A stretch of DNA of 64,000 bases from Syntrophorhabdus sp. PtaB.Bin047 (GTDB lineage Bacteria; Desulfobacterota; Syntrophorhabdia; Syntrophorhabdales; Syntrophorhabdaceae), in assembly GCA_002067235.1 (NCBI GenBank), contig MVQP01000004.1:1-64000 (forward strand), read 5' to 3'. The position numbers and the translations under genes are program-made. Shown here piece after piece: positions 1 through 64,000 of the stretch (position 1 is the first letter of the stretch; every line of letters starts with the position of its first letter). Below the pieces are notes generated by a model. It worked only from the letters and a program-made list of their open reading frames with translations, did no database searches and had not been told where the DNA came from.

Positions 1-55
1 TGGAAGGATCAAGGCGCTCGCCGACGGGGCGCGTGAAGCCGGGCTAAAATTTTAA
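1..55 (+). CDS. rplR: 50S ribosomal protein L18, C-terminal end only
   Basis: Only the last 17 codons are inside the window, read in frame from base 2 and ending at TAA 53-55. The peptide ends GREAGLKF-like (AREAGLKF), typical of the L18 C-terminus, and it lies 9 bases before rpsE, which is the standard spc-operon position. L18 binds 5S rRNA. The start and most of the gene lie upstream of the window. Confidence 0.85.
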   Translation, partial: GRIKALADGAREAGLKF

Positions 56-64
56 CGGGAGGTT

Positions 65-574
65 GTGTTGGTTGAGAGAAAGCGAATAGACGCAGGCGAT
101 CTCGAGTTGCAGGACAGGCTTGTCTACATCAACCGTGTCGCGAAGGTTGTCAAGGGTGGCCGCAGGTTTTCTTTCAGCGCCATCGTTGTCGTCGGCGACG
201 GTAATGGAAAGGTCGGCTTCGGATTGGGCAAGGCCAACGAAGTACCTGATGCAATACGAAAAGCCGTTGAAAGGGCAAAGAAAAGCCTTATAGAAGTCCC
301 CGTGGAAAAGGGGACGATCCCCCATGAGATCATGGCCAAGTTCGGAACGAGCCAGGTGTATATGAAGCCGGCACGGGAAGGCACGGGCGTTATCGCCGGC
401 CGCGCCGTACGTGCCGTCGTAGAGGTGGCGGGGATCACCAATATCCTTACGAAGTGTTATGGTTCCAGGAACTACCATAACGTGGTGAAGGCAACCATCA
501 GGGGCCTCTCCCAGTTGAAATCGCCCGAGGTGGCGCTGAAACAGAGGGGCAAATTGAAAGTCGAGGAGGGGTAG
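65..574 (+). CDS. rpsE: 30S ribosomal protein S5
   Basis: S5 is a small-subunit protein near the decoding region that affects translational fidelity. The 169-residue product has the family's N-terminal [12 protein letters not shown] segment (about residues 24-35), the [14 protein letters not shown] loop and the C-terminal [11 protein letters not shown]-like end; length is normal. The GTG at 65 sits only 2-3 bases after a GGGAGG Shine-Dalgarno, so the TTG at 68, five bases after it, may be the true start. It lies between rplR and rpmD in the spc operon, two bases before rpmD. Confidence 0.97.
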
Positions 575-575
575 G

Positions 576-761
576 ATGAGCCACCTCAAGATAAAATGGA
601 CGAAGAGCTTCATCGGATGCCCGGAGGACCAGAGGGCCACGGTGAGAAGCCTGGGTTTCAAGAGGCTCTACCAGGAAAAGACGGTCAAAAACACCCCGGA
701 GATACGGGGCATGGTCAAGAAGGTGATCCACCTTGTTACAGTACTGGAGGATGCTCGGTGA
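576..761 (+). CDS. rpmD: 50S ribosomal protein L30
   Basis: L30 is a small protein of the large subunit. The 61-residue product has the classic pattern KIKWTKSFIGCPEDQRATVRSLG split over its first 27 residues, then the PEIRGMVKKVIHLV helix. A strong GAGGAGGGG ribosome binding site precedes the ATG. The stop codon overlaps the GTG start of rplO by four bases (GTGA), so the two are probably translationally coupled. Confidence 0.96.
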   Translation: MSHLKIKWTKSFIGCPEDQRATVRSLGFKRLYQEKTVKNTPEIRGMVKKVIHLVTVLEDAR

Positions 762-1201
762 AACTATCAGATCTTAAACCAGTCCCGGGATCAAAGAAGA
801 GCCGCAAGCGTGTCGGCCGGGGAACCGGATCGGGGCTCGGAACGACTGCGGGCTACGGCAACAAGGGCCAGCGCTCGACGAGCGGCGGAACGAAGGGGAA
901 GAGCTTTGAGGGCGGCCAGCTGCCGCTGACGCGAAGGATCCCCAAGAGGGGCTTCAAGAATCCTTTTCGGAAAGAATACTCCGTCATCAATATCGGCGAC
1001 CTTGAGGTCTTCAAGGGTATGGAAAAGGTGGGTGTTGAGGATATCCTGAAGTCGGGCTTCATCAAGAAAATGAAGGACGGGATCAAGCTTCTCGCCGTGG
1101 GAGACATAGATTTCCCCATAAAAATATCGGTTCACAAGGCATCACAGAAGGCCATCGAAAAGATACAGGCCAAGGGTGGTGATGTGGAGGTGCTCGTCTA
1201 A
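758..1201 (+). CDS. rplO: 50S ribosomal protein L15
   Basis: L15 is an early-to-mid assembly protein of the 50S subunit. The 147-residue product begins MKLSDLKPVPGSKKSRKRVG and has the Gly-rich RGTGSGLGTTAGYGNKGQ region that threads into 23S rRNA, then GGQLPLTRRIPKRGF. The frame is open upstream to 596, but that extension is the shadow of rpmD. The GTG at 758 fits the family N-terminus and overlaps the rpmD stop as GTGA. The TAA overlaps the secY start as TAATG. Confidence 0.95.
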   Translation: MKLSDLKPVPGSKKSRKRVGRGTGSGLGTTAGYGNKGQRSTSGGTKGKSFEGGQLPLTRRIPKRGFKNPFRKEYSVINIGDLEVFKGMEKVGVEDILKSGFIKKMKDGIKLLAVGDIDFPIKISVHKASQKAIEKIQAKGGDVEVLV

Positions 1202-2508
1202 TGGGAGGTTTCCAAAATATTGGAAAGATCCCCGAGCTGAAGCGCAGGATCATATGGACCCTCGGGTTGCTTGCTGTCTACCGTGTCGGCATTCACATAC
1301 CCACGCCGGGTATTGACGGGAACGTCCTCGCGGGTATCTTTGAGCAGGCCAAGGGAACCCTGCTCGGGTTTTTCGACATGTTCGCGGGCGGCGGGCTGGA
1401 GAGGCTCTCCATCTTTGCCCTTGGGATCATGCCCTATATCTCGGCGTCGATCATACTGCAGCTCCTGACCGTCGTCATACCCACCCTCGAGAAGCTCTCA
1501 AAGGAAGGCGAGGCGGGACGGAGGAAGATAACACAGTATACGCGGTACGGGACGGTGGTTATCAGCATCATCCAGGGCCTCTTCATCGCCATCGGCCTCG
1601 AACAGATGCGCGGCGCCGGCGGGGAGCCCGTCGTCTTCAACCCCGGTTGGAGCTTCAGGCTGATGACCATGATCACCCTGACAGGTGGCACGTCCTTCAT
1701 TATGTGGCTCGGGGAGCAGATCACCGAGAAGGGTATAGGCAACGGCATCTCGCTGATCATCTTCGCGGGAATCGTGGCGAGAATGCCAAACGCGATAGCC
1801 GGGACGTGGAGCCTCGTCAATACCGGCGAGCTCAACTGGTTCGTGGTGCTTGTTCTCATCGCGATGATGCTCGTTGTAGTAGCCTTCATAATATTCATGG
1901 AGACATCACAGCGAAGGATCCCGGTGCAGTATGCCAAGCGGGTGGTGGGCCGGAAGATGATGGGCGGTCAATCCACGCATCTGCCGCTGAAGGTGAACAC
2001 GGCAGGCGTGATCCCGCCGATCTTCGCGTCATCCATCATCATGTTCCCCGCGACGATCTCGAACTTTATCACGCACCCTTATGCGAAGAAGATAGCGGAA
2101 CTCTTCACGCCGGGGTCGGCGCTCCACGAGATCTTCTATGTTGGTTTTATCATTTTCTTCTGCTACTTCTACACCGCCATCGTTTTCAACCCTGATAACG
2201 TGGCGGACAACATGAAGAAGTACGGAGGATACATACCGGGGATCAGGCCGGGCAAAAGGACCTCGGAGTACATCGACAGGGTGCTCACGAGGGTGACGTT
2301 CATAGGGGCGATATACATCTCCTTCGTGTGCGTGCTGCCGACGCTGCTGGTGAAGAAGTTCAACGTGCCCTTCTATTTTGGTGGAACGGCGCTTCTCATT
2401 GTTGTCGGCGTTGCTTTGGACACCATTCAGCAGATAGAGTCCCATCTCATTCTGAGGCATTATGACGGGCTAGTGAAGAAATCGCAGAGGATCAAGGGGC
2501 GACGATAG
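1201..2508 (+). CDS. secY: Protein translocase subunit SecY
   Basis: SecY is the ten-helix channel of the Sec translocon in the inner membrane. The 435-residue protein starts with the usual amphipathic segment (GKIPELKRRIIWTLGLLAVYR), has the plug-region pattern GLERLSIFALGIMPYISASI near residue 65-85, and contains QRRIPVQYAKR in the cytoplasmic loop and the C-terminal IPGIRPGKRTSEY segment that contacts the ribosome and SecA. Several hydrophobic segments are evident through the length. It overlaps rplO by one base. The usual downstream neighbour adk is absent; map follows 47 bases later. Confidence 0.97.
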   Translation: MGGFQNIGKIPELKRRIIWTLGLLAVYRVGIHIPTPGIDGNVLAGIFEQAKGTLLGFFDMFAGGGLERLSIFALGIMPYISASIILQLLTVVIPTLEKLSKEGEAGRRKITQYTRYGTVVISIIQGLFIAIGLEQMRGAGGEPVVFNPGWSFRLMTMITLTGGTSFIMWLGEQITEKGIGNGISLIIFAGIVARMPNAIAGTWSLVNTGELNWFVVLVLIAMMLVVVAFIIFMETSQRRIPVQYAKRVVGRKMMGGQSTHLPLKVNTAGVIPPIFASSIIMFPATISNFITHPYAKKIAELFTPGSALHEIFYVGFIIFFCYFYTAIVFNPDNVADNMKKYGGYIPGIRPGKRTSEYIDRVLTRVTFIGAIYISFVCVLPTLLVKKFNVPFYFGGTALLIVVGVALDTIQQIESHLILRHYDGLVKKSQRIKGRR

Positions 2509-2524
2509 AAGGACCGAAGGAGGA

Positions 2525-2587
2525 ATGCCGGCGGGAAACGCCTTGAGCCAAAAGGATGATCTTTCTGAAGACAAGAGAGGAGATTGA
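2525..2587 (+). CDS. Possible 20-codon leader ORF overlapping map start
   Basis: An ATG at 2525 has the best Shine-Dalgarno in this gap (AAGGAGGA, spacing two to three bases) and opens a 20-codon frame ending at TGA 2585-2587. It runs across the map start codon at 2556 in another frame. map itself has only AAAAGG directly abutting its ATG. The small frame could couple or attenuate map translation, or the Shine-Dalgarno may simply serve map at unusually long range. The peptide resembles nothing I recognise. Confidence 0.25.
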   Translation: MPAGNALSQKDDLSEDKRGD

Positions 2588-3305
2588 GAAAATGCGCGTC
2601 GCCAGCGGGAAGGCGATGGAGATGCTCCTTTACTTGAAGGATCTTGTGAAGGCAGGCGTGAAAACGATGGACCTCGAGAATGCCTGCGAGGAGAAGATAA
2701 GAGAGACGGGAAACATGAAAGCCGCTTTCAAGGGGTACAACGGTTTCCCCTATTGCCTGTGTGTGTCCGTGAACGACGAGGTCGTGCACGGCATGCCTTC
2801 TGAACGGCAGCTGAAAGAGAATGATATCGTGAGCATCGACTTTGGTCTTCTCTATGAAGGGTATTACGGGGACGTGGCAATGACCTATGCCGTCGGGGGT
2901 ATCTCGAAGGCCGCGAGAAAGCTCCTCGAAGTGACGGAAAAAGCCCTCTACCTCGGCATAGACCAGGCCCGGGAGGGCAACAGGCTCCATGATATCTCCT
3001 GCGCCGTACAGGAGTGTGTCGAGGGAGAGAGGTTCTCGGTTGTACGGGAGTTCGTCGGCCACGGTATAGGGCGGAGCCTGCATGAGGAACCGCAGGTGCC
3101 CAATTACGGGACGAAGGGCACGGGCCTCAGGCTCAAGGCAGGAATGGTCTTTGCGATAGAACCGATGGTGAACATGGGAAAGAGCGAAGTGTATATCAAG
3201 GAGAACGGTTGGACCGCGGCCACGAAGGATGGAAGCCTGTCGGCTCATTTTGAACACACCGTGGCCGTGACCGGCAACGGCCCCGTCATATTGAGCCGGG
3301 CTTAG
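2556..3305 (+). CDS. map: Methionine aminopeptidase type I
   Basis: Removes the initiator methionine from nascent proteins using a two-metal centre. The 249-residue product opens MIFLKTREEIEKMRVASGK, as in type Ia enzymes. The metal ligands are visible in family motifs: SIDFGLLYEGYYGDVAMT (two Asp), FVGHGIGRSLHEEP (His), AIEPMVNMG (Glu) and HFEHTVAVT (Glu). HGMP near the N-terminus supplies the substrate-side His. The ATG at 2556 gives the family N-terminus but has a poor ribosome binding site. It is cotranscribed with secY and infA. Confidence 0.96.
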   Translation: MIFLKTREEIEKMRVASGKAMEMLLYLKDLVKAGVKTMDLENACEEKIRETGNMKAAFKGYNGFPYCLCVSVNDEVVHGMPSERQLKENDIVSIDFGLLYEGYYGDVAMTYAVGGISKAARKLLEVTEKALYLGIDQAREGNRLHDISCAVQECVEGERFSVVREFVGHGIGRSLHEEPQVPNYGTKGTGLRLKAGMVFAIEPMVNMGKSEVYIKENGWTAATKDGSLSAHFEHTVAVTGNGPVILSRA

Positions 3306-3314
3306 AGAGGTAAA

Positions 3315-3533
3315 ATGCCAAAAGGCGAAGGTATAGAGATAGAAGGAACGGTCGTAGAACCACTGCCCAACGCGATGTTCAGGGTTGAGCTTCCCAACGG
3401 CCACAGGGTGTTGGCCCACGTATCGGGAAAGATGCGGATGCATTACATAAAGATACTCAGGGGAGACAAGGTCGTCGTCGAGCTGTCGCCATACGACCTC
3501 ACGCGGGGCAGGATCATTTATCGCGTCAAGTAG
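3315..3533 (+). CDS. infA: Translation initiation factor IF-1
   Basis: IF-1 occupies the ribosomal A site during initiation. The product is 72 residues, the standard length, an OB-fold with the signature [30 protein letters not shown]-like [16 protein letters not shown] and the ending [13 protein letters not shown]. It sits between map and rpmJ, the usual order in this operon, with a GAGAGG ribosome binding site. Confidence 0.97.
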
Positions 3534-3542
3534 GAGGAAAGC

Positions 3543-3656
3543 ATGAAGGTAAAGCCTTCGGTGAAGAAGAGATGTGACAAATGCAAGATCATCAAGCGAA
3601 AGGGTGTTGTCAGGATCATCTGCGAGAACCCCAAGCATAAACAGAAACAGGGCTAA
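3543..3656 (+). CDS. rpmJ: 50S ribosomal protein L36, zinc-binding form
   Basis: A 37-codon gene beginning [20 protein letters not shown]. It keeps all four zinc ligands of the C+ form: Cys11, Cys14, Cys27 and His32. A TAGGAGGA ribosome binding site precedes the ATG. It lies 9 bases after infA and 11 before rpsM, the normal place. L36 is the smallest protein of the 50S subunit. Confidence 0.95.
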
Positions 3657-3667
3657 GGAGGCAGAAG

Positions 3668-4033
3668 GTGGCACGAATTGCAGGCGTCGACATACCCAGG
3701 GACAAAAGGATCGAAGTGGCCCTGACCTATATTTACGGCATCGGGAGAACGCTTTCCAGCAAGATCCTGAACCAGGCCGGGATCGATCCGAACAAGAGGA
3801 CGCATGCCCTCCTCGACGAAGAGATCGCGAAGATAAGGGACATCCTGGAAAGCGAATACAAGGTCGAAGGCGATCTGAGAAAAGAAGTGAGCATGAACAT
3901 AAAAAGGCTTATGGACATCGGATGCTATCGCGGCCTGAGACATAGACGAAGCCTTCCCGTGCACGGGCAGAGGACGAGGACGAACTCGCGGACCCGCAAA
4001 GGCCCGCGGAAGACTTCGATGAAACGAAAATAA
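3668..4033 (+). CDS. rpsM: 30S ribosomal protein S13
   Basis: S13 sits in the head of the 30S subunit and contacts the P-site tRNA. The 121-residue product has the family opening [20 protein letters not shown], the helix-two-turn-helix [10 protein letters not shown] and the basic tail [17 protein letters not shown]. It starts at GTG 3668, eight bases after AAGGAGG. It begins the alpha-operon group rpsM-rpsK-rpsD-rpoA-rplQ. Confidence 0.97.
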
Positions 4034-4051
4034 CGACGAGGTGGTGCGTAC

Positions 4052-4441
4052 ATGGCTAAGGTCAGAAGAAGCGGAAAGAAGAAAGTAAAAAAGAATATCC
4101 CCGTCGGTGGAGCATATATACAGTCGAGCTTCAACAACACGATCATCACGATCACCGATCCGCAGGGCAACGTCGTGTCGTGGTCAAGCGGTGGGGTTGT
4201 GGGTTTCAAGGGCTCGCGCAAGAGTACTCCCTTTGCCGCGCAGCTTGCCGCGGAGAACGCCGCAAAGAAGGCCATGGAGCATGGGCTGAGGACGGTGGAC
4301 GTCTATGTGAAGGGTCCCGGAGCGGGACGTGAGGCGGCATTGAGGGCGCTCCAGAGCGCGGGACTGAAGATCCATCTCATCCGCGATGTTACGCCCATTC
4401 CCCATAACGGCTGCAGACCGCCGAAACGCAGAAGGGTTTAA
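4052..4441 (+). CDS. rpsK: 30S ribosomal protein S11
   Basis: S11 forms part of the platform of the 30S subunit near the mRNA exit site. The 129-residue product has the conserved core [20 protein letters not shown], the segment [18 protein letters not shown] and the C-terminal [13 protein letters not shown] lysine-rich N-terminus (KKKVKKN) precedes the core. It follows rpsM by 18 bases. Confidence 0.97.
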
Positions 4442-4453
4442 AGGAGGCACGAA

Positions 4454-5074
4454 TTGTCACGATATGTTGGACCATCATGCAAGTTATGCCGGCGAGAAGG
4501 CATAAAGCTTTTCCTAAAGGGAGAAAGGTGCTACACGGAGAAGTGCGCCATTGAAAAAAGGAACTATCCCCCGGGACAGCACGTGGACACCAAGGGCAAG
4601 GTCATGGAGTACGGGATGCGCCTCAGGGAAAAGCAGCGCGCGCGCAGGATATACGGGCTCAGCGAGAAGCAGTTCAGAAGGTTTTTCGTCAGGGCCGAGC
4701 GTAAGGAAGGCATCACGGGCACCAACTTCCTCGTTCTTCTCGAAAGAAGGATCGACAACATGGTGTTCCGTCTTGGCTTCGCGACGTCCCGTGCGGAGGC
4801 GCGCCAGCTTGTATCCCACAAGCACATTGCCGTGAACGGCAGAACGGTTAACTCCTCGTCCTACCTCGTGAGGGTGGGCGATGTCATAGAGGTCAGGCAC
4901 AAGGAACTGCCTGCCGTCGTGAACGCTCTGGAATCGGTGGTTCGAAGGGGCGTGCCGTCATGGATAGACCTCGACAAGGACAATATGAAGGGTACCATCA
5001 GGCTCTTTCCGACCCGTGACGATATTTCGTTGCCGATCAAGGAACAGCTGATCGTAGAGTACTATTCAAGGTAG
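4454..5074 (+). CDS. rpsD: 30S ribosomal protein S4, zinc-binding form
   Basis: S4 nucleates 30S assembly and in many bacteria represses the alpha operon. The 206-residue protein starts at TTG 4454, chosen because AAAGGAGG lies six bases upstream and SRYVGPSCKLCRREG is the family N-terminus. Four cysteines (CKLC, then C and C in RCYTEKCAIEKR) form the zinc site of the C+ paralogue class. The S4 RNA-binding domain is seen at ERRIDNMVFRLGFATSRAEARQLV. No obvious pseudoknot operator was identified upstream of rpsM. Confidence 0.97.
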   Translation: MSRYVGPSCKLCRREGIKLFLKGERCYTEKCAIEKRNYPPGQHVDTKGKVMEYGMRLREKQRARRIYGLSEKQFRRFFVRAERKEGITGTNFLVLLERRIDNMVFRLGFATSRAEARQLVSHKHIAVNGRTVNSSSYLVRVGDVIEVRHKELPAVVNALESVVRRGVPSWIDLDKDNMKGTIRLFPTRDDISLPIKEQLIVEYYSR

Positions 5075-5095
5075 TTATTACCCCAAGGAGGGTAC

Positions 5096-6121
5096 ATGCC
5101 TATGTTTGAAAAGAACTGGCAGGAGCTTATCAGGCCAACCAAGATCGAGATAGAGAAGAAGGAGAGCACCTACGTGAAGTTCTCCACGGAACCCTTCGAG
5201 AGAGGGTACGGTGTCACCATCGGCAACTCTCTCCGGCGGGTGCTCCTGTCCTCGATCATGGGTGCTGCTATAACGTCGGTCTGGATAGACTCCGTCGACC
5301 ACGAATTTTCCACGGTCCGGGGCGTCAAGGAAGATGTTACGGAGATGATCCTGAACCTGAAGAAGGTCGTTATCAGGATGACCGACGACAAACCTGCCCT
5401 TTTGAAGATCGATGTCAAAGGCAAGAAGGAAGTGAAGGCGGGGGACATCACGCATGACGGCGGGGTGGACGTGATCAACCCCGACCTGCATATCGCTACG
5501 CTGTCAAGCGATGCCAAACTGTACATGGAGATGAAGGCAAGACTTGGTCGCGGTTACCAGCCTTCTGAACAGAATGTCGATGATACCGATCCCATCGGCA
5601 CCATTCCCATAGACGCCATCTTCTCGCCTATCAGAAAGGTGAGCTACAACGTGACCCAGGCAAGGGTGGGCCGGCGGACGGACTATGACAAGCTCACCAT
5701 GGAGATCTGGACCGACGGCAGCGTCGATCCCCTCGATGCCCTCTCTTTCGCGGCGAAGATCATCAAGGAGCAGATGCGGATCTTCATCAACTTCGACGAG
5801 GTCGAGGAAGCGGAAGCCGGCGAGGAACGGGGACAGGAGAAACCCGATTTCAACGAAAACCTGTATCGCAGCGTCGACGAGCTCGAACTGTCCGTGAGGA
5901 GCGCGAACTGCCTGAAGAACGCGGACATCAAGTACATAGGAGAACTTGTTCAGAAGACGGAGCAGGAGATCCTTATGACAAAGAACTTCGGAAGGAAGTC
6001 TTTGAACGAGATCAAGGAGATTCTCTCTTGCATGGGGCTCCGCCTTGGTTTAAAATTAGACAGCTTTCCGGCACGGGAAGAACTGGACAAAATGGTTCTC
6101 AAGAAAAAAGATCACATGTAG
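5096..6121 (+). CDS. rpoA: DNA-directed RNA polymerase subunit alpha
   Basis: The alpha subunit nucleates polymerase assembly and contacts UP elements and activators. The 341-residue product has the N-terminal dimer domain ([20 protein letters not shown], residues about 40-60; the GRGYQPSEQ-type loop near 150) and the C-terminal domain with helix-hairpin-helix residues ([17 protein letters not shown], then [14 protein letters not shown]). The linker near residue 238-260 is acidic. Starts are possible at 5096 or 5102; both have the AAGGAGGG site. It is followed nine bases later by rplQ. Confidence 0.97.
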
Positions 6122-6130
6122 GGGTTGATA

Positions 6131-6715
6131 ATGAGGCATCAGAACAGAGTGAAGAAAATGAATCGGACCAAGAGCCACCGGCGGGCATTGTTCATGAACC
6201 TCGCCAACGCCCTGTTCGATCATGAAAGCATAAAGACCACGAACCCGAAGGCGATGGAACTCAAGAAGGTGGCAGACAGGCTCATCACCCTGGCGAAGAG
6301 AAAAGACCTTCACTCGTTGAGGCTTGCGTTTGCCTTCCTGAGGGACAAGAAGGTTGTCAGGAAGCTCTTTAGCGATATCGGGGACCGCTATGCGGCCATA
6401 AGCGGCGGATACACCCGTGTGGTCAAGATCGGCCTCAGGAAGGGCGATGCCGCCCCGATGGCCATCATCGAACTGACGCAGAAGAAGGAACCGGAGAAAG
6501 AAAAAGAGAAGGGCAAGGCGAAAGAAAAGAAAGAGGCAAAACCGCCGAAGTCCGAAAAACCCGTCAAGGAAAAGAAGGAAAAGGCGCCGGCGAAGAAGAA
6601 GGCCGCACCGAAGAAAGAGGCGGCTGTCGGCGAAGAGCCGAAGCCCAAGAGGACGAGGAAACCGAAAGCGGAAAAGAAGGCGGAAGAGACGCCGGAAGGA
6701 ACTCAGGACGCCTGA
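6131..6715 (+). CDS. rplQ: 50S ribosomal protein L17 with long charged C-terminal tail
   Basis: L17 lies near the peptide exit tunnel. The first 115-120 residues are a normal L17: MRHQNRVKKMNRTKSHRRAL, then TTNPKAMELKKVADRLITLAKR and SGGYTRVVKIGLRKGDAAPM. After IIEL the protein continues for about 75 residues of Lys, Glu, Ala and Pro (EKEKEKGKAKEKKEAKPP type), giving 194 residues where the family usually stops near 120. The tail resembles histone H1-like or nucleic-acid-binding disordered tails. ATG 6131 is chosen over a TTG at 6125 because it gives the family N-terminus. tRNA-Gln follows eight bases later. Confidence 0.93.
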   Translation: MRHQNRVKKMNRTKSHRRALFMNLANALFDHESIKTTNPKAMELKKVADRLITLAKRKDLHSLRLAFAFLRDKKVVRKLFSDIGDRYAAISGGYTRVVKIGLRKGDAAPMAIIELTQKKEPEKEKEKGKAKEKKEAKPPKSEKPVKEKKEKAPAKKKAAPKKEAAVGEEPKPKRTRKPKAEKKAEETPEGTQDA

Positions 6716-6723
6716 AAAGATAT

Positions 6724-6797
6724 TGGGAGATCGTTCAACGGCAGGACAACGGACTCTGACTCCGTGAATCAAGGTTCAAATCCTTGTCTCCCAGCCA
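6724..6797 (+). tRNA. tRNA-Gln, anticodon CTG
   Basis: Folds as a full cloverleaf: acceptor TGGGAGA pairs with TCTCCCA, the anticodon stem ACGGA/TCCGT encloses loop CTCTGAC with anticodon CTG, and the T-arm is CAAGG-TTCAAAT-CCTTG. The discriminator G and CCA are encoded. It lies eight bases after rplQ on the same strand and in front of a terminator, so it is probably cotranscribed with the alpha operon. Confidence 0.95.
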
Positions 6798-6806
6798 ATA
6801 ATATCA

Positions 6807-6837
6807 AGGGGTTGCAGAACATGTAACCCCTCTTTTT
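6807..6837 (+). terminator. Rho-independent terminator of the ribosomal operon and tRNA-Gln
   Basis: A seven-base-pair stem AGGGGTT (6807-6813) and AACCCCT (6825-6831) with an 11-base loop is followed by CTTTTT. It lies 10 bases after the tRNA, at the end of the whole plus-strand block. Confidence 0.85.
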
Positions 6838-7149
6838 ATGCCCGCACTGCGCACGAGGGCCCCGAGGCCCGCCAACCTTCGTTGAGTTGAAGAAGAGAAC
6901 CCCTTTAGTTCACGACATGGTATCCCGTTCCCTGCCTCGCGATGATGAGTGGGTCAAATGCCACGACAAAGCGAAATGAGATCCTGAATGAAGGCTGACC
7001 TTCTGCTTGTCTTCCAGCCCCACATTCTTTTTGACAATACAGTCAGGGCTGGACTAGGCTTTCAGAGGGAAGAACCGGCCGGATACGAAGAATGAAAGCC
7101 TTGCCGAGATTACTCTTCCACCGTCAGTCGCATGAAAAAGGGAGTATGG
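6838..7149. other. Gene-free stretch upstream of the molybdenum hydroxylase operon
   Basis: No coding potential seen on either strand. A TTGACA at 7027-7032 could be a -35 box, but no acceptable -10 follows at 16-18 bases, so no promoter is called. Confidence 0.5.
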
Positions 7150-9268
7150 ATGACAGTCCGAGATGATGCCTGGGCCAAGTGCTGCGGCAAAGCGGGATAC
7201 ATGGACGAGCTTTCGTTCCCCGGCATGCTTCACGTTATGGTCGTCCGCTCACCGTTCCCCCGCGCTGGCATCCGATCCGTTCATGTCCCCGCTGTCGCTT
7301 CGGGATACTACGTCATAGACAGCACGGACATACCCGGCAGGAACATTTGCGCGATCCTGAGACAGGACTTTCCGCTTCTTGCCGAAGACAGGGTCAGTTT
7401 TGCCGGGCAGGCGATTCTCCTCATCGCGGGGCCCGAACGGGACAGGATACTCGAGATATACGACGGGATACGCATCGACTACGAACCGGAAGAGCCTGTC
7501 ATAACCATCGAAGACGCCGAGGAAGGGCGGATACCCCCGGTCTTCGGTACGGACAATGTAATAGCCTCCATCGGCTTCGAGCGCGGCGATGTCGAAAAAA
7601 CATTCATCGAGAGTGCCCGGGTCTTTGAGGACGAGTTCAGGACAGGCTACCAGGAACATCTCTATGGCAATAGCGGTACCCGAAGAAGAGCGCATGACTG
7701 TCTACGGTCCTTTTCAGATACCCGACATCGTTCCCGTCGCTGTTTCCATACCGTTGGGATGGAACACGGACAGGATCCGTGCGCGTGTCACAACCATCGG
7801 CGGGGATTTCGGCGGCAAGATGGAAACAACAGCCCAGATCACCTGTCTCGGCGCCCTGGCCGCATATGTAACGCAAAGGCCCTGCTCGATCGTGTACGAT
7901 CGGGAAGAAGACATAACGACGACATCGAAGCGGCATCCTTCCCGGATCCGCATCAAGAGCGGCGTCGACCAAAACAAGAGGATCAGGGCCGTAAAAATGG
8001 ACATTGACCTTCTTGGCGGCGCCTATTTCGGCTCTTCGGCCGTTGTCCTCGATTCTTCTGTGAAGATGGCAACGGGCCCATACCGGTTCGAAAATGTGTC
8101 GGTCCGGGGCAGGGCGCTGGCCACGAACCATATCATGCCCGGCGCCACGCGGGGGTTCGGCGTTGTGCAGACGACATTCGCCCTCGAAACCCATATGAGC
8201 CGCGTTGCACGGCAACTCGGCATTGACCCGCTTGATTTCCGGCTGGGCCATGTGCTGAAGCAGGGAGACAGGACAAGCACCGATGCCGTCCTCCGCGATC
8301 AGGTGAAGATACCCGAGATCGTAAAAAGCGTCGATGCCATGTCCGGTTACCGCGCAAAACGCGGGAGACAGGCCGGGTCTGACGCGACGGTGAAAAGGGG
8401 GATCGGCATCGCCCTTTACTCCTTCGGGGCGCCGCACACCGTCAAAGGTACTCTGCGGGGACGACCGAGACCCCTTATCCTGCGGCGTACTGGATCGGGA
8501 GATGTGGTCATTCTCACAACTATTACCGAGTTGGGACAGGGCATGGTGACGGTTTTCCGGGAGATAGCCTCCCGCATTCTCGATATACCCATCGAACGCA
8601 TCAGTATGGACAATCCGGATACGGACCGCGATCCCTCTACAATGGGCACGGGTGCTTCCCTGGGAGTGACCCTGTTCGGAAAGTCTGTCGAACGTGGGGC
8701 CCGGAAACTCAAAGACCGGTGGGACGAGCCGGGGGAGATCGAGGTGATGGAAGATTACGTGGAGCCCGGCTATCTGGAATGGGACGACAAACGGGTCGTT
8801 GGAGATGCCTTCCACACCTATTCCTGGGGAGCTGTCGCGGCAGAGGTATCGGTGGATTTACTTACATGCGAAGTTCAGGTAACAGGCGTATGGGCCGCTC
8901 ACGATATCGGCAGACCCATCAATGACCGCCTGGCGGAAGGGCAGGTCGACGGGGCGCTGGTGCAGGGGCTTGGTTTTGGCCTCATGGAGGTGCTGGAAAG
9001 CAAAGAAGGCATCCTTCAGCAAGGCCGTCTGAGGGACTATGCCATACCGACAATGAGAGATATCCCGGCGATCCGGCAGTCTTTTGTGATCAACCCCTAT
9101 TCTGAAGGGCCCTTCGGCGCGAAATCCGTGGGCGAGATACCGACGATAGGTGCCGCCGCCGCTCTCGGGGAGGCCGTCGCCGATGCCCTCGGCATAGAGG
9201 TGGGCCGCCTGCCCATTACGCCCGAGTATCTCCTCGATCTTGTGAGGGCAAAGGAGACCTCATCATGA
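7150..9268 (+). pseudogene. Molybdopterin-binding large subunit, xanthine dehydrogenase family, frameshifted
   Basis: Large subunit of a three-subunit molybdenum hydroxylase, which would bind the Mo-pterin cofactor. The frame from 7150 reads normally to EFRTGYQEHLY (codon ending 7665), then the family sequence resumes in the +1 frame at 7667 as AIAVPEEERMTVYGPFQIP. Relatives usually have about five residues between these blocks, so roughly 14 bases appear lost. Downstream motifs are intact: GGDFGGKME, a GATRGFGVVQTTFALE Mo-pterin segment, ELGQGM and the catalytic Glu in KSVGEIPTIG. Combined length is about 705 residues against roughly 750 in the family. Start 7150 is chosen for an AAGGGAG site; 7132 is also possible. 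Either a true inactivating deletion or a sequencing error. Confidence 0.8.
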
Positions 9269-9741
9269 CAATCGCGTTTGTGGTGAATGGCCGTCCCGTG
9301 GTCCTCGAAACCGATCCTTTGAGGCGGCTTATCGATGTCCTCAGGGAGGACCTTGGCCTGACCGGCGTCAAAGAAGGGTGCGGTGAGGGTGAATGCGGCG
9401 CCTGCTCGGTCCTTATCGATGAAAGGCCTGCACTGGCATGCATCGTTGCCGTCGGCGCTGTCGAGGGCCGTCATGTGGTCACTATCGAGGGGTATCAGGA
9501 ACGGGACCTGTTTCGAAAGGTCGCTTCGGCCTTTAGCGAGACCGGGGCACTCCAGTGCGGATTCTGCACACCGGGGATGATCATTGCCGCTGGTGCACTC
9601 ATCGATGCCTGCCCCGATCCCGATGAGGAAACCATACGGGAGGCATTGTCGGGGAATCTTTGCCGGTGTACCGGATACAACCGCATCGTCCAGGCGGTCA
9701 TGCGGGCATCTCGTGAAACGAAGGAGCCTTCGAGCCGATGA
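9265..9741 (+). CDS. [2Fe-2S] subunit of xanthine dehydrogenase-family hydroxylase
   Basis: Carries two [2Fe-2S] clusters that pass electrons from the molybdenum centre to FAD. The 158-residue product has the plant-ferredoxin type motif GCGEGECGACSVLID with a fourth Cys at LACI, and the helical-domain motif QCGFCTPGM plus CRCTGYNRI for the second cluster; all eight cysteines are present. It overlaps the large subunit by four bases (ATGA) and the FAD subunit by four bases. Its integrity suggests the frameshift in the upstream gene is recent or artefactual. Confidence 0.93.
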   Translation: MTIAFVVNGRPVVLETDPLRRLIDVLREDLGLTGVKEGCGEGECGACSVLIDERPALACIVAVGAVEGRHVVTIEGYQERDLFRKVASAFSETGALQCGFCTPGMIIAAGALIDACPDPDEETIREALSGNLCRCTGYNRIVQAVMRASRETKEPSSR

Positions 9742-10616
9742 AAGATACCGCATTGAGGCCCCGTGACCTGAAAGAAGCTCTGATCCTTCGAAGGGAAACA
9801 GGCGGCATCCTCTACGCGGGAGGTACCGATCTCATGGTCCGCTCCGCACGGTGGGGCACGGTAAGTGCTGACGCCGGCCGTCCCGTCATATTCATCGGTC
9901 ATCTTGAGGAACTAAGGCAAGTCGCGACGGAGCCCGGTTTCCTCGTCATCGGGGCCTGCGCGATTCTTTCTTCATTGCGGGACCATCCCGGTGTGCCCGT
10001 ACTTCTGAAAAGGATCATCGGCAGCATGGCGTCGCCTGCCGTCAGGAACATGGCAACGATGGGAGGGAACGTCTGCAATGCATCGCCGGCCGGGGACACG
10101 ATTCCCTACCTCCTGGCGATGAACGGAACCGTGCTCTGCGCAAGCACGGACGGTCAGAAAGAAATCCCTGTCAACGAGTTCATTTCAGGCCCCGGCATGA
10201 CGATCCTCGCGCCTGATGAGGTCGTCACGGGGTTTGGAATACCTCGCTATCAGTTCGATCATGAGTTTCATAAAAAGGTGGCCGCACGAAGGGCGAATGC
10301 CCTGGCCAAGGCCTCCATCGTCGGGCTTGCACGAAAGATCGACCACCGGCTTGTTGACTTGAGATTGGCCTTTGGCGCGGTGGGCCCGAAGGTCGTCAGA
10401 TCACCGGATTGCGAACAGGCCCTGATCGATTCCCTGTCGGGAACTAACGGCCGGCATGAACGAGAGGAAATACTGGCCGCTGTTCTAAAGCGATATGCCC
10501 GGATCTTAAGTCCCATAGACGACCAGCGATCAACGGCCGATTACCGCGGCACCGTTGTCATCCGCCTTGCCCGGCATTTCCTGAAAGAGGTATTGGGCCT
10601 GTCGCACCAACCCTGA
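9738..10616 (+). CDS. FAD-binding medium subunit of xanthine dehydrogenase-family hydroxylase
   Basis: Binds FAD and hands electrons to an acceptor such as NAD. The 292-residue protein has the two FAD motifs of the PCMH-type family, YAGGTDLMV near residue 29 and TMGGNVCNASPAGDT near residue 111, plus the C-terminal CO dehydrogenase flavoprotein domain. There is no insertion that would carry an extra [4Fe-4S] cluster as in 4-hydroxybenzoyl-CoA reductase. Gene order large-FeS-FAD with ATGA overlaps marks one operon. The substrate (purine, N-heterocycle or other) cannot be told from the sequence. Confidence 0.92.
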   Translation: MKDTALRPRDLKEALILRRETGGILYAGGTDLMVRSARWGTVSADAGRPVIFIGHLEELRQVATEPGFLVIGACAILSSLRDHPGVPVLLKRIIGSMASPAVRNMATMGGNVCNASPAGDTIPYLLAMNGTVLCASTDGQKEIPVNEFISGPGMTILAPDEVVTGFGIPRYQFDHEFHKKVAARRANALAKASIVGLARKIDHRLVDLRLAFGAVGPKVVRSPDCEQALIDSLSGTNGRHEREEILAAVLKRYARILSPIDDQRSTADYRGTVVIRLARHFLKEVLGLSHQP

Positions 10617-10665
10617 TACGGTGATACCCCGCCCGACACTTCAAAGAATCGCCTCGTCTGCCGCT

Positions 10666-11124
10666 TTACCTGTAGAAAAGCGAAACCACCGTCAGTCCTT
10701 CACCGGGACCTTTGCCTCTCACATAATGGAGGGATGCGGTGCGGTACTTCGGCCATTCCCATGAATACTGAGATTGTTTCGGACTTGAGGTACGCGGTGG
10801 CCCAATGACCCGTTTCACCGCAGGAAGGATCTCCTTTGTCCGGTCAGGACCGGCGATCTCGAGAAGGACCGAGGATACGCGCTGGCTATTGGGATGCGTC
10901 TCAACGGATATCCTGACACCCTGATAATCGCCCCGGTAAGAGGTGCAATCGATGTTGACAGGTTCCCCTTTTTTCAGGTAATCGACCGATGGTACCGGCT
11001 GGTCCTGGCGGACCTCCCGAAGTATCTTTTCCACGGTGCCGGCAAGGCCTGTGGCCATTGCCGGGAATAAAGGCATGAACAGCAGTACAAGTACAAAGAG
11101 CGTCACTCGTCTCGCACAGGTCAT
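10666..11124 (-). CDS. Exported protein of unknown function
   Basis: A 152-residue protein with a clear signal peptide (ARRVTLFVLVLLFMPLFPAMA, cleavage after AMA probable). The mature part contains one paired-looking Cys only (NIDCTSY) and no family I recognise. The start is set at ATG 11124 because GAGG lies six bases upstream; a GTG at 11136 is in frame. It follows the putative HExxH protein by 56 bases on the same strand, so the two may be expressed together. It converges with the FAD subunit gene. Confidence 0.6.
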   Translation of the reverse strand: MTCARRVTLFVLVLLFMPLFPAMATGLAGTVEKILREVRQDQPVPSVDYLKKGEPVNIDCTSYRGDYQGVRISVETHPNSQRVSSVLLEIAGPDRTKEILPAVKRVIGPPRTSSPKQSQYSWEWPKYRTASLHYVRGKGPGEGLTVVSLFYR

Positions 11125-11180
11125 CTTGCACCTCACCGATCAAAGTCATCCGTCCCGAAATACTGAACCCGGAGCTCTGT

Positions 11181-12167
11181 CTATTTCTTGGTCTTCTTCG
11201 CAAAGACCTTTTTCATCCCGGCGACGATCTGAGGCGATGCCATCTGGGTCCTGCCCAGCAGCAGAAACGTGAAATTGTCAGCTAGGATCTCTTCAGGGTG
11301 AATAGTATAATCAGTGTTCCTGCCGATCTGTTCCACGAAGCCCTTCAGCTCATTCTCCTTGAACAGTTTCATATCCTTTTCCGGAAGTGGCGCCGGCTCT
11401 TTGCCCTTTCCCTTGTCCTGCCCTACCGCCAGAAAGGCGACTTCCAGGTAATCAAAAAGCGTCTCCCCATGCCGGGTATTGTAGACCGCCATGTTGGAGT
11501 AGAGGATGGGAACTACCCGGAGCTTCTTCCCACCGGCCGATACCGTTATGCAATGATCGTTGTGCGGGGCATCGGGATTGGTGATCCGGCGTGACTCGAG
11601 ATTCCGCGGCAGGGTAAATGGCGGGCACCGGGTAAAGCCGATCACCGAGTACATCTCCTCAGCGAGGGTTTTGTCTCTGCGGGTCATGACATGGAAGAGT
11701 TCGTGGGAGATAAGCTTGTAGAGGCTTACCATATCCATGGTCTGACTGAGCCGCGCCGGTATGACGATCGCCTCACCGCGTGTATACGCCGCGTTGGCTT
11801 CTTCGTCGCCAGTTGTCTTTATGAGGAAGATCCTGTTGGGAAGGAACGGTGAAAAAGGCGCGATCCTCGGTTTAAGGGAATTGACGATCGTTGTGAGGCG
11901 TTCTTTTTCCGAACCGTCCCATGGCGTCACGTTCTTTCCCACGAAATCGAGGAAGTCCGCCGTTGAGACGGGTCTTTCCGACTTCATCCGTATCGCCCGG
12001 TCCGCAGGGCTTAATCGCTCGATAAAATCATCACTCTTCATGAGCATGGCTTTGCCTTCGTCCACGCTCGCGAAGACAAAGGCCGGACCATCGGCCGCCA
12101 CCGCGCCGGGCAAACCAAACGCGGCTATGAAGAAAAGAATCATAAGTATGCTTCTCAGGTGTTTCAT
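11181..12167 (-). CDS. Exported zincin-like protein with HExxH motif
   Basis: A 328-residue protein with an N-terminal signal peptide (RSILMILFFIAAFGLPGAVAA). Residues 155-159 are HELFH, matching the HExxH zinc motif of metallopeptidases, inside the helix LYKLISHELFHVMTRRDK. A possible third ligand lies in HPEEILADNF near residue 295, which resembles the ExxxD glutamate helix of gluzincins. This suggests a periplasmic metallopeptidase, but no named family is certain. A good AAGGAG site precedes the ATG. It lies downstream of the DUF1846 gene on the same strand. Confidence 0.65.
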   Translation of the reverse strand: MKHLRSILMILFFIAAFGLPGAVAADGPAFVFASVDEGKAMLMKSDDFIERLSPADRAIRMKSERPVSTADFLDFVGKNVTPWDGSEKERLTTIVNSLKPRIAPFSPFLPNRIFLIKTTGDEEANAAYTRGEAIVIPARLSQTMDMVSLYKLISHELFHVMTRRDKTLAEEMYSVIGFTRCPPFTLPRNLESRRITNPDAPHNDHCITVSAGGKKLRVVPILYSNMAVYNTRHGETLFDYLEVAFLAVGQDKGKGKEPAPLPEKDMKLFKENELKGFVEQIGRNTDYTIHPEEILADNFTFLLLGRTQMASPQIVAGMKKVFAKKTKK

Positions 12168-12223
12168 TTCACGCTCCTTGCCGGGCGCTGTCTATAATCG
12201 CAAAACTCCTTCCAGTGTCGCCA

Positions 12224-13741
12224 TCACGTGATGAAGAGGTTCCTTGTCGCGAAGCTGGGATCGGTAGTCAGGTTGACCCCGATCCGGCGCAAGCCCGCCT
12301 CATCGCCGGGCGTGGGAATGTGGGTCATGTGCACCTCGCAGTCACGCAGTTCCTTGAGTTTCTCGAGCGCCAGCTTTGCCGCGGGGTTTGTCATGGTGCT
12401 GACGCTGAGGACGATGAGCGCCTCTTCAAGGTCGAGACTGACCGACCTTTCGTTAAGTATCCTCGTTTTCAGGTTACGGACTGACTCTGTGACATAATCG
12501 GGAAGAAGCGTCAATTGTTCGGGTATGCCGGCGAGATGCTTGATGGCATGGATGATAAGGCTCGTAGCGGCATGCATGAGCGGGGAATTGCTGCCCGTTA
12601 TGATCGTCCCGTCCTTCAGTGCTATGGAGGCGCCGCAGTATATGCCTTCGTTCCCCTTGTGCAGTTCCTGGGCCTTATCGGCTGCCTCGCGTGCAGGCGT
12701 GACGACGTTCCGGTTCTCGGAGGTAAGGTTGAACTCCTTCATAAAAAGCTCTGCCTTCTGGACCGTGTCCTTTTCCGCGAAACCCATCGCATACTCACAG
12801 CGATAGCGGAAATAGCGCCGGATGATCTCCTGTTTCGATGCCTCCCTAACGACATCATCATCAACAATGGCGAAGCCGACGCGGTTCACGCCCATGTCGG
12901 TCGGCGACCTGTAGAAAGAGTCTCCGCCCGTTATCTTTTCCATGATCCTGTAGAACACGGGAAAGACCTCCACATCCCGGTTGTAGTTGACGGATGTCTT
13001 TCCGTACGCCTCCATGTGGAAAGGGTCGATAAGGTTGAAATCCTTGATGTCGGCCGTGGCCGCCTCATAGGCGACATTGACGGGATGTTTCAGGGGGATG
13101 TTCCAGACGGGGAATGTTTCGAATTTGGCGTATCCCGACCGGATGCCCCGCTTGTGGTCGTGGTATAGCTGAGACAGACAGGTCGCCAGCTTGCCGCTTC
13201 CCGGTCCGGGACCGGTGACGATGACGAGGGGTTTGTTCGATTCGACATAATCATTGGCCCCGTAGCCTTCATCGCTCACAATCATGTCTACGTCGGTCGG
13301 ATAACCGCGTGTGAACCGATGGGTATATACCCTGATACCACGCCGTTCGAGCTTGTTCTTGAAATGGACGGCTGCCGGCTGGTTATCGAAGCGCGTGATG
13401 ATGACCCCGAGGACGTCGACATCCCAGGTCCTGAGCTCGTCGATGAGTTTTAATGCATCGGCGTCATAGGTTATGCCAAAATCGGCCCGGATCTTCTTGC
13501 GTTCGATGTCGCCGGCGTAGATGCACAGCAGGATGTCAGCCTTGTCCTTGAGCTGGGCGAGAAGGCGCATCTTGACGTTGGGATCGTAGCCCGGCAGGAC
13601 CCTGGCCGCGTGATAGTCATAAAGGAGCTTTCCGCCGAATTCAAGATAAAGCTTGTTGTCGAACCTCTTTACGCGTTCCAGGATCTCCCCCGTTTGCTCC
13701 TGAAGGTATTTCCCGTTGTCGAAACCGTTCTTAAGGTTCAT
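12224..13741 (-). CDS. DUF1846 (UPF0371) family protein
   Basis: A 505-residue protein with the family opening GFDNGKYLQEQTGEILERVKRFDNKLYLEFGGKLLYDYHAARVLPG. It also has the nucleotide-binding-like loop VIVTGPGPGSGKLATCLSQLYHD near residue 180. Members are full length at about 500 residues, as here. Structures in the family suggest a nucleotide or acyl-phosphate-related enzyme, but the reaction is not established. It follows glnS by 58 bases on the same strand and is probably cotranscribed with it. Confidence 0.88.
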   Translation of the reverse strand: MNLKNGFDNGKYLQEQTGEILERVKRFDNKLYLEFGGKLLYDYHAARVLPGYDPNVKMRLLAQLKDKADILLCIYAGDIERKKIRADFGITYDADALKLIDELRTWDVDVLGVIITRFDNQPAAVHFKNKLERRGIRVYTHRFTRGYPTDVDMIVSDEGYGANDYVESNKPLVIVTGPGPGSGKLATCLSQLYHDHKRGIRSGYAKFETFPVWNIPLKHPVNVAYEAATADIKDFNLIDPFHMEAYGKTSVNYNRDVEVFPVFYRIMEKITGGDSFYRSPTDMGVNRVGFAIVDDDVVREASKQEIIRRYFRYRCEYAMGFAEKDTVQKAELFMKEFNLTSENRNVVTPAREAADKAQELHKGNEGIYCGASIALKDGTIITGSNSPLMHAATSLIIHAIKHLAGIPEQLTLLPDYVTESVRNLKTRILNERSVSLDLEEALIVLSVSTMTNPAAKLALEKLKELRDCEVHMTHIPTPGDEAGLRRIGVNLTTDPSFATRNLFIT

Positions 13742-13799
13742 TCTCGTCCTTTCGTCACCCGGGATTGCTGATCACAGTGTTAGCGCGTTTCCCTTGTTC

Positions 13800-15491
13800 T
13801 CATTTTCGGGCAGGCTCGGCCGCGATCTTAGCCCACGAGTCGCGCAGGGAGACGATCCGGTTGAAGACGGGTCTTTCCGGGAGCGAATCCTTCATGTCGA
13901 CACAGAAATAGCCGATCCTCTCGAACTGAAACCTGCTTTCAGGTGCAGCCGCTGCGAGGCCCGGTTCGACCCAGGCTGTGACGACCTCGAGCGACCCCGG
14001 GTTGAGAAGGTCCGTGAACTTGCCCTCGGCGCCGGCGGGGTCGGGGACCCGGAAAAGTCTGTCATAGAGACGGACCGTTGCGGGTACTGCGTGCTCGGCC
14101 GAGACCCAGTGGATGACGCCATCCACCTTGCGGCCGTCCGGGGGCGGTGCGTTCCTTGTTTCGGGATCGTAGGTGCAGTGAAGTTCGCTGATCTCTCCCG
14201 TCGCTTCGTCCCTGATGAGGGAGACGAACTTGATGACGTAGGAGTTCCTCAGGCGTACCTCCCGTCCGGGGCCGAGGCGCTTGTATTTCTTCGGGGGAGC
14301 TTCCATGAAATCATCCCTTTCGATGTAGAGGACCCGGGAGAAGGGCACCTTCCTTGTACCCATTTCAGGTTTCTGAGGATGATTAGCGCATTCCATCTCC
14401 TCCACCTGTCCTTCGGGATAGTTGTCGATTATGACCTTGAGAGGTTTGAGGACGGCCATGGCTCGCGGTGCGCGCTCGTTGAGGTCCTCGCGGACGCAGT
14501 GCTCCAGGAGAGCTATATCGACAAGGTTGTCGTTTTTGGCGACGCCTATCCGCGCACAGAACTCCCGTATTGCCTCCGGGGTGTATCCCCGTCGTCTCAT
14601 CCCGGCGACGGTAGGCATGCGAGGGTCATCCCAGCCGCTGACCATACGGTTCTCAACGAGTTCGATGAGCCTGCGCTTGCTGAGCACCGTGTAGGTGAGG
14701 TTGAGGCGTGCAAACTCTATCTGCCGGGGTTTCGGGCCCTCGATGAGTTCGTTCACGAACCAGTCATACAGGGGCCTGTTGTTCTCAAACTCCAGGGTGC
14801 ATATGGAATGGGTGATCTTCTCGACGGAATCGGAAAGACAGTGGGCGAAATCGTACATGGGGTAGATGACCCACTTGTCGCCGATGCGGTAGTGGCCGGA
14901 GCGCTTGATCCGGTAGATGACGGGGTCACGCATGGTAACGTTGGGCGATGCCATGTCGATCTTCGCACGCAGCACGCGGCTGCCGTCCTCGAACTCCCCC
15001 GCTCTCATTTTGGCGAAGAGATCGAGGTTCTCCTCGACGGATCTGTCACGGTAGGGGCTGTTCCTTCCCGGCTCCGTGAGCGTGCCCCGGTAGGCCCTTA
15101 TCTCGTCGGCGTTGAGGTCGCAGACGTAAGCCTTCCCCCTTCTGATAAGGGTCATGGCGAACTGGTAGAGCGCTTCGAAATAATCGGAGGCGAAGAACAG
15201 CCGGTCTTTCCAGTCGAAGCCGAGCCAGCGGATGTCATTCTGGATGGATTCGACGAATTCCAGTGATTCACCGGCGGGGTCCGTATCGTCCATCCGCAGG
15301 TTGCACGTCCCTTTGTACTGGGCGGCGATACCGAAGTTCAGGCATACCGACTTCGCGTGCCCTATGTGGAGATAACCGTTCGGCTCCGGCGGAAAACGCG
15401 TGGCCACCGCGTCATGCTTGCCGGCCTTGAGGTCGTCGTCGATGATCTCCCTGATGAAATCACTTTGCGGGGAAACATCTTGTTCTGTCAT
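13800..15491 (-). CDS. glnS: Glutaminyl-tRNA synthetase
   Basis: Class I synthetase that charges tRNA-Gln directly. The frame is open upstream to 15647, but the ATG at 15491 gives the family N-terminus: [12 protein letters not shown], then [18 protein letters not shown] with HIGH at residues 42-45. The KMSKS-like loop is VLSKRRL. The C-terminal beta-barrel anticodon domains are present; length 563 residues is normal. A second tRNA-Gln gene (15722-15795) lies upstream on the opposite strand. A promoter candidate is at 15577-15605. Confidence 0.95.
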
Positions 15492-15576
15492 AGTGGGTTT
15501 TCCTTGAATTGCGTACTTTCGGTATTGGGTTTCCGGCCCCGTCCGCGCCTTAGCCGCGCGAACGACGACCGACCAT

Positions 15577-15605
15577 TTCATACCATAAACAACCCTTTTT
15601 TTCAA
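15577..15605 (-). promoter_or_regulatory. Candidate sigma-70 promoter for glnS
   Basis: On the minus strand TTGAAA (15605-15600), a 17-base spacer and TATGAA (15582-15577). It lies 86 bases before the glnS start codon in an otherwise AT-rich patch of a GC-rich region. Confidence 0.45.
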
Positions 15606-15721
15606 TGCGTTATAGCGTCGGCCGGTCTCCCGCCGTGAAGCCCTCACCTGTTAACAAAGGCCTCCCGGTCTGCTTTGTACAGAATAGACCCTTTAAGGCG
15701 GTCACCATTCCGAAAACCCTC

Positions 15722-15795
15722 TGGGGGATCGTCTAACGGCAGGACGCAAGGCTCTGGACCTTGCTATCGAGGTTCGAATCCTTGTCCCCCAGCCA
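15722..15795 (+). tRNA. tRNA-Gln, anticodon CTG (second copy)
   Basis: Acceptor TGGGGGA pairs with TCCCCCA; anticodon stem CAAGG/CCTTG holds loop CTCTGGA with anticodon CTG; the T-stem has one G-T pair. GCCA is encoded at the end. The anticodon stem, loop 3' side and variable region differ from the copy at 6724, so it is a distinct tRNA-Gln sequence and not a recent duplicate. It lies next to, and diverges from, glnS. Confidence 0.93.
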
Positions 15796-15800
15796 ATAAA

Positions 15801-16026
15801 AGACAGTTCAAAGATAAAGACCGTTTCAGGTTTCAAGTTTCAGGTCTCAGGCAGAAACAAAACCTTCACACAACAACCGGAGGAGACTGGCCAGGGCACG
15901 TGGATTGGTGTGTCCTTCACGACCTGGACCCGTCTCTCTATACTTTTCCTCAAACCTGGAACTTGAAATCTGCAACGGTTTTTCTATTTCCTTCTTGAAA
16001 CCTGAAACCTGAAACCTGAAACCGTT
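15801..16026. repeat. Opposed arrays of degenerate TTTCAGG-type 7-8 bp units
   Basis: A left arm (15807-15857) reads as repeated TTTCAGG/TTTCAAG units behind the word AAAGATAAAGACCG. Two right arms in reverse orientation follow: 15946-15990 (AAACCTGG, AACTTGAAA, CTGCAACGG) and 15992-16026 (four GAAACCT units). The left arm can pair with either right arm over about 40 bases with mismatches. The array fills the gap between tRNA-Gln and the MBL gene. Confidence 0.8.
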
Positions 16027-16073
16027 TCCCCCTTGTCTTGATTTCCCCTGCTGATCCGTTTTATTCTTCCCTT

Positions 16074-16796
16074 ATGAAGCTTCTTGTCCTTGGGACCGGG
16101 ACGGCCATTCCCCGTATTGAGAGGGGGTCGTCGGCGTATCTCGTGACGGCGCGCGGCGCGAAAGTCCTTGTCGATGTGGGTCCGGCCGTTGTGAGACGTC
16201 TTCTGGAGAAGGGGCATGAGGTTGATGATGTGGATGTCATAGTCCTCACCCACTTCCACGTGGACCATACGGCGGACCTTTCTACCTTCTTTTTTGCCTG
16301 CAACTACGGGAGGGTTCCCCGCCAGAAGCCGCTTACGGTGATCGGCGGGAAGGGCCTCACCCGGTTCTACCGGGGGCTCCGCGCGGTCTACCCCTGGGTC
16401 GTGCCGAAATCGTATGATTTGACGATACAGCGGCTCGTCAATGGTTCCCTCACCGTGTCAGGGCTCACCATCACGACGGTCCCCGTGAACCATAACCCGG
16501 AAAGCATCGCCGTAAGGCTCGACGGGAAGAGGTCCATCACCTTTTCCGGGGACACCGATGTCTCTCCCAACCTCGTCCGTCTGGCCGACAGAACGGATAT
16601 CCTCGTTGCCGAGTGTGCCTTTCCGGAGCGAAAGGTGAAGGGGCACCTCAATCTTGCCGCCCTTGACAGGATCGTTCAGAGAACCCGGCCTGAGCGTGTC
16701 ATCCTTACCCACCTCTATCCCGACTGGGACAATTGGCCCGGCGTGCTCCACGCACCGTATCTGATCGGCGAGGACGGGATGGAGATGGAAGTGTGA
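16074..16796 (+). CDS. MBL-fold metallohydrolase, ribonuclease Z-like
   Basis: A 240-residue metallo-beta-lactamase-fold enzyme. It has LLVLGTGTAIPRIERGSSAYLV at the start, the metal motif THFHVDH with His60, His62, Asp64 and His65, and later HNPESIAVRL, FSGDTDVSPN and ILTHLYPDWD, the order seen in RNase Z and related hydrolases. The exosite arm of true RNase Z is not evident, so substrate is open. ATG 16074 is used; an upstream ATG at 16038 lacks homology. Repeat arrays flank it on both sides. Confidence 0.85.
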   Translation: MKLLVLGTGTAIPRIERGSSAYLVTARGAKVLVDVGPAVVRRLLEKGHEVDDVDVIVLTHFHVDHTADLSTFFFACNYGRVPRQKPLTVIGGKGLTRFYRGLRAVYPWVVPKSYDLTIQRLVNGSLTVSGLTITTVPVNHNPESIAVRLDGKRSITFSGDTDVSPNLVRLADRTDILVAECAFPERKVKGHLNLAALDRIVQRTRPERVILTHLYPDWDNWPGVLHAPYLIGEDGMEMEV

Positions 16797-16868
16797 AGAC
16801 CGTTGCAGGTTTCAGGTCTCAGGTCTCACGCTTCAGGTCTCAGTTCTCAGGCTAAAGACAAAGAAGCA
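16797..16868 (+). repeat. Single-arm array of TTTCAGGTC-type units
   Basis: Directly after the MBL stop codon: GACCGTTGCAGG, then several TTTCAGG/TCTCAGG units, then CTAAAGACAAAG. It carries both conserved words of the repeat family seen at 15801, 53434, 56356 and 56643, but I see no opposing arm. Confidence 0.7.
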
Positions 16869-16973
16869 GAATGTTCCTGATGGCCGGCATGTGCCCGCCA
16901 GGCATACAGACGTCCGGGGGCTTTTCTCTTGTTTCCGTGGAAAAATGCGCTTGTATCGTATACAATCAGGAAA

Positions 16974-17774
16974 ATGGCAGAATTCAAAAGGGAACGGGAA
17001 GGGAGATATACCTTTGTACATCGGGGGGAGCCGGTGGATATGGGGGAGCTTGTGACCGGTATCCGGCGGCCCGCAAGGAGGTTCACCGGGGGGCGGGGCG
17101 CACCGGGGGTCTTCGAGCTCGGGGGCAGGACGGTGGTTTGCAGACAATACCTCCATGGCGGTTGGCTCCGGGGGGTGACGGGCGACAGTTTCCTTGGCGA
17201 GGACAGGGCCCTGCGCGAAATGGAGGTAACGGCCTACCTCGAGAAAAGAGGGTTTCCGGTCATCAGCCCCGTGGGCTATGTCGTCGAAAAGCAGGCATCG
17301 TCCAGGAAGCTCTACTTCCTGTCCCTCTTTCTGCCTGACGCCCGTGATCTCGTGACATACTTTTCCTCCGCGGGTGTGGGGGAACGGCTGAGGATGTCGA
17401 GGAGACTCGCTGCCGCGCTTTTTGAAATGGGCCGGCTGGGAGTCTACCACCCGGACCTGCACCTCAGGAATACCCTCGTGACCCCCACAGGGGAGCTTTT
17501 CTTCCTCGATTTCGACAAGGCATACCGCAAAGAAGCGACATCGGCCGATTACGAACGAATGTTCTGGCGTCTCGATCGCTATGTGAGAAAATACGCCTCC
17601 CTCTTCGGCCGCCCCATTGATGACAGGGAACGCCTCATCTTCCTGCGCACATACGAACGCCTCTCCGGCGACAGTATCACAGAGAGGATGGCGCAGAAGC
17701 GTGAAAAAATGGACCGCGCCTCAAGACTCGGCTGGACCATAGACCGCATGCTGTACAGGCGGAGAGGGAAGTAG
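16974..17774 (+). CDS. Kdo kinase-like lipopolysaccharide kinase
   Basis: A 266-residue protein of the WaaP/KdkA kinase family, which phosphorylates Kdo or heptose of the LPS inner core at the cytoplasmic face. The catalytic loop YHPDLHLRN occupies residues 158-166 and the metal-binding FLDFDKA is at 177-183; the N-lobe has RFTGGRGAPGVFEL and FLGEDRALREMEVTAYLEKRGFPV. This matches Kdo kinase best. ATG 16974 is chosen near AGGAAA; an in-frame ATG lies at 16929. It converges with a lipid A acyltransferase gene, consistent with an LPS role. Confidence 0.8.
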   Translation: MAEFKREREGRYTFVHRGEPVDMGELVTGIRRPARRFTGGRGAPGVFELGGRTVVCRQYLHGGWLRGVTGDSFLGEDRALREMEVTAYLEKRGFPVISPVGYVVEKQASSRKLYFLSLFLPDARDLVTYFSSAGVGERLRMSRRLAAALFEMGRLGVYHPDLHLRNTLVTPTGELFFLDFDKAYRKEATSADYERMFWRLDRYVRKYASLFGRPIDDRERLIFLRTYERLSGDSITERMAQKREKMDRASRLGWTIDRMLYRRRGK

Positions 17775-17785
17775 AAGATCCTGCC

Positions 17786-17813
17786 TTACACCCGGGGCAA
17801 CGAACGGGTGTGA
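17786..17813. repeat. Inverted repeat between convergent genes
   Basis: TTACACCCG (17786-17794) and CGGGTGTGA (17805-17813) form a nine-base-pair stem with a 10-base loop between the Kdo kinase-like and acyltransferase stop codons. No T-run follows on either strand, so terminator function is uncertain. Confidence 0.5.
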
Positions 17814-17822
17814 AATAACCTT

Positions 17823-18719
17823 CTACGCTCTCTTCGCCCTGCGCTCTCTTCCCCAGCGCTGGTGGACCCAGAACCATTCGTCCGGGTACTGGCGGATGAT
17901 GTCTTCGAGGAAGGCGTTGATCTTGCGGGTGTTCTTCGCGATGAGGTCATCGATGTCGCCGTCGCGTTCCATGACGAGAGGCTCGCCGCACATGATGGTG
18001 TAGCGCAGGAATCCATTGCGGACGGGGTAGCAGGGGACGACCTGGCAGCCCGTCTTCATGGCGATCATGGCGGTGCCCTTCGAGGTGGGGACCTTGTGGC
18101 CGAAGAAGTCGACGAAGACGCCGCGGGAGCGCTTCTCACGCTGGTCGGCAAGGATGGCTATGATGGAGCTCTTCCTGAGAAGGCGCATGACCTCCTTTGC
18201 CGTGTTGGCGTTGACGATGATGGTGAGTCCCGTCGATTCCCTCAGCCGGTTGAGAAAGGCGTTCAGCCGGGTGTGCTTCTTGAGGGGCCGGGCGAGGGCC
18301 ACCACGGGCTGGTCGAGGAGCTTCGAGGTTATCCCCATGATCTCCCAGTTGCCAAAGTGAAAGGTGAGCGCGATAACGCCGCGGCCCGTCGCGAGGGTCC
18401 TTTCGACGATGTCCTTCGGCTCGAGAGAGAACCTCTCCGGAACCTCACGGGGAGGGAGAAAGGGGACGAGAATAAGCTCTATCATGTTGGTGCCGAGCTT
18501 TTGAAAGCAGGAGAGGGCAATACCCCTGACCTTGTCGGGGGCGAGATCGGGAAAGGCCCTGCGAATGTTGGCGATGGCTATGTTCCGGCGTTTTCTGAGG
18601 AGGGCGAAGCCCATCCTTCCCAGCCACCTGCCGGTACCCTGGCGGGCACTCTCGGGCAGGGCCATGAGGGCGCACTGCAGTGCCTTGATAAGGGAAATGA
18701 TTGCGATATCTGCGATCAC
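17823..18719 (-). CDS. Lipid A acyltransferase, LpxL/HtrB family
   Basis: Transfers a secondary acyl chain to the lipid A precursor at the inner membrane. The 298-residue protein has an N-terminal hydrophobic segment, the catalytic HX4E motif HFGNWE with His121 and Glu126, LADQREKRSRGVFVDFFG near residue 190, and the terminal YPDEWFWVHQRWG that is typical of the family. It starts at GTG 18719, six bases after the Trm112 stop. It is the last gene of the miaB-to-lpxL run. Confidence 0.93.
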   Translation of the reverse strand: MIADIAIISLIKALQCALMALPESARQGTGRWLGRMGFALLRKRRNIAIANIRRAFPDLAPDKVRGIALSCFQKLGTNMIELILVPFLPPREVPERFSLEPKDIVERTLATGRGVIALTFHFGNWEIMGITSKLLDQPVVALARPLKKHTRLNAFLNRLRESTGLTIIVNANTAKEVMRLLRKSSIIAILADQREKRSRGVFVDFFGHKVPTSKGTAMIAMKTGCQVVPCYPVRNGFLRYTIMCGEPLVMERDGDIDDLIAKNTRKINAFLEDIIRQYPDEWFWVHQRWGRERRAKRA

Positions 18720-18725
18720 ACCAAC

Positions 18726-18911
18726 CTATTTGGGATCGTCGGTCTTGATCGTCAGGGCTTCCTCGATGAGCATGACGGGTATGCCGTCCCGGATGGGATA
18801 AAGAAGACGGCAGGACGCGCACGTGAGACCGTCCCCGGACGCCGTCAGGACGAGGTCGCCTTTGCACTTGGGACAACAGAGGATATCGAGCAGATCCTGG
18901 CTAATGGTCAT
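18726..18911 (-). CDS. Trm112 family zinc-ribbon protein
   Basis: A 61-residue protein: MTISQDLLDILCCPKCKGDL, then LTCASCRLLYPIRDGIPVML. The two CxxC pairs form one zinc site. Trm112-like proteins act as partners of methyltransferases or, in bacteria, occur beside LPS and cell-wall genes with unknown role. It lies between rpsA and the lipid A acyltransferase, an arrangement common near lipid A genes. Confidence 0.92.
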   Translation of the reverse strand: MTISQDLLDILCCPKCKGDLVLTASGDGLTCASCRLLYPIRDGIPVMLIEEALTIKTDDPK

Positions 18912-18930
18912 TCTTCTTCCTTCCTTCGGA

Positions 18931-20646
18931 TCAATCCGTGGTATCGCCGCTATTCTTTTTCATGGCCGGCTCAAGAATGTCGCCGAGAGTTGAGAAAGCA
19001 CCCGTGTTCTCCTCGCGCGTCTCCGTGATCACCCGGTTCTCTTTCCTGCGAAGCACCCTGGTGCTGAGTGCTATCCTCTTGTCCTTTTCGTCGATATTGA
19101 GGATCGCCGCCTGTATCGTATCATCGAGGTTGAAGACCTCCGAGGGCTGTTTTCCCTGGAGTTCGTCCATTTCGGAGACGTGGATGAGACCCTCGATCCC
19201 CTCCTCTATCTCGACGAATACGCCGAAATCGGTGATGCTCGTTATGTGGCCTTCCACCACGTCACCCGTTGAATAACGGTCTCCCACGCCCTTCCAGGGG
19301 TCTTCCTTGAGACGTTTGATGCTCAAGGAGAACTTCTTCTGGGTCTTGTCGATATTGAGGACGAATGCGTCTATGGTGGTACCCTTCTTGAACTGTTCCT
19401 GGAACGTCTTCTTCCTTCGCGACCAGGAGAGCTCCGACATGTGAACAAGCCCGTCGATGCCGTTTCCTATGCCGACGAACATGCCAAACTCGGTGAAGTT
19501 CTTTACCTTGCCCTTCACGATGGAGCCGGGCGGGTAAGTCGCCTCGAGCTCGTCCCAGGGATCGGGGGCCAGCTGTTTGAGGCCCAGGGAGATGCGTTTC
19601 TTCTCGAGGTCGATCTTGAGGACGGCGAGTTCCAGGTTGTCACCCTTGTTGACGAGCTTTGCGGGGTTCTTGAATTTCTTGTCCCAGCTCATCTCGCTGA
19701 CGTGGAGCAGTCCCTCGAGCCCCTGCTCGAGCTCCACGAATGCCCCGTACTCCACGATCCCCACGACCTTGCCCTTTACCCTGCTTCCGACGGGATACTT
19801 CTCGTCTATCTTCAGCCAGGGGTCGGTCTTGAGCTGTTTCATGCCTATGGAGACGCGTCCCTTCTCGGTATCGATGGCTATGATCTTGACCTTCACCTCG
19901 TCCCCGATCCTCAGGTATTCCTTGGGATGGGTTATCTTTCCCCATGTGATGTCGTTTATGTGGAGAAAACCGTCGACGCCGCCGAGGTCGACAAAGGCCC
20001 CGTAGTCGGTGATGTTCCGGACGAACCCGTACATGATCTGTCCGTCCTTGACGTTCTTCCAGAATTCCTGCCTTTTCTTGTCTCTTTCGTCTTCGAGGAG
20101 CACCCGCCTGGAGAGGATGATGCTGCCCTTTCTCCGGTTGGACTTGATGACCTTGAACTTCAGATTCCTTCCCACGAAGGATGCCGGGTTCTTGACGGGT
20201 TTGATGTCTACCTGCGAGAGCGGAAGGAAGGCGTTGATGCCCATATCGACGATGAACCCGCCCTTGACCTCGTTCAGGATATGGCCTTCCAGGGGTGTGC
20301 CGTCTTCGAGGGACCTGTCGATCTTCTCCCAGGTCTTGATCTCGTCGACCCTCTTCTTCGACAGTCTCAGGAGACCCGACTCCTTCTCCCTCCCGACGAT
20401 CATCACTTCCACTTCGTCATCGACGCTGACGGGCTGCGCCTCGCCTTCTTTCGGAGGGAATTCCTGCAGGGAGACTATGCCCTCGGACTTCAAACCCACA
20501 TCCACAATGACCGAATCGCCGGTGATGTTGATCACCCGGCCCTTCAGGACATTGCCCTCCTGCAGGCTCTTCATCGACGTTTCGTACAGGGCCTGCATGT
20601 CCTCCTGTGAGTTCTCTTTCGGTGTCCCGCTATCCGTCTCCACCAT
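18931..20646 (-). CDS. rpsA: 30S ribosomal protein S1
   Basis: S1 helps recruit mRNA to the 30S subunit. The 571-residue protein contains six S1 OB-fold repeats; those visible include GDSVIVDVGLKSEGIV, KGGFIVDMGINAFLPLSQ, YGAFVDLGGVDGFLHINDITW, YGAFVELEQGLEGLLHVSEMSW, FGMFVGIGNGIDGLVHMSELSW and FGVFVEIEEGIEGLIHVSEMD. Length is close to the six-domain E. coli protein. It is placed after cmk and ispH, an arrangement common in anaerobic bacteria. Confidence 0.97.
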   Translation of the reverse strand: MVETDSGTPKENSQEDMQALYETSMKSLQEGNVLKGRVINITGDSVIVDVGLKSEGIVSLQEFPPKEGEAQPVSVDDEVEVMIVGREKESGLLRLSKKRVDEIKTWEKIDRSLEDGTPLEGHILNEVKGGFIVDMGINAFLPLSQVDIKPVKNPASFVGRNLKFKVIKSNRRKGSIILSRRVLLEDERDKKRQEFWKNVKDGQIMYGFVRNITDYGAFVDLGGVDGFLHINDITWGKITHPKEYLRIGDEVKVKIIAIDTEKGRVSIGMKQLKTDPWLKIDEKYPVGSRVKGKVVGIVEYGAFVELEQGLEGLLHVSEMSWDKKFKNPAKLVNKGDNLELAVLKIDLEKKRISLGLKQLAPDPWDELEATYPPGSIVKGKVKNFTEFGMFVGIGNGIDGLVHMSELSWSRRKKTFQEQFKKGTTIDAFVLNIDKTQKKFSLSIKRLKEDPWKGVGDRYSTGDVVEGHITSITDFGVFVEIEEGIEGLIHVSEMDELQGKQPSEVFNLDDTIQAAILNIDEKDKRIALSTRVLRRKENRVITETREENTGAFSTLGDILEPAMKKNSGDTTD

Positions 20647-20659
20647 GTTCCTGTGCCCC

Positions 20660-21481
20660 CTAAAAGTTTTTTACGCGCCCCTCAACAATATCTATGATAA
20701 GGTCGGGAGTCGATGCGCCTCCCGTCAAACCCACGCGGGATACGTTCCGAAACCATTCCGGCCGCAAATCGTCAACGGTCTCGATATGATGGGTGTTTGG
20801 CTGTACGTTGTGAACGACCTTGTAGAGTTTTGTGCAGTTGGAGCTGTTCTTTCCCCCCACTACCAGCATCATATCGACTTCGCCCGATAACTCTATGGCC
20901 TCATTCTGTCGTATCTGGGTGCTTTCGCAAATTGTATTGTAGATCCTCAGCTCCTCCACGCCTGCGATGAGTTCCTTGACAATACCGACGAAGGTCCCCT
21001 TGTCGAGGGTGGTCTGGCTAACAACTCCCACCTTCCTGGCGGTCAATGTTGTTGGTTCCTGTAGTACAATACCATCGTTATCCAAATAACTCAAGACACT
21101 TTTGACCTCGGGGTGGTTCCTGTCGCCCACGATCACGACCTGGTAGCCGCTCTTCTCGAGGTACTTTGCATGCTTTCGCACGCGCTTCACGAAGGGGCAC
21201 GTCGTGTCTATGATCTTGAGGCCCGTTGTCCGGGCATACTCCTCTTCATCCTTGCGTATGCCATGGGTCCTGAAGACGATGGTCCCTTCCGTGACCTCGC
21301 GAACGTCATCGACGGGGGTGACACCCTTCTCCTTCAAGAGCTCCACCATTTGCGGGTTGTGGATGATGGGCCCAAGGGTGAAGACCTTCCCGCCCGTCTC
21401 CTCGGCGGCCTTGAGGACCATCTTGATGGCGCGCTTGACCCCGAAGCAGAAGCCGATGTTCTTTGTCTTGACCACGTTCAT
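20660..21481 (-). CDS. ispH: 4-hydroxy-3-methylbut-2-enyl diphosphate reductase
   Basis: Last enzyme of the MEP isoprenoid pathway, a [4Fe-4S] protein making IPP and DMAPP. The 273-residue form from ATG 21481 opens MNVVKTKNIGFCFGVKRAI. The three cluster cysteines fall at 12, 95 and 185, and conserved His are at 41, 73 and 123, matching E. coli spacing. The frame continues upstream to 21586, but that part lies inside cmk. The start is one base after the cmk stop, so the genes are coupled. Confidence 0.96.
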   Translation of the reverse strand: MNVVKTKNIGFCFGVKRAIKMVLKAAEETGGKVFTLGPIIHNPQMVELLKEKGVTPVDDVREVTEGTIVFRTHGIRKDEEEYARTTGLKIIDTTCPFVKRVRKHAKYLEKSGYQVVIVGDRNHPEVKSVLSYLDNDGIVLQEPTTLTARKVGVVSQTTLDKGTFVGIVKELIAGVEELRIYNTICESTQIRQNEAIELSGEVDMMLVVGGKNSSNCTKLYKVVHNVQPNTHHIETVDDLRPEWFRNVSRVGLTGGASTPDLIIDIVEGRVKNF

Positions 21482-21482
21482 T

Positions 21483-22151
21483 CTACGGGTGATCCTCCTT
21501 CTCGAGGTGGGCGAGGACCATCCTGAGGACGCCTTGCACGTCCGCTCCCGTTGTGTCGAGGACGATCGCGCCCGGGGGAACGACAAGGGGTGCTATGGCC
21601 CGTTCGGAATCGTTCCTGTCCCGCTTCTCCATGTCTTCCTTCACAGCGGACAGGGTGGGACCGGAACCCTTCAAAGTCAGTTCGTTGTGCCTGCGGCTCG
21701 CCCTTTCCTCGGGGCGGGCATCGAGGTAGAACTTGATATCGGCGTCGGGAAAGACGACGCTGCCCGTGTCGCGCCCTTCCAGGACCACCTTCCCCTGACC
21801 GGCCAGCCTGCGCTGGACCGCGTTCGCGTAGTCCCTCACGATCTGCTCCTGCGACAGCGAGGACGCGAGCAGAGAGATATCGGGCTGCCGGATCTCGCCG
21901 GAGATATCCTCTCCCGCCAGGGTGACCCGCGTGTCGCTGCCGAATTCGAAGGAAAGGGGGAGACCCTCGAGGAGTTCCCCGATGGTCTCCTCGTTCTTCC
22001 TCATCTTGTAGGCATAAGCGACGCCGCGGTATATGGCGCCGGAATCGATGTACGTATAGCCGGCCGTCGAAGCGAGGAGCCTGGCAATGGTGGACTTGCC
22101 GGCCCCGCTCGGACCGTCTATGGTGATGATCTTGTTCTTCCTCGGAGTCAC
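21483..22151 (-). CDS. cmk: Cytidylate kinase
   Basis: Phosphorylates CMP and dCMP. The Walker A loop is ITIDGPSGAGKST; further family motifs are YIDSGAIYRGVAY, the NMP-binding LSQEQIVRDYANAVQRRLA, VVLEGRDTGSVVFPDADIKFYLDA and RNDSERAIAPL. The GTG at 22151 puts the P-loop close to the N-terminus as in relatives and gives 222 residues. An in-frame GTG at 22202 would add 17 residues without homology. Gene order cmk-ispH-rpsA is compact. Confidence 0.94.
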   Translation of the reverse strand: MTPRKNKIITIDGPSGAGKSTIARLLASTAGYTYIDSGAIYRGVAYAYKMRKNEETIGELLEGLPLSFEFGSDTRVTLAGEDISGEIRQPDISLLASSLSQEQIVRDYANAVQRRLAGQGKVVLEGRDTGSVVFPDADIKFYLDARPEERASRRHNELTLKGSGPTLSAVKEDMEKRDRNDSERAIAPLVVPPGAIVLDTTGADVQGVLRMVLAHLEKEDHP

Positions 22152-22287
22152 GTTGTTTCCCGCAGCCTGAAAAACTGTTGATAAGTAGTCAGTATATACC
22201 ACTTCTCAACGAAATTCAAAGCCCAACCCCGCAACCGCGCGCGGGACGCGTGGTGAGAGCGGGGGAGAGGCAGCATCTCCGAGGGGT

Positions 22288-23352
22288 TCAGAGCAGTCTT
22301 TTCAGTTCTTCGATGCAGCGGGTGTTTTCGTAGGGGGTGCCGAAGGAGATGCGGATGGAGTCGGGCAGGCCATAGGCTCCCATGAAGCGCACGAGGACCT
22401 TTCTCTCGAAGAGCTTCTTCGTGATCTCCTCGGCCCTCATGCCCAGCCTGACGAGGACGAAGTTTGCTTCCGTGGGTGTGTATTCGAGGTTGAGCGACTT
22501 CAGGGACTCGTAGTAGAAGCTCTTCGCCGCCCTGTTGTTCGCGAGGACCGCGGCGAGGCGGGACCCGTCCCGGACGGCGGCGCGTGCGGCGAGAATGGCG
22601 ATGAGGTTGATGCTGAAGGGCTGCTTCGTCCGCTCGAGGAACGAGACGATCTCGGGGTCGCCTATCCCGTATCCGACCCTGAGGCCCGCGAGGCCGTAAG
22701 CCTTGGAGAAGGTCCTCAGGATGAGGACGGGATACTTTTCCATGAAGGCAAGGGTTCTGGGAAAACTCTCACTTTCGGTGAACTCGGCATAGGCCTCATC
22801 GACGACGACGAGCACCTCCGGCGGGACGGAGGTGATGAAGCGTTCAAACTGTTCGTGGTTGAACATGGTGCCCGTGGGATTGAGGGGATTGTTCAGGAAA
22901 ACGAGCCGGGTCCGGTCGTCTATCGCGGCGGCTATCTTCCCGAGGTCCGTGGTAAGGGCCGTAAGGGGCACTTTCGTCGTCTCGTACCCGTAGATCCGGG
23001 CGGCTATGTCGTAGAAGGCGAATGACGATTCGGTGACGATGACACCGTTTCTCCCGTCATTCTTCATGGCCCTGAAGGTCATCTCGATGAGCTCGTTGGA
23101 GCCGTTTCCTATGAGAAAGTTGTCCCCCTTGAGACGATAGAGGCCGGCGAGGTCCTCCTTGAGCTCCTTTTCTCCCCCCGGATAACGGTTGATCGCGAAA
23201 AGGGCGTCGAGTATGGACTCGAAGACCATCTCCGACGGGGGGTAGGGGTTCTCGTTGGAGGACAGGCGGACCCATCCGTCCTCGTGCCCGTACATGAGGG
23301 CCTTCGGGTAGTACGGTATCTTCCTGACGCTGTCTGAGATGGAGAGTTTCAT
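22288..23352 (-). CDS. hisC: Histidinol-phosphate aminotransferase
   Basis: PLP-dependent class I/II aminotransferase making histidinol phosphate; related enzymes also act on aromatic amino acids. The 354-residue protein has SSNENPYPPS, LIGNGSNELI, FLNNPLNPTGTMF, VVDEAYAEF and the PLP lysine motif LRTFSKAYGLAGLRVGYG. It follows the PHP-domain gene by five bases; together they suggest a late histidine-pathway pair, with no other his genes in the window. Confidence 0.92.
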   Translation of the reverse strand: MKLSISDSVRKIPYYPKALMYGHEDGWVRLSSNENPYPPSEMVFESILDALFAINRYPGGEKELKEDLAGLYRLKGDNFLIGNGSNELIEMTFRAMKNDGRNGVIVTESSFAFYDIAARIYGYETTKVPLTALTTDLGKIAAAIDDRTRLVFLNNPLNPTGTMFNHEQFERFITSVPPEVLVVVDEAYAEFTESESFPRTLAFMEKYPVLILRTFSKAYGLAGLRVGYGIGDPEIVSFLERTKQPFSINLIAILAARAAVRDGSRLAAVLANNRAAKSFYYESLKSLNLEYTPTEANFVLVRLGMRAEEITKKLFERKVLVRFMGAYGLPDSIRISFGTPYENTRCIEELKRLL

Positions 23353-23357
23353 TGTCC

Positions 23358-24008
23358 TTACCTTGCTATCTTCCGGATGAGCGCTTCCGCGTTCTGCTGC
23401 ATGGCGGCGAAATCCTCCTCGCCGAGCCCCGCTCCCAGCACCACCTTAAGGGCCTCTGCGTCGGTGACGAGGTCCGACGGGCTGTGGGAGTCGGTGTTGA
23501 TGACGAGTTTCGCTCCCGCGGCTCTGGCGAGTTTCGCGACATGGCCGTTTGTAAGGGAATGCCCCTTCCGCGTGGTTATCTCCAGGAGGACCCCCCGGTC
23601 CTTCGCCGCTTCCACCTCTTTCGGCGTGATGAGGCCGGGATGGGCGAGGATGTCGACCCCCGCCTCGATGGCCGCGGCATTGGTCCCTTCCTCCACGGGC
23701 TCCGCGATGGTCTCGCCGTGAACGACGACGTACGAGAAGCCGAGCCTGTGTGCCATGGCGGTCAGCTCGCCGATCTGTTTCGCCGGGCAGTGGGTGAGCT
23801 CGGCGCCGGGCACTATCCTTATGCCCTCGTGAAGCTCGGCGTATTTGAGGAGTTTCAGGATGGATGCGGCGACGTTCTCTATGGTCGTCACGTCCACGTG
23901 GTCCGATATGCCGAGTATCCGATAACCTTTGACCTTTGCCCGGCGGGCAAGTTCAAGAGGGAGCAGTTCGCCGTCACTCAGCAGGGTATGTGTGTGCAGA
24001 TCGATCAT
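23358..24008 (-). CDS. PHP-domain phosphatase-like protein, possible histidinol phosphatase
   Basis: A 216-residue PHP hydrolase. The first metal motif is DLHTHTLLSDGEL, followed by GISDHVDV, PGAELTH, ILAHPG and VINTDSHSP, the His/Asp/Glu set that binds two or three metals. Adjacency to hisC supports histidinol-phosphatase activity, but the family also includes phosphoesterases for other substrates. ATG 24008 is chosen over an upstream start at 24029 because MIDLHTHT is the family N-terminus; it lies one base from the preceding stop. Confidence 0.82.
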   Translation of the reverse strand: MIDLHTHTLLSDGELLPLELARRAKVKGYRILGISDHVDVTTIENVAASILKLLKYAELHEGIRIVPGAELTHCPAKQIGELTAMAHRLGFSYVVVHGETIAEPVEEGTNAAAIEAGVDILAHPGLITPKEVEAAKDRGVLLEITTRKGHSLTNGHVAKLARAAGAKLVINTDSHSPSDLVTDAEALKVVLGAGLGEEDFAAMQQNAEALIRKIAR

Positions 24009-24009
24009 G

Positions 24010-24510
24010 CTACATCTTGTACTTTCCAAAATCGTCCTGAGAGAGGTTTTCCAGTATGTCCTCCCAATCGGAGCTTTCCGTGACCACCTTGTCGCTCTTC
24101 TGGGTGGCCAGGTCCACCTTCGCCGAGCGCTGGATCACGCTCTCCTCAACGAAGATGGGGGCGTTCGTGCGCAGCGCGATGGCGATGGCGTCGCTGGGAC
24201 GAGAGTCTATGACCATCCGCTTCCTGTTCACGTCGAGGTGGATGAGGGCATAGTAGGTGTTGTCCTTGAGATCGTTCACCTCGATCTTGAGGATCTTCAC
24301 TCCGAGACTGTCGAGCAGGTTCTTGATGAGATCGTGCGTCATGGGTCTCGGCGTCTCTATGTTCTCCAGGGCCGTTGCGATGCTCGATGCCTCGAGAAGC
24401 CCGATCCAGATGGGGAGGACGTCCTTTTCCTCCGAATCCTTCAGGAGAACGATGGGCGTATTGGTGAAAGGATCCACGGTTATTCCGGCAACCTTCATCT
24501 CTTTGAGCAT
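24010..24510 (-). CDS. Bifunctional nuclease family protein (DUF151)
   Basis: A 166-residue protein with the DUF151 core: VDPFTNTPIVLLKDSEEKDVLPIWIG split over residues 12-37, the segment RPMTHDLIKNLLDSLG, and SRPSDAIAIALRTNAPIFVEE. A C-terminal UVR-like tail follows. Some family members degrade RNA and DNA, but most are uncharacterised. It sits three bases after miaB, a frequent pairing that hints at RNA metabolism. Confidence 0.88.
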   Translation of the reverse strand: MLKEMKVAGITVDPFTNTPIVLLKDSEEKDVLPIWIGLLEASSIATALENIETPRPMTHDLIKNLLDSLGVKILKIEVNDLKDNTYYALIHLDVNRKRMVIDSRPSDAIAIALRTNAPIFVEESVIQRSAKVDLATQKSDKVVTESSDWEDILENLSQDDFGKYKM

Positions 24511-24513
24511 CGT

Positions 24514-25827
24514 TTACCTCCCCGGGGTATCCGGCAGTGCTCCCCGTAATGAATTAGCATACCCTTTTATTATATCCACTTCCACTAATTTGTAAACCAG
24601 CCCGGGGTCGCCCCGGAAGTTGACTATCTTGCCTGTGCGCGTCCTTCCCGTGAGTTCGTCGGGGGAGTTCTTGCTGACCCCTTCGACAAGGACCTCTGCC
24701 CGGGTGCCCTCCATGGCCCTGTTGGAGTCGAGAGTTATCGCCCTCTGTCTCTTCTGGAGGCGGCTGAGCCTCTCGTGGGCGACGGAGGGAGGCACCCTGC
24801 CCGTCAGGGCCGCTGCGGCTGTGGATCTTCGTGCCGAGTAAATGAAGGAGAAGATCCCGTCGAACCTGACGGTCTCCATGAGCTCCATGGTTGCCTCAAA
24901 ATCGCTGTCCTCCTCGCCCGGGAAGCCCACGATGCAGTCGGCCGTGAGGGAGATCCCGGGGCACTTATCCTTGAGGGCCTCGACCTTGCCGAGGTACTCG
25001 GAAGAGGTATAGCCCCTGTTCATGAGGGCGAGGATCCTGTCGGAACCCGACTGGAAGGGGAGGTGGATCGATTCGCAGAGTGTCCGCAAAGTCCCGAAAC
25101 AGGCGATGAGCTCAGGCGAGATGTCCTTGGGATGAGACGTGACAAAACGCAGCCGGGATATCCCCGGTATCGCGTCTATCCCGCTGAGGAGCTCCGGGAA
25201 GGAGAGATCGTCATTACCATTATTATAAGAGTTGACGTTCTGGCCGAGGAGCGTCACGTCCACGATGCCCCTTTCGGCCATTTCGCGGACCTCGGCAAGG
25301 ACATCCCCGCTCTTCCTGCTCTCTTCCCGGCCCCGCACGTAAGGCACCACGCAATAGCTGCAGAAGTTGTTGCACCCCTTCATGATGGTCACGTAGCCCT
25401 TGACCCCCTTGCGGGTGTTATGGGGCCTGATAAGAAGGGACGGGGAGCGCCCGTCGTCGCCGAAGGCGGACGTGCGGACCTGTCCCGTGGCATTTTCCAC
25501 CGCTTCGGCTATCCTGTGAATGTTGGAAGGGCCCAGGGAGAAATCGATGAAAGGTAACCGTTCGAATATATTCTCCTTCTCCTGCTCGGCGATGCACCCC
25601 GTCACGCCCAGGATGGTACCTTTCTTCCTGCGCAGGTGCTGGAGCCTTCCCATGAGGCTGTAGAACTTCTGCTCCGCCTTCTCCCTGATGCAGCACGTGT
25701 TGACGATCACGATGTCTGCATCGTCCATGCTGCCCGGCAGATGCCCGTGGTCGATGAGGACGGACCCCATCTTCTCCATATCATGGTCATTCATCTGACA
25801 ACCGAAATTTTCAATAACGAATCTCAT
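24514..25827 (-). CDS. miaB: tRNA-2-methylthio-N6-dimethylallyladenosine synthase
   Basis: Radical SAM methylthiotransferase modifying A37 of tRNAs that read codons starting with U. In the 437-residue protein the auxiliary cluster cysteines are Cys10, Cys46 (in NTCC) and Cys78, and the radical SAM motif CNNFCSYC gives Cys152, 156 and 159. Segments PFQSGSDRILALMNRGYTS and ADCIVGFPGEEDSDFEATM and a C-terminal TRAM domain complete the family order. It is the first gene of the minus-strand run down to 17.8 kb. Confidence 0.96.
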   Translation of the reverse strand: MRFVIENFGCQMNDHDMEKMGSVLIDHGHLPGSMDDADIVIVNTCCIREKAEQKFYSLMGRLQHLRRKKGTILGVTGCIAEQEKENIFERLPFIDFSLGPSNIHRIAEAVENATGQVRTSAFGDDGRSPSLLIRPHNTRKGVKGYVTIMKGCNNFCSYCVVPYVRGREESRKSGDVLAEVREMAERGIVDVTLLGQNVNSYNNGNDDLSFPELLSGIDAIPGISRLRFVTSHPKDISPELIACFGTLRTLCESIHLPFQSGSDRILALMNRGYTSSEYLGKVEALKDKCPGISLTADCIVGFPGEEDSDFEATMELMETVRFDGIFSFIYSARRSTAAAALTGRVPPSVAHERLSRLQKRQRAITLDSNRAMEGTRAEVLVEGVSKNSPDELTGRTRTGKIVNFRGDPGLVYKLVEVDIIKGYANSLRGALPDTPGR

Positions 25828-25840
25828 ATCAAAAGCTCGT

Positions 25841-25952
25841 GTTAAGTTTTAAGTGTTAAGTTTTAAGTGAAAGACAAAGACCATGTCAAGCCTTGAGTGA
25901 TTGAGGCCTGACACGGTCTTTGCCTAAAACTTAACACCTAAAACTTAAAACG
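25841..25952. repeat. Long imperfect hairpin of TTAAGTTTTAAG units with AAAGAC core
   Basis: The left arm (25841-25885) is repeated GTTAAGTTTTAAGT followed by GAAAGACAAAGACC. The right arm (25912-25952) is its approximate reverse complement, GGTCTTTGCCTAAAACTTAACACCT and so on. The two arms pair over about 40 bases, and the loop of about 25 bases carries CAAGCCTTGAG/TGAGGCCTG. It fills the gap between the FBP aldolase/phosphatase stop and miaB. Confidence 0.85.
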
Positions 25953-25955
25953 TTT

Positions 25956-27056
25956 TTATCCTCTTACCTTGAACTTTGGTTCCAGTTTTTCCATTTTCTT
26001 TACGATGCCGCCGTATTCCAGCTCGCTGTAAGGGAGCATCGCGGCGCCGGAGAAACCCTGCTGCCTGATCTCGGTGGCCTTGCGCGAAACGTTGTTCCTG
26101 ATGTAGTCCCAGTAGGGATGGTCGAAGCAGTCGGCCGCTTCGGTCAGTTTACCTTCGTGTACGCAGAAGCCCATGGCGGACACGACAGGCGGCCCGTCGA
26201 AGTAGGAGACGCTGGAGTTCATCTTGACGGGCATAAGCGGACCCGTGTGGCTTCCGCGCATGAAGCCCGCCACATAGTGGCCGATGTTGAAGGGCGCGAG
26301 CACCTCGCCCGTGGCCGGGAAGGGGCCCTGGCAGCGGACGAGCATGACGGGGTCGTCCTTGCCCGTGTACTTGCCGGCGATGTTGTGGAGCCTTGAGGTG
26401 CAGGCGGCGGCGGCTATCTCGCCGGTCTCGCGGGACCAGACGGATTCCACGACGTAGCGCTCGTTGTCCCTGAGCAGGGCGGCGATATCGTACAGTTCTT
26501 CAGGCGCATTGAGCTCGATGACCTTGTCGCCCTCGGTGTGCTCCACGTCCATGATGACGAACTTGAAGCCCTTCGCCATGTTCGGAGAGAGAATGAGCCC
26601 CGAGTTGTACATGGGGTCGCAGAACATGAGGTAAAGGGGCAGGTTGTAGGCGCCGGGGTCCGTCTTGTCCGCCGCGAACATGACGAAGGGTTCGTTGGGT
26701 CTTTCCTCGAACTCCATCTCCGCGACGGCCGGTCCCATACCTTTCACGTTGCCCGAAAAGGAGTCCTTCAGAAGGTCCTGACCCGCTCCGTAGAGCCCCT
26801 GTTTCTTTGCGACCTGCGTGCCGGCAAGGAACGCATCCCAGGCAAGCTTGTGGAGTTTCTCAAAGCCGACCCCGTTCGTGTGGGCGAAGAGGATGGCAAT
26901 GTCGTCGCCGGTGTGGCTCACAAAAAAGTCGCTCACAAGACCTTTGCCTTCGGACTCTACGAATTCTATTACCCGCTTGATCAGTTTCTTGCTGGGCATG
27001 ATATGCCCGCCGATGCTACCGATGTCAGCTTTGATAATGGATAACGTTGTCTTCAT
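25956..27056 (-). CDS. fbp: Fructose-1,6-bisphosphate aldolase/phosphatase, archaeal type
   Basis: Bifunctional gluconeogenic enzyme that condenses triose phosphates and dephosphorylates the product to fructose 6-phosphate. The 366-residue protein has the family opening TLSIIKADIGSIGGHIMPS, the metal-binding TGDDIAILFAH, RGSHTGPLMPV and SYFDGPPVVSAMGFCVHEGKL regions, and the end PKFKVRG. The family is mainly archaeal and found in some early-branching or anaerobic bacteria. It overlaps surE by four bases (ATGA). It points to an obligately anaerobic, gluconeogenic lifestyle. Confidence 0.95.
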   Translation of the reverse strand: MKTTLSIIKADIGSIGGHIMPSKKLIKRVIEFVESEGKGLVSDFFVSHTGDDIAILFAHTNGVGFEKLHKLAWDAFLAGTQVAKKQGLYGAGQDLLKDSFSGNVKGMGPAVAEMEFEERPNEPFVMFAADKTDPGAYNLPLYLMFCDPMYNSGLILSPNMAKGFKFVIMDVEHTEGDKVIELNAPEELYDIAALLRDNERYVVESVWSRETGEIAAAACTSRLHNIAGKYTGKDDPVMLVRCQGPFPATGEVLAPFNIGHYVAGFMRGSHTGPLMPVKMNSSVSYFDGPPVVSAMGFCVHEGKLTEAADCFDHPYWDYIRNNVSRKATEIRQQGFSGAAMLPYSELEYGGIVKKMEKLEPKFKVRG

Positions 27057-27802
27057 AACAACCTCCTGAAGTGTTTTTGGTAAATTTTCATCGAACCGGC
27101 GTCCGTTATATCGAGACCCAGGGGTGTGACGGAAACGTAGCCCTTCTCTATGGCGTAGAAGTCGGTACCGCGCCTGCGTTCGTATTTTTCACCGTTGCCG
27201 CCTATCCAGTAGTATTTCCGGCCCCGTGGATCGACTCTTTCGTGAACAATATCATTATATATTCTTTTGCCGAGCCTTGTCACGGAAAAACCTTTGAGCC
27301 TATCCCGCGGAAGGTTGGGAATATTGACGTTCACGACTATGCCTTCGGGAAAGACCCCTTCGGTCAACCTCTCCATGACGGCGCACGCAACCTCGGCCGC
27401 GTCGTCGAAGAGGAACCCCTCCCGGGCGCAGATGGAGACGGCCATCGACGGGATCCCCAGGAAGCCCCCCTCTCTCGCCGCCGCGACCGTCCCGGAATAG
27501 TTCACGTCCCGGCCCATGTTCGGTCCCGTGTTTATTCCCGAGACGACGAAATCGGGGCGCCGGGGAAGGACGGCGTGGACGCCGAGGAGAACGCAGTCCG
27601 CGGGCGTTCCGTTCGTCGCGTACATGCCGCGGGAGACCTCGCGCACCCTCAAGGGTTTGTGCAGCGTCACCGCGTGGGCGACGCAGGTCCGTTCGCGCTC
27701 CGGCGCGACCATGCACACTTCGTGTTCTTTCGACAGGCGTTTGCCGAGGGTGAGGATACCCTTTGAATGGATACCGTCGTCGTTGGTGAGAAGGATAAGC
27801 AA
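27053..27802 (-). CDS. surE: 5'-nucleotidase SurE
   Basis: Metal-dependent nucleoside monophosphatase, also active on polyphosphate in some species. The 249-residue protein has the signature LTNDDGIHSKGI at the N-terminus, GTPADCV, VVSGINTGPNMGRDVNYSGTVAAAREG and a C-terminal tyrosine-rich segment. It is downstream of tRNA-Pro by 28 bases and overlaps the FBP aldolase/phosphatase start. Confidence 0.95.
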   Translation of the reverse strand: MLILLTNDDGIHSKGILTLGKRLSKEHEVCMVAPERERTCVAHAVTLHKPLRVREVSRGMYATNGTPADCVLLGVHAVLPRRPDFVVSGINTGPNMGRDVNYSGTVAAAREGGFLGIPSMAVSICAREGFLFDDAAEVACAVMERLTEGVFPEGIVVNVNIPNLPRDRLKGFSVTRLGKRIYNDIVHERVDPRGRKYYWIGGNGEKYERRRGTDFYAIEKGYVSVTPLGLDITDAGSMKIYQKHFRRLL

Positions 27803-27830
27803 GAAATACCCGGTCTTGAGAAATAAAATA

Positions 27831-27906
27831 TCGGGGCGACGGGATTTGAACCTGCGGCCTCCTGCACCCCAAGCAGGTGCGCTAAACCATGCTGCGCTAC
27901 GCCCCG
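27831..27906 (-). tRNA. tRNA-Pro, anticodon GGG
   Basis: On the minus strand the acceptor CGGGGCG pairs with CGCCCCG, the anticodon stem CCTGC/GCAGG encloses TTGGGGT with anticodon GGG, and the T-arm is GCAGG-TTCAAAT-CCCGT-like. Discriminator A at 27831; CCA is not encoded, unlike both tRNA-Gln genes. It lies 28 bases before surE. Confidence 0.92.
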
Positions 27907-27915
27907 ATGCACATC

Positions 27916-27944
27916 AATATAACGGATAGCAGGTGAAAAGTCCA
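27916..27944 (-). promoter_or_regulatory. Candidate promoter for tRNA-Pro and surE
   Basis: On the minus strand TGGACT (27944-27939), a 17-base spacer and TATATT (27921-27916), about 10 bases before the tRNA 5' end. Confidence 0.45.
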
Positions 27945-27983
27945 TAGTTTTGGGTGGGGCCGTGCGCCAGGCTCTCCTTTCTA

Positions 27984-28013
27984 TTGACTTTTTCCGCGTC
28001 CTCATCATAATAT
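27984..28013 (+). promoter_or_regulatory. Sigma-70 promoter for rplU-rpmA-obg
   Basis: TTGACT (27984-27989), an 18-base spacer and TAATAT (28008-28013), close to consensus and 38 bases before the rplU ATG. It is likely the main promoter for the run that extends to 40.5 kb. Confidence 0.7.
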
Positions 28014-28051
28014 ATGTAGTTTTTTTCAGAACCTAAGGTAAGGAGTATCAC

Positions 28052-28369
28052 ATGTACGCGATCATTGAGAACGGCGGGAAGCAGTATAAGATCGAAGAAG
28101 GTAAGAAAGTGAAGCTCGAGAAGTTCGCCGGCGCGGAAGGCGACGAAGTGAAGATCGAAAACGTTCTTGCCGTCAACACGGGAGAGACCACACTGATCGG
28201 AAGCCCTTATGTTTCAGGCGCATATATCAACGGAAAGGTTGTGGCGCAGGGCAGGGACAAGAAGGTCACGGTCTTCAAGTACAAGAGAAGGAAAGACTAC
28301 AAGGTGAAAAGAGGCCACCGGCAGCCTTTCACGGAACTGCTTGTAGAGAAGATCATAGTGGAGGCATAA
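28052..28369 (+). CDS. rplU: 50S ribosomal protein L21
   Basis: L21 binds 23S rRNA. The 105-residue product begins [25 protein letters not shown] and contains [29 protein letters not shown], the family core. A TAAGGAG site precedes the ATG, and a strong promoter lies upstream. rpmA follows after one base. Confidence 0.97.
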
Positions 28370-28370
28370 C

Positions 28371-28622
28371 ATGGCGCACAAGAAAGCAGGCGGAAGCTCA
28401 CGCAACGGCAGGGACAGCCAGGGCCAGCGGCTCGGCGTCAAGATATACGGTGGTCAGGCCATCAAGGCCGGCAGCATCATCGTCAGACAGCACGGAACGA
28501 AGATCCATCCCGGACAGAATGTCGGCATCGGCAAGGACGACACCCTCTTTGCCCTGATAGACGGAATCGTGAAGTTCGACATGGCAGGTGACAGAAGAAG
28601 GGCGCATGTTGTACCTGTTTGA
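28371..28622 (+). CDS. rpmA: 50S ribosomal protein L27
   Basis: L27 reaches toward the peptidyl transferase centre. The 83-residue product starts [20 protein letters not shown] and contains [26 protein letters not shown]. There is no Firmicutes-type cleavable N-terminal extension. The TGA overlaps the obg start as TGATG. Confidence 0.97.
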
Positions 28623-29632
28623 TGAAGTTCATAGATGAAGCGATCATATATGTTGAGTCCGGAAAAGGTGGGAGTGGCTGTGTAAGTTTCCGACGAGAAA
28701 AGTTCATTCCGCGAGGCGGGCCCGACGGCGGTGATGGCGGGAAGGGAGGAGACGTTATCATAGCAGGGAAGAAAGACCTCGCAAGTCTCCACGATTTCAG
28801 ATACAAGCGTAACTACAAAGCTGAGAACGGAAAAGCCGGAGCGGGAAAGAACAGGACCGGCAGGGAAGGCAGGGACGTCACAATCAACGTGCCCCTCGGC
28901 ACCGTCGTTTACGACCGCGATACGTCAGAGCTCCTCTTCCAGGTCCTCAGGGAAGGCGAGACCCACGTTGCGGTCCATGGCGGCAGGGGAGGCAGGGGGA
29001 ACGCGCGGTTCGTCACCTCCACCCACCGGGCCCCCATGGAGTATGACGCCGGCGAAGAAGGGCAGAGGCGCTGGCTTCACCTCGATCTCAAGCTTCTCGC
29101 CGATGTCGGCCTCGTCGGCCATCCCAACGCGGGGAAGTCGACGCTTATCTCCCGCCTCACCCAGGCGAGACCGAAGGTCGGAGACTATCCCTTCACCACC
29201 CTCACCCCCGCCCTGGGGGTCCTCGATGACAACGAGAAGACCTTTGTCATCGCCGACATACCGGGGATCATCGAAGGTGCTTCCAGGGGCAAGGGCCTGG
29301 GGCTGGCCTTCCTCAAGCACATCGAGAGGACGAACGCGCTTCTTGTCGTTCTCGACCTCTCCTCCGGCGACGTGAGAGGAGACTACAGGACCCTTCTCGA
29401 GGAGCTGGGGAGCTACAGCGAGGCAATGCTCGGGAAGCGAAGGCTCGTGGTGCTCAACAAGGCCGACCTCGTGACCCCGGACGTGGCGGCCCGATGGAGG
29501 TCGTACCTGAAACGAAAGGGAGAGAAAGCGGTCGTCGTCAGCGCCCTTACCCTCGCGGGGATGGACGAACTGGTCTCGGCGATCTCCGAGGGTGTTGAGG
29601 CCCTGCGGCAGAACCTCAACCGGGCGGTCTGA
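28622..29632 (+). CDS. obgE: GTPase Obg/CgtA
   Basis: Ribosome-associated GTPase needed for 50S maturation and stress control. The glycine-rich Obg domain is at residues 1-158 (GKGGSGCVSFRREKFIPRGGP, GGRGGRGNARF), and the G domain follows with GHPNAGKSTLISRL, DIPGIIEGASRGKGLG and NKADL. At 336 residues it lacks the C-terminal OCT domain seen in some Gram-positive forms. ATG 28622 is chosen over the TTG at 28619. Confidence 0.96.
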   Translation: MKFIDEAIIYVESGKGGSGCVSFRREKFIPRGGPDGGDGGKGGDVIIAGKKDLASLHDFRYKRNYKAENGKAGAGKNRTGREGRDVTINVPLGTVVYDRDTSELLFQVLREGETHVAVHGGRGGRGNARFVTSTHRAPMEYDAGEEGQRRWLHLDLKLLADVGLVGHPNAGKSTLISRLTQARPKVGDYPFTTLTPALGVLDDNEKTFVIADIPGIIEGASRGKGLGLAFLKHIERTNALLVVLDLSSGDVRGDYRTLLEELGSYSEAMLGKRRLVVLNKADLVTPDVAARWRSYLKRKGEKAVVVSALTLAGMDELVSAISEGVEALRQNLNRAV

Positions 29633-29635
29633 ACG

Positions 29636-30751
29636 ATGAAGAAGGTCGGCGCGCATATGAACCGTATCGTCATCAAGATAGGGACTTCCGTCCTGCTCGA
29701 CGAAAAGAAGAAGATCTCGACCGGCAGGATCGGGGACATCGCCCGGCAGGTGAGGAAGGTCAAGGAGAAGGGCATCGACGTCATCATCGTCTCCTCGGGG
29801 GCGATTGGCTGCGGCATGGAGACCGTCGGGCTTTCCCGCAAGCCCAGAGAGATCGCGAAGCGTCAGGCTCTGGCATCGATCGGCCAGGTGCTCCTCATGA
29901 AGATGTACCGCGAGAATTTCGAGAAGAAGGGCATGAAGGTGAGCCAGATACTGCTCACCCATGAAGACATAAAGAACCGGACACGCTGTCTCAACCTTAC
30001 CAATACGCTGGACACCCTCCTCAAGATGAACATCGTTCCCGTCATCAACGAGAACGACGCCCTTTCCTTTACGGAGATAAAGTTCGGCGACAACGACAAC
30101 CTGTCGGCCCTCATCTCCCAGATCGCCACCGCCGATCTCCTTCTCATACTCTCCGACGTGGAAGGGCTTTTCGACCGCGATCCCAACCGTTATCCCGGCG
30201 CGAAGATGATCCCCGTCGTCCACAAGATCGACGAGGAGATAGAGGGGACGGCGGCGCAGTCGGCAAGCGAGAAGAGCGTCGGCGGCATGGTGAGCAAGCT
30301 CGAGGCCGCCAAGAAAGCGGGGCTGTACGGGATACCCACGCGTGTCGTCCTCGGAGGCAGCAGGAACGTGATCTTGAAGGTCGTGGAGGGGCGTGAGGTC
30401 GGTACCCTCTTCCTCCCCGGGCGAAAACTTGCCCGCCGCAAGTGGTGGACGGCCTTCGCCTTCAAACCGAAGGGTGTCATATGGATCGATGAAGGCGCTG
30501 AGCGCGCCGTGACGGAGAACGGCAAAAGCCTTCTGCCTTCGGGGGTCTTCAGGATCGACGGGCATTTCACCAGCGGCGACTGCGTGGAGATGAAGAGCGG
30601 TTCGGGTACGGTCGTGGCCCGGGGCATTGCAAACTACTCCTCGTCCGAGATGGACAGGATAAAGGGCCTGAAAAGTGTTGATATAGAGAAGGAGCTTGGA
30701 TATAAATACACGGAAGAAATGGTCCACAGGGACAACATGGTGGTGATATGA
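29636..30751 (+). CDS. proB: Glutamate 5-kinase
   Basis: First enzyme of proline synthesis. The 371-residue protein has the amino-acid kinase fold (RIVIKIGTSVLL, VIIVSSGAIGCGME, INENDALSFTEIKFGDNDNLSALIS, LLILSDVEGLFDRDP, GGMVSKLEAAKKA) and a C-terminal PUA domain from about residue 280. A start at 29657 (MNRIVIKIG) is also possible. It overlaps proA by four bases. Confidence 0.95.
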   Translation: MKKVGAHMNRIVIKIGTSVLLDEKKKISTGRIGDIARQVRKVKEKGIDVIIVSSGAIGCGMETVGLSRKPREIAKRQALASIGQVLLMKMYRENFEKKGMKVSQILLTHEDIKNRTRCLNLTNTLDTLLKMNIVPVINENDALSFTEIKFGDNDNLSALISQIATADLLLILSDVEGLFDRDPNRYPGAKMIPVVHKIDEEIEGTAAQSASEKSVGGMVSKLEAAKKAGLYGIPTRVVLGGSRNVILKVVEGREVGTLFLPGRKLARRKWWTAFAFKPKGVIWIDEGAERAVTENGKSLLPSGVFRIDGHFTSGDCVEMKSGSGTVVARGIANYSSSEMDRIKGLKSVDIEKELGYKYTEEMVHRDNMVVI

Positions 30752-31992
30752 GACCGGAAAAACTTGCTCAGAAGGCGAAAGGTGCATCCGACATCCTGGC
30801 GCACGCATCCACGGACGAGAAGAACAGGGTGCTCGAGCGCCTGGCCGATGCGCTCGGGAAGAACCAGGACTACCTGTACGAAGAGAACATGAAGGACGTG
30901 CGCGCCGCCGAGAAGGAAGGTATGGCAAAGAGCCTCATAGACCGCCTCCGCATCGACGACAAGCTGGTCAGGGAGATGCAGGGGAGCTTGAGGGATGTGG
31001 CGGCCCTCCCGGACCCCGTCGGGGAGATCGTCAAGGTTTGGAAGAGGCCGAACAACCTTCTCGTGGGCAGGATGAGAATCCCCATCGGCGTCATCCTCAT
31101 CATCTACGAATCCCGCCCCAACGTGACGATAGAGGCCTTCTCGCTGTGTCTCAAGAGCGGCAACTGCGTCATCCTGAAGGGAGGCTCGGAGGCGTACCAC
31201 TCCAACAGGGCCCTTTACCGGCTCATCGTGGAGACGCTGAAGGGGTCGAAGATATCCCCCGACGCCGTCCAGTTCGTGGACACCGCGGACCGCGACTACA
31301 TCTACTCCCTTCTCGAGAGGGAGGAGGACATAGACCTCGTCATACCGAGGGGAGGCGAGGCCCTCATCCGCAACATTGTGGAACGTTCCCGCATACCCGT
31401 TCTCAAGCACTACAAGGGGGTATGCCACATATATGTCGATGACGAGGCCGATCTCAAGACGGCCGTCGACGTCGTCGTCAACGCGAAGGTCCAGAAGCCG
31501 GCCACATGCAACGCCCTCGAGACCCTTCTCGTCCACGGGAAGGTCGCGAAATCCTTCCTCCCGAAGGTGCACAGGGAGCTCTCCCGGCAGGGCGTCACGA
31601 TGAAGGGGTGCCCGAAGACGGTGGCCATCCTCAAGGATATTGCCAGGGCGACGAAAGAAGATTGGCCCATGGAGTACCTCGACCTCACGCTGGCCATAAG
31701 GGTGGTCACGGACATGGACGAGGCCATCGAACACATCAGGAGATACGGGTCGAGTCACACCGAGGCGATCATAACGGCGAACTACGACAGGGCCTGGAAG
31801 TTCCTCCGCGAGGTCAATTCCTCCCTGGTGCTCGTCAATGCCTCGACGCGGCTCAACGACGGTTTCCAGCTCGGCCTCGGTGCCGAGATGGGCATCAGCA
31901 CCACGAGGCTCCACGCCTTCGGGCCCATGGGCCTCGAAGAGCTCACGGTGACGAAGTTTATCGCCTTCGGTGATGGGCAGTTGCGGACGTAA
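30748..31992 (+). CDS. proA: Gamma-glutamyl phosphate reductase
   Basis: NADPH-dependent second enzyme of proline synthesis, an aldehyde dehydrogenase-fold protein of 414 residues. Visible family segments are PLPDPVGEIV-like ALPDPVGEIV, RMRIPIGVILIIYESRPNVTIEA, VIPRGGEALIRNI, the nucleophile region KVQKPATCNALETLLVH and ASTRLNDGFQLGLGAEMGISTTRLHAFGPMGLEELT. ATGA overlap with proB indicates coupling. Confidence 0.96.
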   Translation: MRPEKLAQKAKGASDILAHASTDEKNRVLERLADALGKNQDYLYEENMKDVRAAEKEGMAKSLIDRLRIDDKLVREMQGSLRDVAALPDPVGEIVKVWKRPNNLLVGRMRIPIGVILIIYESRPNVTIEAFSLCLKSGNCVILKGGSEAYHSNRALYRLIVETLKGSKISPDAVQFVDTADRDYIYSLLEREEDIDLVIPRGGEALIRNIVERSRIPVLKHYKGVCHIYVDDEADLKTAVDVVVNAKVQKPATCNALETLLVHGKVAKSFLPKVHRELSRQGVTMKGCPKTVAILKDIARATKEDWPMEYLDLTLAIRVVTDMDEAIEHIRRYGSSHTEAIITANYDRAWKFLREVNSSLVLVNASTRLNDGFQLGLGAEMGISTTRLHAFGPMGLEELTVTKFIAFGDGQLRT

Positions 31993-32002
31993 GGACGGTA
32001 TA

Positions 32003-32650
32003 ATGGCAACAGGTGTCTTTGGCGGAACCTTCAACCCGGTGCACATGGGGCATTTGCGTGTCGCCGAGGAGATCAGGGAGGATTTCCACCTGGACAGCGT
32101 CTATTTCATCCCCTCTCACGTCCCTCCCCACAAGGAAGCCTCGGGCGGGTTCCCCGGGGAGCGCTTAAAGATGCTCAAGGCCGCCGTCAAAGGCAATGCC
32201 TTCTTCAAGGTCTCCGACATGGAGATGCGACGGGGAGGGATATCGTACACGATCGACACTCTGAAAAGTCTGGAGCGGCGTTTCGATGACATCTATTTCA
32301 TCATCGGTGTCGACGCCTTCCGGCAGATAGATACGTGGTACCATTACGAAGAGCTCTTCTACCATACCGGTTTCATCGTCATGACGAGGCCTGCCTCGGT
32401 CCCGGCCGATATACCGGGGATGCTGCCCGAGGCCGTGCGCGGGAAACTGACGGCTCTCGGAGATGGTGTCTACCGCCACGAATCGGGCAAGAAGATACAC
32501 CTTCACCCGGTGACGAAGATAGACATCTCCTCGACGAAGGTAAGGGATCTCCTCAGGGGCGAACGGTCCATCAGGTATCTCGTGCCGCCCGGCGTGGAGA
32601 AGATAATAATTGAAAAGGGGTTGTACAGGTCCTCAGATGAAACCCGGTGA
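32003..32650 (+). CDS. nadD: Nicotinate-nucleotide adenylyltransferase
   Basis: Makes deamido-NAD from NaMN and ATP. The 215-residue protein has GVFGGTFNPVHMGHLRVAEE (nucleotidyltransferase HxGH motif), the segment IGVDAFRQIDTWYHYEEL and the C-terminal DISSTKVRDLLRGERSIRYLVP containing the SxxxR-type loop. ATG 32003 is chosen because it gives the family start; the frame is open back to 31970. It overlaps rsfS, a very common pairing. Confidence 0.94.
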   Translation: MATGVFGGTFNPVHMGHLRVAEEIREDFHLDSVYFIPSHVPPHKEASGGFPGERLKMLKAAVKGNAFFKVSDMEMRRGGISYTIDTLKSLERRFDDIYFIIGVDAFRQIDTWYHYEELFYHTGFIVMTRPASVPADIPGMLPEAVRGKLTALGDGVYRHESGKKIHLHPVTKIDISSTKVRDLLRGERSIRYLVPPGVEKIIIEKGLYRSSDETR

Positions 32651-33011
32651 TATGGTGGAAACTTGCGGAAGGCTGGCGGACGACAAGAAGGCCCTTGATG
32701 TCGTCATAATGGACCTGACGGGTCTCACGGACATCGCGGATCACTTCGTCATTGCCGGAGGCACCAGCGAACGCCACGTGAGGACCATCGCGGACGGGAT
32801 ACGGGAAGGCATGAAAAAGGAGGGAGTCAGGCCGCTCGCCCAGGAGGGGTACGACGAAGGCCGCTGGGTCATCCTCGATTATCAGAGCGTCATCGTCCAC
32901 ATCTTTCTCGAACCGCTAAGGGAGCTCTACGACCTGGAAAGCCTGTGGATAGAAGCAAGAAGATACAGGGTCAAGAACGAAAATAAGAACACAGAGGTGG
33001 GGAATGAATAA
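32637..33011 (+). CDS. rsfS: Ribosomal silencing factor RsfS
   Basis: Binds L14 and prevents subunit joining under starvation. The 124-residue product has the DUF143 core KKALDVVIMDLTGLTDIADHFVIAGGTSERHVRTIAD and GRWVILDYQSVIVHIFLEPLRELYDLESLW. The start at 32637 overlaps the nadD end by 14 bases; an in-frame ATG at 32610 lies deeper inside nadD. Confidence 0.93.
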   Translation: MKPGDMVETCGRLADDKKALDVVIMDLTGLTDIADHFVIAGGTSERHVRTIADGIREGMKKEGVRPLAQEGYDEGRWVILDYQSVIVHIFLEPLRELYDLESLWIEARRYRVKNENKNTEVGNE

Positions 33012-33357
33012 GGAAAAAGTTGAATTCTACCGCAAGAGACTTCTCAAGATGCGAGAGAACATACTCAACAAGGCGAAGAAGCTCAAGGAAGATTCGTATA
33101 ACCTCGGGACGGACGGGATCCAGGACATGGCCGACGCGGCAAGCAACACCTATAACGCGGATATCCTGATGAGCATAAGCGACAACGATCTCACCATCCT
33201 CAAGGACATCGACAACTCTCTCGACAAATTGAGCAAGGGGACATACGGCATCTGTGAGGAATGCGAGGAGAAGATCAGCGAGAAAAGACTTGAAGCAAAT
33301 CCCGTTGCACGGTATTGTATAACCTGTAAGCGACAAATGGAGGAGAAAGGTTTATAA
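33004..33357 (+). CDS. DksA/TraR family zinc-finger protein
   Basis: A 117-residue coiled-coil protein with the C-terminal zinc finger CEECEEKISEKRLEANPVARYCITC, so both CxxC pairs are present. The N-terminal half (VEFYRKRLLKMRENILNKAKKL) forms the helices expected to enter the RNA polymerase secondary channel. The tip region holds DMADAAS, in line with DksA-type acidic tip residues. It overlaps rsfS by eight bases. Confidence 0.9.
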   Translation: MNKEKVEFYRKRLLKMRENILNKAKKLKEDSYNLGTDGIQDMADAASNTYNADILMSISDNDLTILKDIDNSLDKLSKGTYGICEECEEKISEKRLEANPVARYCITCKRQMEEKGL

Positions 33358-33360
33358 CGG

Positions 33361-34734
33361 ATGCGGTACAAGATATTCTTTTTCGTTCTGGCGCTTTTTC
33401 TTGTCTTCTATTTCTACATTGCGCATCTGAACCCCGAAAACGTGAAGTTCTACTACGGAGGGGCGCGGCCTATAGAACTGTCGTTGGCCGAGTTCATCAT
33501 AGCGTCCTTCTGTCTCGGCGTCATCATATCGATCATCGTCAGTTTTTTCTATGATGTGAAGACCGCGATAACATCGTGGATGGCCAGGCGCTCCGAGCGC
33601 AAGAGCGAAGAATACCTTGACCTCCTGGAAAAAGCACGTCACTACGACCTCAAGGGGGACCGCGAGAAGGCCATAGAGCAGCTCGACAGGCTCTCGCGCA
33701 GGAACCCCGGCCGCGAAGAGACCTACATCGCACTGGCCGACATCTACGTTTCCATGGAAGATTACGAGAAAGCCAGGGAGACCCTGGGTCTTGCTGAGAC
33801 AGCGCTGGGAAAAACGGAGAATGTCCTCTTCAAGCAGGTGAAGGTGAACCTGGCCTCGAAGGACTACAACAGGAACGAGGGCATACTGAAAGACATCCTG
33901 CGCATAAACGAATCGAGCCTGAAGGCGGCACGGCTGCTTCGGGACCTCTACATCTGGAAGAAGGATTGGGACGGCGCCTATGACGTGGAAGTGAAGATCA
34001 GGCGCCATGTCAAGACCGATGAAGAGGCAAGGCGGCTTATCGGTATCCGCTACGAGAAGGTGCGCACCCTCTTCAACGAGAGGTTCTCCGCCAGCGCGGA
34101 CAAGATCATCGATGAGCTCAAGGAGATCATCGGCGAGGACAAGCGCTTCATACCGGCCTACATCCTCCTCGGGGAGGCGTACAAGAAGACGGGCAAGCTC
34201 AATGAGGCCGGCCGGGTCTACGGGAGGGGCTACACAAAGACGGGCCACGTGGAATTCCTGCTGAAAATGGAGGACCTTTACATAGACAGGGGCGATCCCG
34301 GGGTCATCCTGAAGATCTATCGCAGGGTCCTCGATGTTTCTCCCGAGGACCACCTCATCTCCTTTCTCTACGCGCGGCTCTGCCTGCGCCTCGAGATGAT
34401 CGACGAGGCCATCGATACCCTCAACACCCTCATGGCTGAAGGCGAAGACTTCAAAGGCCTTCACCGGGCCATGGCCGAGGCCTGCATCCACCGGGGGGAA
34501 CTGGAGGAGGCCGTCGAGGAATTCCGGAGTGCCTTCCCGATGGAACAGCAGGTCTACATACCTTTCGTCTGCACCAAGTGCCAGGCCATAAAGGAGGAGT
34601 GGAGCGACTTTTGCGAGAGCTGCTACAGCTGGAACACGATAAATGTGAAGAAGGAGGAATTCCTCCACGCCGATATGAACGAACTGCGCATGCTCTACGA
34701 TGAGGCGGAATGGACCCGAGGTGAATCATCATGA
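33361..34734 (+). CDS. LapA-LapB fusion: membrane anchor plus TPR and rubredoxin-like domain
   Basis: A 457-residue protein. Residues 1-65 hold two membrane segments (FFFVLALFLVFYFYIAHL and FIIASFCLGVIISIIVSFFYDV), which match the small LapA/DUF1049 protein. Residues 80-400 are TPR repeats, and the C-terminus carries CTKCQAIKEEWSDFCESCYSWNTI, the rubredoxin-like zinc site of LapB/YciM. In E. coli lapA and lapB are separate adjacent genes that adjust LpxC turnover through FtsH. Here they appear joined in one frame. An LPS regulatory role is inferred; lipid A genes lie elsewhere in the window. Confidence 0.85.
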   Translation: MRYKIFFFVLALFLVFYFYIAHLNPENVKFYYGGARPIELSLAEFIIASFCLGVIISIIVSFFYDVKTAITSWMARRSERKSEEYLDLLEKARHYDLKGDREKAIEQLDRLSRRNPGREETYIALADIYVSMEDYEKARETLGLAETALGKTENVLFKQVKVNLASKDYNRNEGILKDILRINESSLKAARLLRDLYIWKKDWDGAYDVEVKIRRHVKTDEEARRLIGIRYEKVRTLFNERFSASADKIIDELKEIIGEDKRFIPAYILLGEAYKKTGKLNEAGRVYGRGYTKTGHVEFLLKMEDLYIDRGDPGVILKIYRRVLDVSPEDHLISFLYARLCLRLEMIDEAIDTLNTLMAEGEDFKGLHRAMAEACIHRGELEEAVEEFRSAFPMEQQVYIPFVCTKCQAIKEEWSDFCESCYSWNTINVKKEEFLHADMNELRMLYDEAEWTRGESS

Positions 34735-35927
34735 TGGACGAGCTTCTCTTATCGAACGACAACAAGGTCATTTTTCTTATACTTGACGGCCTCGGAGATA
34801 TCCCGAACCCCGGCTTCGATCTTATGACCCCCCTCGAAGCCGCTGTTAAGCCAAACATGGACGAGCTTGCCGCAAAGAGGGGTGTGCTCGGCAGGATCAT
34901 ACCTGTCGGCACGGGCATCACTCCCGGCAGCGGTCCGGGGCACCTCAGCCTTTTCGGATATGATCCCGTGGCCAATGAGATCGGCCGCGGCGTTCTCGAG
35001 GTCCTTGGCCTCAACATGGATCTGCGTGACGGAGACCTTGCGGCGCGCGCCAATTTCTGCACCATAAGGGAAGACGTCGTGACGGACCGCAGGGCCGGCA
35101 GGATCCCGACGGAGGAAACTGAAAGGCTTTGCGCCATGATCGCCGCTTCGGTGAAGGAGGTTGAGGGCGTCGAGGTCATCATAAAGCCGGGGAAGTCCCA
35201 TCGGTTCGCGGCCATATTCAGGGGCGCTGCCTTGAGCGACAAGCTCACCGACGCCGACCCCCACAAGGACAACAAGCCTTTCGCATACACCTTAGCGAAA
35301 GCGACGGGAGCGGAGTTCGCCGCCCGCGTCGTCAACGGTTTCATCGACAGGGTCAGGGACCTGCTCAAGGCCGAGCCGGTGGCCAACGGGGCCCTGCTCC
35401 GCGGTTTCTCCCGGAAACCGGACATAACGCCCTTCTCGGAGAAATACCGGATGAAGGCCCTCGCCATCGCGACGTACCCCATGTACCGGGGGATCGCGAA
35501 GGTCCTCGGCATGGATGTCAAGGAGGAGCCCGGCAGTTACGAGGAGGCCGTGGACATCCTGAAGAAGAATTACAGCGACTACCAGTTCTTCTTCTTCCAC
35601 GTGAAGGAAACGGACCTCGCCGGCGAGGACGGCAATTTCAAAGAGAAAGTGAAGGCGATCGAGGACGTCGACAGGTTCCTTCCCGGAATATCGGCCCTCG
35701 ATCCCCAGGCGCTTGTCATCACGGGCGACCATTCGACGCCCTGCCCGCTTAAAGGACACAGCTGGCATCCCGTTCCCCTTCTCATTGTCACGAAAACGGG
35801 TGAGACCGACGGCCTTGCCTTTCACGAGAAGAACTGCATTGTCGGGAGCGCGGGGACCATACACAGCAAGGAACTCATCTCTCTGGCCCTTGCCCACGGA
35901 GGGCGGCTCGACAAGTACGGTGCTTAG
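34731..35927 (+). CDS. apgM: 2,3-bisphosphoglycerate-independent phosphoglycerate mutase, archaeal type
   Basis: Interconverts 3- and 2-phosphoglycerate. The 398-residue protein belongs to the shorter ApgM class: VIFLILDGLGDIPNP with the metal Asp, TPLEAAVKPNMDELA, GTGITPGSGPGHLSLFGYDP with the phosphoserine-type Ser, ARANFCTI, and the metal sites VKETDLAGEDGN and VITGDHSTPCPLKGHSWHPVP. This class is mainly archaeal but occurs in anaerobic bacteria. It overlaps the LapAB-like gene by four bases. Confidence 0.95.
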   Translation: MMDELLLSNDNKVIFLILDGLGDIPNPGFDLMTPLEAAVKPNMDELAAKRGVLGRIIPVGTGITPGSGPGHLSLFGYDPVANEIGRGVLEVLGLNMDLRDGDLAARANFCTIREDVVTDRRAGRIPTEETERLCAMIAASVKEVEGVEVIIKPGKSHRFAAIFRGAALSDKLTDADPHKDNKPFAYTLAKATGAEFAARVVNGFIDRVRDLLKAEPVANGALLRGFSRKPDITPFSEKYRMKALAIATYPMYRGIAKVLGMDVKEEPGSYEEAVDILKKNYSDYQFFFFHVKETDLAGEDGNFKEKVKAIEDVDRFLPGISALDPQALVITGDHSTPCPLKGHSWHPVPLLIVTKTGETDGLAFHEKNCIVGSAGTIHSKELISLALAHGGRLDKYGA

Positions 35928-36612
35928 CCTTTTCAACTGCGCGTTAGCCCTCTTCTATCCCGAATCCTGTGTTGTCTGCGGCGCGGATGGCAGCGTCCTT
36001 TGTCCACGATGCATCGACGATCTGAGGACCGTCAAGGAGACCGAAGTGTGCCCGGTGTGCGGCAGATGGCTGGGAAGGCGCATTCCATGCGCGGCCTGCA
36101 ACGAGGCGGAGATGGGCTTCTCCCGGGGCATCTATGGTTTCTATTACGAGGGGGGTTTGCGCGATGCCGTTCACGCCTTCAAGTTCCAGGGCAGGAAGGA
36201 TGTCGGCAGGCGTCTCGCCCGGCTTGCCGTGGATAAGGTCCGGCCCTTGAGGGGCGCCTTCGACCTTATAGTGCCCGTGCCCGTTTCGGACAGGCGGCTT
36301 CGTGAGAGAGGCTTTAACCAGTCATACATAATCTCCGAGGAGATCTCGGCCGTCACGGGTGGAACCATCGATCACCGGGCGCTCGTCAAGCGAGGCGGTA
36401 CCCGGGACCAGTTCGCGCTGTCGCGGCGGGAACGCAGGAGCAACGTGAGAGGCGCCTTTCGCGTGCGCGACAGGTCGTCCGTCGAGGGAAAACGCATCCT
36501 CCTCGTCGACGATCTCTTCACGACAGGGTACACGGCCTCCGAGGCTGCGCGGACCCTCAAGGCGTCAGGCTGCGCCGGAATCACTTTTTTCGCCCTCGCA
36601 AGGACACCGTGA
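35920..36612 (+). CDS. ComF family phosphoribosyltransferase-like protein
   Basis: A 230-residue ComF-type protein. The N-terminus has eight Cys in paired motifs (CVVCGADGSVLCPRC, CPVCGRWLGRRIPCAAC), a zinc-binding module. The phosphoribosyltransferase domain ends with the PRPP loop ILLVDDLFTTGYTASEA. ComF is linked to DNA uptake in some bacteria, but its reaction is unknown. The start is taken as GTG 35920, overlapping apgM by eight bases; the open frame upstream is a shadow of apgM. Confidence 0.88.
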   Translation: MLSLFNCALALFYPESCVVCGADGSVLCPRCIDDLRTVKETEVCPVCGRWLGRRIPCAACNEAEMGFSRGIYGFYYEGGLRDAVHAFKFQGRKDVGRRLARLAVDKVRPLRGAFDLIVPVPVSDRRLRERGFNQSYIISEEISAVTGGTIDHRALVKRGGTRDQFALSRRERRSNVRGAFRVRDRSSVEGKRILLVDDLFTTGYTASEAARTLKASGCAGITFFALARTP

Positions 36613-39600
36613 TGAAGAAGGCCATTGTCGTACTCTCCGTGTGTGTCGTGCTCGCGGTCCTCGGGATCGTCGTCGTGACCCACAATCTGCCCGCGGTCCT
36701 GTCCCATCTGCTCGGGCGGTCGACGGGGACCGCCGTCAGGATCGAACGAGCGGACGTGTCTTTCAGCGACGGCACCGTGGCCCTCACCCTGGGGAACATG
36801 CAGTTCAAGGGGCTCATCTCGGGTAAGGTCGGGACCCTCGCGGCCCGCATGTGGTTCTCGCGGGGGGTGGTCCTCGAGAGTCTGACGATCAAGGATTTCG
36901 ATGTTGTTGTCGGCAAGGTCGAGGTGGACAGGGGAGACTTCTCCACCGCCATCGGGCTCCTCGAGGTCTCGAACGGCACCGTGACCGTCGGGGGCCGCAA
37001 ACTGGTCATCGGTTCCATAGTCGCCGAGAACATCAACACGAAGAAACCCCTGCGCTTTGTCGCTTCCATCACCGACCCCGACCATGCCGGCAAGGTCAGG
37101 GTGGTCGGGGACAGTGTTGTCGACAGGGGAAAGCACCGCGTCAAGGGGTCCGTCGAGGTCGATGCCTTTGGCCTCGAGAAGATAGACCCTATTCTGGGCG
37201 GGGTTGTGAACGGAAAGGGAGAGTTCGTCTTCTACGGGGGGGCCCTCACCCTGACGGGGAAATGCGATTCACCGAAGCTCACCATACGGGACACCTGGCT
37301 CAAAAGACCCCTCGTCGTCAACAGGGTGACGGCGAAGTCCACGATCACCACGAAAGGCCCCGATATCCACATAGCCGTCTACGACACGAAATACGGGGAT
37401 GCCCCCTTCACCATCGACGTCAGCATGAAGAACCTCCTTTTCTCCCGTCTCGATATCACTTCAGGTGTCATACCCATGAGCGCCGTGAGGGAATACCTCA
37501 AGATGGACGGGGCAGGGTACGATGTCTGGGCATATGTCAGGGACGGGCACCTGAAGATCAGGAAACTGACCTATGAGAAGAACAAGCCCCTTGTTTCGGA
37601 ACTGGAATTGAAGGGGCTCTCGGGTGAATACGAGGGCAAGAGGTTCACGGATGTCTCCGGTGTCCTTGAGATGATGGACAACAAGGGGACCCTGTCGGAA
37701 GGCAAGGGCTTCTTCAAGGCCAGCTCTTTCCGCGATCTCAAGGGAACCATGGAGTTCGGGGAGAAGCCCCGGATACAGCTGACGGGAAAGTACGTCATCG
37801 ATCTGCAGCACGTCGGTGAGTTTGTGGACATGAGGGATGCCGCGATCCACAAGGGAATCGCGGAGGGCACGGTCGAGGTCGACAGCGGACAGGGAAAGGA
37901 CCCGCTGAAGCTGGGGGGGTCAGGCAGGATAAAAGGCGCGGAGCTTTCCTGGAAGGGGCAATCTTTCACGGTGGACGGCCCATTCAAGCTGGCCGGCCGG
38001 GAGATGATCTTCGACTCCGTGGCGGTGACGGGCAGGGAAACCTATGTGACCGTGCAGGGCAAGTGGGGCCCCGAGGGTCTCGTGACCTCCCTGAAAGGCT
38101 ATGTCGACCCCGGACTTCCCGGAAGGATCGCGGGGAAAACCGTTCGGGTCTCGGGACGGGCACTCGTCGATGCCCATGTGACGGTTGCCGACGGGCAGAT
38201 AGGAGCGAGCGGGAACGTCAACATGGATGATGTGGTCTTCGCCGTGCCGGGTTTCATACGAAAAACGAAGGGTGTCCAGAGCAGGGTCGCGCTCCGATTC
38301 ACGCGGAAGAAGACGGGTGACATAGTTGTGGATGACCTCTCGGGCAATCTCGACACGATCAATGTCCATGCCTCGGGAAAGATAAGCGAGGAGGGCAGGA
38401 TAGACAGCCGCGTCATCCTGCGAGCTAAGGATACGGGAAAAGCGGCGTCGCTCTTCTCTCTCGGCGAGGACATAAGGGGTGGGGACGTCTCCATAGACCT
38501 TGCCGTCAGCGACCTTCGGTTCCCCGTGACGAAGCTTCCCTGGGTCATCGGTTCCGCGTCGATGAAAAAGGGTTTCATGAAGGTGCCCGGTATTCCGAAG
38601 GTCCTTTCCAACATCGACCTCACGGCGGGTTTCCGCGGCCACGAGTTCGACGTCACGGTGAGCGGATTGAAAACGGGTGACAGCGTCCTGAAAAGGGCAT
38701 CTCTGAAGGTCACGGGCTTCGAGGAGCCAAAGTTCGACCTTCTGGTGAGCATGGACAGGCTCAACATGGCGGATTTCAAGGGCGGCAAGGAGTTCAGGCT
38801 CGAGAGCCTCGGCAAGGACGGCATCCTTGCGCGTTCAAGCGGAAACCTGTCGCTGAGGGCAAAAGAGGTCAACTTCGGCAGCATTCCGGCCGGCGACCTC
38901 GAGATAAGCGCCTTCATGACGGACCGCAAGATAAACGTATCGGACCTGAAGCTCCGTGTTTTCGGCGGCGAGACGGACATGAAGGGCATGCTGGACCTCT
39001 CCGGGCGGGTCCCGTCCCTGTATACGAACGGGAGGATGTCCCGGGTCAAGGCGGGGCTCTTCATGGCGGCGATGGGAGGCACGTCCCAGGAGATATCCGG
39101 CGAGGCCTTCATCACCGGCACCCTCAAAACGGAGGGGACGACGATGAAGGACTTCAAGGCCAATCTCGGCGGCGACACGGCCGTGTACAGCAGGGACGGG
39201 GTCATCAGGAGATGGAAGCTCCTCTCCAAGATATTCGCCCTGCTCAACGTGTACGACCTTGTGCGGGGCAAGATCGATTTCGGCAAGGACGGCCTGGCGT
39301 ACAACAAAACGGGCGCATCCTTCACCATCAACAAGGGGATTTACCACACGAACAACTTTCTCCTCGACAGCCCCTCCATGGTCATAACAGGGGCGGGCGA
39401 CATCGACATCAGCAAGGAGACGATCAACGCGACGCTCGAGGTCTCCCCGCTCGTTGCCCTCGATAGGACGATCGACAAGATCCCCATCGTGAGGAGCATC
39501 CTCAAGAACAAGAACAAGGGTTTTCTCTATGTCACATACAGCGTCTCAGGGTCATTTGACGATCCCGATATCAGCACGAACTACGTGGGAACGGTGGGTA

Positions 39601-39665
39601 CGAAATCACTGGAGATCCTGAGGAACATACTTGTTTTTCCGAAAGAGGTCTTTGAGAGAAAATGA
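36612..39665 (+). CDS. Large AsmA-like protein
   Basis: A 1017-residue envelope protein with one N-terminal membrane anchor (KAIVVLSVCVVLAVLGIVVV) and a long repetitive beta-rich body. The C-terminal region (SGEAFITGTLKTEG, DLVRGKIDFGKDGLAYNKTGASFTINKG, GAGDIDISKETINATLEVSPL) resembles the AsmA/YhdP C-terminal domain. Such proteins are thought to bridge inner and outer membranes and help phospholipid transport. ATG 36612 overlaps the comF stop; GTG 36609 is an alternative. It overlaps the next gene by four bases. Confidence 0.85.
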   Translation: MKKAIVVLSVCVVLAVLGIVVVTHNLPAVLSHLLGRSTGTAVRIERADVSFSDGTVALTLGNMQFKGLISGKVGTLAARMWFSRGVVLESLTIKDFDVVVGKVEVDRGDFSTAIGLLEVSNGTVTVGGRKLVIGSIVAENINTKKPLRFVASITDPDHAGKVRVVGDSVVDRGKHRVKGSVEVDAFGLEKIDPILGGVVNGKGEFVFYGGALTLTGKCDSPKLTIRDTWLKRPLVVNRVTAKSTITTKGPDIHIAVYDTKYGDAPFTIDVSMKNLLFSRLDITSGVIPMSAVREYLKMDGAGYDVWAYVRDGHLKIRKLTYEKNKPLVSELELKGLSGEYEGKRFTDVSGVLEMMDNKGTLSEGKGFFKASSFRDLKGTMEFGEKPRIQLTGKYVIDLQHVGEFVDMRDAAIHKGIAEGTVEVDSGQGKDPLKLGGSGRIKGAELSWKGQSFTVDGPFKLAGREMIFDSVAVTGRETYVTVQGKWGPEGLVTSLKGYVDPGLPGRIAGKTVRVSGRALVDAHVTVADGQIGASGNVNMDDVVFAVPGFIRKTKGVQSRVALRFTRKKTGDIVVDDLSGNLDTINVHASGKISEEGRIDSRVILRAKDTGKAASLFSLGEDIRGGDVSIDLAVSDLRFPVTKLPWVIGSASMKKGFMKVPGIPKVLSNIDLTAGFRGHEFDVTVSGLKTGDSVLKRASLKVTGFEEPKFDLLVSMDRLNMADFKGGKEFRLESLGKDGILARSSGNLSLRAKEVNFGSIPAGDLEISAFMTDRKINVSDLKLRVFGGETDMKGMLDLSGRVPSLYTNGRMSRVKAGLFMAAMGGTSQEISGEAFITGTLKTEGTTMKDFKANLGGDTAVYSRDGVIRRWKLLSKIFALLNVYDLVRGKIDFGKDGLAYNKTGASFTINKGIYHTNNFLLDSPSMVITGAGDIDISKETINATLEVSPLVALDRTIDKIPIVRSILKNKNKGFLYVTYSVSGSFDDPDISTNYVGTVGTKSLEILRNILVFPKEVFERK

Positions 39666-40528
39666 AGATCGGAATCATAGGAGCGGGAAAAGTGGGCATC
39701 TCCCTGGGCTACGTTCTCAGGGGCAACAGGGCTGACGTCACCGTCATCGCCGACAGGCTTCCGTCGGCTCTGGAGACGGCCCGTGGTTTTCTGGGGGCCG
39801 ACATGGTCTACACGGCGGACGTGATGGAGGTTGTGGGAAGCTGCAGCGTCGTGGCCATTGCCACGCAGGACAGGGAGATAGCCGGCATCGCGCGGAGCAT
39901 ATTCGAAGCTGCCGGCGACCTGACGGGGAAGCTCTTCTTCCATACGAGCGGCGCCGATCCCTCGTCGATCCTCTCCCCTCTCGATGAAAAGGGTGCCCAC
40001 CTGGGATCGCTCCACCCCCTGCAGACCTTTCCCGACATCGAAAGCGCCATCGAGGTCCTTCCCGACACGAGCATATTCATCGAAGGCGACGAGAAGGCCC
40101 TCGCCGCGCTCCGGGTCATCGCCGGGAACCTGGGGGCCAGTGTCCACACCATCGCGGGAAAGGACAAGGTCTTTTATCATCTTGCGGCCGTCTTCGTCTG
40201 CAATCTCCTTTCGGCCCTCATGTATTCCGGGACGGGAGTGATGGACCGGATAGACGTCACCCTGGAGCCCTTCCTCCCCATCATACGGGCAACGATGAAG
40301 AACATAGAGGCAAAGGGCCCCCTTGCGGCACTCACGGGTCCCGTCGTGCGGGGAGACGACAAGACCATCCGCTCCCACCTCGCCGCCATGAAGGACATGC
40401 CGCTCCACAGGGAGATCTACCTGGCGCTCTCGAAGATGGCCCTCGAGATGGTGAGAGAGAGGAAGACCTTGAGTGAACCCGAAATCGAAACCCTCCGCCG
40501 CGTGCTTGAAGGCGGGGAAAAGGCTTAA
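39662..40528 (+). CDS. Rossmann-like and DUF2520 domain protein
   Basis: A 288-residue protein. The N-terminus is a dinucleotide-binding fold (MKIGIIGAGKVGISLGYVLRGN) and the C-terminal part is the DUF2520 helical domain (LHPLQTFPDIESAIEVLPDT, FYHLAAVFVCNLLSALM, ALTGPVVRGDDKTIRSHL). It resembles ketopantoate or 6-phosphogluconate dehydrogenase-like reductases, but the substrate is unknown. It is the last gene of the 28-40.5 kb run and overlaps the AsmA-like gene by four bases (ATGA). Confidence 0.9.
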   Translation: MKIGIIGAGKVGISLGYVLRGNRADVTVIADRLPSALETARGFLGADMVYTADVMEVVGSCSVVAIATQDREIAGIARSIFEAAGDLTGKLFFHTSGADPSSILSPLDEKGAHLGSLHPLQTFPDIESAIEVLPDTSIFIEGDEKALAALRVIAGNLGASVHTIAGKDKVFYHLAAVFVCNLLSALMYSGTGVMDRIDVTLEPFLPIIRATMKNIEAKGPLAALTGPVVRGDDKTIRSHLAAMKDMPLHREIYLALSKMALEMVRERKTLSEPEIETLRRVLEGGEKA

Positions 40529-40540
40529 ATGCCTTATCTC

Positions 40541-40600
40541 TCGCCCGTTCGTCGCTAAAGCTCCTCTCTCAAGCTCACGGAGGTCGCAAAGAGAGGAGAA
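40541..40600. repeat. Dispersed repeat word CGCCCSTTCGTCGC..AGCTCCTC, copy 1
   Basis: Begins 13 bases after the DUF2520 stop. CTCCTCTC (40561-40568) can pair with GAGAGGAG (40591-40598). The same opening word and AGCTCCTC follow the chemoreceptor stop at 48180. Confidence 0.55.
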
Positions 40601-40651
40601 AAGAGAGAAAGAATTAGTATTTTTTATCCTGAAGGAGTTATCCCCCCTGCA

Positions 40652-40694
40652 GTCATAGGTCCTATAAGTCCTATATGTCCCATAGGCCCTATAC
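40652..40694 (+). repeat. Four tandem degenerate 9-bp units, GTCCTATAA type
   Basis: Units GTCCTATAA, GTCCTATAT, GTCCCATAG and GCCCTATAC at 40659-40694, preceded by a partial unit. The unit length and GC/AT alternation echo the other short-unit arrays in the window, but the sequence is different. Confidence 0.7.
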
Positions 40695-41011
40695 CCCATG
40701 TTCCAAGCCCCATACTTCCTCACCCCCCCCGGCTCCCATCATCCCCCACCCGAAACCAAGTCTCTTCTTTTCTCTGTGATCTCCGCGGACTCAAGCGAAG
40801 CGGGCGGGAGGCAAGGTCTTTCGCCTTTGCGCGGGACTGTTTCTGCGTTTGAAAAGTAATAGAAAAGAGGGTCTCGCTGTGCCGGGGAGGAGAAGGGGTA
40901 AACAAATTCATAAGAGTGTGTCATAATTGTTTTGAAAGCACTGGATTATGTCGGGCGGATGCCCTGTGTAGAAAGACAATAGAAAGGATTATGTGGAAAG
41001 GAGGAGTCTCA

Positions 41012-43738
41012 ATGATCAAGAAGACGATAAATGTCAACGGCGTCAATCGGACGGTCATCGCCGCTGCCGACGATTCCCTCGCAAATGTGCTGCGCGGGCA
41101 GCTGGGGTTGACGGGGACGAAGGTCGGCTGCGGACGGGGCGAGTGCGGGGCCTGCAATGTGATCATGGACGACAAGCTGGTGCGCTCCTGCATCACGAAG
41201 ATGGAGAGGGTTCCCGACGGGGCGCGGGTGACGACGATCGAAGGAATAGGGACCCCGGACAGCCTGCACGCGCTGCAGCTTGCATGGATCGTCCACGGCG
41301 GTGCCCAGTGCGGGTTCTGCACACCCGGGTTCATCGTCTCGGCGAAGGCCCTCCTGGCCCAGAACCCGAACCCTTTCAGGGACGAGGTCCGTGAGTGGTT
41401 CAACACGCACCGGAACGCATGCCGGTGCACGGGGTATAAGCCGATCGTCGACGCCGTGATGGATGCGGCGAAGGTGATGCGCGGTGAGATGGCTGCGTCG
41501 GAGCTACTCTTCAGGATGCCTGCCGACGGCGAGATATGGGGCAGCAAGTACCCGAGGCCGTCGGCCGTGGCCAAGGTGACGGGTACGCTCGACTACGGCG
41601 ATGACCTGGGGACCAAGATGCCCGCCAATACCCTCCGCCTGGCGCTTGTACAGGCAAAGGTATCCCACGCCAATATCAAGGGCATCGATATCTCCGAGGC
41701 CGAGAAGATGCCGGGCGTCTTCAAGGTGGTCACCCACAAGGATGTGAAGGGCAAGAACCGCATAACCGGCCTCATCACCTTTCCCACCAATGCCGGCGAC
41801 GGCTGGGACCGCCCCATCCTGTGTGATGACAAGGTGTACCAGTACGGCGACGCCATCGCGATCGTCTGTGCCGATACGCAGGCCGCGGCGGACGCCGCGG
41901 CAGAAAAGGTCAGGGTCGACCTCGAGGAACTGCCCGCCTACATGAGTGCGCCCGCCGCGATGGCGGAGGACGCCATCGAGATCCACCCCGGCACGCCGAA
42001 CATCTATTTCCGTATCCCCATCATCAAGGGAGAGGATACGGCGCCCATCATGGCCTCGGCGGCCCACGTGGTGGAAGGGGAATACTACCTGCAGCGTCAG
42101 CCCCATATGACGATGGAGACGGATGTGGGCCTGGCGTATTATGACGACGAGGGCCGGCTCACCATCCACTCGAAGAGCATCGGCATCCACCTCCATCATG
42201 CCATGATCGCTCCCGGGCTCGGTGTTGAACCGGAGAAACTGCGTCTTATCCAGAACCCCTCGGGCGGCACCTTCGGGTACAAGTTCAGTCCCACCATGGA
42301 GGCCCTCCTCGGGGTGGCCTGCATGGCGACGAACCGCCCCGTCTTCCTGCGCTACAACTACTATCAGCACCTCACGTACACAGGCAAGCGCTCCCCCTTC
42401 TGGGTGAAGGTCAGGTACGGGGCCGACGGGCAGGGAAGGCTCCTCGCCATGGAGAGCGACTGGAGCGTCGATCACGGTCCGTATTCCGAGTTCGGGGACC
42501 TTGTCACCGTGCGCGGGGCCCAGTTCATCGGTGCCGGTTACGGCATCCCCAATATACGAGGTGAGGGCAGGACGGTCTGCACGAATCACGCCTGGGGGTC
42601 GGCTTTCCGGGCTTACGGTTCACCGCAGAGCTTCTTTGCCGGCGAGAGCCTGATGGACGAACTGGCGGCGAAGATGGGAGAAGATCCCCTGGAACTCAGG
42701 GCGCGCAATGTCTACCGGCCGGGAGACACGACCCCGACGGGCCAGACGCCTGACGTCCTCTGCTTCGCCGAGATGATCGACAAGCTGCGCCCACTCTACC
42801 AGGAGGCCAAAAAGAAGGCGAAGGCGGGCTCCACCGGGGATGTCAGGAGGGGTGTCGGCATCTCCCTCGGCATTTACGGCTGCGGCCTTGACGGGCCGGA
42901 CAGCTCCGAGATCCGCGTGGAATTGAACCCCGACAACAGTGTGACGGTCTTCAGCGCCTGGGAGGACCACGGCCAGGGGGCCGACATGGGCGTCCTGGGT
43001 ACGGCCCACAAGGCCTTGAGGCCCTTGAAGCTCACCCCGGAGCAGATCCACCTTGTCATGAATGACACGGCGCTCACGCCCAACGCCGGTCCCGCCGGGG
43101 GCAGCCGCTCCCAGGTGATGACGGGCAATGCCATCAAGAACGGCTGTGAGATGCTGGTCGCCGCCATGAGAAAGCCCGACGGCACCTATCGCACGTACCA
43201 GGAGATGGTGGCTGAGAAGCTGGCACTCTCCTATTCCGGTGTCTGGACCGCGTCAATGTGCACCGCCTGCTCGCTGGAGACCGCCCAGGGCGCACCCTTC
43301 CCCGTCTACATGTACGGCATGTTCATGGCCGAGGTCGCCGTCGATACGAAGACGGGCAAAACGGCCGTGGAAGGGTTCACCGTCATGGCTGACGTGGGCA
43401 GGATCAACAACAAGCTGGTCGTCGACGGCCAGATCTACGGGGGCATAGCGCAGGGCATCGGCCTTGCCCTCTCTGAGGACTTTGAGGACCTGAAGAAGCA
43501 CACTACTCTTCATGCCTGCGGACTCCCTTATCCGAAGGACATCCCCGACAGGATCGATATCCATTACATCGAGACACCCCGCGAGAACGGGCCTTTCGGC
43601 GCCGCCGGTGTGGGCGAGCTTCCCCTGACCTCGTCACACGTGGCCGTCATCAACGCGATCTACGATGCGACGGGGGTGCGCATCAGGCATCTTCCGGCCC
43701 TGCCGGAGAAGGTCCTTGCGGGGCTCAAGGGGCAGTAG
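41012..43738 (+). CDS. mop: Molybdopterin aldehyde oxidoreductase, Mop type
   Basis: Oxidises aldehydes to carboxylic acids in a single polypeptide carrying Mo-molybdopterin cytosine dinucleotide and two [2Fe-2S] clusters, without FAD. The 908-residue product aligns nearly collinearly with the D. gigas enzyme: cluster cysteines 40, 45, 48, 60 and 100, 103, 137, 139 fall at identical positions, and the catalytic glutamate is Glu869 in GVGELPLTSSH. Start ATG 41012 follows AAAGGAGGAG; an upstream frame to 40916 lacks homology. Electrons probably pass to the fusion protein encoded next or to a flavodoxin or ferredoxin. Confidence 0.97.
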   Translation: MIKKTINVNGVNRTVIAAADDSLANVLRGQLGLTGTKVGCGRGECGACNVIMDDKLVRSCITKMERVPDGARVTTIEGIGTPDSLHALQLAWIVHGGAQCGFCTPGFIVSAKALLAQNPNPFRDEVREWFNTHRNACRCTGYKPIVDAVMDAAKVMRGEMAASELLFRMPADGEIWGSKYPRPSAVAKVTGTLDYGDDLGTKMPANTLRLALVQAKVSHANIKGIDISEAEKMPGVFKVVTHKDVKGKNRITGLITFPTNAGDGWDRPILCDDKVYQYGDAIAIVCADTQAAADAAAEKVRVDLEELPAYMSAPAAMAEDAIEIHPGTPNIYFRIPIIKGEDTAPIMASAAHVVEGEYYLQRQPHMTMETDVGLAYYDDEGRLTIHSKSIGIHLHHAMIAPGLGVEPEKLRLIQNPSGGTFGYKFSPTMEALLGVACMATNRPVFLRYNYYQHLTYTGKRSPFWVKVRYGADGQGRLLAMESDWSVDHGPYSEFGDLVTVRGAQFIGAGYGIPNIRGEGRTVCTNHAWGSAFRAYGSPQSFFAGESLMDELAAKMGEDPLELRARNVYRPGDTTPTGQTPDVLCFAEMIDKLRPLYQEAKKKAKAGSTGDVRRGVGISLGIYGCGLDGPDSSEIRVELNPDNSVTVFSAWEDHGQGADMGVLGTAHKALRPLKLTPEQIHLVMNDTALTPNAGPAGGSRSQVMTGNAIKNGCEMLVAAMRKPDGTYRTYQEMVAEKLALSYSGVWTASMCTACSLETAQGAPFPVYMYGMFMAEVAVDTKTGKTAVEGFTVMADVGRINNKLVVDGQIYGGIAQGIGLALSEDFEDLKKHTTLHACGLPYPKDIPDRIDIHYIETPRENGPFGAAGVGELPLTSSHVAVINAIYDATGVRIRHLPALPEKVLAGLKGQ

Positions 43739-43794
43739 GAGGGGCCGCAGGGAGCGATGGCGGCCGTATTGAAACAGGAAAGAGTCAACGGATC

Positions 43795-43832
43795 GACCCG
43801 GGGCCGGGGCTAAGCGGTCCGGTCCCCGGGTC
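43795..43832 (+). repeat. GC-rich hairpin between aldehyde oxidoreductase and next gene
   Basis: GACCCGGGG (43795-43803) and CCCCGGGTC (43824-43832) form a nine-base-pair perfect stem ending 16 bases before the downstream ATG. No T-run follows. No Shine-Dalgarno is visible before that ATG. The hairpin may protect the upstream mRNA or lower downstream expression. Confidence 0.65.
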
Positions 43833-43848
43833 CCGGGACACATTTACC

Positions 43849-46167
43849 ATGGATCAACAGGAACTGCGCAAGCGGGAAGAGAGGTGCATTGAGGACGAGC
43901 CTCCCTGGTGTTCGGCCGCCTGTCCCCTGCACGTCGATGCCCGCGCCTTTATCGGGCACCTGGCGCGGAATGACGCGGCGGAGGCGCTCAATGTCCTGCA
44001 CAGGACCATGCCTCTGCCCAACATCCTGGGCCGCATCTGTGATGCCCCCTGCGAGACGTTCTGCAAGCGTTCGCAGGCGGGAGAGGCCATCCGCATCGGC
44101 GCCCTGGAGCGTTCTTGCGTGTGCCAGGATGCCAGGCCCCGGAAACTGTTCGTACTGCCGCCCCGGGGCAAGCGCGTCGCCATAGGCGGCAGCGGCCTCA
44201 GCAGCCTCGCCGTGGCCTGGGACTGTCTGCGGAAGGGATACGGAGTCCGCATCTTCGAGGCGGGGGAGAGACCGGGGGAGGAGCTGGCCCTTTGCCACCC
44301 GGACCTTCTGCCCCGGAGCGTCGTTGATGAGGAAATAGCCTTTCTCATGAAACTGGGTATGGAGGTGGAGACAGGCGCCGCCACGCACCGGCCGGAGTTT
44401 CTGGAGCGGTGCCTCGAGACCTTTGATGCCGTCTACCTGGGTCTCGACTGCCTGCCCGGCGGTGCCTGGGGTCTCGAAAGGGACGACTCCGGAGGCATAC
44501 GGGTCGAGCCGGGGACGCAGAGGACAAGCCGCGAAGGGGTCTTTGCGGGCGGGCTGCCCCGTGAGGGCCGCGTGTCGCCCGTCTGGCAGGCGGCCGAAGG
44601 GCGCTTCGCTGCCAATTCCATCGACCGCCACATCCAGAGGGTGTCTCTTACCGCGGGACGGGAAAAGGAAGGGCCGTCATCGACGCGCCTCTATACCAGC
44701 ATCGCCGGCGTCATCCCTCTGCCCGCCGTGAAGGCGGCGGACCCCCTTAAGGGTTATTCCGGCGAGGAGGCCCTCCACGAGGCCCGGCGGTGTCTGCAGT
44801 GCCGGTGCCTGGAGTGTGTGAAGGTCTGCGTTTACCTGGAACGGTTCGGCGCATATCCCAGGAAATATGCCAGGGAGATCTACAATAACGAATCCATCGT
44901 GATGGGGGCGCACCAGGCGAACAGGCTCATCAATTCCTGCAGTCTCTGCGGGCTCTGTGAGGCGGTCTGCCCCGAAGACTTCGCGATGCAGGACCTTTGT
45001 CTCGAGGCGCGCCGGAGCATGGTGGAAAGGGGCAAGATGCCCCCGTCGGCCCACGAGTTTGCCCTTGAGGACATGGCCGTGAGCTTAAGCGACCGCTTTG
45101 CCCTCGCCCGTCATGAACCAGGCCTTGAGACCAGCGCCCTGGCCTTCTTCCCGGGCTGCCAGCTTGCGGGCTCTCAACCGGACAAGGTCATCGCCGTGTA
45201 TGAGTACCTGAGATCCGCACTTACGGGAGGGGTCGGGCTGGTGCTGGGATGCTGCGCGGCCCCGGCCTGGTGGGCCGGCTCAAAGGCGCGCTTCGATGAG
45301 GGTATGGAGGCGCTGCGGGGCCAATGGAACAGCCTCGGAAGTCCGAAACTGATCCTTGCCTGTTCCACATGTCTTCAGCTGCTCAGGGAGCATCTGCCGG
45401 AGGTTCCCGCAGTCTCCCTGTGGACGGTACTCGACGAGACGGGAGGGCCCATCCCGCCCGGGATCTCCTGTGAGCGGCACCTCGTTGTTCACGATCCCTG
45501 TACGACGAGGACGGAACCGGGCGTTCAGGCGTCAGTCCGGCATGTGTTGGGCCGGCTGGGGGTCCGCGTCGGGGAACTGGAGCTTGGCCGGGGGAAGACC
45601 GAATGCTGCGGCTTCGGGGGGCTCCAGCAGAATGCCAACCCGGAGATCGCCCGTGAAACGGCACGCGTGAGGGCCAGAAGGAGCGAGGAGGATTACCTGG
45701 CCTACTGCGCCATGTGCCGTGACAGGCTGGCGTCTGCGGGCAAACGGGTGCTCCATCTGCTGGATCTGCTCTTCCCGGACCGACAGGTCCCGGATCCGGC
45801 GGTCCGCAAGGATCCCGGCTGGTCACAGCGGCAGGAGAACCGGTGGCGGCTGAAAGAGCGTCTGCTGAAAGAGCTTTGGTCCGAAGAGGAGCCCCCGAAG
45901 AGGACAGGGCACGGAGAGATCAGATTACAGATAAGGCCGGAGGTGCGCAGGCTCCTGGAAGAGCGCCGCATCCTCGACGAAGACCTGCAACGGGTCATTC
46001 ATCACGCGGAATCGAGCGGAGAGAAGTTCCGCCATCCCGGGACGGGCCGCCTCAAGGCCTCCTTCAAACCGCGCAAGGTCACCTTCTGGGTCGAGTATGA
46101 GAGGTGTGCCGAAGGGTTCGTCATCCACAACGCCTACAGTCATCGCATGGAAGTGACGGTCTCATGA
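43849..46167 (+). CDS. Multi-domain flavin, [4Fe-4S] and CCG electron-transfer protein
   Basis: A 772-residue fusion. Residues about 15-75 are a GltD-like dicluster domain (WCSAACPLH, ICDAPCETFCKR). About 105-290 is a pyridine-nucleotide-disulfide oxidoreductase-like Rossmann part (VAIGGSGLSSLAVAWDCL). About 315-400 holds two clusters (CLQCRCLECVKVC, CSLCGLCEAVCP). About 425-625 carries HdrB/GlpC-type CCG motifs (FFPGCQLAGS, GCCAAPAWWAG, CGFGG, CAMCRDRL). A C-terminal domain of about 100 residues is unrecognised. I recall similar proteins encoded beside Mop enzymes in sulfate reducers. It likely accepts electrons from aldehyde oxidation; partner unknown. Confidence 0.85.
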   Translation: MDQQELRKREERCIEDEPPWCSAACPLHVDARAFIGHLARNDAAEALNVLHRTMPLPNILGRICDAPCETFCKRSQAGEAIRIGALERSCVCQDARPRKLFVLPPRGKRVAIGGSGLSSLAVAWDCLRKGYGVRIFEAGERPGEELALCHPDLLPRSVVDEEIAFLMKLGMEVETGAATHRPEFLERCLETFDAVYLGLDCLPGGAWGLERDDSGGIRVEPGTQRTSREGVFAGGLPREGRVSPVWQAAEGRFAANSIDRHIQRVSLTAGREKEGPSSTRLYTSIAGVIPLPAVKAADPLKGYSGEEALHEARRCLQCRCLECVKVCVYLERFGAYPRKYAREIYNNESIVMGAHQANRLINSCSLCGLCEAVCPEDFAMQDLCLEARRSMVERGKMPPSAHEFALEDMAVSLSDRFALARHEPGLETSALAFFPGCQLAGSQPDKVIAVYEYLRSALTGGVGLVLGCCAAPAWWAGSKARFDEGMEALRGQWNSLGSPKLILACSTCLQLLREHLPEVPAVSLWTVLDETGGPIPPGISCERHLVVHDPCTTRTEPGVQASVRHVLGRLGVRVGELELGRGKTECCGFGGLQQNANPEIARETARVRARRSEEDYLAYCAMCRDRLASAGKRVLHLLDLLFPDRQVPDPAVRKDPGWSQRQENRWRLKERLLKELWSEEEPPKRTGHGEIRLQIRPEVRRLLEERRILDEDLQRVIHHAESSGEKFRHPGTGRLKASFKPRKVTFWVEYERCAEGFVIHNAYSHRMEVTVS

Positions 46168-46376
46168 ACGGTGGAGAAAAAGGACAGGACGAACTGAAAT
46201 GGCAATGTCAGCGATGCGGGCGCGACCTGGTCATGGGACCCGTCACCGTCACCTACATGGGAAACCGCTTCACCACCGACCTGCCCCATTGCCCCTCCTG
46301 CGGGATGGTCCTCATCTCCGAGGAGACCGCCCTCGGCAAGATGGCGCAGGTGGAGCAGATGCTGGAAGACAAGTGA
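46164..46376 (+). CDS. Small two-CxxC zinc-ribbon or redox protein (DVU_1557-like)
   Basis: A 70-residue protein with CQRCGRDL and CPSCGMVLI, four cysteines that could bind zinc or a rubredoxin-type iron. The intervening VTVTYMGNRFTTDLP is hydrophobic-beta in character. It overlaps the preceding gene by four bases (ATGA), so the three genes 41012-46376 form a unit. From memory the equivalent position in Desulfovibrio vulgaris is a named redox family, DVU_1557. Function is not established. Confidence 0.75.
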   Translation: MNGGEKGQDELKWQCQRCGRDLVMGPVTVTYMGNRFTTDLPHCPSCGMVLISEETALGKMAQVEQMLEDK

Positions 46377-46404
46377 CAGCGACAAGACGGAAGGCGACGG
46401 TCCT

Positions 46405-46431
46405 TTAAGTATTCGGATTGCCTGCCGAGAA
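46405..46431 (+). promoter_or_regulatory. Sigma-28 (FliA)-type promoter before the chemoreceptor
   Basis: TTAAGTAT (46405-46412), exactly 11 bases, then GCCGAGAA (46424-46431). Against the known consensus TAAAGTTT-N11-GCCGATAA this is 6 of 8 and 7 of 8 matches with correct spacing. It lies about 110 bases before the chemoreceptor ATG. Confidence 0.65.
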
Positions 46432-46543
46432 CATTCTAGTACGACGCGCAACCATCTCCGAGGCTTCATAAGGTCGTACGAAAGGACTTCTCCTCAGCGC
46501 GATGGGTGTGCGTAGCGATTATCAACGAGGAGGAACCCTTGGG

Positions 46544-48151
46544 ATGAGATTACATGATCTGAAGATAGGCAAACGACTGGCGATCGGGTATGCGATCCTG
46601 TTCTGCATCATCGCCGTGCTGTGCGTCATAAGCTTCAACAACCTGACCAACACGGACAGACGTGTGGACGAGATCACGGAAGTGAGCTTCCAGAAGGCCA
46701 CACTCGCCAGTTCCGTGCTCGCAAACCTCCTGGTCATTAACAAGGACCAGGCGAAGGCGGTCTACACCAGGGACAAGTCCGTCCTCCAGGGGGCCGCGGA
46801 GAGGAGAAAAGCCTACCAGGCGGACCTTGAGAAGCTCGAGAAGATGGAGACGAGCAAAGAGGGCAAGGACATCATCGCCCGGTACAGGGCGGGTGCCGCC
46901 GAGGCGCGGGAGATCAACGGGAAGATGAACAAGGCCATCGACGAGGGCAATTGGGACGAGGCCCTCAAGTTCATGAAGATGAAGGCCGATCCGCCGCCCT
47001 ACATGAAGACCGTCGATGAGCTCATCAAATTCCAGGTGGACGGTGTGCAGAAGAAGTACAGGGAGATCCGCGAGGCGAACAGGAACCTCAAGTTCGCCCT
47101 CGTCATCGCCGGGATCATCGGCCTTGCCCTTTGCGTCTTCGTGAGTGTTGTCACCACGAGGAGCATCATCAATCCCATCCGGAAGAACATCGAGACGGCA
47201 AAGACCCTTGCCGACGGCAACCTGGCGGTGCAGGTGGCGGCGGGGCGCGGCGACGAGTTCGGCGACGAGGCCGAGGCATTCAGGACCATGGTCGACAAGT
47301 GGCAGAGGCTGATCTCGGGCGTCAAGGGCTCCGCCGCGAGCGTTGCCTCCGCGAGCCACCAGTTGAGCGCGAGCGCCGAGCAGCTGTCGCGGGGTGCTTC
47401 GGCACAGGTCGAGCGGACCATCCAGGTGTCGACGGCGTCGGAGGAGATGTCGCAGGCATCTCTCGACATAGCAAAGAGCACGTCCAACATCTCCGATTCC
47501 GCGAAAGACATGCTTTCCACCGCCGAGAAGGGAAGCGCCATTGTCAATAAGTCCGTTTATGAGGTGAGGGAGATAGCGGAGACGGTAAAGAAGTCCTCCG
47601 AGTTCGTGAAGGCCCTCGGGGACCAGTCCGAGGAGATCGGAAAGATCGTGAACGTGATCAACGACATAGCGGACCAGACCAACCTTCTCGCCCTCAACGC
47701 CGCCATAGAGGCCGCGCGGGCCGGCGAGGCGGGCCGGGGTTTCGCGGTCGTCGCCGACGAGGTCAAGAAGCTTGCCGAGAGAACCAGCAAGTCCACCCAG
47801 GAGATAGCAGGGATGGTGACATCCATAAAGGAGGGTGTCGACGGGGCCGTCGGCTCCATGGGAGAGGTCACCGAGAAGGTGGCGACAGGCGTGGAGCTCT
47901 CCAATGAGGCCGGCACTGCCCTCAATGAGATAGTGGGGAGCGCCTCCAACCTTCAGTCCATGCTGCACCAGATAGCCGCCGCAATCGAGGAGATGAACTC
48001 CACGACCGCCGAGATCGCGAAGGACATAGAACAGGTCGCGCTGGTCACGAAGGAATCCTCGAGCACCGCGGAGCAGGTGACCCAGGCCGCTCTCGAACTC
48101 TCCACGCTTTCGGTGTCGCTGGAGGGTGCGGTGTCGGAGTTCAAGGTGTGA
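46544..48151 (+). CDS. Methyl-accepting chemotaxis protein
   Basis: A 535-residue chemoreceptor. TM1 is near residues 14-34 ([20 protein letters not shown]), followed by a periplasmic four-helix-bundle sensor to about residue 185, TM2 ([20 protein letters not shown]), a HAMP domain ([18 protein letters not shown]) and the signalling coiled coil. The hairpin tip [34 protein letters not shown] spans positions 377 onward in two pieces. There is no C-terminal CheR-docking pentapeptide. Start ATG 46544 follows GAGGAGGAA. A sigma-28 promoter and a terminator frame it as a monocistron. Confidence 0.95.
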
Positions 48152-48179
48152 GGGGATTTACGGCGTAAAGGCTGTCTCA

Positions 48180-48240
48180 CGCCCCTTCGTCGCCCGGAGC
48201 TCCTCACTGGAGGCAACGGAGGAGAAGAAAAGAAAAAGAC
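48180..48240. repeat. Dispersed repeat word, copy 2, after the chemoreceptor
   Basis: CGCCCCTTCGTCGC followed by GGAGCTCCTCACTGGAGG and a purine-rich run GGAGAAGAAAAGAAAAAG. It shares CGCCCSTTCGTCGC and AGCTCCTC with the copy at 40541, which also begins just after a stop codon. Confidence 0.55.
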
Positions 48241-48242
48241 CA

Positions 48243-48285
48243 CCCCGTGGTCCCGGCACCCGCCGGGAGCACGGGGCATTTTCGT
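48243..48285 (+). terminator. Terminator-like hairpin after the chemoreceptor
   Basis: CCCCGTG (48243-48249) pairs with CACGGGG (48270-48276), with an inner CCCGGC/GCCGGG stem, followed by CATTTTC. The T-run is short. Confidence 0.65.
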
Positions 48286-48314
48286 CCTGACCCCCCCGAT
48301 ATGCCCGGGATGGG

Positions 48315-48343
48315 TTGTTTTTTCCCTGGCGGCATGCTAGAGA
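48315..48343 (+). promoter_or_regulatory. Weak promoter candidate for the acyl-CoA synthetase pair
   Basis: TTGTTT (48315-48320), 17-base spacer, TAGAGA (48338-48343), 43 bases before the ATG at 48386. Matches are only partial. Confidence 0.3.
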
Positions 48344-48385
48344 ATAGTGGGGATGTCATTCGATCTGTTAACGGGGGGGGGTTGT

Positions 48386-49801
48386 ATGATAAATGAGAAG
48401 CTTGCCCGGCTCTTTTCTCCCGCCTCCGTCGCGGTCATCGGGGCGTCCAACAGTTTCGACAAGCTCGGTTATCACGTGATGAAAAGCCTCGTCGGCAATT
48501 ACCGGGGGAGGATATTCCCGGTGAATCCCAGAGGCGAGAAGGTCTGGGGTCTCTTATCGTATCCTTCGCTGGAGGCGATACCCGGCGTTGTGGATCTGGC
48601 GGTCATCGCCGTGCCCGCGGGCATGGTGGCTGAGACGCTGCACGCGTGCGGTCGCAAGGGCATAAGCGGCGTGGTGCTTATTACCGCCGGTTTCAAGGAG
48701 ATCGAGGACCCCGGCGGCGCCTCCCTCGAGGAAGAGATCAAGGATATCGCCGGCCGGTACGGCCTGCCGATCATCGGCCCCAATACCTTCGGCTTCGTCA
48801 ACCTCAGCTCCTCGGTGAATGCCTCGTTCACGTCGGAATTCTCGAGGATAGAGAAGGGCGGTGTGGCGCTCGTCAGCCAGAGTGGAGGCATCTGCCACCT
48901 CTGCGGCTTTCTCGCCATCGAACAGAGGGTGGCCATGTCGAAGCTCATGAGCCTCGGCAACCGCTGTAATGTTGATTTCCCGGAGCTTCTGACGTACCTC
49001 GTCAACGAGGACGACTCCACGAAGGTGATCGCCCTGTACATAGAAGGGCTTGATGAGCCGAGAAGGCTTCTCGACGTCGCGAGGTTGTTCAGGGGAAGGA
49101 AGCCCATCATCGCCCTGAAGGCCGGCAAGAGCGAAAAGGGTGACAGCGCGAGCCGGTTCCACACCGGGTCTCTTGCAGGGAACCACGCGATCTGGAAAGG
49201 CGCCCTGCGCCAGGCGGGCATCCTCATGGTCGCCACGGCGGAAGAACTCCTCGATACGGCAAAGGCCATCGATTCGTGCCCGCTGCCGCGGGGGGCACGC
49301 GTCGCCGTCCTCTCCGGTCAGGCGGGTCCCGGGATGATCGCCTCCGACGCGCTTGAGCCCTGCGGGCTCAGCCTGTCGAGCTTCTCGGAAGAGACGCAGC
49401 GAAGGATCAATGACCTCCTGCCGCCCATCGCCATCCGCACGAACCCCGTGGACATGGGGCCTGCGTGGTACAATCCCGGGAACATCATCGAGATACTGAA
49501 GGCGGTCCTCGATGACAACGGAACGGACGGTGTTATTTTTCTTGCCATGTACGCGTCGGCGAACCTCAAGCTGGCGGAAGGGATGGTCGAATACATGAAG
49601 GCGGTCGACCCTTTCAGGAAGCCCGTCATCGGCTGTTTCACCGCTCCTCCCGGCATATGGGACGGACCGATAGGGGCGCTGGACAGGAGGAAGGGGATCG
49701 CGATCCTTCCCACGCCGGAGCGGGCCGCCAGGGCCATGGCCAACCTGTGGAAGGTGAGCGCGCTTACGAACGCGAAGGGGGTGAGGACATGGGACCGTTG
49801 A
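48386..49801 (+). CDS. ADP-forming acyl-CoA synthetase, alpha subunit
   Basis: Converts acyl-CoA, ADP and phosphate to acid, CoA and ATP, or the reverse. The 471-residue protein has the CoA-binding domain (SPASVAVIGASNSFDKLGY), two succinyl-CoA synthetase-like domains with VSQSGGICHLCGFLA and GNRCNVDFPELLTYL, and RFHTGSLAGNH, which carries the His expected to be phosphorylated. Start ATG 48386 is chosen for the family N-terminus. It overlaps the beta subunit gene by 13 bases. The substrate may be acetyl-CoA, aryl-CoA or another acyl-CoA. Confidence 0.9.
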   Translation: MINEKLARLFSPASVAVIGASNSFDKLGYHVMKSLVGNYRGRIFPVNPRGEKVWGLLSYPSLEAIPGVVDLAVIAVPAGMVAETLHACGRKGISGVVLITAGFKEIEDPGGASLEEEIKDIAGRYGLPIIGPNTFGFVNLSSSVNASFTSEFSRIEKGGVALVSQSGGICHLCGFLAIEQRVAMSKLMSLGNRCNVDFPELLTYLVNEDDSTKVIALYIEGLDEPRRLLDVARLFRGRKPIIALKAGKSEKGDSASRFHTGSLAGNHAIWKGALRQAGILMVATAEELLDTAKAIDSCPLPRGARVAVLSGQAGPGMIASDALEPCGLSLSSFSEETQRRINDLLPPIAIRTNPVDMGPAWYNPGNIIEILKAVLDDNGTDGVIFLAMYASANLKLAEGMVEYMKAVDPFRKPVIGCFTAPPGIWDGPIGALDRRKGIAILPTPERAARAMANLWKVSALTNAKGVRTWDR

Positions 49802-50436
49802 TGCTCTCCGTGGATGCCGTGACGTTCCTTGAGAAGGAGGGGCTCCCCGTCCTCAAGAGCATCCTTGCGGCGGGCGAGGACGAGGCCGCCGTGAGGGCGG
49901 CTCAGATAGGCTTCCCGGTTGCGCTCAAGATCTCCTCTCCGGATGTGGTGCACAAGACGGAGGCCGGCGGCATACGGGTATCCCTCAAGGACGCCGCCGA
50001 GGTGAGGCAGGCGTTCAGGGAAATGGTCGGCGCTTTCACCTCCGTTAACCCCGGAAGGAGGCTCGATGGCGTCATGGTGCAGGAGCAGGGGTCCGGTGCC
50101 GAGGTGATCGTGGGCATGCTCACCGACCCGCAGTTCGGCCCCGTTCTCATGTGCGGACTTGGAGGCGTTTTCGTGGAAGCGATGAAGGACGTGTCTTTCA
50201 GGCTCGTCCCGATAGAGCGCCGGGACGCAAGGGAGATGCTGGAAGAGCTGAAGGGATATGAAGCGCTCGTCAACCCCCGGAGCGGATCCATCGATCTTCC
50301 GGCGCTAGAGGACTTTCTGTTCAGGATCTCGACCTTTCTTGAAGACCATCCGGAGGTCCGGGAGATGGACCTCAACCCCGTGTTCGTCACCTCACGCGGT
50401 GTCAGGATCTGCGATGCCAGAATAAAAACAGGTTGA
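49789..50436 (+). CDS. ADP-forming acyl-CoA synthetase, beta subunit (ATP-grasp)
   Basis: The 215-residue ATP-grasp partner of the preceding gene. It has the family pattern FPVALKISSPDVVHKTEAGGIRVSL split near residue 40-64, MVQEQGSGAEVIVGMLTDPQFGPVLMCGLGGVFVE and the C-terminal EMDLNPVFV. Size matches separate archaeal-type beta subunits of about 230 residues. ATG 49789 lies inside the alpha gene's end with GTGAGG upstream, suggesting translational coupling and 1:1 production. Confidence 0.9.
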   Translation: MGPLMLSVDAVTFLEKEGLPVLKSILAAGEDEAAVRAAQIGFPVALKISSPDVVHKTEAGGIRVSLKDAAEVRQAFREMVGAFTSVNPGRRLDGVMVQEQGSGAEVIVGMLTDPQFGPVLMCGLGGVFVEAMKDVSFRLVPIERRDAREMLEELKGYEALVNPRSGSIDLPALEDFLFRISTFLEDHPEVREMDLNPVFVTSRGVRICDARIKTG

Positions 50437-50542
50437 CGCCCCTTTTTTGCCTGCGCTATCCTTTTACGTTGCGGGTATGCGGCAGGCCGGGCGGACCGAC
50501 AGCTGCATACCCCTCCATGACAGCCATGATAGTGTTGCACGC

Positions 50543-52330
50543 ATGATCGCCAGGATCCCTCAACCATTCACCCCGCGACGCATAAAGCGTATCTGGACAG
50601 GTACGCTGCTGGGAATAGCGGTGGGCATCGTCTCGGGCCTCGGGGGTGTTGTCTTCAACTGGGCGATCAAGACGGGCACGAAGTTCTTCACCCATGACCT
50701 CATCCTGTATCTCACGCCCGGTCACATGCCTGACCTCACCTTTCTCGGTTTCCCTTTCAGTCGATGGATGATGCTCTGGATCCCCGCGCTCGGGGGGCTC
50801 ATGTCGGGTTTTATCGTGTTCCGCTTTGCCCCGGAGGCGGAGGGGCATGGCACGGACGCCATGATCGACAGCTTCCACAGGAAGAAGGGACTTGTGCGCA
50901 AGCGAGTGCCGGCGATCAAGACACTGGCCTCGGCCATCACGATAGCGTCGGGAGGGTCGGCGGGAAAGGAGGGACCCATCGCCCAGATCGGGTCGGGGTT
51001 CGGGTCCATACTCGCCTCCGCTCTCAAGCTCAGTGAAAGGGAGCGGCGCATGCTGCTCCTTGCCGGGGCCGCGGGCGGGATAGGGGCCATATTCAAGGCG
51101 CCTCTGGGTGCCGCCCTCTTTGCGGCCGAGGTTCTCTACACCAGCGCCGAATTCGAATTCGAGGCGATTATCCCCTGCATCCTGTCCTCTGTCGTGGGTT
51201 TCATGGTCTTCACACTTTTTGACGGGACAGCGACGATCTTTACGACGCCCGCTTTCATGCTTGCGACACCCGTGCAATTGCCGTTCTATGCCGGACTGGG
51301 GCTTGTGTGTGCCGTCGCCGGCTATCTCTACGTCAATACGTTCTACGGAGCGAGGGACCGGTTCTTCAGGCGCCTCGACATGCCGAGATGGCTGAAGCCG
51401 GCCCTGGGGGGCCTTTTGCTCGGCGTACTTGCTTTCTTCCTGCCGGAGGTCCTCGCCGGGGGATATCAATGGATCCAGTCGGCCATCGACGGGCAACTTG
51501 CCGTCAGTCTCATGATCGCCCTTGTCTTCGGCAAGATCGTGGCCACCACGCTCACCATCAGTTCCGGCGGGAGCGGGGGGGTGTTCGCCCCGTCCCTTTT
51601 CATCGGTTCCATGCTCGGGGGTTTCTACGGGAACATCTGCGGGAGGATATTCCCGGAGATCGTGACCCAGCCGGCTGCCTTTGTCCTCGTCGGCATGGGA
51701 GGTTTCTTCGCGGGGGTGGCGAAGACCCCCATCGCCGCGCTCATCATGGTTGCCGAGATGACGGGGGGCTACAGCCTCATTCTTCCCATGATGATCGTCT
51801 CCGCCCTCGCGTATCTTCTTCTCGGGAGGACGACCCTCTACGAGAAGCAGGTAATGACACGCGTCGATTCCCCCGCTCACGTGGGGGACTACTCGGTGGA
51901 CATCATGGACCACCTCCTCGTAAGGGACGCGATAGTGCCGGGGAGGAAGATCGAGACCATCCCCGAGGAGATGGATCTCAAGGGCATGGTCGATCTCATG
52001 GTGGACTCCTACCAGCAGGATTTCCCCGTGGTCGACGGGAATGGCAGCCTTGTCGGGATTATCTCGATGACCGATCTTCGCACGGCCATGGCCGACTCCT
52101 CGCTCCAGCCCCTCGTTGTCGCGCGCGACATAGCGGTGACGGGGGTGACGGCGGTCACGCTGGAGGACTCCCTGAACACGGCCCTGCAGCTCATGGCTGA
52201 CGTGAACGTGCGGGAATTGCCGGTGGTGGAGAGAAGGGATCCCGGCAGGATCGTGTCGATGGTGAGCAGAAAGGACATCACCCGGGCATATCACAACGAG
52301 ATGGAACGCAGAAGCTCCCGCAGGACGTAA
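50543..52330 (+). CDS. ClC-family chloride channel/transporter with CBS pair
   Basis: A membrane protein of about 595 residues from ATG 50543. Selectivity-filter motifs are visible: SGGSAGKEGPIAQIGSG with the gating Glu in GKEGP, AAGGIGAIFKAPLGAALFAAEVL and SSGGSGGVFAPSLFIGSMLGG. Many hydrophobic helices precede residue 440, and the C-terminus carries two CBS domains (VVDGNGSLVGIISMTDLRTAM; VVERRDPGRIVSMVSRKDITRA). The frame is open upstream with ATG 50477 and TTG 50447; none has a clear ribosome binding site. Whether it is a channel or H+/Cl- exchanger is unclear. Confidence 0.9.
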   Translation: MIARIPQPFTPRRIKRIWTGTLLGIAVGIVSGLGGVVFNWAIKTGTKFFTHDLILYLTPGHMPDLTFLGFPFSRWMMLWIPALGGLMSGFIVFRFAPEAEGHGTDAMIDSFHRKKGLVRKRVPAIKTLASAITIASGGSAGKEGPIAQIGSGFGSILASALKLSERERRMLLLAGAAGGIGAIFKAPLGAALFAAEVLYTSAEFEFEAIIPCILSSVVGFMVFTLFDGTATIFTTPAFMLATPVQLPFYAGLGLVCAVAGYLYVNTFYGARDRFFRRLDMPRWLKPALGGLLLGVLAFFLPEVLAGGYQWIQSAIDGQLAVSLMIALVFGKIVATTLTISSGGSGGVFAPSLFIGSMLGGFYGNICGRIFPEIVTQPAAFVLVGMGGFFAGVAKTPIAALIMVAEMTGGYSLILPMMIVSALAYLLLGRTTLYEKQVMTRVDSPAHVGDYSVDIMDHLLVRDAIVPGRKIETIPEEMDLKGMVDLMVDSYQQDFPVVDGNGSLVGIISMTDLRTAMADSSLQPLVVARDIAVTGVTAVTLEDSLNTALQLMADVNVRELPVVERRDPGRIVSMVSRKDITRAYHNEMERRSSRRT

Positions 52331-52376
52331 GGGGCAGGGGATGCAGCCCGGGTTTGAGAAGGGGGGCGGACGAATG

Positions 52377-53381
52377 CTACCGGGATCTCTTTTCTTCTTG
52401 ACCTCTTGAGCCCTGGGACCCTTGAACCGTCTTTTCATCTTCGACGATCTCTATTTCGTTCGATAAGGTCGTTGCCGGCATCTGCTCGAATGGTCTCCTG
52501 CAGAAATCCAACCGGATCCTGTATTTGCCCGATGCCACTCCCTCGGGCAGTGTTGCGCGAATGGACCGCGACGCGTTCCTGTCGTTGATCGGAACGCACT
52601 CTTCCCCTTCCTGTCCCTCGATCGTCAGGGGTGTCACGCCGGTCTTCCCGTCGCCGTCCTGGAGCAAAGTTGCCGTCTTGCGGATCCCGAAAGGGAAGTC
52701 GCTTAAGGATGTGAGAAAGAAGCGGACCTTTTCCCCCTGCCTGTAGCGGTCGTATTCGGTCGAGAGGTAGAGTTTGCGGTTGAATTCGCTTTCCCTGGTG
52801 CCGGTCTTTGACGTTGCCGCTTCCCAGAAGCGGGGCTTTCCGGAATCGAGGTGGATGTTCTTGCCCCCGTAATGGCCGACGCCGCAGCAATTCTCCCTGC
52901 GGATGGTATCCCAGAGGAGCCTGCCGTTTATCCCGTCGAGGTAGAAATCCAGAGCCATGCCGTCCATATGTGCGCTCGTCCTGGCCACGTTGCCGCCGGA
53001 CTTCTTCAGCTTCTGGTTATATGCCGGACTTCTGTAGCCTGAGACGAGGTGGATGGTTTTGCCCGGGGCGATCCTGTCAGTGAAATAATCGAGGAGAACG
53101 AGAAGCCTCACGGAGATGTGCTCTCCCTTCCGACCGTCGGTAAAACCGAAGACCCTGTCGATGGCGTCGAGCGCATCCTCATTGAACCTGCCGTCGGCAT
53201 CAAAGAGGTTTACCGTTGCTTCCCGTCCGTTGTGCTCGTTCCGTATGCTTATCTTCCCGTCCCCCATCCGGAAGAAACGGACAGGGTCAGACGATGCCGT
53301 GCTCAGGCAGGGGAAGAGTATGAGCAGCGAAACGGCGATCAACAAAGACCGGTTCAGCAGTGAAAGGCGCGAAGCTGCCAT
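52377..53381 (-). CDS. Exported DUF882 (YcbK-like) peptidase-fold protein
   Basis: A 334-residue protein with an export signal (SLLIAVSLLILFPCLSTAS). The DUF882/peptidase M15-like core is seen as VSGYRSPAYNQKLKKSGG, TSAHMDGMALDFYLDG and GVGHYGGKNIHLDSG, giving the His-Asp-His zinc ligands of the fold. A C-terminal beta domain of about 130 residues follows. It probably acts on peptidoglycan in the periplasm. The start is set at ATG 53381 because the promoter's expected transcription start falls near 53395, which would exclude ATG 53396. Confidence 0.85.
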   Translation of the reverse strand: MAASRLSLLNRSLLIAVSLLILFPCLSTASSDPVRFFRMGDGKISIRNEHNGREATVNLFDADGRFNEDALDAIDRVFGFTDGRKGEHISVRLLVLLDYFTDRIAPGKTIHLVSGYRSPAYNQKLKKSGGNVARTSAHMDGMALDFYLDGINGRLLWDTIRRENCCGVGHYGGKNIHLDSGKPRFWEAATSKTGTRESEFNRKLYLSTEYDRYRQGEKVRFFLTSLSDFPFGIRKTATLLQDGDGKTGVTPLTIEGQEGEECVPINDRNASRSIRATLPEGVASGKYRIRLDFCRRPFEQMPATTLSNEIEIVEDEKTVQGSQGSRGQEEKRSR

Positions 53382-53401
53382 GTCGGACAAAATCATGCAG
53401 A

Positions 53402-53430
53402 ATTATAATAGGTTACCAGGGGATATGCAA
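53402..53430 (-). promoter_or_regulatory. Promoter for the DUF882 gene
   Basis: On the minus strand TTGCAT (53430-53425), 17-base spacer and a perfect TATAAT (53407-53402). The predicted start near 53395 leaves a leader of only about 14 bases before ATG 53381. Confidence 0.5.
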
Positions 53431-53433
53431 CCG

Positions 53434-53632
53434 AAAGACGGTTCAAGGGATAAAGAAGGTCCCAGGTCCCAGGTTTCAGGTTTCAGGCAAGAGACGGTTG
53501 CGGGTTCCGGGTTTGCGTGTTGCGAGTCAACTGCCAAAATGCCCTGGTCCGTGATTGTGTTGACAGTTGCCTGTACGGTCTTGGTCTTTTTCCTGAAACC
53601 TGAAACGTGAAACGTTGAACCGCTTTCTCGGT
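53434..53632. repeat. Opposed arrays of CAGGTTTCAGG-type units
   Basis: Left arm 53434-53490: AAAGACGGTTCAAGGGATAAAG, then CCCAGGT and TTTCAGG units. Inner half: AGACGGTTGCGGGTTCCGGG with CAACTG at 53528 facing CAGTTG at 53565. Right arm 53583-53632: GGTCTTTTTCCTGAAACCTGAAACGTG and GAAACGTTGAACC. The arms pair over about 40 bases. It fills most of the divergent gap between the DUF882 and TPR genes. Confidence 0.8.
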
Positions 53633-53763
53633 TTTGCCTCTTGCAACATGTTGGAAATTCGTGGACAATGGATAAGAATGCAGGGTACGAAGGAGGTCCC
53701 GGGAGGTCCATCAGGTTTCCCCGGGGTCCCTGCCCTGTGACATCTTGAGAGGAGAGTCTGCAT

Positions 53764-54357
53764 ATGAGAAGAAGATATTCCATCCTTGCTGTTCTTGCGT
53801 TTCTCGTATTTCTTGCCCCGGCAGCACGGGCCGCGGACGAAAAGGTGCAGGACGCCGCCTATTGGAGGACCGAAGGCGACAAGTCTATCCAGACACGGGA
53901 ATACGACAAAGCGATCGAATGCTACAAGAAGTCCCATGCCATGGACCCTCTGTACGCACGGACGGTCTTTCGCATTGCACATGTCTATAATGCTCAGAAG
54001 AAGTTCGAGCAGGCTCAGCCCTATCTCGACAAGGCGCTGGAACTGGTCAAGTCAGGGAAGGACAGCTCAAAGCTTCTCATTAGCGATATCTACGCCGAGA
54101 AAGGCTACATCCTGCTGCTCATGGGAAAGTACAGGGACGCATTGCCGCTTTACGACCTCGCCATCGAGGGCGACCCGAAATGGGCCTATCCGGTCTTCTG
54201 GAAGGCGTATGCATATTTCAAGCTGAATGACTACGGGAAGGCCCTTGAACTGTGCAACAAAGTGCTTCAGATGGAACCGAACAACAGAGATGCACAGAAG
54301 CTCAAAGGGATGATAGAACAACAACAATCGGCACCCCCGTCATCGCCCGGGAAGTAG
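53764..54357 (+). CDS. Exported TPR protein
   Basis: A 197-residue protein with a signal peptide (RRRYSILAVLAFLVFLAPAARA) and three to four TPR units: AAYWRTEGDKSIQTREYDKAIECYKKSHAMDP, VFRIAHVYNAQKKFEQAQPYLDKALEL, EKGYILLLMGKYRDALPLYDLAIEGDP and FKLNDYGKALELCNKVLQMEP (each quoted in part). It is probably a periplasmic scaffold; no partner is evident. A GAGAGGAGAG site precedes the ATG. It converges with mreB. Confidence 0.85.
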   Translation: MRRRYSILAVLAFLVFLAPAARAADEKVQDAAYWRTEGDKSIQTREYDKAIECYKKSHAMDPLYARTVFRIAHVYNAQKKFEQAQPYLDKALELVKSGKDSSKLLISDIYAEKGYILLLMGKYRDALPLYDLAIEGDPKWAYPVFWKAYAYFKLNDYGKALELCNKVLQMEPNNRDAQKLKGMIEQQQSAPPSSPGK

Positions 54358-54388
54358 GGTCAGGAGAGCGGCCCCTCCCGCCTCTTGT

Positions 54389-55429
54389 TCAGAGGTCCGT
54401 CGCGATCTCCTTGAGAAGGCGTATTTCGTCGAGTGCCCTGCCCGCCCCCTCGACCACAGCGGTCAGGGGGTTTTCCGCGATGATGACGGGAAGATGGGTG
54501 ACACTGCTGATGAGAAGGTCGAGGTTCTTCAGAAGCGCTCCACCGCCGGTGATGACGATACCCTTGTCTACAATATCCGAGGCCAGTTCCGGCGGCATGC
54601 GTTCGAGAGCGATCCGCACCGCGTCCACGATGGTGTTGACGGGCTCCGCTATGGCTTCCCTTACCTCTCGTGACGAGATCTCCAGCGTCTTCGGTATCCC
54701 GCTCGTGAGATCTCTCCCGCTGGCCTCCATCGTCATTTCTTCTTCGTCGGGACCCGGGCATGCCGAGCCGATGGTGACCTTTATTCTCTCCGCCGTCCTC
54801 TCGCCGACGAGAAGACCATACTTCCGCCTCAGGTACTGCACGATGGCCTCATCGATCTTGTCCCCGGCGACACGCACGGAATTGCAGTAAACGGTGCCGG
54901 CAAGGCTGATGACGGCAACTTCCGTGGTGCCTCCGCCGATATCGACTATCATGTTCCCACTGGGCTCGGTGATGGGCATGCCCACGCCGATCGCTGCGGC
55001 CATCGGCTCCTCGATGAGATACACCTCACGCGCCCCCGCGGACTCGGCTGATTCCTTGACGGCGCGCCTTTCAATAGGAGTCACCACGGAGGGCACGGAA
55101 ATGACGACCCTCGGCCTCGCGAAATGCTTTCTGTTGTGTATCTTGTGGATGAAGTGCCTCAGCATTGCCTCGGTTGTCTCAAAATCGGCGATCACGCCAT
55201 CCCTGAGAGGTTGCACGGCAACGATGTTGCCCGGTGTCTTGCCCAGCATCTTCCTGGCTTCCGTACCAACGGAAATGATCTTCCTTGTTCCCCGCGAATT
55301 CTCGTGAACGGCCACGACGGAAGGTTCATTGGAGACGATACCTCTGCTCTTCACGTAGATGAGCGTATTGTCGGTACCCAGGTCGATGCCGAGATCCTTC
55401 GACGCGAAACTGAAAAGTGATGCAAGCAC
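54389..55429 (-). CDS. mreB: Rod shape-determining protein MreB
   Basis: Actin-like filament protein that directs lateral wall synthesis. The 346-residue protein has the phosphate-1 motif [70 protein letters not shown] and [15 protein letters not shown], all standard. mreC and mreD do not follow; the gene converges with a TPR gene and appears monocistronic behind a strong promoter. Confidence 0.97.
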
Positions 55430-55464
55430 CCTTTCCCCCTCTGTTCTTTCTTAAGTGATACAGA

Positions 55465-55493
55465 TATATACTACCTTGTTGTCGCGAAATCAA
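55465..55493 (-). promoter_or_regulatory. Sigma-70 promoter for mreB
   Basis: On the minus strand TTGATT (55493-55488), 17-base spacer and TATATA (55470-55465), 36 bases before the mreB start codon. Confidence 0.65.
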
Positions 55494-55585
55494 CAGCGGG
55501 CCGCACAAGCGTGCCGATGGGATCCTTTCCGTGGAGGCGATGCCGGGGCAGCTGTTTGAACACGGTTCCCCGGTCTTTGCGGCAT

Positions 55586-55615
55586 TTGATAATCGCCGCG
55601 ACGACATGCTATAAA
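55586..55615 (+). promoter_or_regulatory. Sigma-70 promoter for the monooxygenase-like gene
   Basis: TTGATA (55586-55591), 18-base spacer, TATAAA (55610-55615), 37 bases before ATG 55652. Confidence 0.6.
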
Positions 55616-55651
55616 CTTCATCTGACAGACACAGAAAGAGGAGGTATCGGA

Positions 55652-55945
55652 ATGGTTACACTTATCGCCAGGCTGCCGATCGTGGAAGGAAGAATGGACG
55701 AAGCGTTGGCGGCGTTCAAGGCATTGATGCCTGAAGTAGCCAAAGAAGAAGGTACGGTCCTGTATTCTCTCAACGTGGAGAAAGGGAACCCAAACACCCT
55801 GGTCGTGGTCGAACAATACAGGGACAAGGAATCCTTGAAGTTCCATTCGTCCACACCCTATTTGAAGGAGTTCTTCGAGAAGAGCGCCTCATTCACCAGC
55901 GGAAAGACGGAGATTGTCATTATGGAGGAGATAAGCGGGGTCTAA
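55652..55945 (+). CDS. Antibiotic biosynthesis monooxygenase (ABM) fold protein
   Basis: A 97-residue ferredoxin-like-fold protein: MVTLIARLPIVEGRMDEALAAF, EEGTVLYSLNVEKGNPNTLVVVEQY and FHSSTPYLKEFFEK, the usual ABM order. Such proteins include quinol monooxygenases and many without known substrate. The start ATG 55652 follows AGAGGAGG and fits the promoter at 55586; the frame is open further upstream without homology. Confidence 0.85.
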   Translation: MVTLIARLPIVEGRMDEALAAFKALMPEVAKEEGTVLYSLNVEKGNPNTLVVVEQYRDKESLKFHSSTPYLKEFFEKSASFTSGKTEIVIMEEISGV

Positions 55946-55994
55946 GGGTATCCCGGGTTTCCCGATGCCCTGTCACCCCGTCTCCCCGTGCGGG

Positions 55995-56300
55995 TTATTC
56001 GATGATCGTCCCTTTGCCTGTCTTCTGGTATTCGAGGACGACATGCTCGGCAAAGGCCGTTCTCGCCTGGGAATTCGGCTGGAATCCCCGCGACCTGCAC
56101 CAATCGAGAAACGTCTCCGGATCGAAGTCCGCGCGGATGGCGACATTGCCGGCACGCCTTATCTCTTCGAGCTCCCTCCTGACGAGGGTCTTCCAATCTT
56201 CAAAAGTATCGGGCATGTCCCTCGAATCCGTAAAGATCTCACGCGCCCTGCGGTAAGCGGACTCATCCTTGAAGCATACAATCCCTACAACATAGCTCAA
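55995..56300 (-). CDS. Hypothetical protein with TTG start
   Basis: A 101-residue soluble protein. The frame is open to 56396, but a near-perfect AAAGGAGGTG ribosome binding site ends six bases before TTG 56300, and the peptide from there (LSYVVGIVCFKDESAYRRAREIF) looks like a real N-terminus. The rest contains two Trp and a conserved-looking FLDWCRSRGFQ and HVVLEYQKTGKG. I do not recognise the family. It sits next to the repeat-rich stretch 56301-56984. Confidence 0.65.
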   Translation of the reverse strand: MSYVVGIVCFKDESAYRRAREIFTDSRDMPDTFEDWKTLVRRELEEIRRAGNVAIRADFDPETFLDWCRSRGFQPNSQARTAFAEHVVLEYQKTGKGTIIE

Positions 56301-56355
56301 TGTGCCACCTCCTTTACTATTCTTGCAGAATACGGGGCGTTCCGCAAGGGGCTGG

Positions 56356-56402
56356 AAGACCGTTCCAGGGTTCAAGGGTTCAAGAGTCAAAGACAAAGAA
56401 AA
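56356..56402 (+). repeat. Short array GACCGTTCCAGGGTTCAAGGG with AAAGACAAAG
   Basis: GACCGTTCCAGG, two GGTTCAAG units and then GTCAAAGACAAAG. It carries both conserved words of the window's repeat family in the same order as the copy at 16797. Confidence 0.65.
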
Positions 56403-56590
56403 AAACTACAAGGTGCTGACCGGGATGGACAGGTTTCGCTCGGTCAAAGCCTGTCAATATCGTCCATTATGCATTCCAAATGCAATATAGCCGATGATTC
56501 GCCATATGGCAATACATGACCCATTCAGCTGTGTGCCCCGCTGCAAAGCTGAAACCCCTTCTATGGGGGAGTCATGCGGCAGGTTGCGGG

Positions 56591-56883
56591 GCGCGTGATC
56601 CTGGCTCCCCCGGGCAGCCACGCTTAAGGATCACACCTGCGAGAGACGGTTGCAGGTTGCTGGTCTCAAGTTTCAGGTCAAAAGCAAAAAGACGGTGCGG
56701 ACAGAGGTGGGTGCGGGTTGCAGACTGGTCGTCCGCATACATAGCTTTGCCGCGTATCGCCAACATGGTGCAGCCAGACGCATCGGTTCCGGTCACTCTG
56801 TACCCGGTCCGCGCTCCCCGAAAGCTTGAGCGGGTCCCGTGATCCTATGCTAACGGCTGCCCGGGGGAGCCAGGACCACGCGC
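56591..56883. mobile_element. Possible non-coding element with 44-45 bp inverted ends (MITE-like)
   Basis: The left end 56591-56634 (GCGCGTGATCCTGGCTCCCC, then CGGGCAGCCACGCTTAAGGATCAC) is nearly the reverse complement of the right end 56839-56883 (GTGATCCTATGCTAACGGCT, then GCCCGGGGGAGCCAGGACCACGCGC). Few mismatches separate them. Each end is itself partly palindromic (GTGATCC at both sides). The 204-base interior has no gene and includes a TTTCAGG-type array. No target-site duplication was found. Alternatively it is a large structured RNA or operator. Confidence 0.4.
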
Positions 56884-56984
56884 GAGGGGGGAAGTGAGGG
56901 TCAAAAACCAAGCGAAGGAACGGAGCGAAGCTCGCCTGCAAAAGGTATTTGCTTTTGAAGGAACGTTCCCTGCCTGCACATGAT

Positions 56985-57830
56985 TCAAGCCATTGCCAGC
57001 CCGACCACTTCCTGACATGGTATCGTGATACGGTCATCCTCCGAACGAAAGTGCTCTGCGGCCCTTATGACGGTCAGCCTTATGTTGGAAGCGACTTCGT
57101 CTGGTATATTCTTGAGAAGCATTTGGAGTCGGCCACTTATCCCTACCACCATATCCCAGTATTCCTCCGAGCTTTTCACCTCAAGCGAAAAGTTGTGGCG
57201 CGTGGTTCGAATGCTACGGAAGCCGGCATCGGATAGCGCTTTTTCGAGTACCCCTTCCAATCCGAAATCGAACCACATGGGCGCGCCGGGCACAACAGCA
57301 GCAGGCCATAGCTCGCGAATGGTTCTTGCGACGATCCCGATCACAATGGCGCGATCAGGTGTGCTCCAAACGGAGAGTGCGAGGGTGCCAGACATCCTTT
57401 TAAGAACACGCCTCATCTCTTGCAGGGCCTTCATCCGGTCGGTCATATGCACCAGTCCGTGACTGCAGAGAACCACATCAAACGAATCATCCGGAAACGG
57501 TAACGCTTCCGCATCGCCTTCTCGAAAGACAACATTACTAATCCCCTTTTCTTCAGCCTTTTTCTTTGCAATATCTAACATCCCCGGAGCAAGGTCGATC
57601 CCCGTCACTACCCCGCCTGGGGCAACAAGGGATGCCGCCGTGAGCGAAGGAATTCCAGGTCCACAGGCAACATCGAGGATATGCTGTCCGGGGAGAAGAC
57701 TTGCAGCGTCAAGAAGGGGCTGCGCCAGGTCTTCGAATACTTTGCACCCGTATTCATCATACCCGGACGCGGTCATGCTGTAAACCTGCCGTTCAATTAC
57801 TTTGTACTCAACCGGATCAAACGATGTCAT
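56985..57830 (-). CDS. SAM-dependent methyltransferase, class I
   Basis: A 281-residue protein of the Methyltransf_11/UbiE-like group. The SAM motif I is ILDVACGPGIPSLTAAS, motif II GVVTGIDLAPGMLDIAK, and further motifs are REGDAEALPFPDDSFDVVLCSHGL and LQEMRRVLKRMSGTLALSVW. The acceptor is unknown. ATG 57830 has an AAAGGAGG site eight bases upstream, so it is preferred over the in-frame start at 57881. It follows the PAS-LuxR gene by 80 bases on the same strand. Confidence 0.87.
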   Translation of the reverse strand: MTSFDPVEYKVIERQVYSMTASGYDEYGCKVFEDLAQPLLDAASLLPGQHILDVACGPGIPSLTAASLVAPGGVVTGIDLAPGMLDIAKKKAEEKGISNVVFREGDAEALPFPDDSFDVVLCSHGLVHMTDRMKALQEMRRVLKRMSGTLALSVWSTPDRAIVIGIVARTIRELWPAAVVPGAPMWFDFGLEGVLEKALSDAGFRSIRTTRHNFSLEVKSSEEYWDMVVGISGRLQMLLKNIPDEVASNIRLTVIRAAEHFRSEDDRITIPCQEVVGLAMA

Positions 57831-57881
57831 CCGTCCGCCTCCTTTCTTACAATGATACGGGGAGAGTGCCGGGCGTGACAA

Positions 57882-57897
57882 TCACCCGAACGGGTGA
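57882..57897. repeat. Palindromic hairpin between PAS-LuxR gene and methyltransferase gene
   Basis: TCACCCGAACGGGTGA, a six-to-seven-base-pair stem with a tiny loop, 13 bases after the regulator stop. It could be a weak terminator or a binding site for the regulator upstream of the methyltransferase gene; there is no T-run. Confidence 0.35.
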
Positions 57898-57910
57898 CAC
57901 AACAACGGGT

Positions 57911-58669
57911 TTACCTGAGGTTGTGGGAAGCCGCCCAGACCGCCGCCTGGGTGCGGTCTTTAACAGCGAGCTTGAAAAAGATATTTCTGACGTGTGTCTT
58001 AACTGTATCGGGACTGATGCAGAGGATATCGGCGATCTCCCTGTTGGAAAACCCTCTTGTGATGAGCCTGAGCACCTCCTGCTCCCGAAGGGTGAGAGCG
58101 ATATCCCGACCTTCTGCGACCGGTTTTACGTGGTCGATGTTTTCGGTTTTGTTCAATTCTCTCAGTGTTTCTTCAAGGGATTCGATGTATTTCTTGCGTT
58201 TTTTCTCGTCTCTTTTCTTGTCTGTGATCTGTATGATGATCTCGAAAATGTGTTTGACGGAGCCATCCTCATCAAATATGGGGTATGCCTTCACTTCTGC
58301 GTACCGACGTTCCTTGTTGGGCAAATCAAGCCATCTTTCCATGATACAGGGTTCTTTGGTATCGGAAACGATCTTCAAGAGACATACGGGGCATGGCGCT
58401 TCTCTCCTGCGCCAAACCTTATAGCAGGGTTTTCCAATCATCTCGCTTAACGGTTTCTCAACCGCAGCCGCCATGACCTTGTTGGACCAGAGGACCGTAT
58501 AGTCCTTGTCGAGTATATTGACGGCAATATCCGGAGCGCTCTCGAAGACCGCCTTAAAGAGATTCAACGAAGTGTCAAAAGAGAGTTTTGTCTGTGCCAT
58601 AGGATGTCTATGTTCCGAAGAAACAGGACAACCTTCCAAGAGTTGTTTCCCTTTAATGCTTCTTTCCAT
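57911..58669 (-). CDS. PAS-domain LuxR-family transcription regulator
   Basis: A 252-residue regulator. Residues about 40-150 form a PAS domain (LFKAVFESAPDIAVNILDKDYTVLWSNKVM, KPCYKVWRRREAPCPVCLL, VKAYPIFDEDGSVKHIFEI quoted in parts), with a CPVC pair that could sense metal or redox state. A coiled-coil linker follows, then the GerE-type helix-turn-helix LTLREQEVLRLITRGFSNREIADILCISPDTVKTHVRNIF. There is no receiver domain. ATG 58669 has AAAAAGGAAGG upstream; 58600 is an alternative. It may control the downstream methyltransferase. Confidence 0.85.
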   Translation of the reverse strand: MERSIKGKQLLEGCPVSSEHRHPMAQTKLSFDTSLNLFKAVFESAPDIAVNILDKDYTVLWSNKVMAAAVEKPLSEMIGKPCYKVWRRREAPCPVCLLKIVSDTKEPCIMERWLDLPNKERRYAEVKAYPIFDEDGSVKHIFEIIIQITDKKRDEKKRKKYIESLEETLRELNKTENIDHVKPVAEGRDIALTLREQEVLRLITRGFSNREIADILCISPDTVKTHVRNIFFKLAVKDRTQAAVWAASHNLR

Positions 58670-58955
58670 TTTCCTTCCTTTTTCCATTTTCTGCAACAGC
58701 TAATCTATCGATTGCGGACTGTGATCCAAGACGCCTTGGACGTCATTGATCCCATTGACTACGAGAAGTGGTTGTCGAGCTGTAGACGATCATAGGCTTC
58801 ATCTCGATCGAGTCCATAAAGACCACGGCTCTATTGCCGCTACTCCCCAGTGAAACAACCCCGGTCAGTGCGTTGGCCGCATGATTCTTCCTTGGCCCAC
58901 GGAGCACGGGAATGAGACCCCGCGCTGACCCACGCACCGGACCCATCATTGAGCG

Positions 58956-59498
58956 CTAGACCCCAGCCGGAAGCTTCGACGCCATCAGCATTCTTCGGTC
59001 CAGTTTGCGGCCATCCACGATGAATGTGCCGTCGCCGACGGCGTGGACGGTTCGTTTCTCTTTGCGCGACGTGTCGAAGTATGCGGCGAGGGCTTCGAGG
59101 ATGACGATGTTGTGTCTTTTGATGATGTCGATGACCCTGCATTCGATGTTGGCGAGGCATTCCTGTATTAAGGGCGCTTTGACCATCTTGCCTTTTACGG
59201 GGGTGAGCTTGAACTTGGTGAATTTGTCCGTATCGGAGCCGGAGCATGTTCCTATTCCGACGACCTTATCGAGCATGTCGACGGTGGGGACCGCGACAAC
59301 ACACTCCTTCGTTGTCCGGAGGGCCCTGAAAGAATAGTTCCATTCCCCGGTCGTCATGGCAAAGACCGGTGTGAAGTCCATGACCATTGTCCATGAGATC
59401 GTCATGATGTTGTCCTTCTTTCCATCATTCGTCGTAACAAGGACAACCGGGCCCGGTTCCAGCAGCATAAAGGCTCTACTAATCTCCAATTGCTCCAC
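58956..59498 (-). CDS. Flavin reductase-like FMN-binding protein
   Basis: A 180-residue split-barrel flavoprotein. Segments GPVVLVTTNDGKKDNIMTISWTMVMDFTP, WNYSFRALRTTKECVVAVPTVDM and IECRVIDIIKRHNIVILEAL are characteristic (each in part). The family includes flavin reductases and flavoredoxin-like electron carriers common in sulfate reducers. The frame continues to 59648, but the promoter at 59527-59554 and the normal family length place the start at GTG 59498. It is likely monocistronic. Confidence 0.87.
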   Translation of the reverse strand: MEQLEISRAFMLLEPGPVVLVTTNDGKKDNIMTISWTMVMDFTPVFAMTTGEWNYSFRALRTTKECVVAVPTVDMLDKVVGIGTCSGSDTDKFTKFKLTPVKGKMVKAPLIQECLANIECRVIDIIKRHNIVILEALAAYFDTSRKEKRTVHAVGDGTFIVDGRKLDRRMLMASKLPAGV

Positions 59499-59526
59499 GA
59501 GAACACCCCCCCCTGTTTTTATGAAC

Positions 59527-59554
59527 ACTATACGCATTAGCTCAAAGCTGACAA
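59527..59554 (-). promoter_or_regulatory. Promoter for the flavin reductase-like gene
   Basis: On the minus strand TTGTCA (59554-59549), 16-base spacer, TATAGT (59532-59527). The expected start near 59520 is 22 bases before GTG 59498 and excludes all upstream in-frame starts. Confidence 0.55.
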
Positions 59555-59774
59555 GCCATGCTTTGATCTTTCCGGCTTTTTCCATCAACCTCCACCGCTT
59601 TTGCAGTCGAACCTTCGGGGCGGGCGCTCTAAACTTTGCTACCGTCAATTTGAGTGCGAATCTAGCGGTCTGCCATCCTGCCTCGATCCTGGCGATGTCA
59701 GGCCCTGGTTTGCCAAAACATTCAGATGTGCCCCAACCCCGGGGATGTCGTTCCAGTCCCCCAATTTTTCCTGG

Positions 59775-59794
59775 ATTCCGGCCTTCGCCGGAAT
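59775..59794. repeat. ATTCCGGC-CTTC-GCCGGAAT palindromic repeat
   Basis: A perfect eight-base-pair stem with a four-base loop in the setting CTGGATTCCGG..GAATGACA, a form of the very widespread intergenic palindromes of proteobacterial genomes. It lies in the gene-free stretch 59555-59893. Confidence 0.75.
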
Positions 59795-59893
59795 GACAAT
59801 AAAAGAAATGAGGCGAAAAGAAAACTACCCTCGAACCGTCTTCCAGCTTCTCACATCCAGGCGATAAAATCCGCCTTCATTGCCTTTCCCATC

Positions 59894-59967
59894 CAAACGG
59901 TTCCAACGGTCTCTATTGCCCTTCCCGTTCCAACGGTTCCAACGGCCCTAACGGTTCAAACGGTCTG
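59894..59967 (+). repeat. Array of ACGGTTCCA 9-bp units
   Basis: Units related to ACGGTTCCA/ACGGTTCAA recur five to six times (AAACGGTTCCAACGG, CGTTCCAACGGTTCC, AACGGCCCTAACGG, TTCAAACGG) up to the stop codon of the cysteine synthase gene. A shorter array of the same unit lies at 62594-62620. Confidence 0.75.
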
Positions 59968-60876
59968 TTACGGCGGACACTTCGCGCAGATCGACCTGAA
60001 CTGCATCGTGCTGAGGTACCGGTCTCCGCGGTCGGGGAAGAGGACGACTATGGTCCCGTGGTCGATCATCTTCGCGAGGCGCATGGCGACGGCCGCGGCG
60101 GCGCCGCTGGAGGTGCCGACGAATATCCCTTCCTTCTGGGCGAGCAGGCTTGTCATTTCGAAGGCCTCGCCGTCCTCCACCATCTCCTTGAGGTCGAGGT
60201 CGCCCGGGTGATAGATGCCGGGCACCATGGACTCGCGCATGTTCTTGAGGCCCTGGATGGTGTGGCCCATGACGGGCTCGACGCCGACTATCTTGACCTC
60301 GGGTTTCACGGATTTGAGGTAGCTGCCGGTTCCCATGAGGGTGCCCGTCGTCCCCATGCCGGCGACGAAGTAATCGATCTCCCCGTTTGTCTGGCGGAAG
60401 ATCTCGGGGCCGGTTGTCTCAAAGTGGGCCAGGACGTTGTCGGGGTTCTCGTACTGATTAGGCATGTAGTACTTCTTCGGCTCGTCGTGCAGGAACGTGT
60501 GGGCCTGGCGGATGGCGCCGTCAATGTTCTCCTTGGCGGGCGTGAGGAAGACGTTCGAGCCGAGGCCCTGGAGGATGAGCCGACGTTCCGTGCTCACGCA
60601 GGCGGGCATGCATAGCTCGACGCGGTAGCCCTTCGCCGCTCCTATCATGGCGATGGCGATGCCCGTGTTGCCCGAGGTGGGTTCGAGGATCGTCTTGTCC
60701 TTCGTGAGCTCGCCTCTTTCCTCGGCCTTGGTTATCATGTACAGGGCGGGGCGGTCCTTGACGGACCCGCCGGGGTTGCAGCCCTCAAGCTTGCAGAGTA
60801 TTTTGACGTTGGGATTGGGGTTGATGTTGGTCAGTTCCACGAGTGGAGTGTTGCCGATTGCGGAGAGAATGTTCAT
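59968..60876 (-). CDS. Cysteine synthase (O-acetylserine sulfhydrylase family)
   Basis: PLP-dependent beta-substituting enzyme of 302 residues. The PLP lysine is Lys40 in NPGGSVKDRPALYM; the phosphate or substrate loop is TSGNTGIAIAM; MGTTGTLMGTGSYLK and GTSSGAAAAVAM bind the PLP phosphate. The C-terminus ends CAKCPP, an unusual CxxC. It could be CysK or CysM type; they are not separable here. An eight-base-pair hairpin at 60888-60915 covers the ribosome binding site. Confidence 0.92.
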   Translation of the reverse strand: MNILSAIGNTPLVELTNINPNPNVKILCKLEGCNPGGSVKDRPALYMITKAEERGELTKDKTILEPTSGNTGIAIAMIGAAKGYRVELCMPACVSTERRLILQGLGSNVFLTPAKENIDGAIRQAHTFLHDEPKKYYMPNQYENPDNVLAHFETTGPEIFRQTNGEIDYFVAGMGTTGTLMGTGSYLKSVKPEVKIVGVEPVMGHTIQGLKNMRESMVPGIYHPGDLDLKEMVEDGEAFEMTSLLAQKEGIFVGTSSGAAAAVAMRLAKMIDHGTIVVLFPDRGDRYLSTMQFRSICAKCPP

Positions 60877-60887
60877 CTATCGTTGAC

Positions 60888-60915
60888 CTCTCATAACACT
60901 TGGTATCTATGAGAG
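60888..60915 (-). promoter_or_regulatory. Hairpin over the cysteine synthase ribosome binding site
   Basis: On the minus strand CTCTCATA, a 12-base loop, TATGAGAG, then GTCAACGATAG and the ATG. The 3' arm contains the only Shine-Dalgarno candidate, GAGAGG. Folding would hide it, suggesting translational control. Confidence 0.45.
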
Positions 60916-60999
60916 ATTCTAACAGAACGGGAGGCCGCAGACAAGAGAAATCAGGGACGTGGGCCGCCGCGATGCCGGCGCACGTCCCGGACGGGGGCA

Positions 61000-61206
61000 T
61001 CACTTGACCGTGGGGCTGCACACCGCGTTGGGGAATAAGTGGAGCTGACACGCCCCCACCTTGATCTTGAACTCGTTGAGAAGGTCTCCCATGTCCCCGT
61101 AGGAGACGCCTTCCGCGTCCGCGAGCTTCATCGCCTGTTCGCAGGATATCTTGCCGTCGGCACCGATGCGGGCCTTCACTTTTTCCAGTATCGCCTGCTT
61201 GTCCAT
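61000..61206 (-). CDS. Small conserved-looking protein of unknown function
   Basis: A 68-residue protein: MDKQAILEKVKARIGADGKISCEQAMKL (in two parts), then GVSYGDMGDLLNEFKIKVGACQLHLFP and a C-terminal NAVCSPTVK. It has three Cys (one each in SCEQ, GACQ, AVCS) and a helical N-terminal half. An AAGGAGGACAG site precedes the ATG. It lies between the flavodiiron gene and cysteine synthase on the same strand. I do not recognise a family; a metal or redox role is only a guess. Confidence 0.7.
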   Translation of the reverse strand: MDKQAILEKVKARIGADGKISCEQAMKLADAEGVSYGDMGDLLNEFKIKVGACQLHLFPNAVCSPTVK

Positions 61207-61273
61207 CCTCTGTCCTCCTTAATATTGTGTGTCGGGTTGAAGTCGCAAGGCTCTCCCTGCAGAGATCTCCGGA

Positions 61274-61292
61274 CCCCGGATCAAGTCCGGGA
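61274..61292. repeat. CCCGGA-TCAAG-TCCGGG palindromic repeat
   Basis: A six-base-pair stem with a five-base loop followed by ATGACGG, in the common CCCGGATCAAGTCCGGGATGACG form found between genes in many bacteria. It lies between the flavodiiron gene stop and the small gene. Confidence 0.75.
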
Positions 61293-61311
61293 TGACGGCT
61301 GGAGGGAGCCC

Positions 61312-62496
61312 TCATTTCACCGCTATTTCCCTTCCGAACTGAACCGCCTGTGCCAGCTCGTCATCGCCGGGCTGCCACATTGTCCGCAAGCCCTCATGGA
61401 CGACCTCGAACCCGGCCTTTCCGAGGGCCTCGTTCAGTATCTTCACCGACTCTCCGCTCCAGCCGTAGCAGCCGAAGGCCGCCGCCCTCTTGTTTCTGAA
61501 CTTTAGTCCGGCGACCATCTCGATCAATGCCGCCATCGCGTTGAGGATGCCCCTGTTGATGGTCGGCGAGCCGAGGAGGATGGCCTTCGATCTGAATATC
61601 TCCGTGACTACGTCGTTGATGTCGCTCCGGGCTATGTTGCAGAGCTTCACCGTCACCTTGTCGTCTTTCTCCTTTATGCCCTTCGCTATGGCCTCGGCGA
61701 GCCTGCGCGTGCCGTTCCACATGGTGTCGTAGATGAGGGTGATCTGGTCCTCCTGGTAGCCGTCCGCCCACTCGAGGTATTTGTGGACGATCTGCAGAGG
61801 GTTGTCGCGCCAGATGACGCCGTGGCTCGGGCAGATGGCGTTGACGGGAAGCCCCAGGCCCACAACCTCGTTTATCTTCTTCGTTACGAGGGGAGAAAAA
61901 GGGGTGAGGATGTTGGCGTAGTACTTGACGGCCTCCTCGAAGAGCTCCGACTGCACGACGAGGTCGTTGAAGATGTGCTCGCTGGCGATGTGTTGTCCGA
62001 AGGCGTCATTGGAGAAGAGGATGGCGTCGCCCGTGAGGTATTCCATCATCGTGTCCGGCCAGTGGAGCATGGGTGCCTCGATAAAGACAAGCTCTTTCCT
62101 GCCGAGACTCAGCTTGTCACCCGTCTTCACCACCTGAAAGTTCCAGTCCTGGTGGTAGTGGCCTTTGAGCGATTTCACCCCGTTCGCCGTGCAGTAGACG
62201 GGTTTGTCCGGTATGTGCCGCATGAGCTCCGGCATGGCGCCCGAATGGTCCATCTCGGCATGGTTGGCGATGACGAAATCTATGGAGCGAAGATCGATCT
62301 CCTTTGCCAGATTGTCGACGAACTCACCGGCGAAGGGCATCCACACCGTGTCGATGAGGGCCGTCTTCTCGTCGCGCACGAGGTAGGAGTTATAAGAAGA
62401 ACCCCGGTGGGTCGAATACTCCTCTCCATGGAACTTTCGAAGCTCCCAGTCTATCTTGCCCACCCAGTGAACATTCGGAGCTATTTCAAATTTCAT
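61312..62496 (-). CDS. Flavodiiron protein (FprA family A-type flavoprotein)
   Basis: Reduces O2 to water or NO to N2O in anaerobes, fed by rubredoxin or a flavin reductase. The 394-residue protein has the di-iron ligands in NHAEMDHSG (His79, Glu81, Asp83, His84), His145, Asp164 and a His in CPSHGVIW, and a C-terminal flavodoxin domain with YDTMWNGTRRLAEAI. It is the two-domain class A form with no C-terminal rubredoxin. Start ATG 62496 follows GAGGAGGGG. A perfect FNR-type palindrome at 62567-62582 lies near -42 of its promoter. Confidence 0.95.
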   Translation of the reverse strand: MKFEIAPNVHWVGKIDWELRKFHGEEYSTHRGSSYNSYLVRDEKTALIDTVWMPFAGEFVDNLAKEIDLRSIDFVIANHAEMDHSGAMPELMRHIPDKPVYCTANGVKSLKGHYHQDWNFQVVKTGDKLSLGRKELVFIEAPMLHWPDTMMEYLTGDAILFSNDAFGQHIASEHIFNDLVVQSELFEEAVKYYANILTPFSPLVTKKINEVVGLGLPVNAICPSHGVIWRDNPLQIVHKYLEWADGYQEDQITLIYDTMWNGTRRLAEAIAKGIKEKDDKVTVKLCNIARSDINDVVTEIFRSKAILLGSPTINRGILNAMAALIEMVAGLKFRNKRAAAFGCYGWSGESVKILNEALGKAGFEVVHEGLRTMWQPGDDELAQAVQFGREIAVK

Positions 62497-62538
62497 CACA
62501 CCCCTCCTCTCTCACTTTGGTTGCTGTACCTGTGTCCT

Positions 62539-62582
62539 ATTTTACTCCAGATCATCCAGTACGTCACTTGACTTAAGTCAAG
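62539..62582 (-). promoter_or_regulatory. Promoter with FNR/CRP-type palindrome for the flavodiiron gene
   Basis: On the minus strand the perfect 16-base palindrome CTTGACTTAAGTCAAG (62582-62567) matches the FNR-family pattern TTGAY-N4-RTCAA. A -10 box TAAAAT (62544-62539) follows with a weak -35 GTGACG 17 bases before it. The predicted start near 62532 places the palindrome centre near -42, the class II activator position. Confidence 0.65.
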
Positions 62583-62593
62583 AGTCCCAAAAA

Positions 62594-62620
62594 GACGGTT
62601 CTAACGGTTCCAACGGTTTC
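62594..62620 (+). repeat. Short array of ACGGTTCYA units
   Basis: GACGGTTCTAACGGTTCCAACGG followed by TTTC; three units of the same 9-bp word as in 59894-59967. It ends just before the stop codon of the Cys-rich gene. Confidence 0.7.
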
Positions 62621-62622
62621 TT

Positions 62623-63021
62623 CTAGACCACCGGATGGTTCTTTCTCAGCCATTCCCTGATGCGGGGGCATTCGAGAGGGGCGGTGCTGCAGTAGCCGGT
62701 GGATTGCTTCTTCTCGTTGCAGGAGGAGCAGATCTGCCAGTGGCCGCAGTTGATGCCGGTAAGGAGGGACGAGTCGCATTCGAGGCACCACAGGTAACCG
62801 CAGACGAGGCACAGGCCCACGGTCGCGTCCCCGATGGCGTCTATGGTGGAGCAATCCATCGTGTCCGCTTCGCCACAGTGGGGACAGGAGGAGACCGGCG
62901 ACCCCCGAAAGTTTCTGTGCGCCCCGCGGTTCTTCTCGACGGCGATAAGGAGCGCGTCCTGAATGTCGTCTGAGAGAAGCTCCCACATTTTCAGGAGAGT
63001 ACCCGGTATCGCCTTGCCCAT
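62623..63021 (-). CDS. Cysteine-rich zinc-finger-like protein of unknown function
   Basis: A 132-residue protein whose last 80 residues hold 12 cysteines: SCPHCGEADTMDC, LCLVCGYLWCLEC, INCGHWQICSSC, GYCSTAPLEC. The pairs suggest two or more zinc sites, reminiscent of treble-clef or B-box-like modules. The N-terminal 50 residues are helical (LLKMWELLSDDIQDALLIAV). ATG 63021 has AAGGAG upstream; the open frame to 63180 runs into repeats and is rejected. It lies upstream of the flavodiiron gene but probably has its own promoter. Confidence 0.7.
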   Translation of the reverse strand: MGKAIPGTLLKMWELLSDDIQDALLIAVEKNRGAHRNFRGSPVSSCPHCGEADTMDCSTIDAIGDATVGLCLVCGYLWCLECDSSLLTGINCGHWQICSSCNEKKQSTGYCSTAPLECPRIREWLRKNHPVV

Positions 63022-63084
63022 GGCTCGAGACTCCTTCTCGGTAGATTTGGAATGGATTACGGAGACTATTGTATCACAAAAGGG

Positions 63085-63292
63085 ACAAGAACCAAATGGG
63101 AATACAATAACCAACTGGGAAGACAATGACCAATGACCAAATCCCAATAACCAATGAAAAAGATAATGACCAAATCCCAATGATCAAACAAAGAGGCTTT
63201 GATTGCCCCTGTCTTCTGTTTGGTTATTGATTATTGGTTTATTGGAGATTATCTGGTCATTGGAGTTTGGTTATTGATCATTGTTTTTTGAC
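63085..63292. repeat. Opposed arrays of ACCAATG/ACCAAAT 7-9 bp units
   Basis: Left arm 63090-63190: units ACCAAAT, ACCAACT, ACCAATG, CCCAATA. Right arm 63217-63292: the reverse complements TTGGTTATT, ATTGGTTT, GGTCATTGG. The arms can pair over about 60 bases with mismatches, and the right arm runs up to and across the MFS stop codon (63278-63280). Architecture is the same as at 15801 and 25841, with another unit. Confidence 0.82.
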
Positions 63293-64000
63293 AAGGTTTG
63301 TTGCCGCGAAGGTGATGCAGGCGAGGAAGACCGCGGGGACACAGATGACGAGAAGGCCTGTCGAGACCCGGTGATGGTCGCCGATCCAGCCGATGGTTAT
63401 GGGGGAGAGGGAGGCGATGGCGTAGGACCAGGTGGTGAGCACACCGAGGGCGAGCCCCCGCGCGCGGGCGAAGGTGAGGCCCGTGAAGGTCCAGAGCGAC
63501 CCCATCACCGCGCAGCCCACAAAACCGGTGAAGAAAGTGATGGAACCCCGGGCGGCGGGGTTATCCACCTTGAGGATCAGCATGAGGCACAATCCCATGA
63601 TGATGCCGCCGGTGATGCCTACCTTACGGTACCCCAGTCTGTCGGAGATGTGGCCCATCGTCGGGCGGCCTATGAACTGGCCCACACCCCAGAGGCCTGC
63701 CACAAGGCCCGCCATCGACGCCGTCATCCCCACCTCCGTCTTCAGGAAGACGGGGTACCACATGGCGAAACCGAACTCCCCCGATATCTGGAACATCGCG
63801 GTGAAACTCACCAGCGCAAGCATGACGAGGCTTGACCGCGTGAGTATCGACGGGTCGAGGAGCTTGCCGCCGGGATGCCTCTCCCGCTTCTCTTCGGGCC
63901 ATACGATGAGGAGCACAGCGGCGAGGATGATGCCGGCGATGCCTGTCACCATGAAGGGGATGCGCCAGTTCCCGGTAAGGTCGAGGAGCCATCCCGCCAG
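63278..64000 (-). CDS. MFS transporter, C-terminal part
   Basis: The last 240 residues of a major facilitator transporter; the gene continues past the window end. Translation from 64000 reads LAGWLLDLTGNWRIPFMVTG, as at the end of TM5-TM6 of MFS proteins, followed by the central loop and six hydrophobic helices (LVMLALVSFTAMFQISGEF, MAGLVAGLWGVGQFIGRP, MGHISDRLGYRKVG cytoplasmic signature). GYRKVG near SDRLG is the TM8-9 loop motif. The substrate is unknown. The stop codon lies in a repeat array. Confidence 0.88.
   Translation of the reverse strand: MAGWLLDLTGNWRIPFMVTGIAGIILAAVLLIVWPEEKRERHPGGKLLDPSILTRSSLVMLALVSFTAMFQISGEFGFAMWYPVFLKTEVGMTASMAGLVAGLWGVGQFIGRPTMGHISDRLGYRKVGITGGIIMGLCLMLILKVDNPAARGSITFFTGFVGCAVMGSLWTFTGLTFARARGLALGVLTTWSYAIASLSPITIGWIGDHHRVSTGLLVICVPAVFLACITFAATNLVKKQ

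What the first reader, a model, noticed from the sequence alone, without database searches (positions are those of the whole stretch)
56591..56883. Element with 44-45 bp nearly perfect inverted ends in a gene-free gap
Two long inverted ends with internal GTGATCC palindromes bracket 204 non-coding bases that include one TTTCAGG-type array. Size and ends resemble a MITE, and its interior links it to the short-unit repeat family. No transposase or target duplication is visible.
Basis: partly seen in the sequence, partly recalled or inferred. Interest (0 to 1): 0.55.

Follow-up and report, generated by a model that had tools for sequence, protein, structure and literature searches.

The report
Dispersed hairpin repeat bordering defence islands
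A roughly 290-base hairpin-forming DNA repeat, found so far only in one genus of anaerobic bacteria, is scattered at the edges of gene islands that differ between species and often carry anti-virus genes; it behaves like a small non-coding mobile repeat, but its middle is conserved while its ends vary, the reverse of what such elements normally show.

Summary
The inverted ends at 56591-56883 are real: 29-nt arms with one mismatch, then a 7/8-nt loop and 8 more pairs. This is one copy of a dispersed family: 37 copies in 8 of 46 genomes of the order, all in one genus of 19, named hits being Syntrophorhabdus-type MAGs. The interior is conserved (90-92% in its best blocks) while the outer arms are only 67-70% alike between copies, yet pair within each copy. 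Copies cluster (11 neighbour pairs within 10 kb, 0.6 expected) and flank variable islands with CRISPR-Cas, TIR, NACHT, restriction and toxin genes. One 313-bp copy occurs at unrelated sites in two species. MITE-like behaviour is supported; MITE membership is not: no target duplication was detected and the ends are the least conserved part. Arm changes show almost no G.U intermediates and no strand preference, suggesting DNA-level arm-to-arm copying. What moves the element and what the conserved interior does remain unknown; only deletion scars, no clean empty site, were found.

The parts
56591..56619 (+). 5' outer arm of the inverted repeat (29 nt)
   Evidence: the repeat finder I1, 97% complementary to 56855-56883
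56855..56883 (+). 3' outer arm of the inverted repeat (29 nt)
56627..56634 (+). AGGATCAC, 5' strand of the second helix, after a 7-nt internal loop
   Evidence: sequence; arms printed
56839..56846 (+). GTGATCCT, 3' strand of the second helix
   Evidence: sequence; arms printed
56638..56695 (+). TTTCAGG-type short-unit stretch that replaces the usual inner hairpin in this copy
   Evidence: compare rows of the alignment; matches at 11 other places in the genome
56696..56866 (+). core of the element family
   Evidence: covariance-model match, 174.8 bits
56773..56854 (+). most conserved 3' half of the interior
   Evidence: mean pairwise identity about 0.90; invariant columns
56489..56590 (+). upstream piece shared with G001:C134 and G002:C202; in G001 it starts right where homology to the element-free G010 locus ends
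56985..57881 (-). methyltransferase gene on the 3' side; a homologue lies on the 3' side of a copy in G005 with different 5' flank
   Evidence: Pfam Methyltransf_25; 1,597-bp flank match
57911..58696 (-). PAS-LuxR type regulator in the same variable interval
   Evidence: Pfam GerE and PAS_4
58901..58925 (.). scar of a second, inverted copy that G001 and G002 still have beside flavin reductase; one arm remains
58949..59507 (-). flavin reductase gene region, conserved right-hand border of the variable interval
   Evidence: 87% match to L034; Pfam Flavin_Reduct in four orthologues

Best explanation
A genus-restricted family of non-coding, dispersed palindromic elements of about 260-310 bp that behaves like a MITE or BIME. 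Shown here: multi-copy, lineage-restricted, present at unrelated sites, conserved interior, arms that pair within each copy although their sequences differ between copies. Inferred: it moves non-autonomously with help from an unidentified enzyme; its arms stay complementary because hairpin-templated DNA replication or repair copies one arm onto the other; and pairs of copies flanking accessory genes supply homology through which the genes between them are swapped or deleted by ordinary recombination. The window copy lies at the left edge of one such variable interval; the right-hand copy there has been lost to deletion.
For: 37 copies in 8 of 46 genomes, one genus of 19. L052 and L119: 313 aligned bases at 90.7% with unrelated flanks. 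G005/G006: a 95% identical copy in opposite orientation beside the same gene. Flank junctions swap at the element: L042 and L053 share the 5' flank only, L053 and the window share the 3' flank only. Deletion scars at several loci. Arms pair within copies at -46.0 against -28.7 kcal/mol for swapped arms; 101 double-change cells against 29 in shuffles; outer stem 506 Watson-Crick cells, 8 G.T, 10 A.C, which fits arm homogenisation by template switching as described in general (abstracts PMC8604942, PMC8794818). Interiors exchanged for other palindromes while the frame is kept, as in mosaic repeats.
Against: No target duplication in 30 copies. No mover identified; Y1_Tnp absent in G001, which has 9 copies, and present in G004, which has none. 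The ends, which a transposase should need, are the variable part, while the interior is conserved: that is unusual for a MITE. No clean empty site. Several swapped junctions could be ordinary homologous recombination between repeats without any transposition. The tree of copies is mostly weakly supported (5 of 26 inner branches starred).
Confidence: 0.58

Rival explanations
1. A multi-copy structured non-coding RNA, perhaps linked to the neighbouring defence genes, whose outer stem must pair but may have any sequence; the conserved interior is the functional part.
For: Conserved interior with variable but pairing outer arms. Inner helices have 23 minority G.T cells against 9 A.C cells, a weak lean towards a + strand RNA.
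Against: No Rfam family at gathering score in the window and no match on the copies in three loci even at E<=5 above a family's gathering score. Outer-stem changes have almost no G.U intermediates and no strand preference. The same frame is found with a wholly different interior. No constant promoter position was seen, though none was tested formally. No expression data.
Confidence: 0.22
2. A dedicated recombination border of defence islands: pairs of inverted copies are the sites at which accessory modules are loaded, swapped and dropped.
For: Type I-E cas genes and a CRISPR array lie between two inverted copies in L039; TIR plus AAA ATPase in L038; HerA-type helicase and DNA methylase genes in L034. 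Neighbour orientation within 13 kb: 6 '+-', 1 '-+', 5 same-strand. PADLOC hits at E<=1e-10: 13 of 40 genes beside copies against 0 of 36 element-free control genes (p 9e-5).
Against: No recombinase identified with the family; integrase families were not searched. Orientation bias not significant (p 0.06). 3' side 9 of 20 against 5' side 4 of 20 is not significant (p 0.18). At L046 the conserved chromosomal side is the 3' side, opposite to most. Losses are irregular scars, not precise excisions. Repeats of many kinds accumulate in islands.
Confidence: 0.15

Closest known systems
Bacterial MITEs (review PMC10969869; passages seen)
   Same: Small (50-500 bp in the review), inverted ends, no transposase gene, multi-copy, dispersed
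   Different: No target duplication found; ends variable and interior conserved; no cognate transposon found
REP/BIME elements with RAYT transposases (PMC2817692; passages seen)
   Same: Intergenic palindromes in mosaic combinations; palindrome kept through complementary changes
   Different: About 290 bp instead of 20-40 bp units; Y1_Tnp presence does not follow copy number
ERIC sequences of enterobacteria (recalled, not from a call)
   Same: Single large imperfect palindrome, intergenic, conserved centre
   Different: About twice as long, other taxon, no sequence relation tested
Integron attC sites (recalled, not from a call)
   Same: Hairpin-forming DNA site between accessory genes
   Different: Conserved interior and variable ends, mixed orientations; integrase not searched

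Membership tests
MITE | Small, non-coding, with terminal inverted repeats | tested here: met
   ORFs over it are mechanical only
MITE | Multiple dispersed copies | tested here: met
   unrelated sites
MITE | Target-site duplication | tested here: not met
   30 copies: longest shared flank word 4.83 against 4.87 for swapped flanks; exact ends are uncertain
MITE | Ends match those of an autonomous transposon | not tested
   only Y1_Tnp was sought; no other transposase family
MITE | Clean empty sites | tested here: inconclusive
   only scars and one-sided comparisons
REP/BIME with RAYT | Copy number follows a cognate RAYT (Y1_Tnp) gene | tested here: not met
   G001 9 copies and 0 Y1_Tnp; G004 0 copies and 6 Y1_Tnp matches
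Known structured RNA | Match to an Rfam family at gathering score | tested here: not met
   window; three other loci, E<=5
Integron attC | Same-orientation arrays | tested here: not met
   neighbours within 13 kb: 4 ++, 6 +-, 1 --, 1 -+
Integron attC | Linked IntI integrase | not tested

The most novel reading that the evidence does not exclude
The element is a dedicated exchange border: a hairpin DNA site with a conserved core whose inverted pairs let a bacterial genus load, swap and drop defence modules at fixed chromosomal sites without an integron integrase.
Probability: 0.15. Interest if true: 0.8.

Novelty: new variant of a known kind. Interest (0 to 1): 0.5.

Why it matters
If it is only a MITE/BIME-like repeat, it is a family that I found described nowhere in the searches listed, with a reversed conservation pattern, and its copies give a natural test of how the arms of a palindrome evolve together. 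If copies take part in island exchange, they would give a short, sequence-defined border for defence-island turnover, so that the question of how defence modules move between chromosomal sites could be tested by looking for breakpoints inside one repeat.

Tried and rejected
Known RNA families: no match at the thresholds used. Y1/RAYT transposase as mover: no correlation. Viral contigs: the exact core 20-mer gave 0 stretches. Wider taxa: 0 of 27 other family genomes by BLAST and 0 of 34 genomes outside the genus by covariance model (which used stricter filters). Target duplications: none. Clean empty sites: sought at the window and flavin reductase loci and at five further loci; only scars, one inverted placement and one one-sided comparison came out. 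Grouping of copies by orthologous locus: not seen, support mostly weak. A 3'-side excess of defence genes over the 5' side: 9 of 20 against 4 of 20, not significant. Those 40 genes were my choice of nearest longer ORFs, not all of the 68 and 76 listed; gene calls are mechanical and some ORFs are probably spurious; a generic methyltransferase hit (mad2, the window gene) is among the 9 and a generic DEAD-helicase hit and a short HTH hit are among the 4. The 36 control genes come from one genome only.

Papers: six searches found no description of this repeat in the held open-access library, in which most subscription journals are missing. I saw passages of PMC10969869 and PMC2817692, and abstract plus outline of PMC8794818 and PMC8604942.

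Full report
Observation. The finding's coordinates are right. Arms 56591-56619 and 56855-56883 are 29 nt and 97% complementary. Inwards follow a 7/8-nt internal loop and an 8-bp helix. The region folds far better than shuffled sequence on both strands (z -4.9 and -6.0; 0 of 100 shuffles each). GC is 0.625 against 0.579 for the window.

A family, not a single element. In its own draft genome (269 contigs, 3.64 Mb) one other copy of the core is found, at C176, 78% identical. In the genus 9 of 12 genomes match; the ninth, G011, only through 27 bases of the short-unit repeat. In the family 8 of 39 genomes match, all in the same genus. A covariance model built from 26 copies gives 37 matches in 8 of 46 genomes of the order, 1 of 19 genera. 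An exact 20-mer of the core gives 17 stretches in GTDB r220 genomes, all in MAGs titled Syntrophorhabdus sp., Syntrophobacterales bacterium or Deltaproteobacteria bacterium, and none in viral contigs. I infer the genus Syntrophorhabdus from one of those titles.

Anatomy. The usual copy has an outer stem of about 17-24 bp with several sequence classes, then CAGCCACGC and GGATCACACC, a small inner hairpin, a variable middle, a highly conserved 3' half and the closing arm. Mean pairwise identity is 0.67 and 0.70 in the outer arms, 0.92 and 0.90 in the conserved interior blocks and 0.59 in the most variable block. The window copy belongs to a small set (window, L038, L041 and a truncated copy at L037:6121) in which the inner hairpin is replaced by the TTTCAGG-type stretch. 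In other copies the interior is exchanged for a palindrome of short-unit repeats while the outer frame is kept (L043:1680-1970, L114). Short derivatives that look like deletions between CCACGCTNCG words exist (L045:4080-4240, L040:10560-10720).

Pairing. On the RNAalifold structure 19 of 53 pairs have changes on both sides, with 101 such cells against 29 in shuffles, 0 of 500 as high; sliding the partner by one base drops paired cells from 96% to 40-49%. Within copies the arms pair at -46.0 kcal/mol on average, against -28.7 for swapped arms; the own partner is best in 16 of 24 (2 of 26 rows were dropped for short arms). Outer-stem cells are 506 Watson-Crick, 8 G.T, 10 A.C and 13 other; inner helices have 23 minority G.T against 9 A.C. 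The outer stem thus changes almost without G.U steps and without strand preference, which I read as DNA-level copying between arms. That mechanism is described for inverted repeats in general (PMC8604942 and PMC8794818, abstracts). The inner helices lean weakly towards a + strand RNA, so the RNA reading is not excluded.

Movement. L052 (G009) and L119 (G001) share 313 aligned bases at 90.7% and nothing else at E<=1e-5 in the two fetched loci, so a discrete unit occurs at unrelated sites. In G005 and G006 a 95% identical copy lies near the same end of a shared gene in opposite orientation, the G006 copy lacking its 3' arm. Flank comparison of 32 copies shows swapped junctions: L042 and L053 share 1.8 kb of 5' flank but not the 3' flank; L053 and the window share 1.6 kb of 3' flank but not the 5' flank. 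In a tree of 29 cores, copies do not group by orthologous locus and some neighbours group together, but only 5 of 26 inner branches are well supported. No target duplication was detectable in 30 copies. At the helicase locus, homology between G001 and the element-free G010 ends just where homology to the window's upstream piece (56489 on) begins; this shows one border only.

The window's own locus. In several species the interval before a flavin reductase gene carries copies and different cargo: a TIR protein and an AAA ATPase in G002, an amidohydrolase in G001, restriction-like and HerA-type genes in G009, and in G000 a methyltransferase and a PAS-LuxR regulator; G007 has almost nothing there. 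G002 and G001 carry an inverted copy next to flavin reductase; the window retains one arm there (58901-58925), a deletion scar. G007 shows a deletion consistent with the 17-nt direct repeat inside the element. G003:C65 is a scar containing pieces of the G007:C72 island.

Islands. Type I-E cas3 and a CRISPR array lie between two inverted copies in L039, and a Cas3c-type gene lies beside a copy in L041 next to the same AbiEi gene. PADLOC hits at E<=1e-10: 9 of 20 genes on the 3' side, 4 of 20 on the 5' side, 0 of 36 control genes from the element-free part of the window; 13 of 40 against 0 of 36 gives p 9e-5, 3' against 5' gives p 0.18. The 40 are my choice of nearest longer ORFs, and the controls are from one genome. 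Among mechanical ORFs within 2.5 kb, the 5'-side set holds flavin reductase (4), peroxidase (3), RF3, sigma-70 and MreB, but also AbiEi; the 3'-side set holds Cas3, HEAT and HicB proteins. At L046 the conserved side is the 3' side, so this is a tendency, not a rule. Copies cluster: 11 neighbour pairs within 10 kb against a random mean of 0.59, 0 of 20000 simulations as high. Neighbour orientation is 6 '+-', 1 '-+' and 5 same-strand.

Verdict. It works like a MITE or BIME: small, non-coding, palindromic, dispersed, mosaic. I do not file it as a MITE, because target duplications were tested and not found and the ends are the variable part; nor as a RAYT-driven REP, because Y1_Tnp does not follow copy number. 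What moves it and what the conserved interior does are open. Contigs are draft MAGs and many end near copies, so counts are lower bounds.

Noticed in passing
window 56638-56695; L043:1680-1970; L114:4270-4620; L125:6400-6600: A short-unit repeat family (TTTCAGG / GGTTCAAGAGTTC type) forms palindromes of its own and replaces the interior of some copies; 11 other places in the window's genome match it.
   Followed up: partly
L039:3395-15995 and L041:1-9130: The same AbiEi gene borders a copy in two species, with type I-E cas genes beyond it in one and a Cas3c-type cas locus in the other.
   Followed up: partly
L035, L038, L040, L043, L045, L048, about 50-250 bp on the 3' side of copies: A second conserved motif (GATCAAGTCATCTTAATTCATC type) recurs there and also occurs in G008, which has no copy of the element.
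   Followed up: no
window about 56965-56990 and flanks of other copies: A GGAACGTTCCC / GGATGTCCC type word recurs near copies on either side; it may be another small repeat.
   Followed up: no
L040:5920-7590: Two copies 1.46 kb apart with similar flanks suggest a local duplication of element plus surroundings.
   Followed up: no
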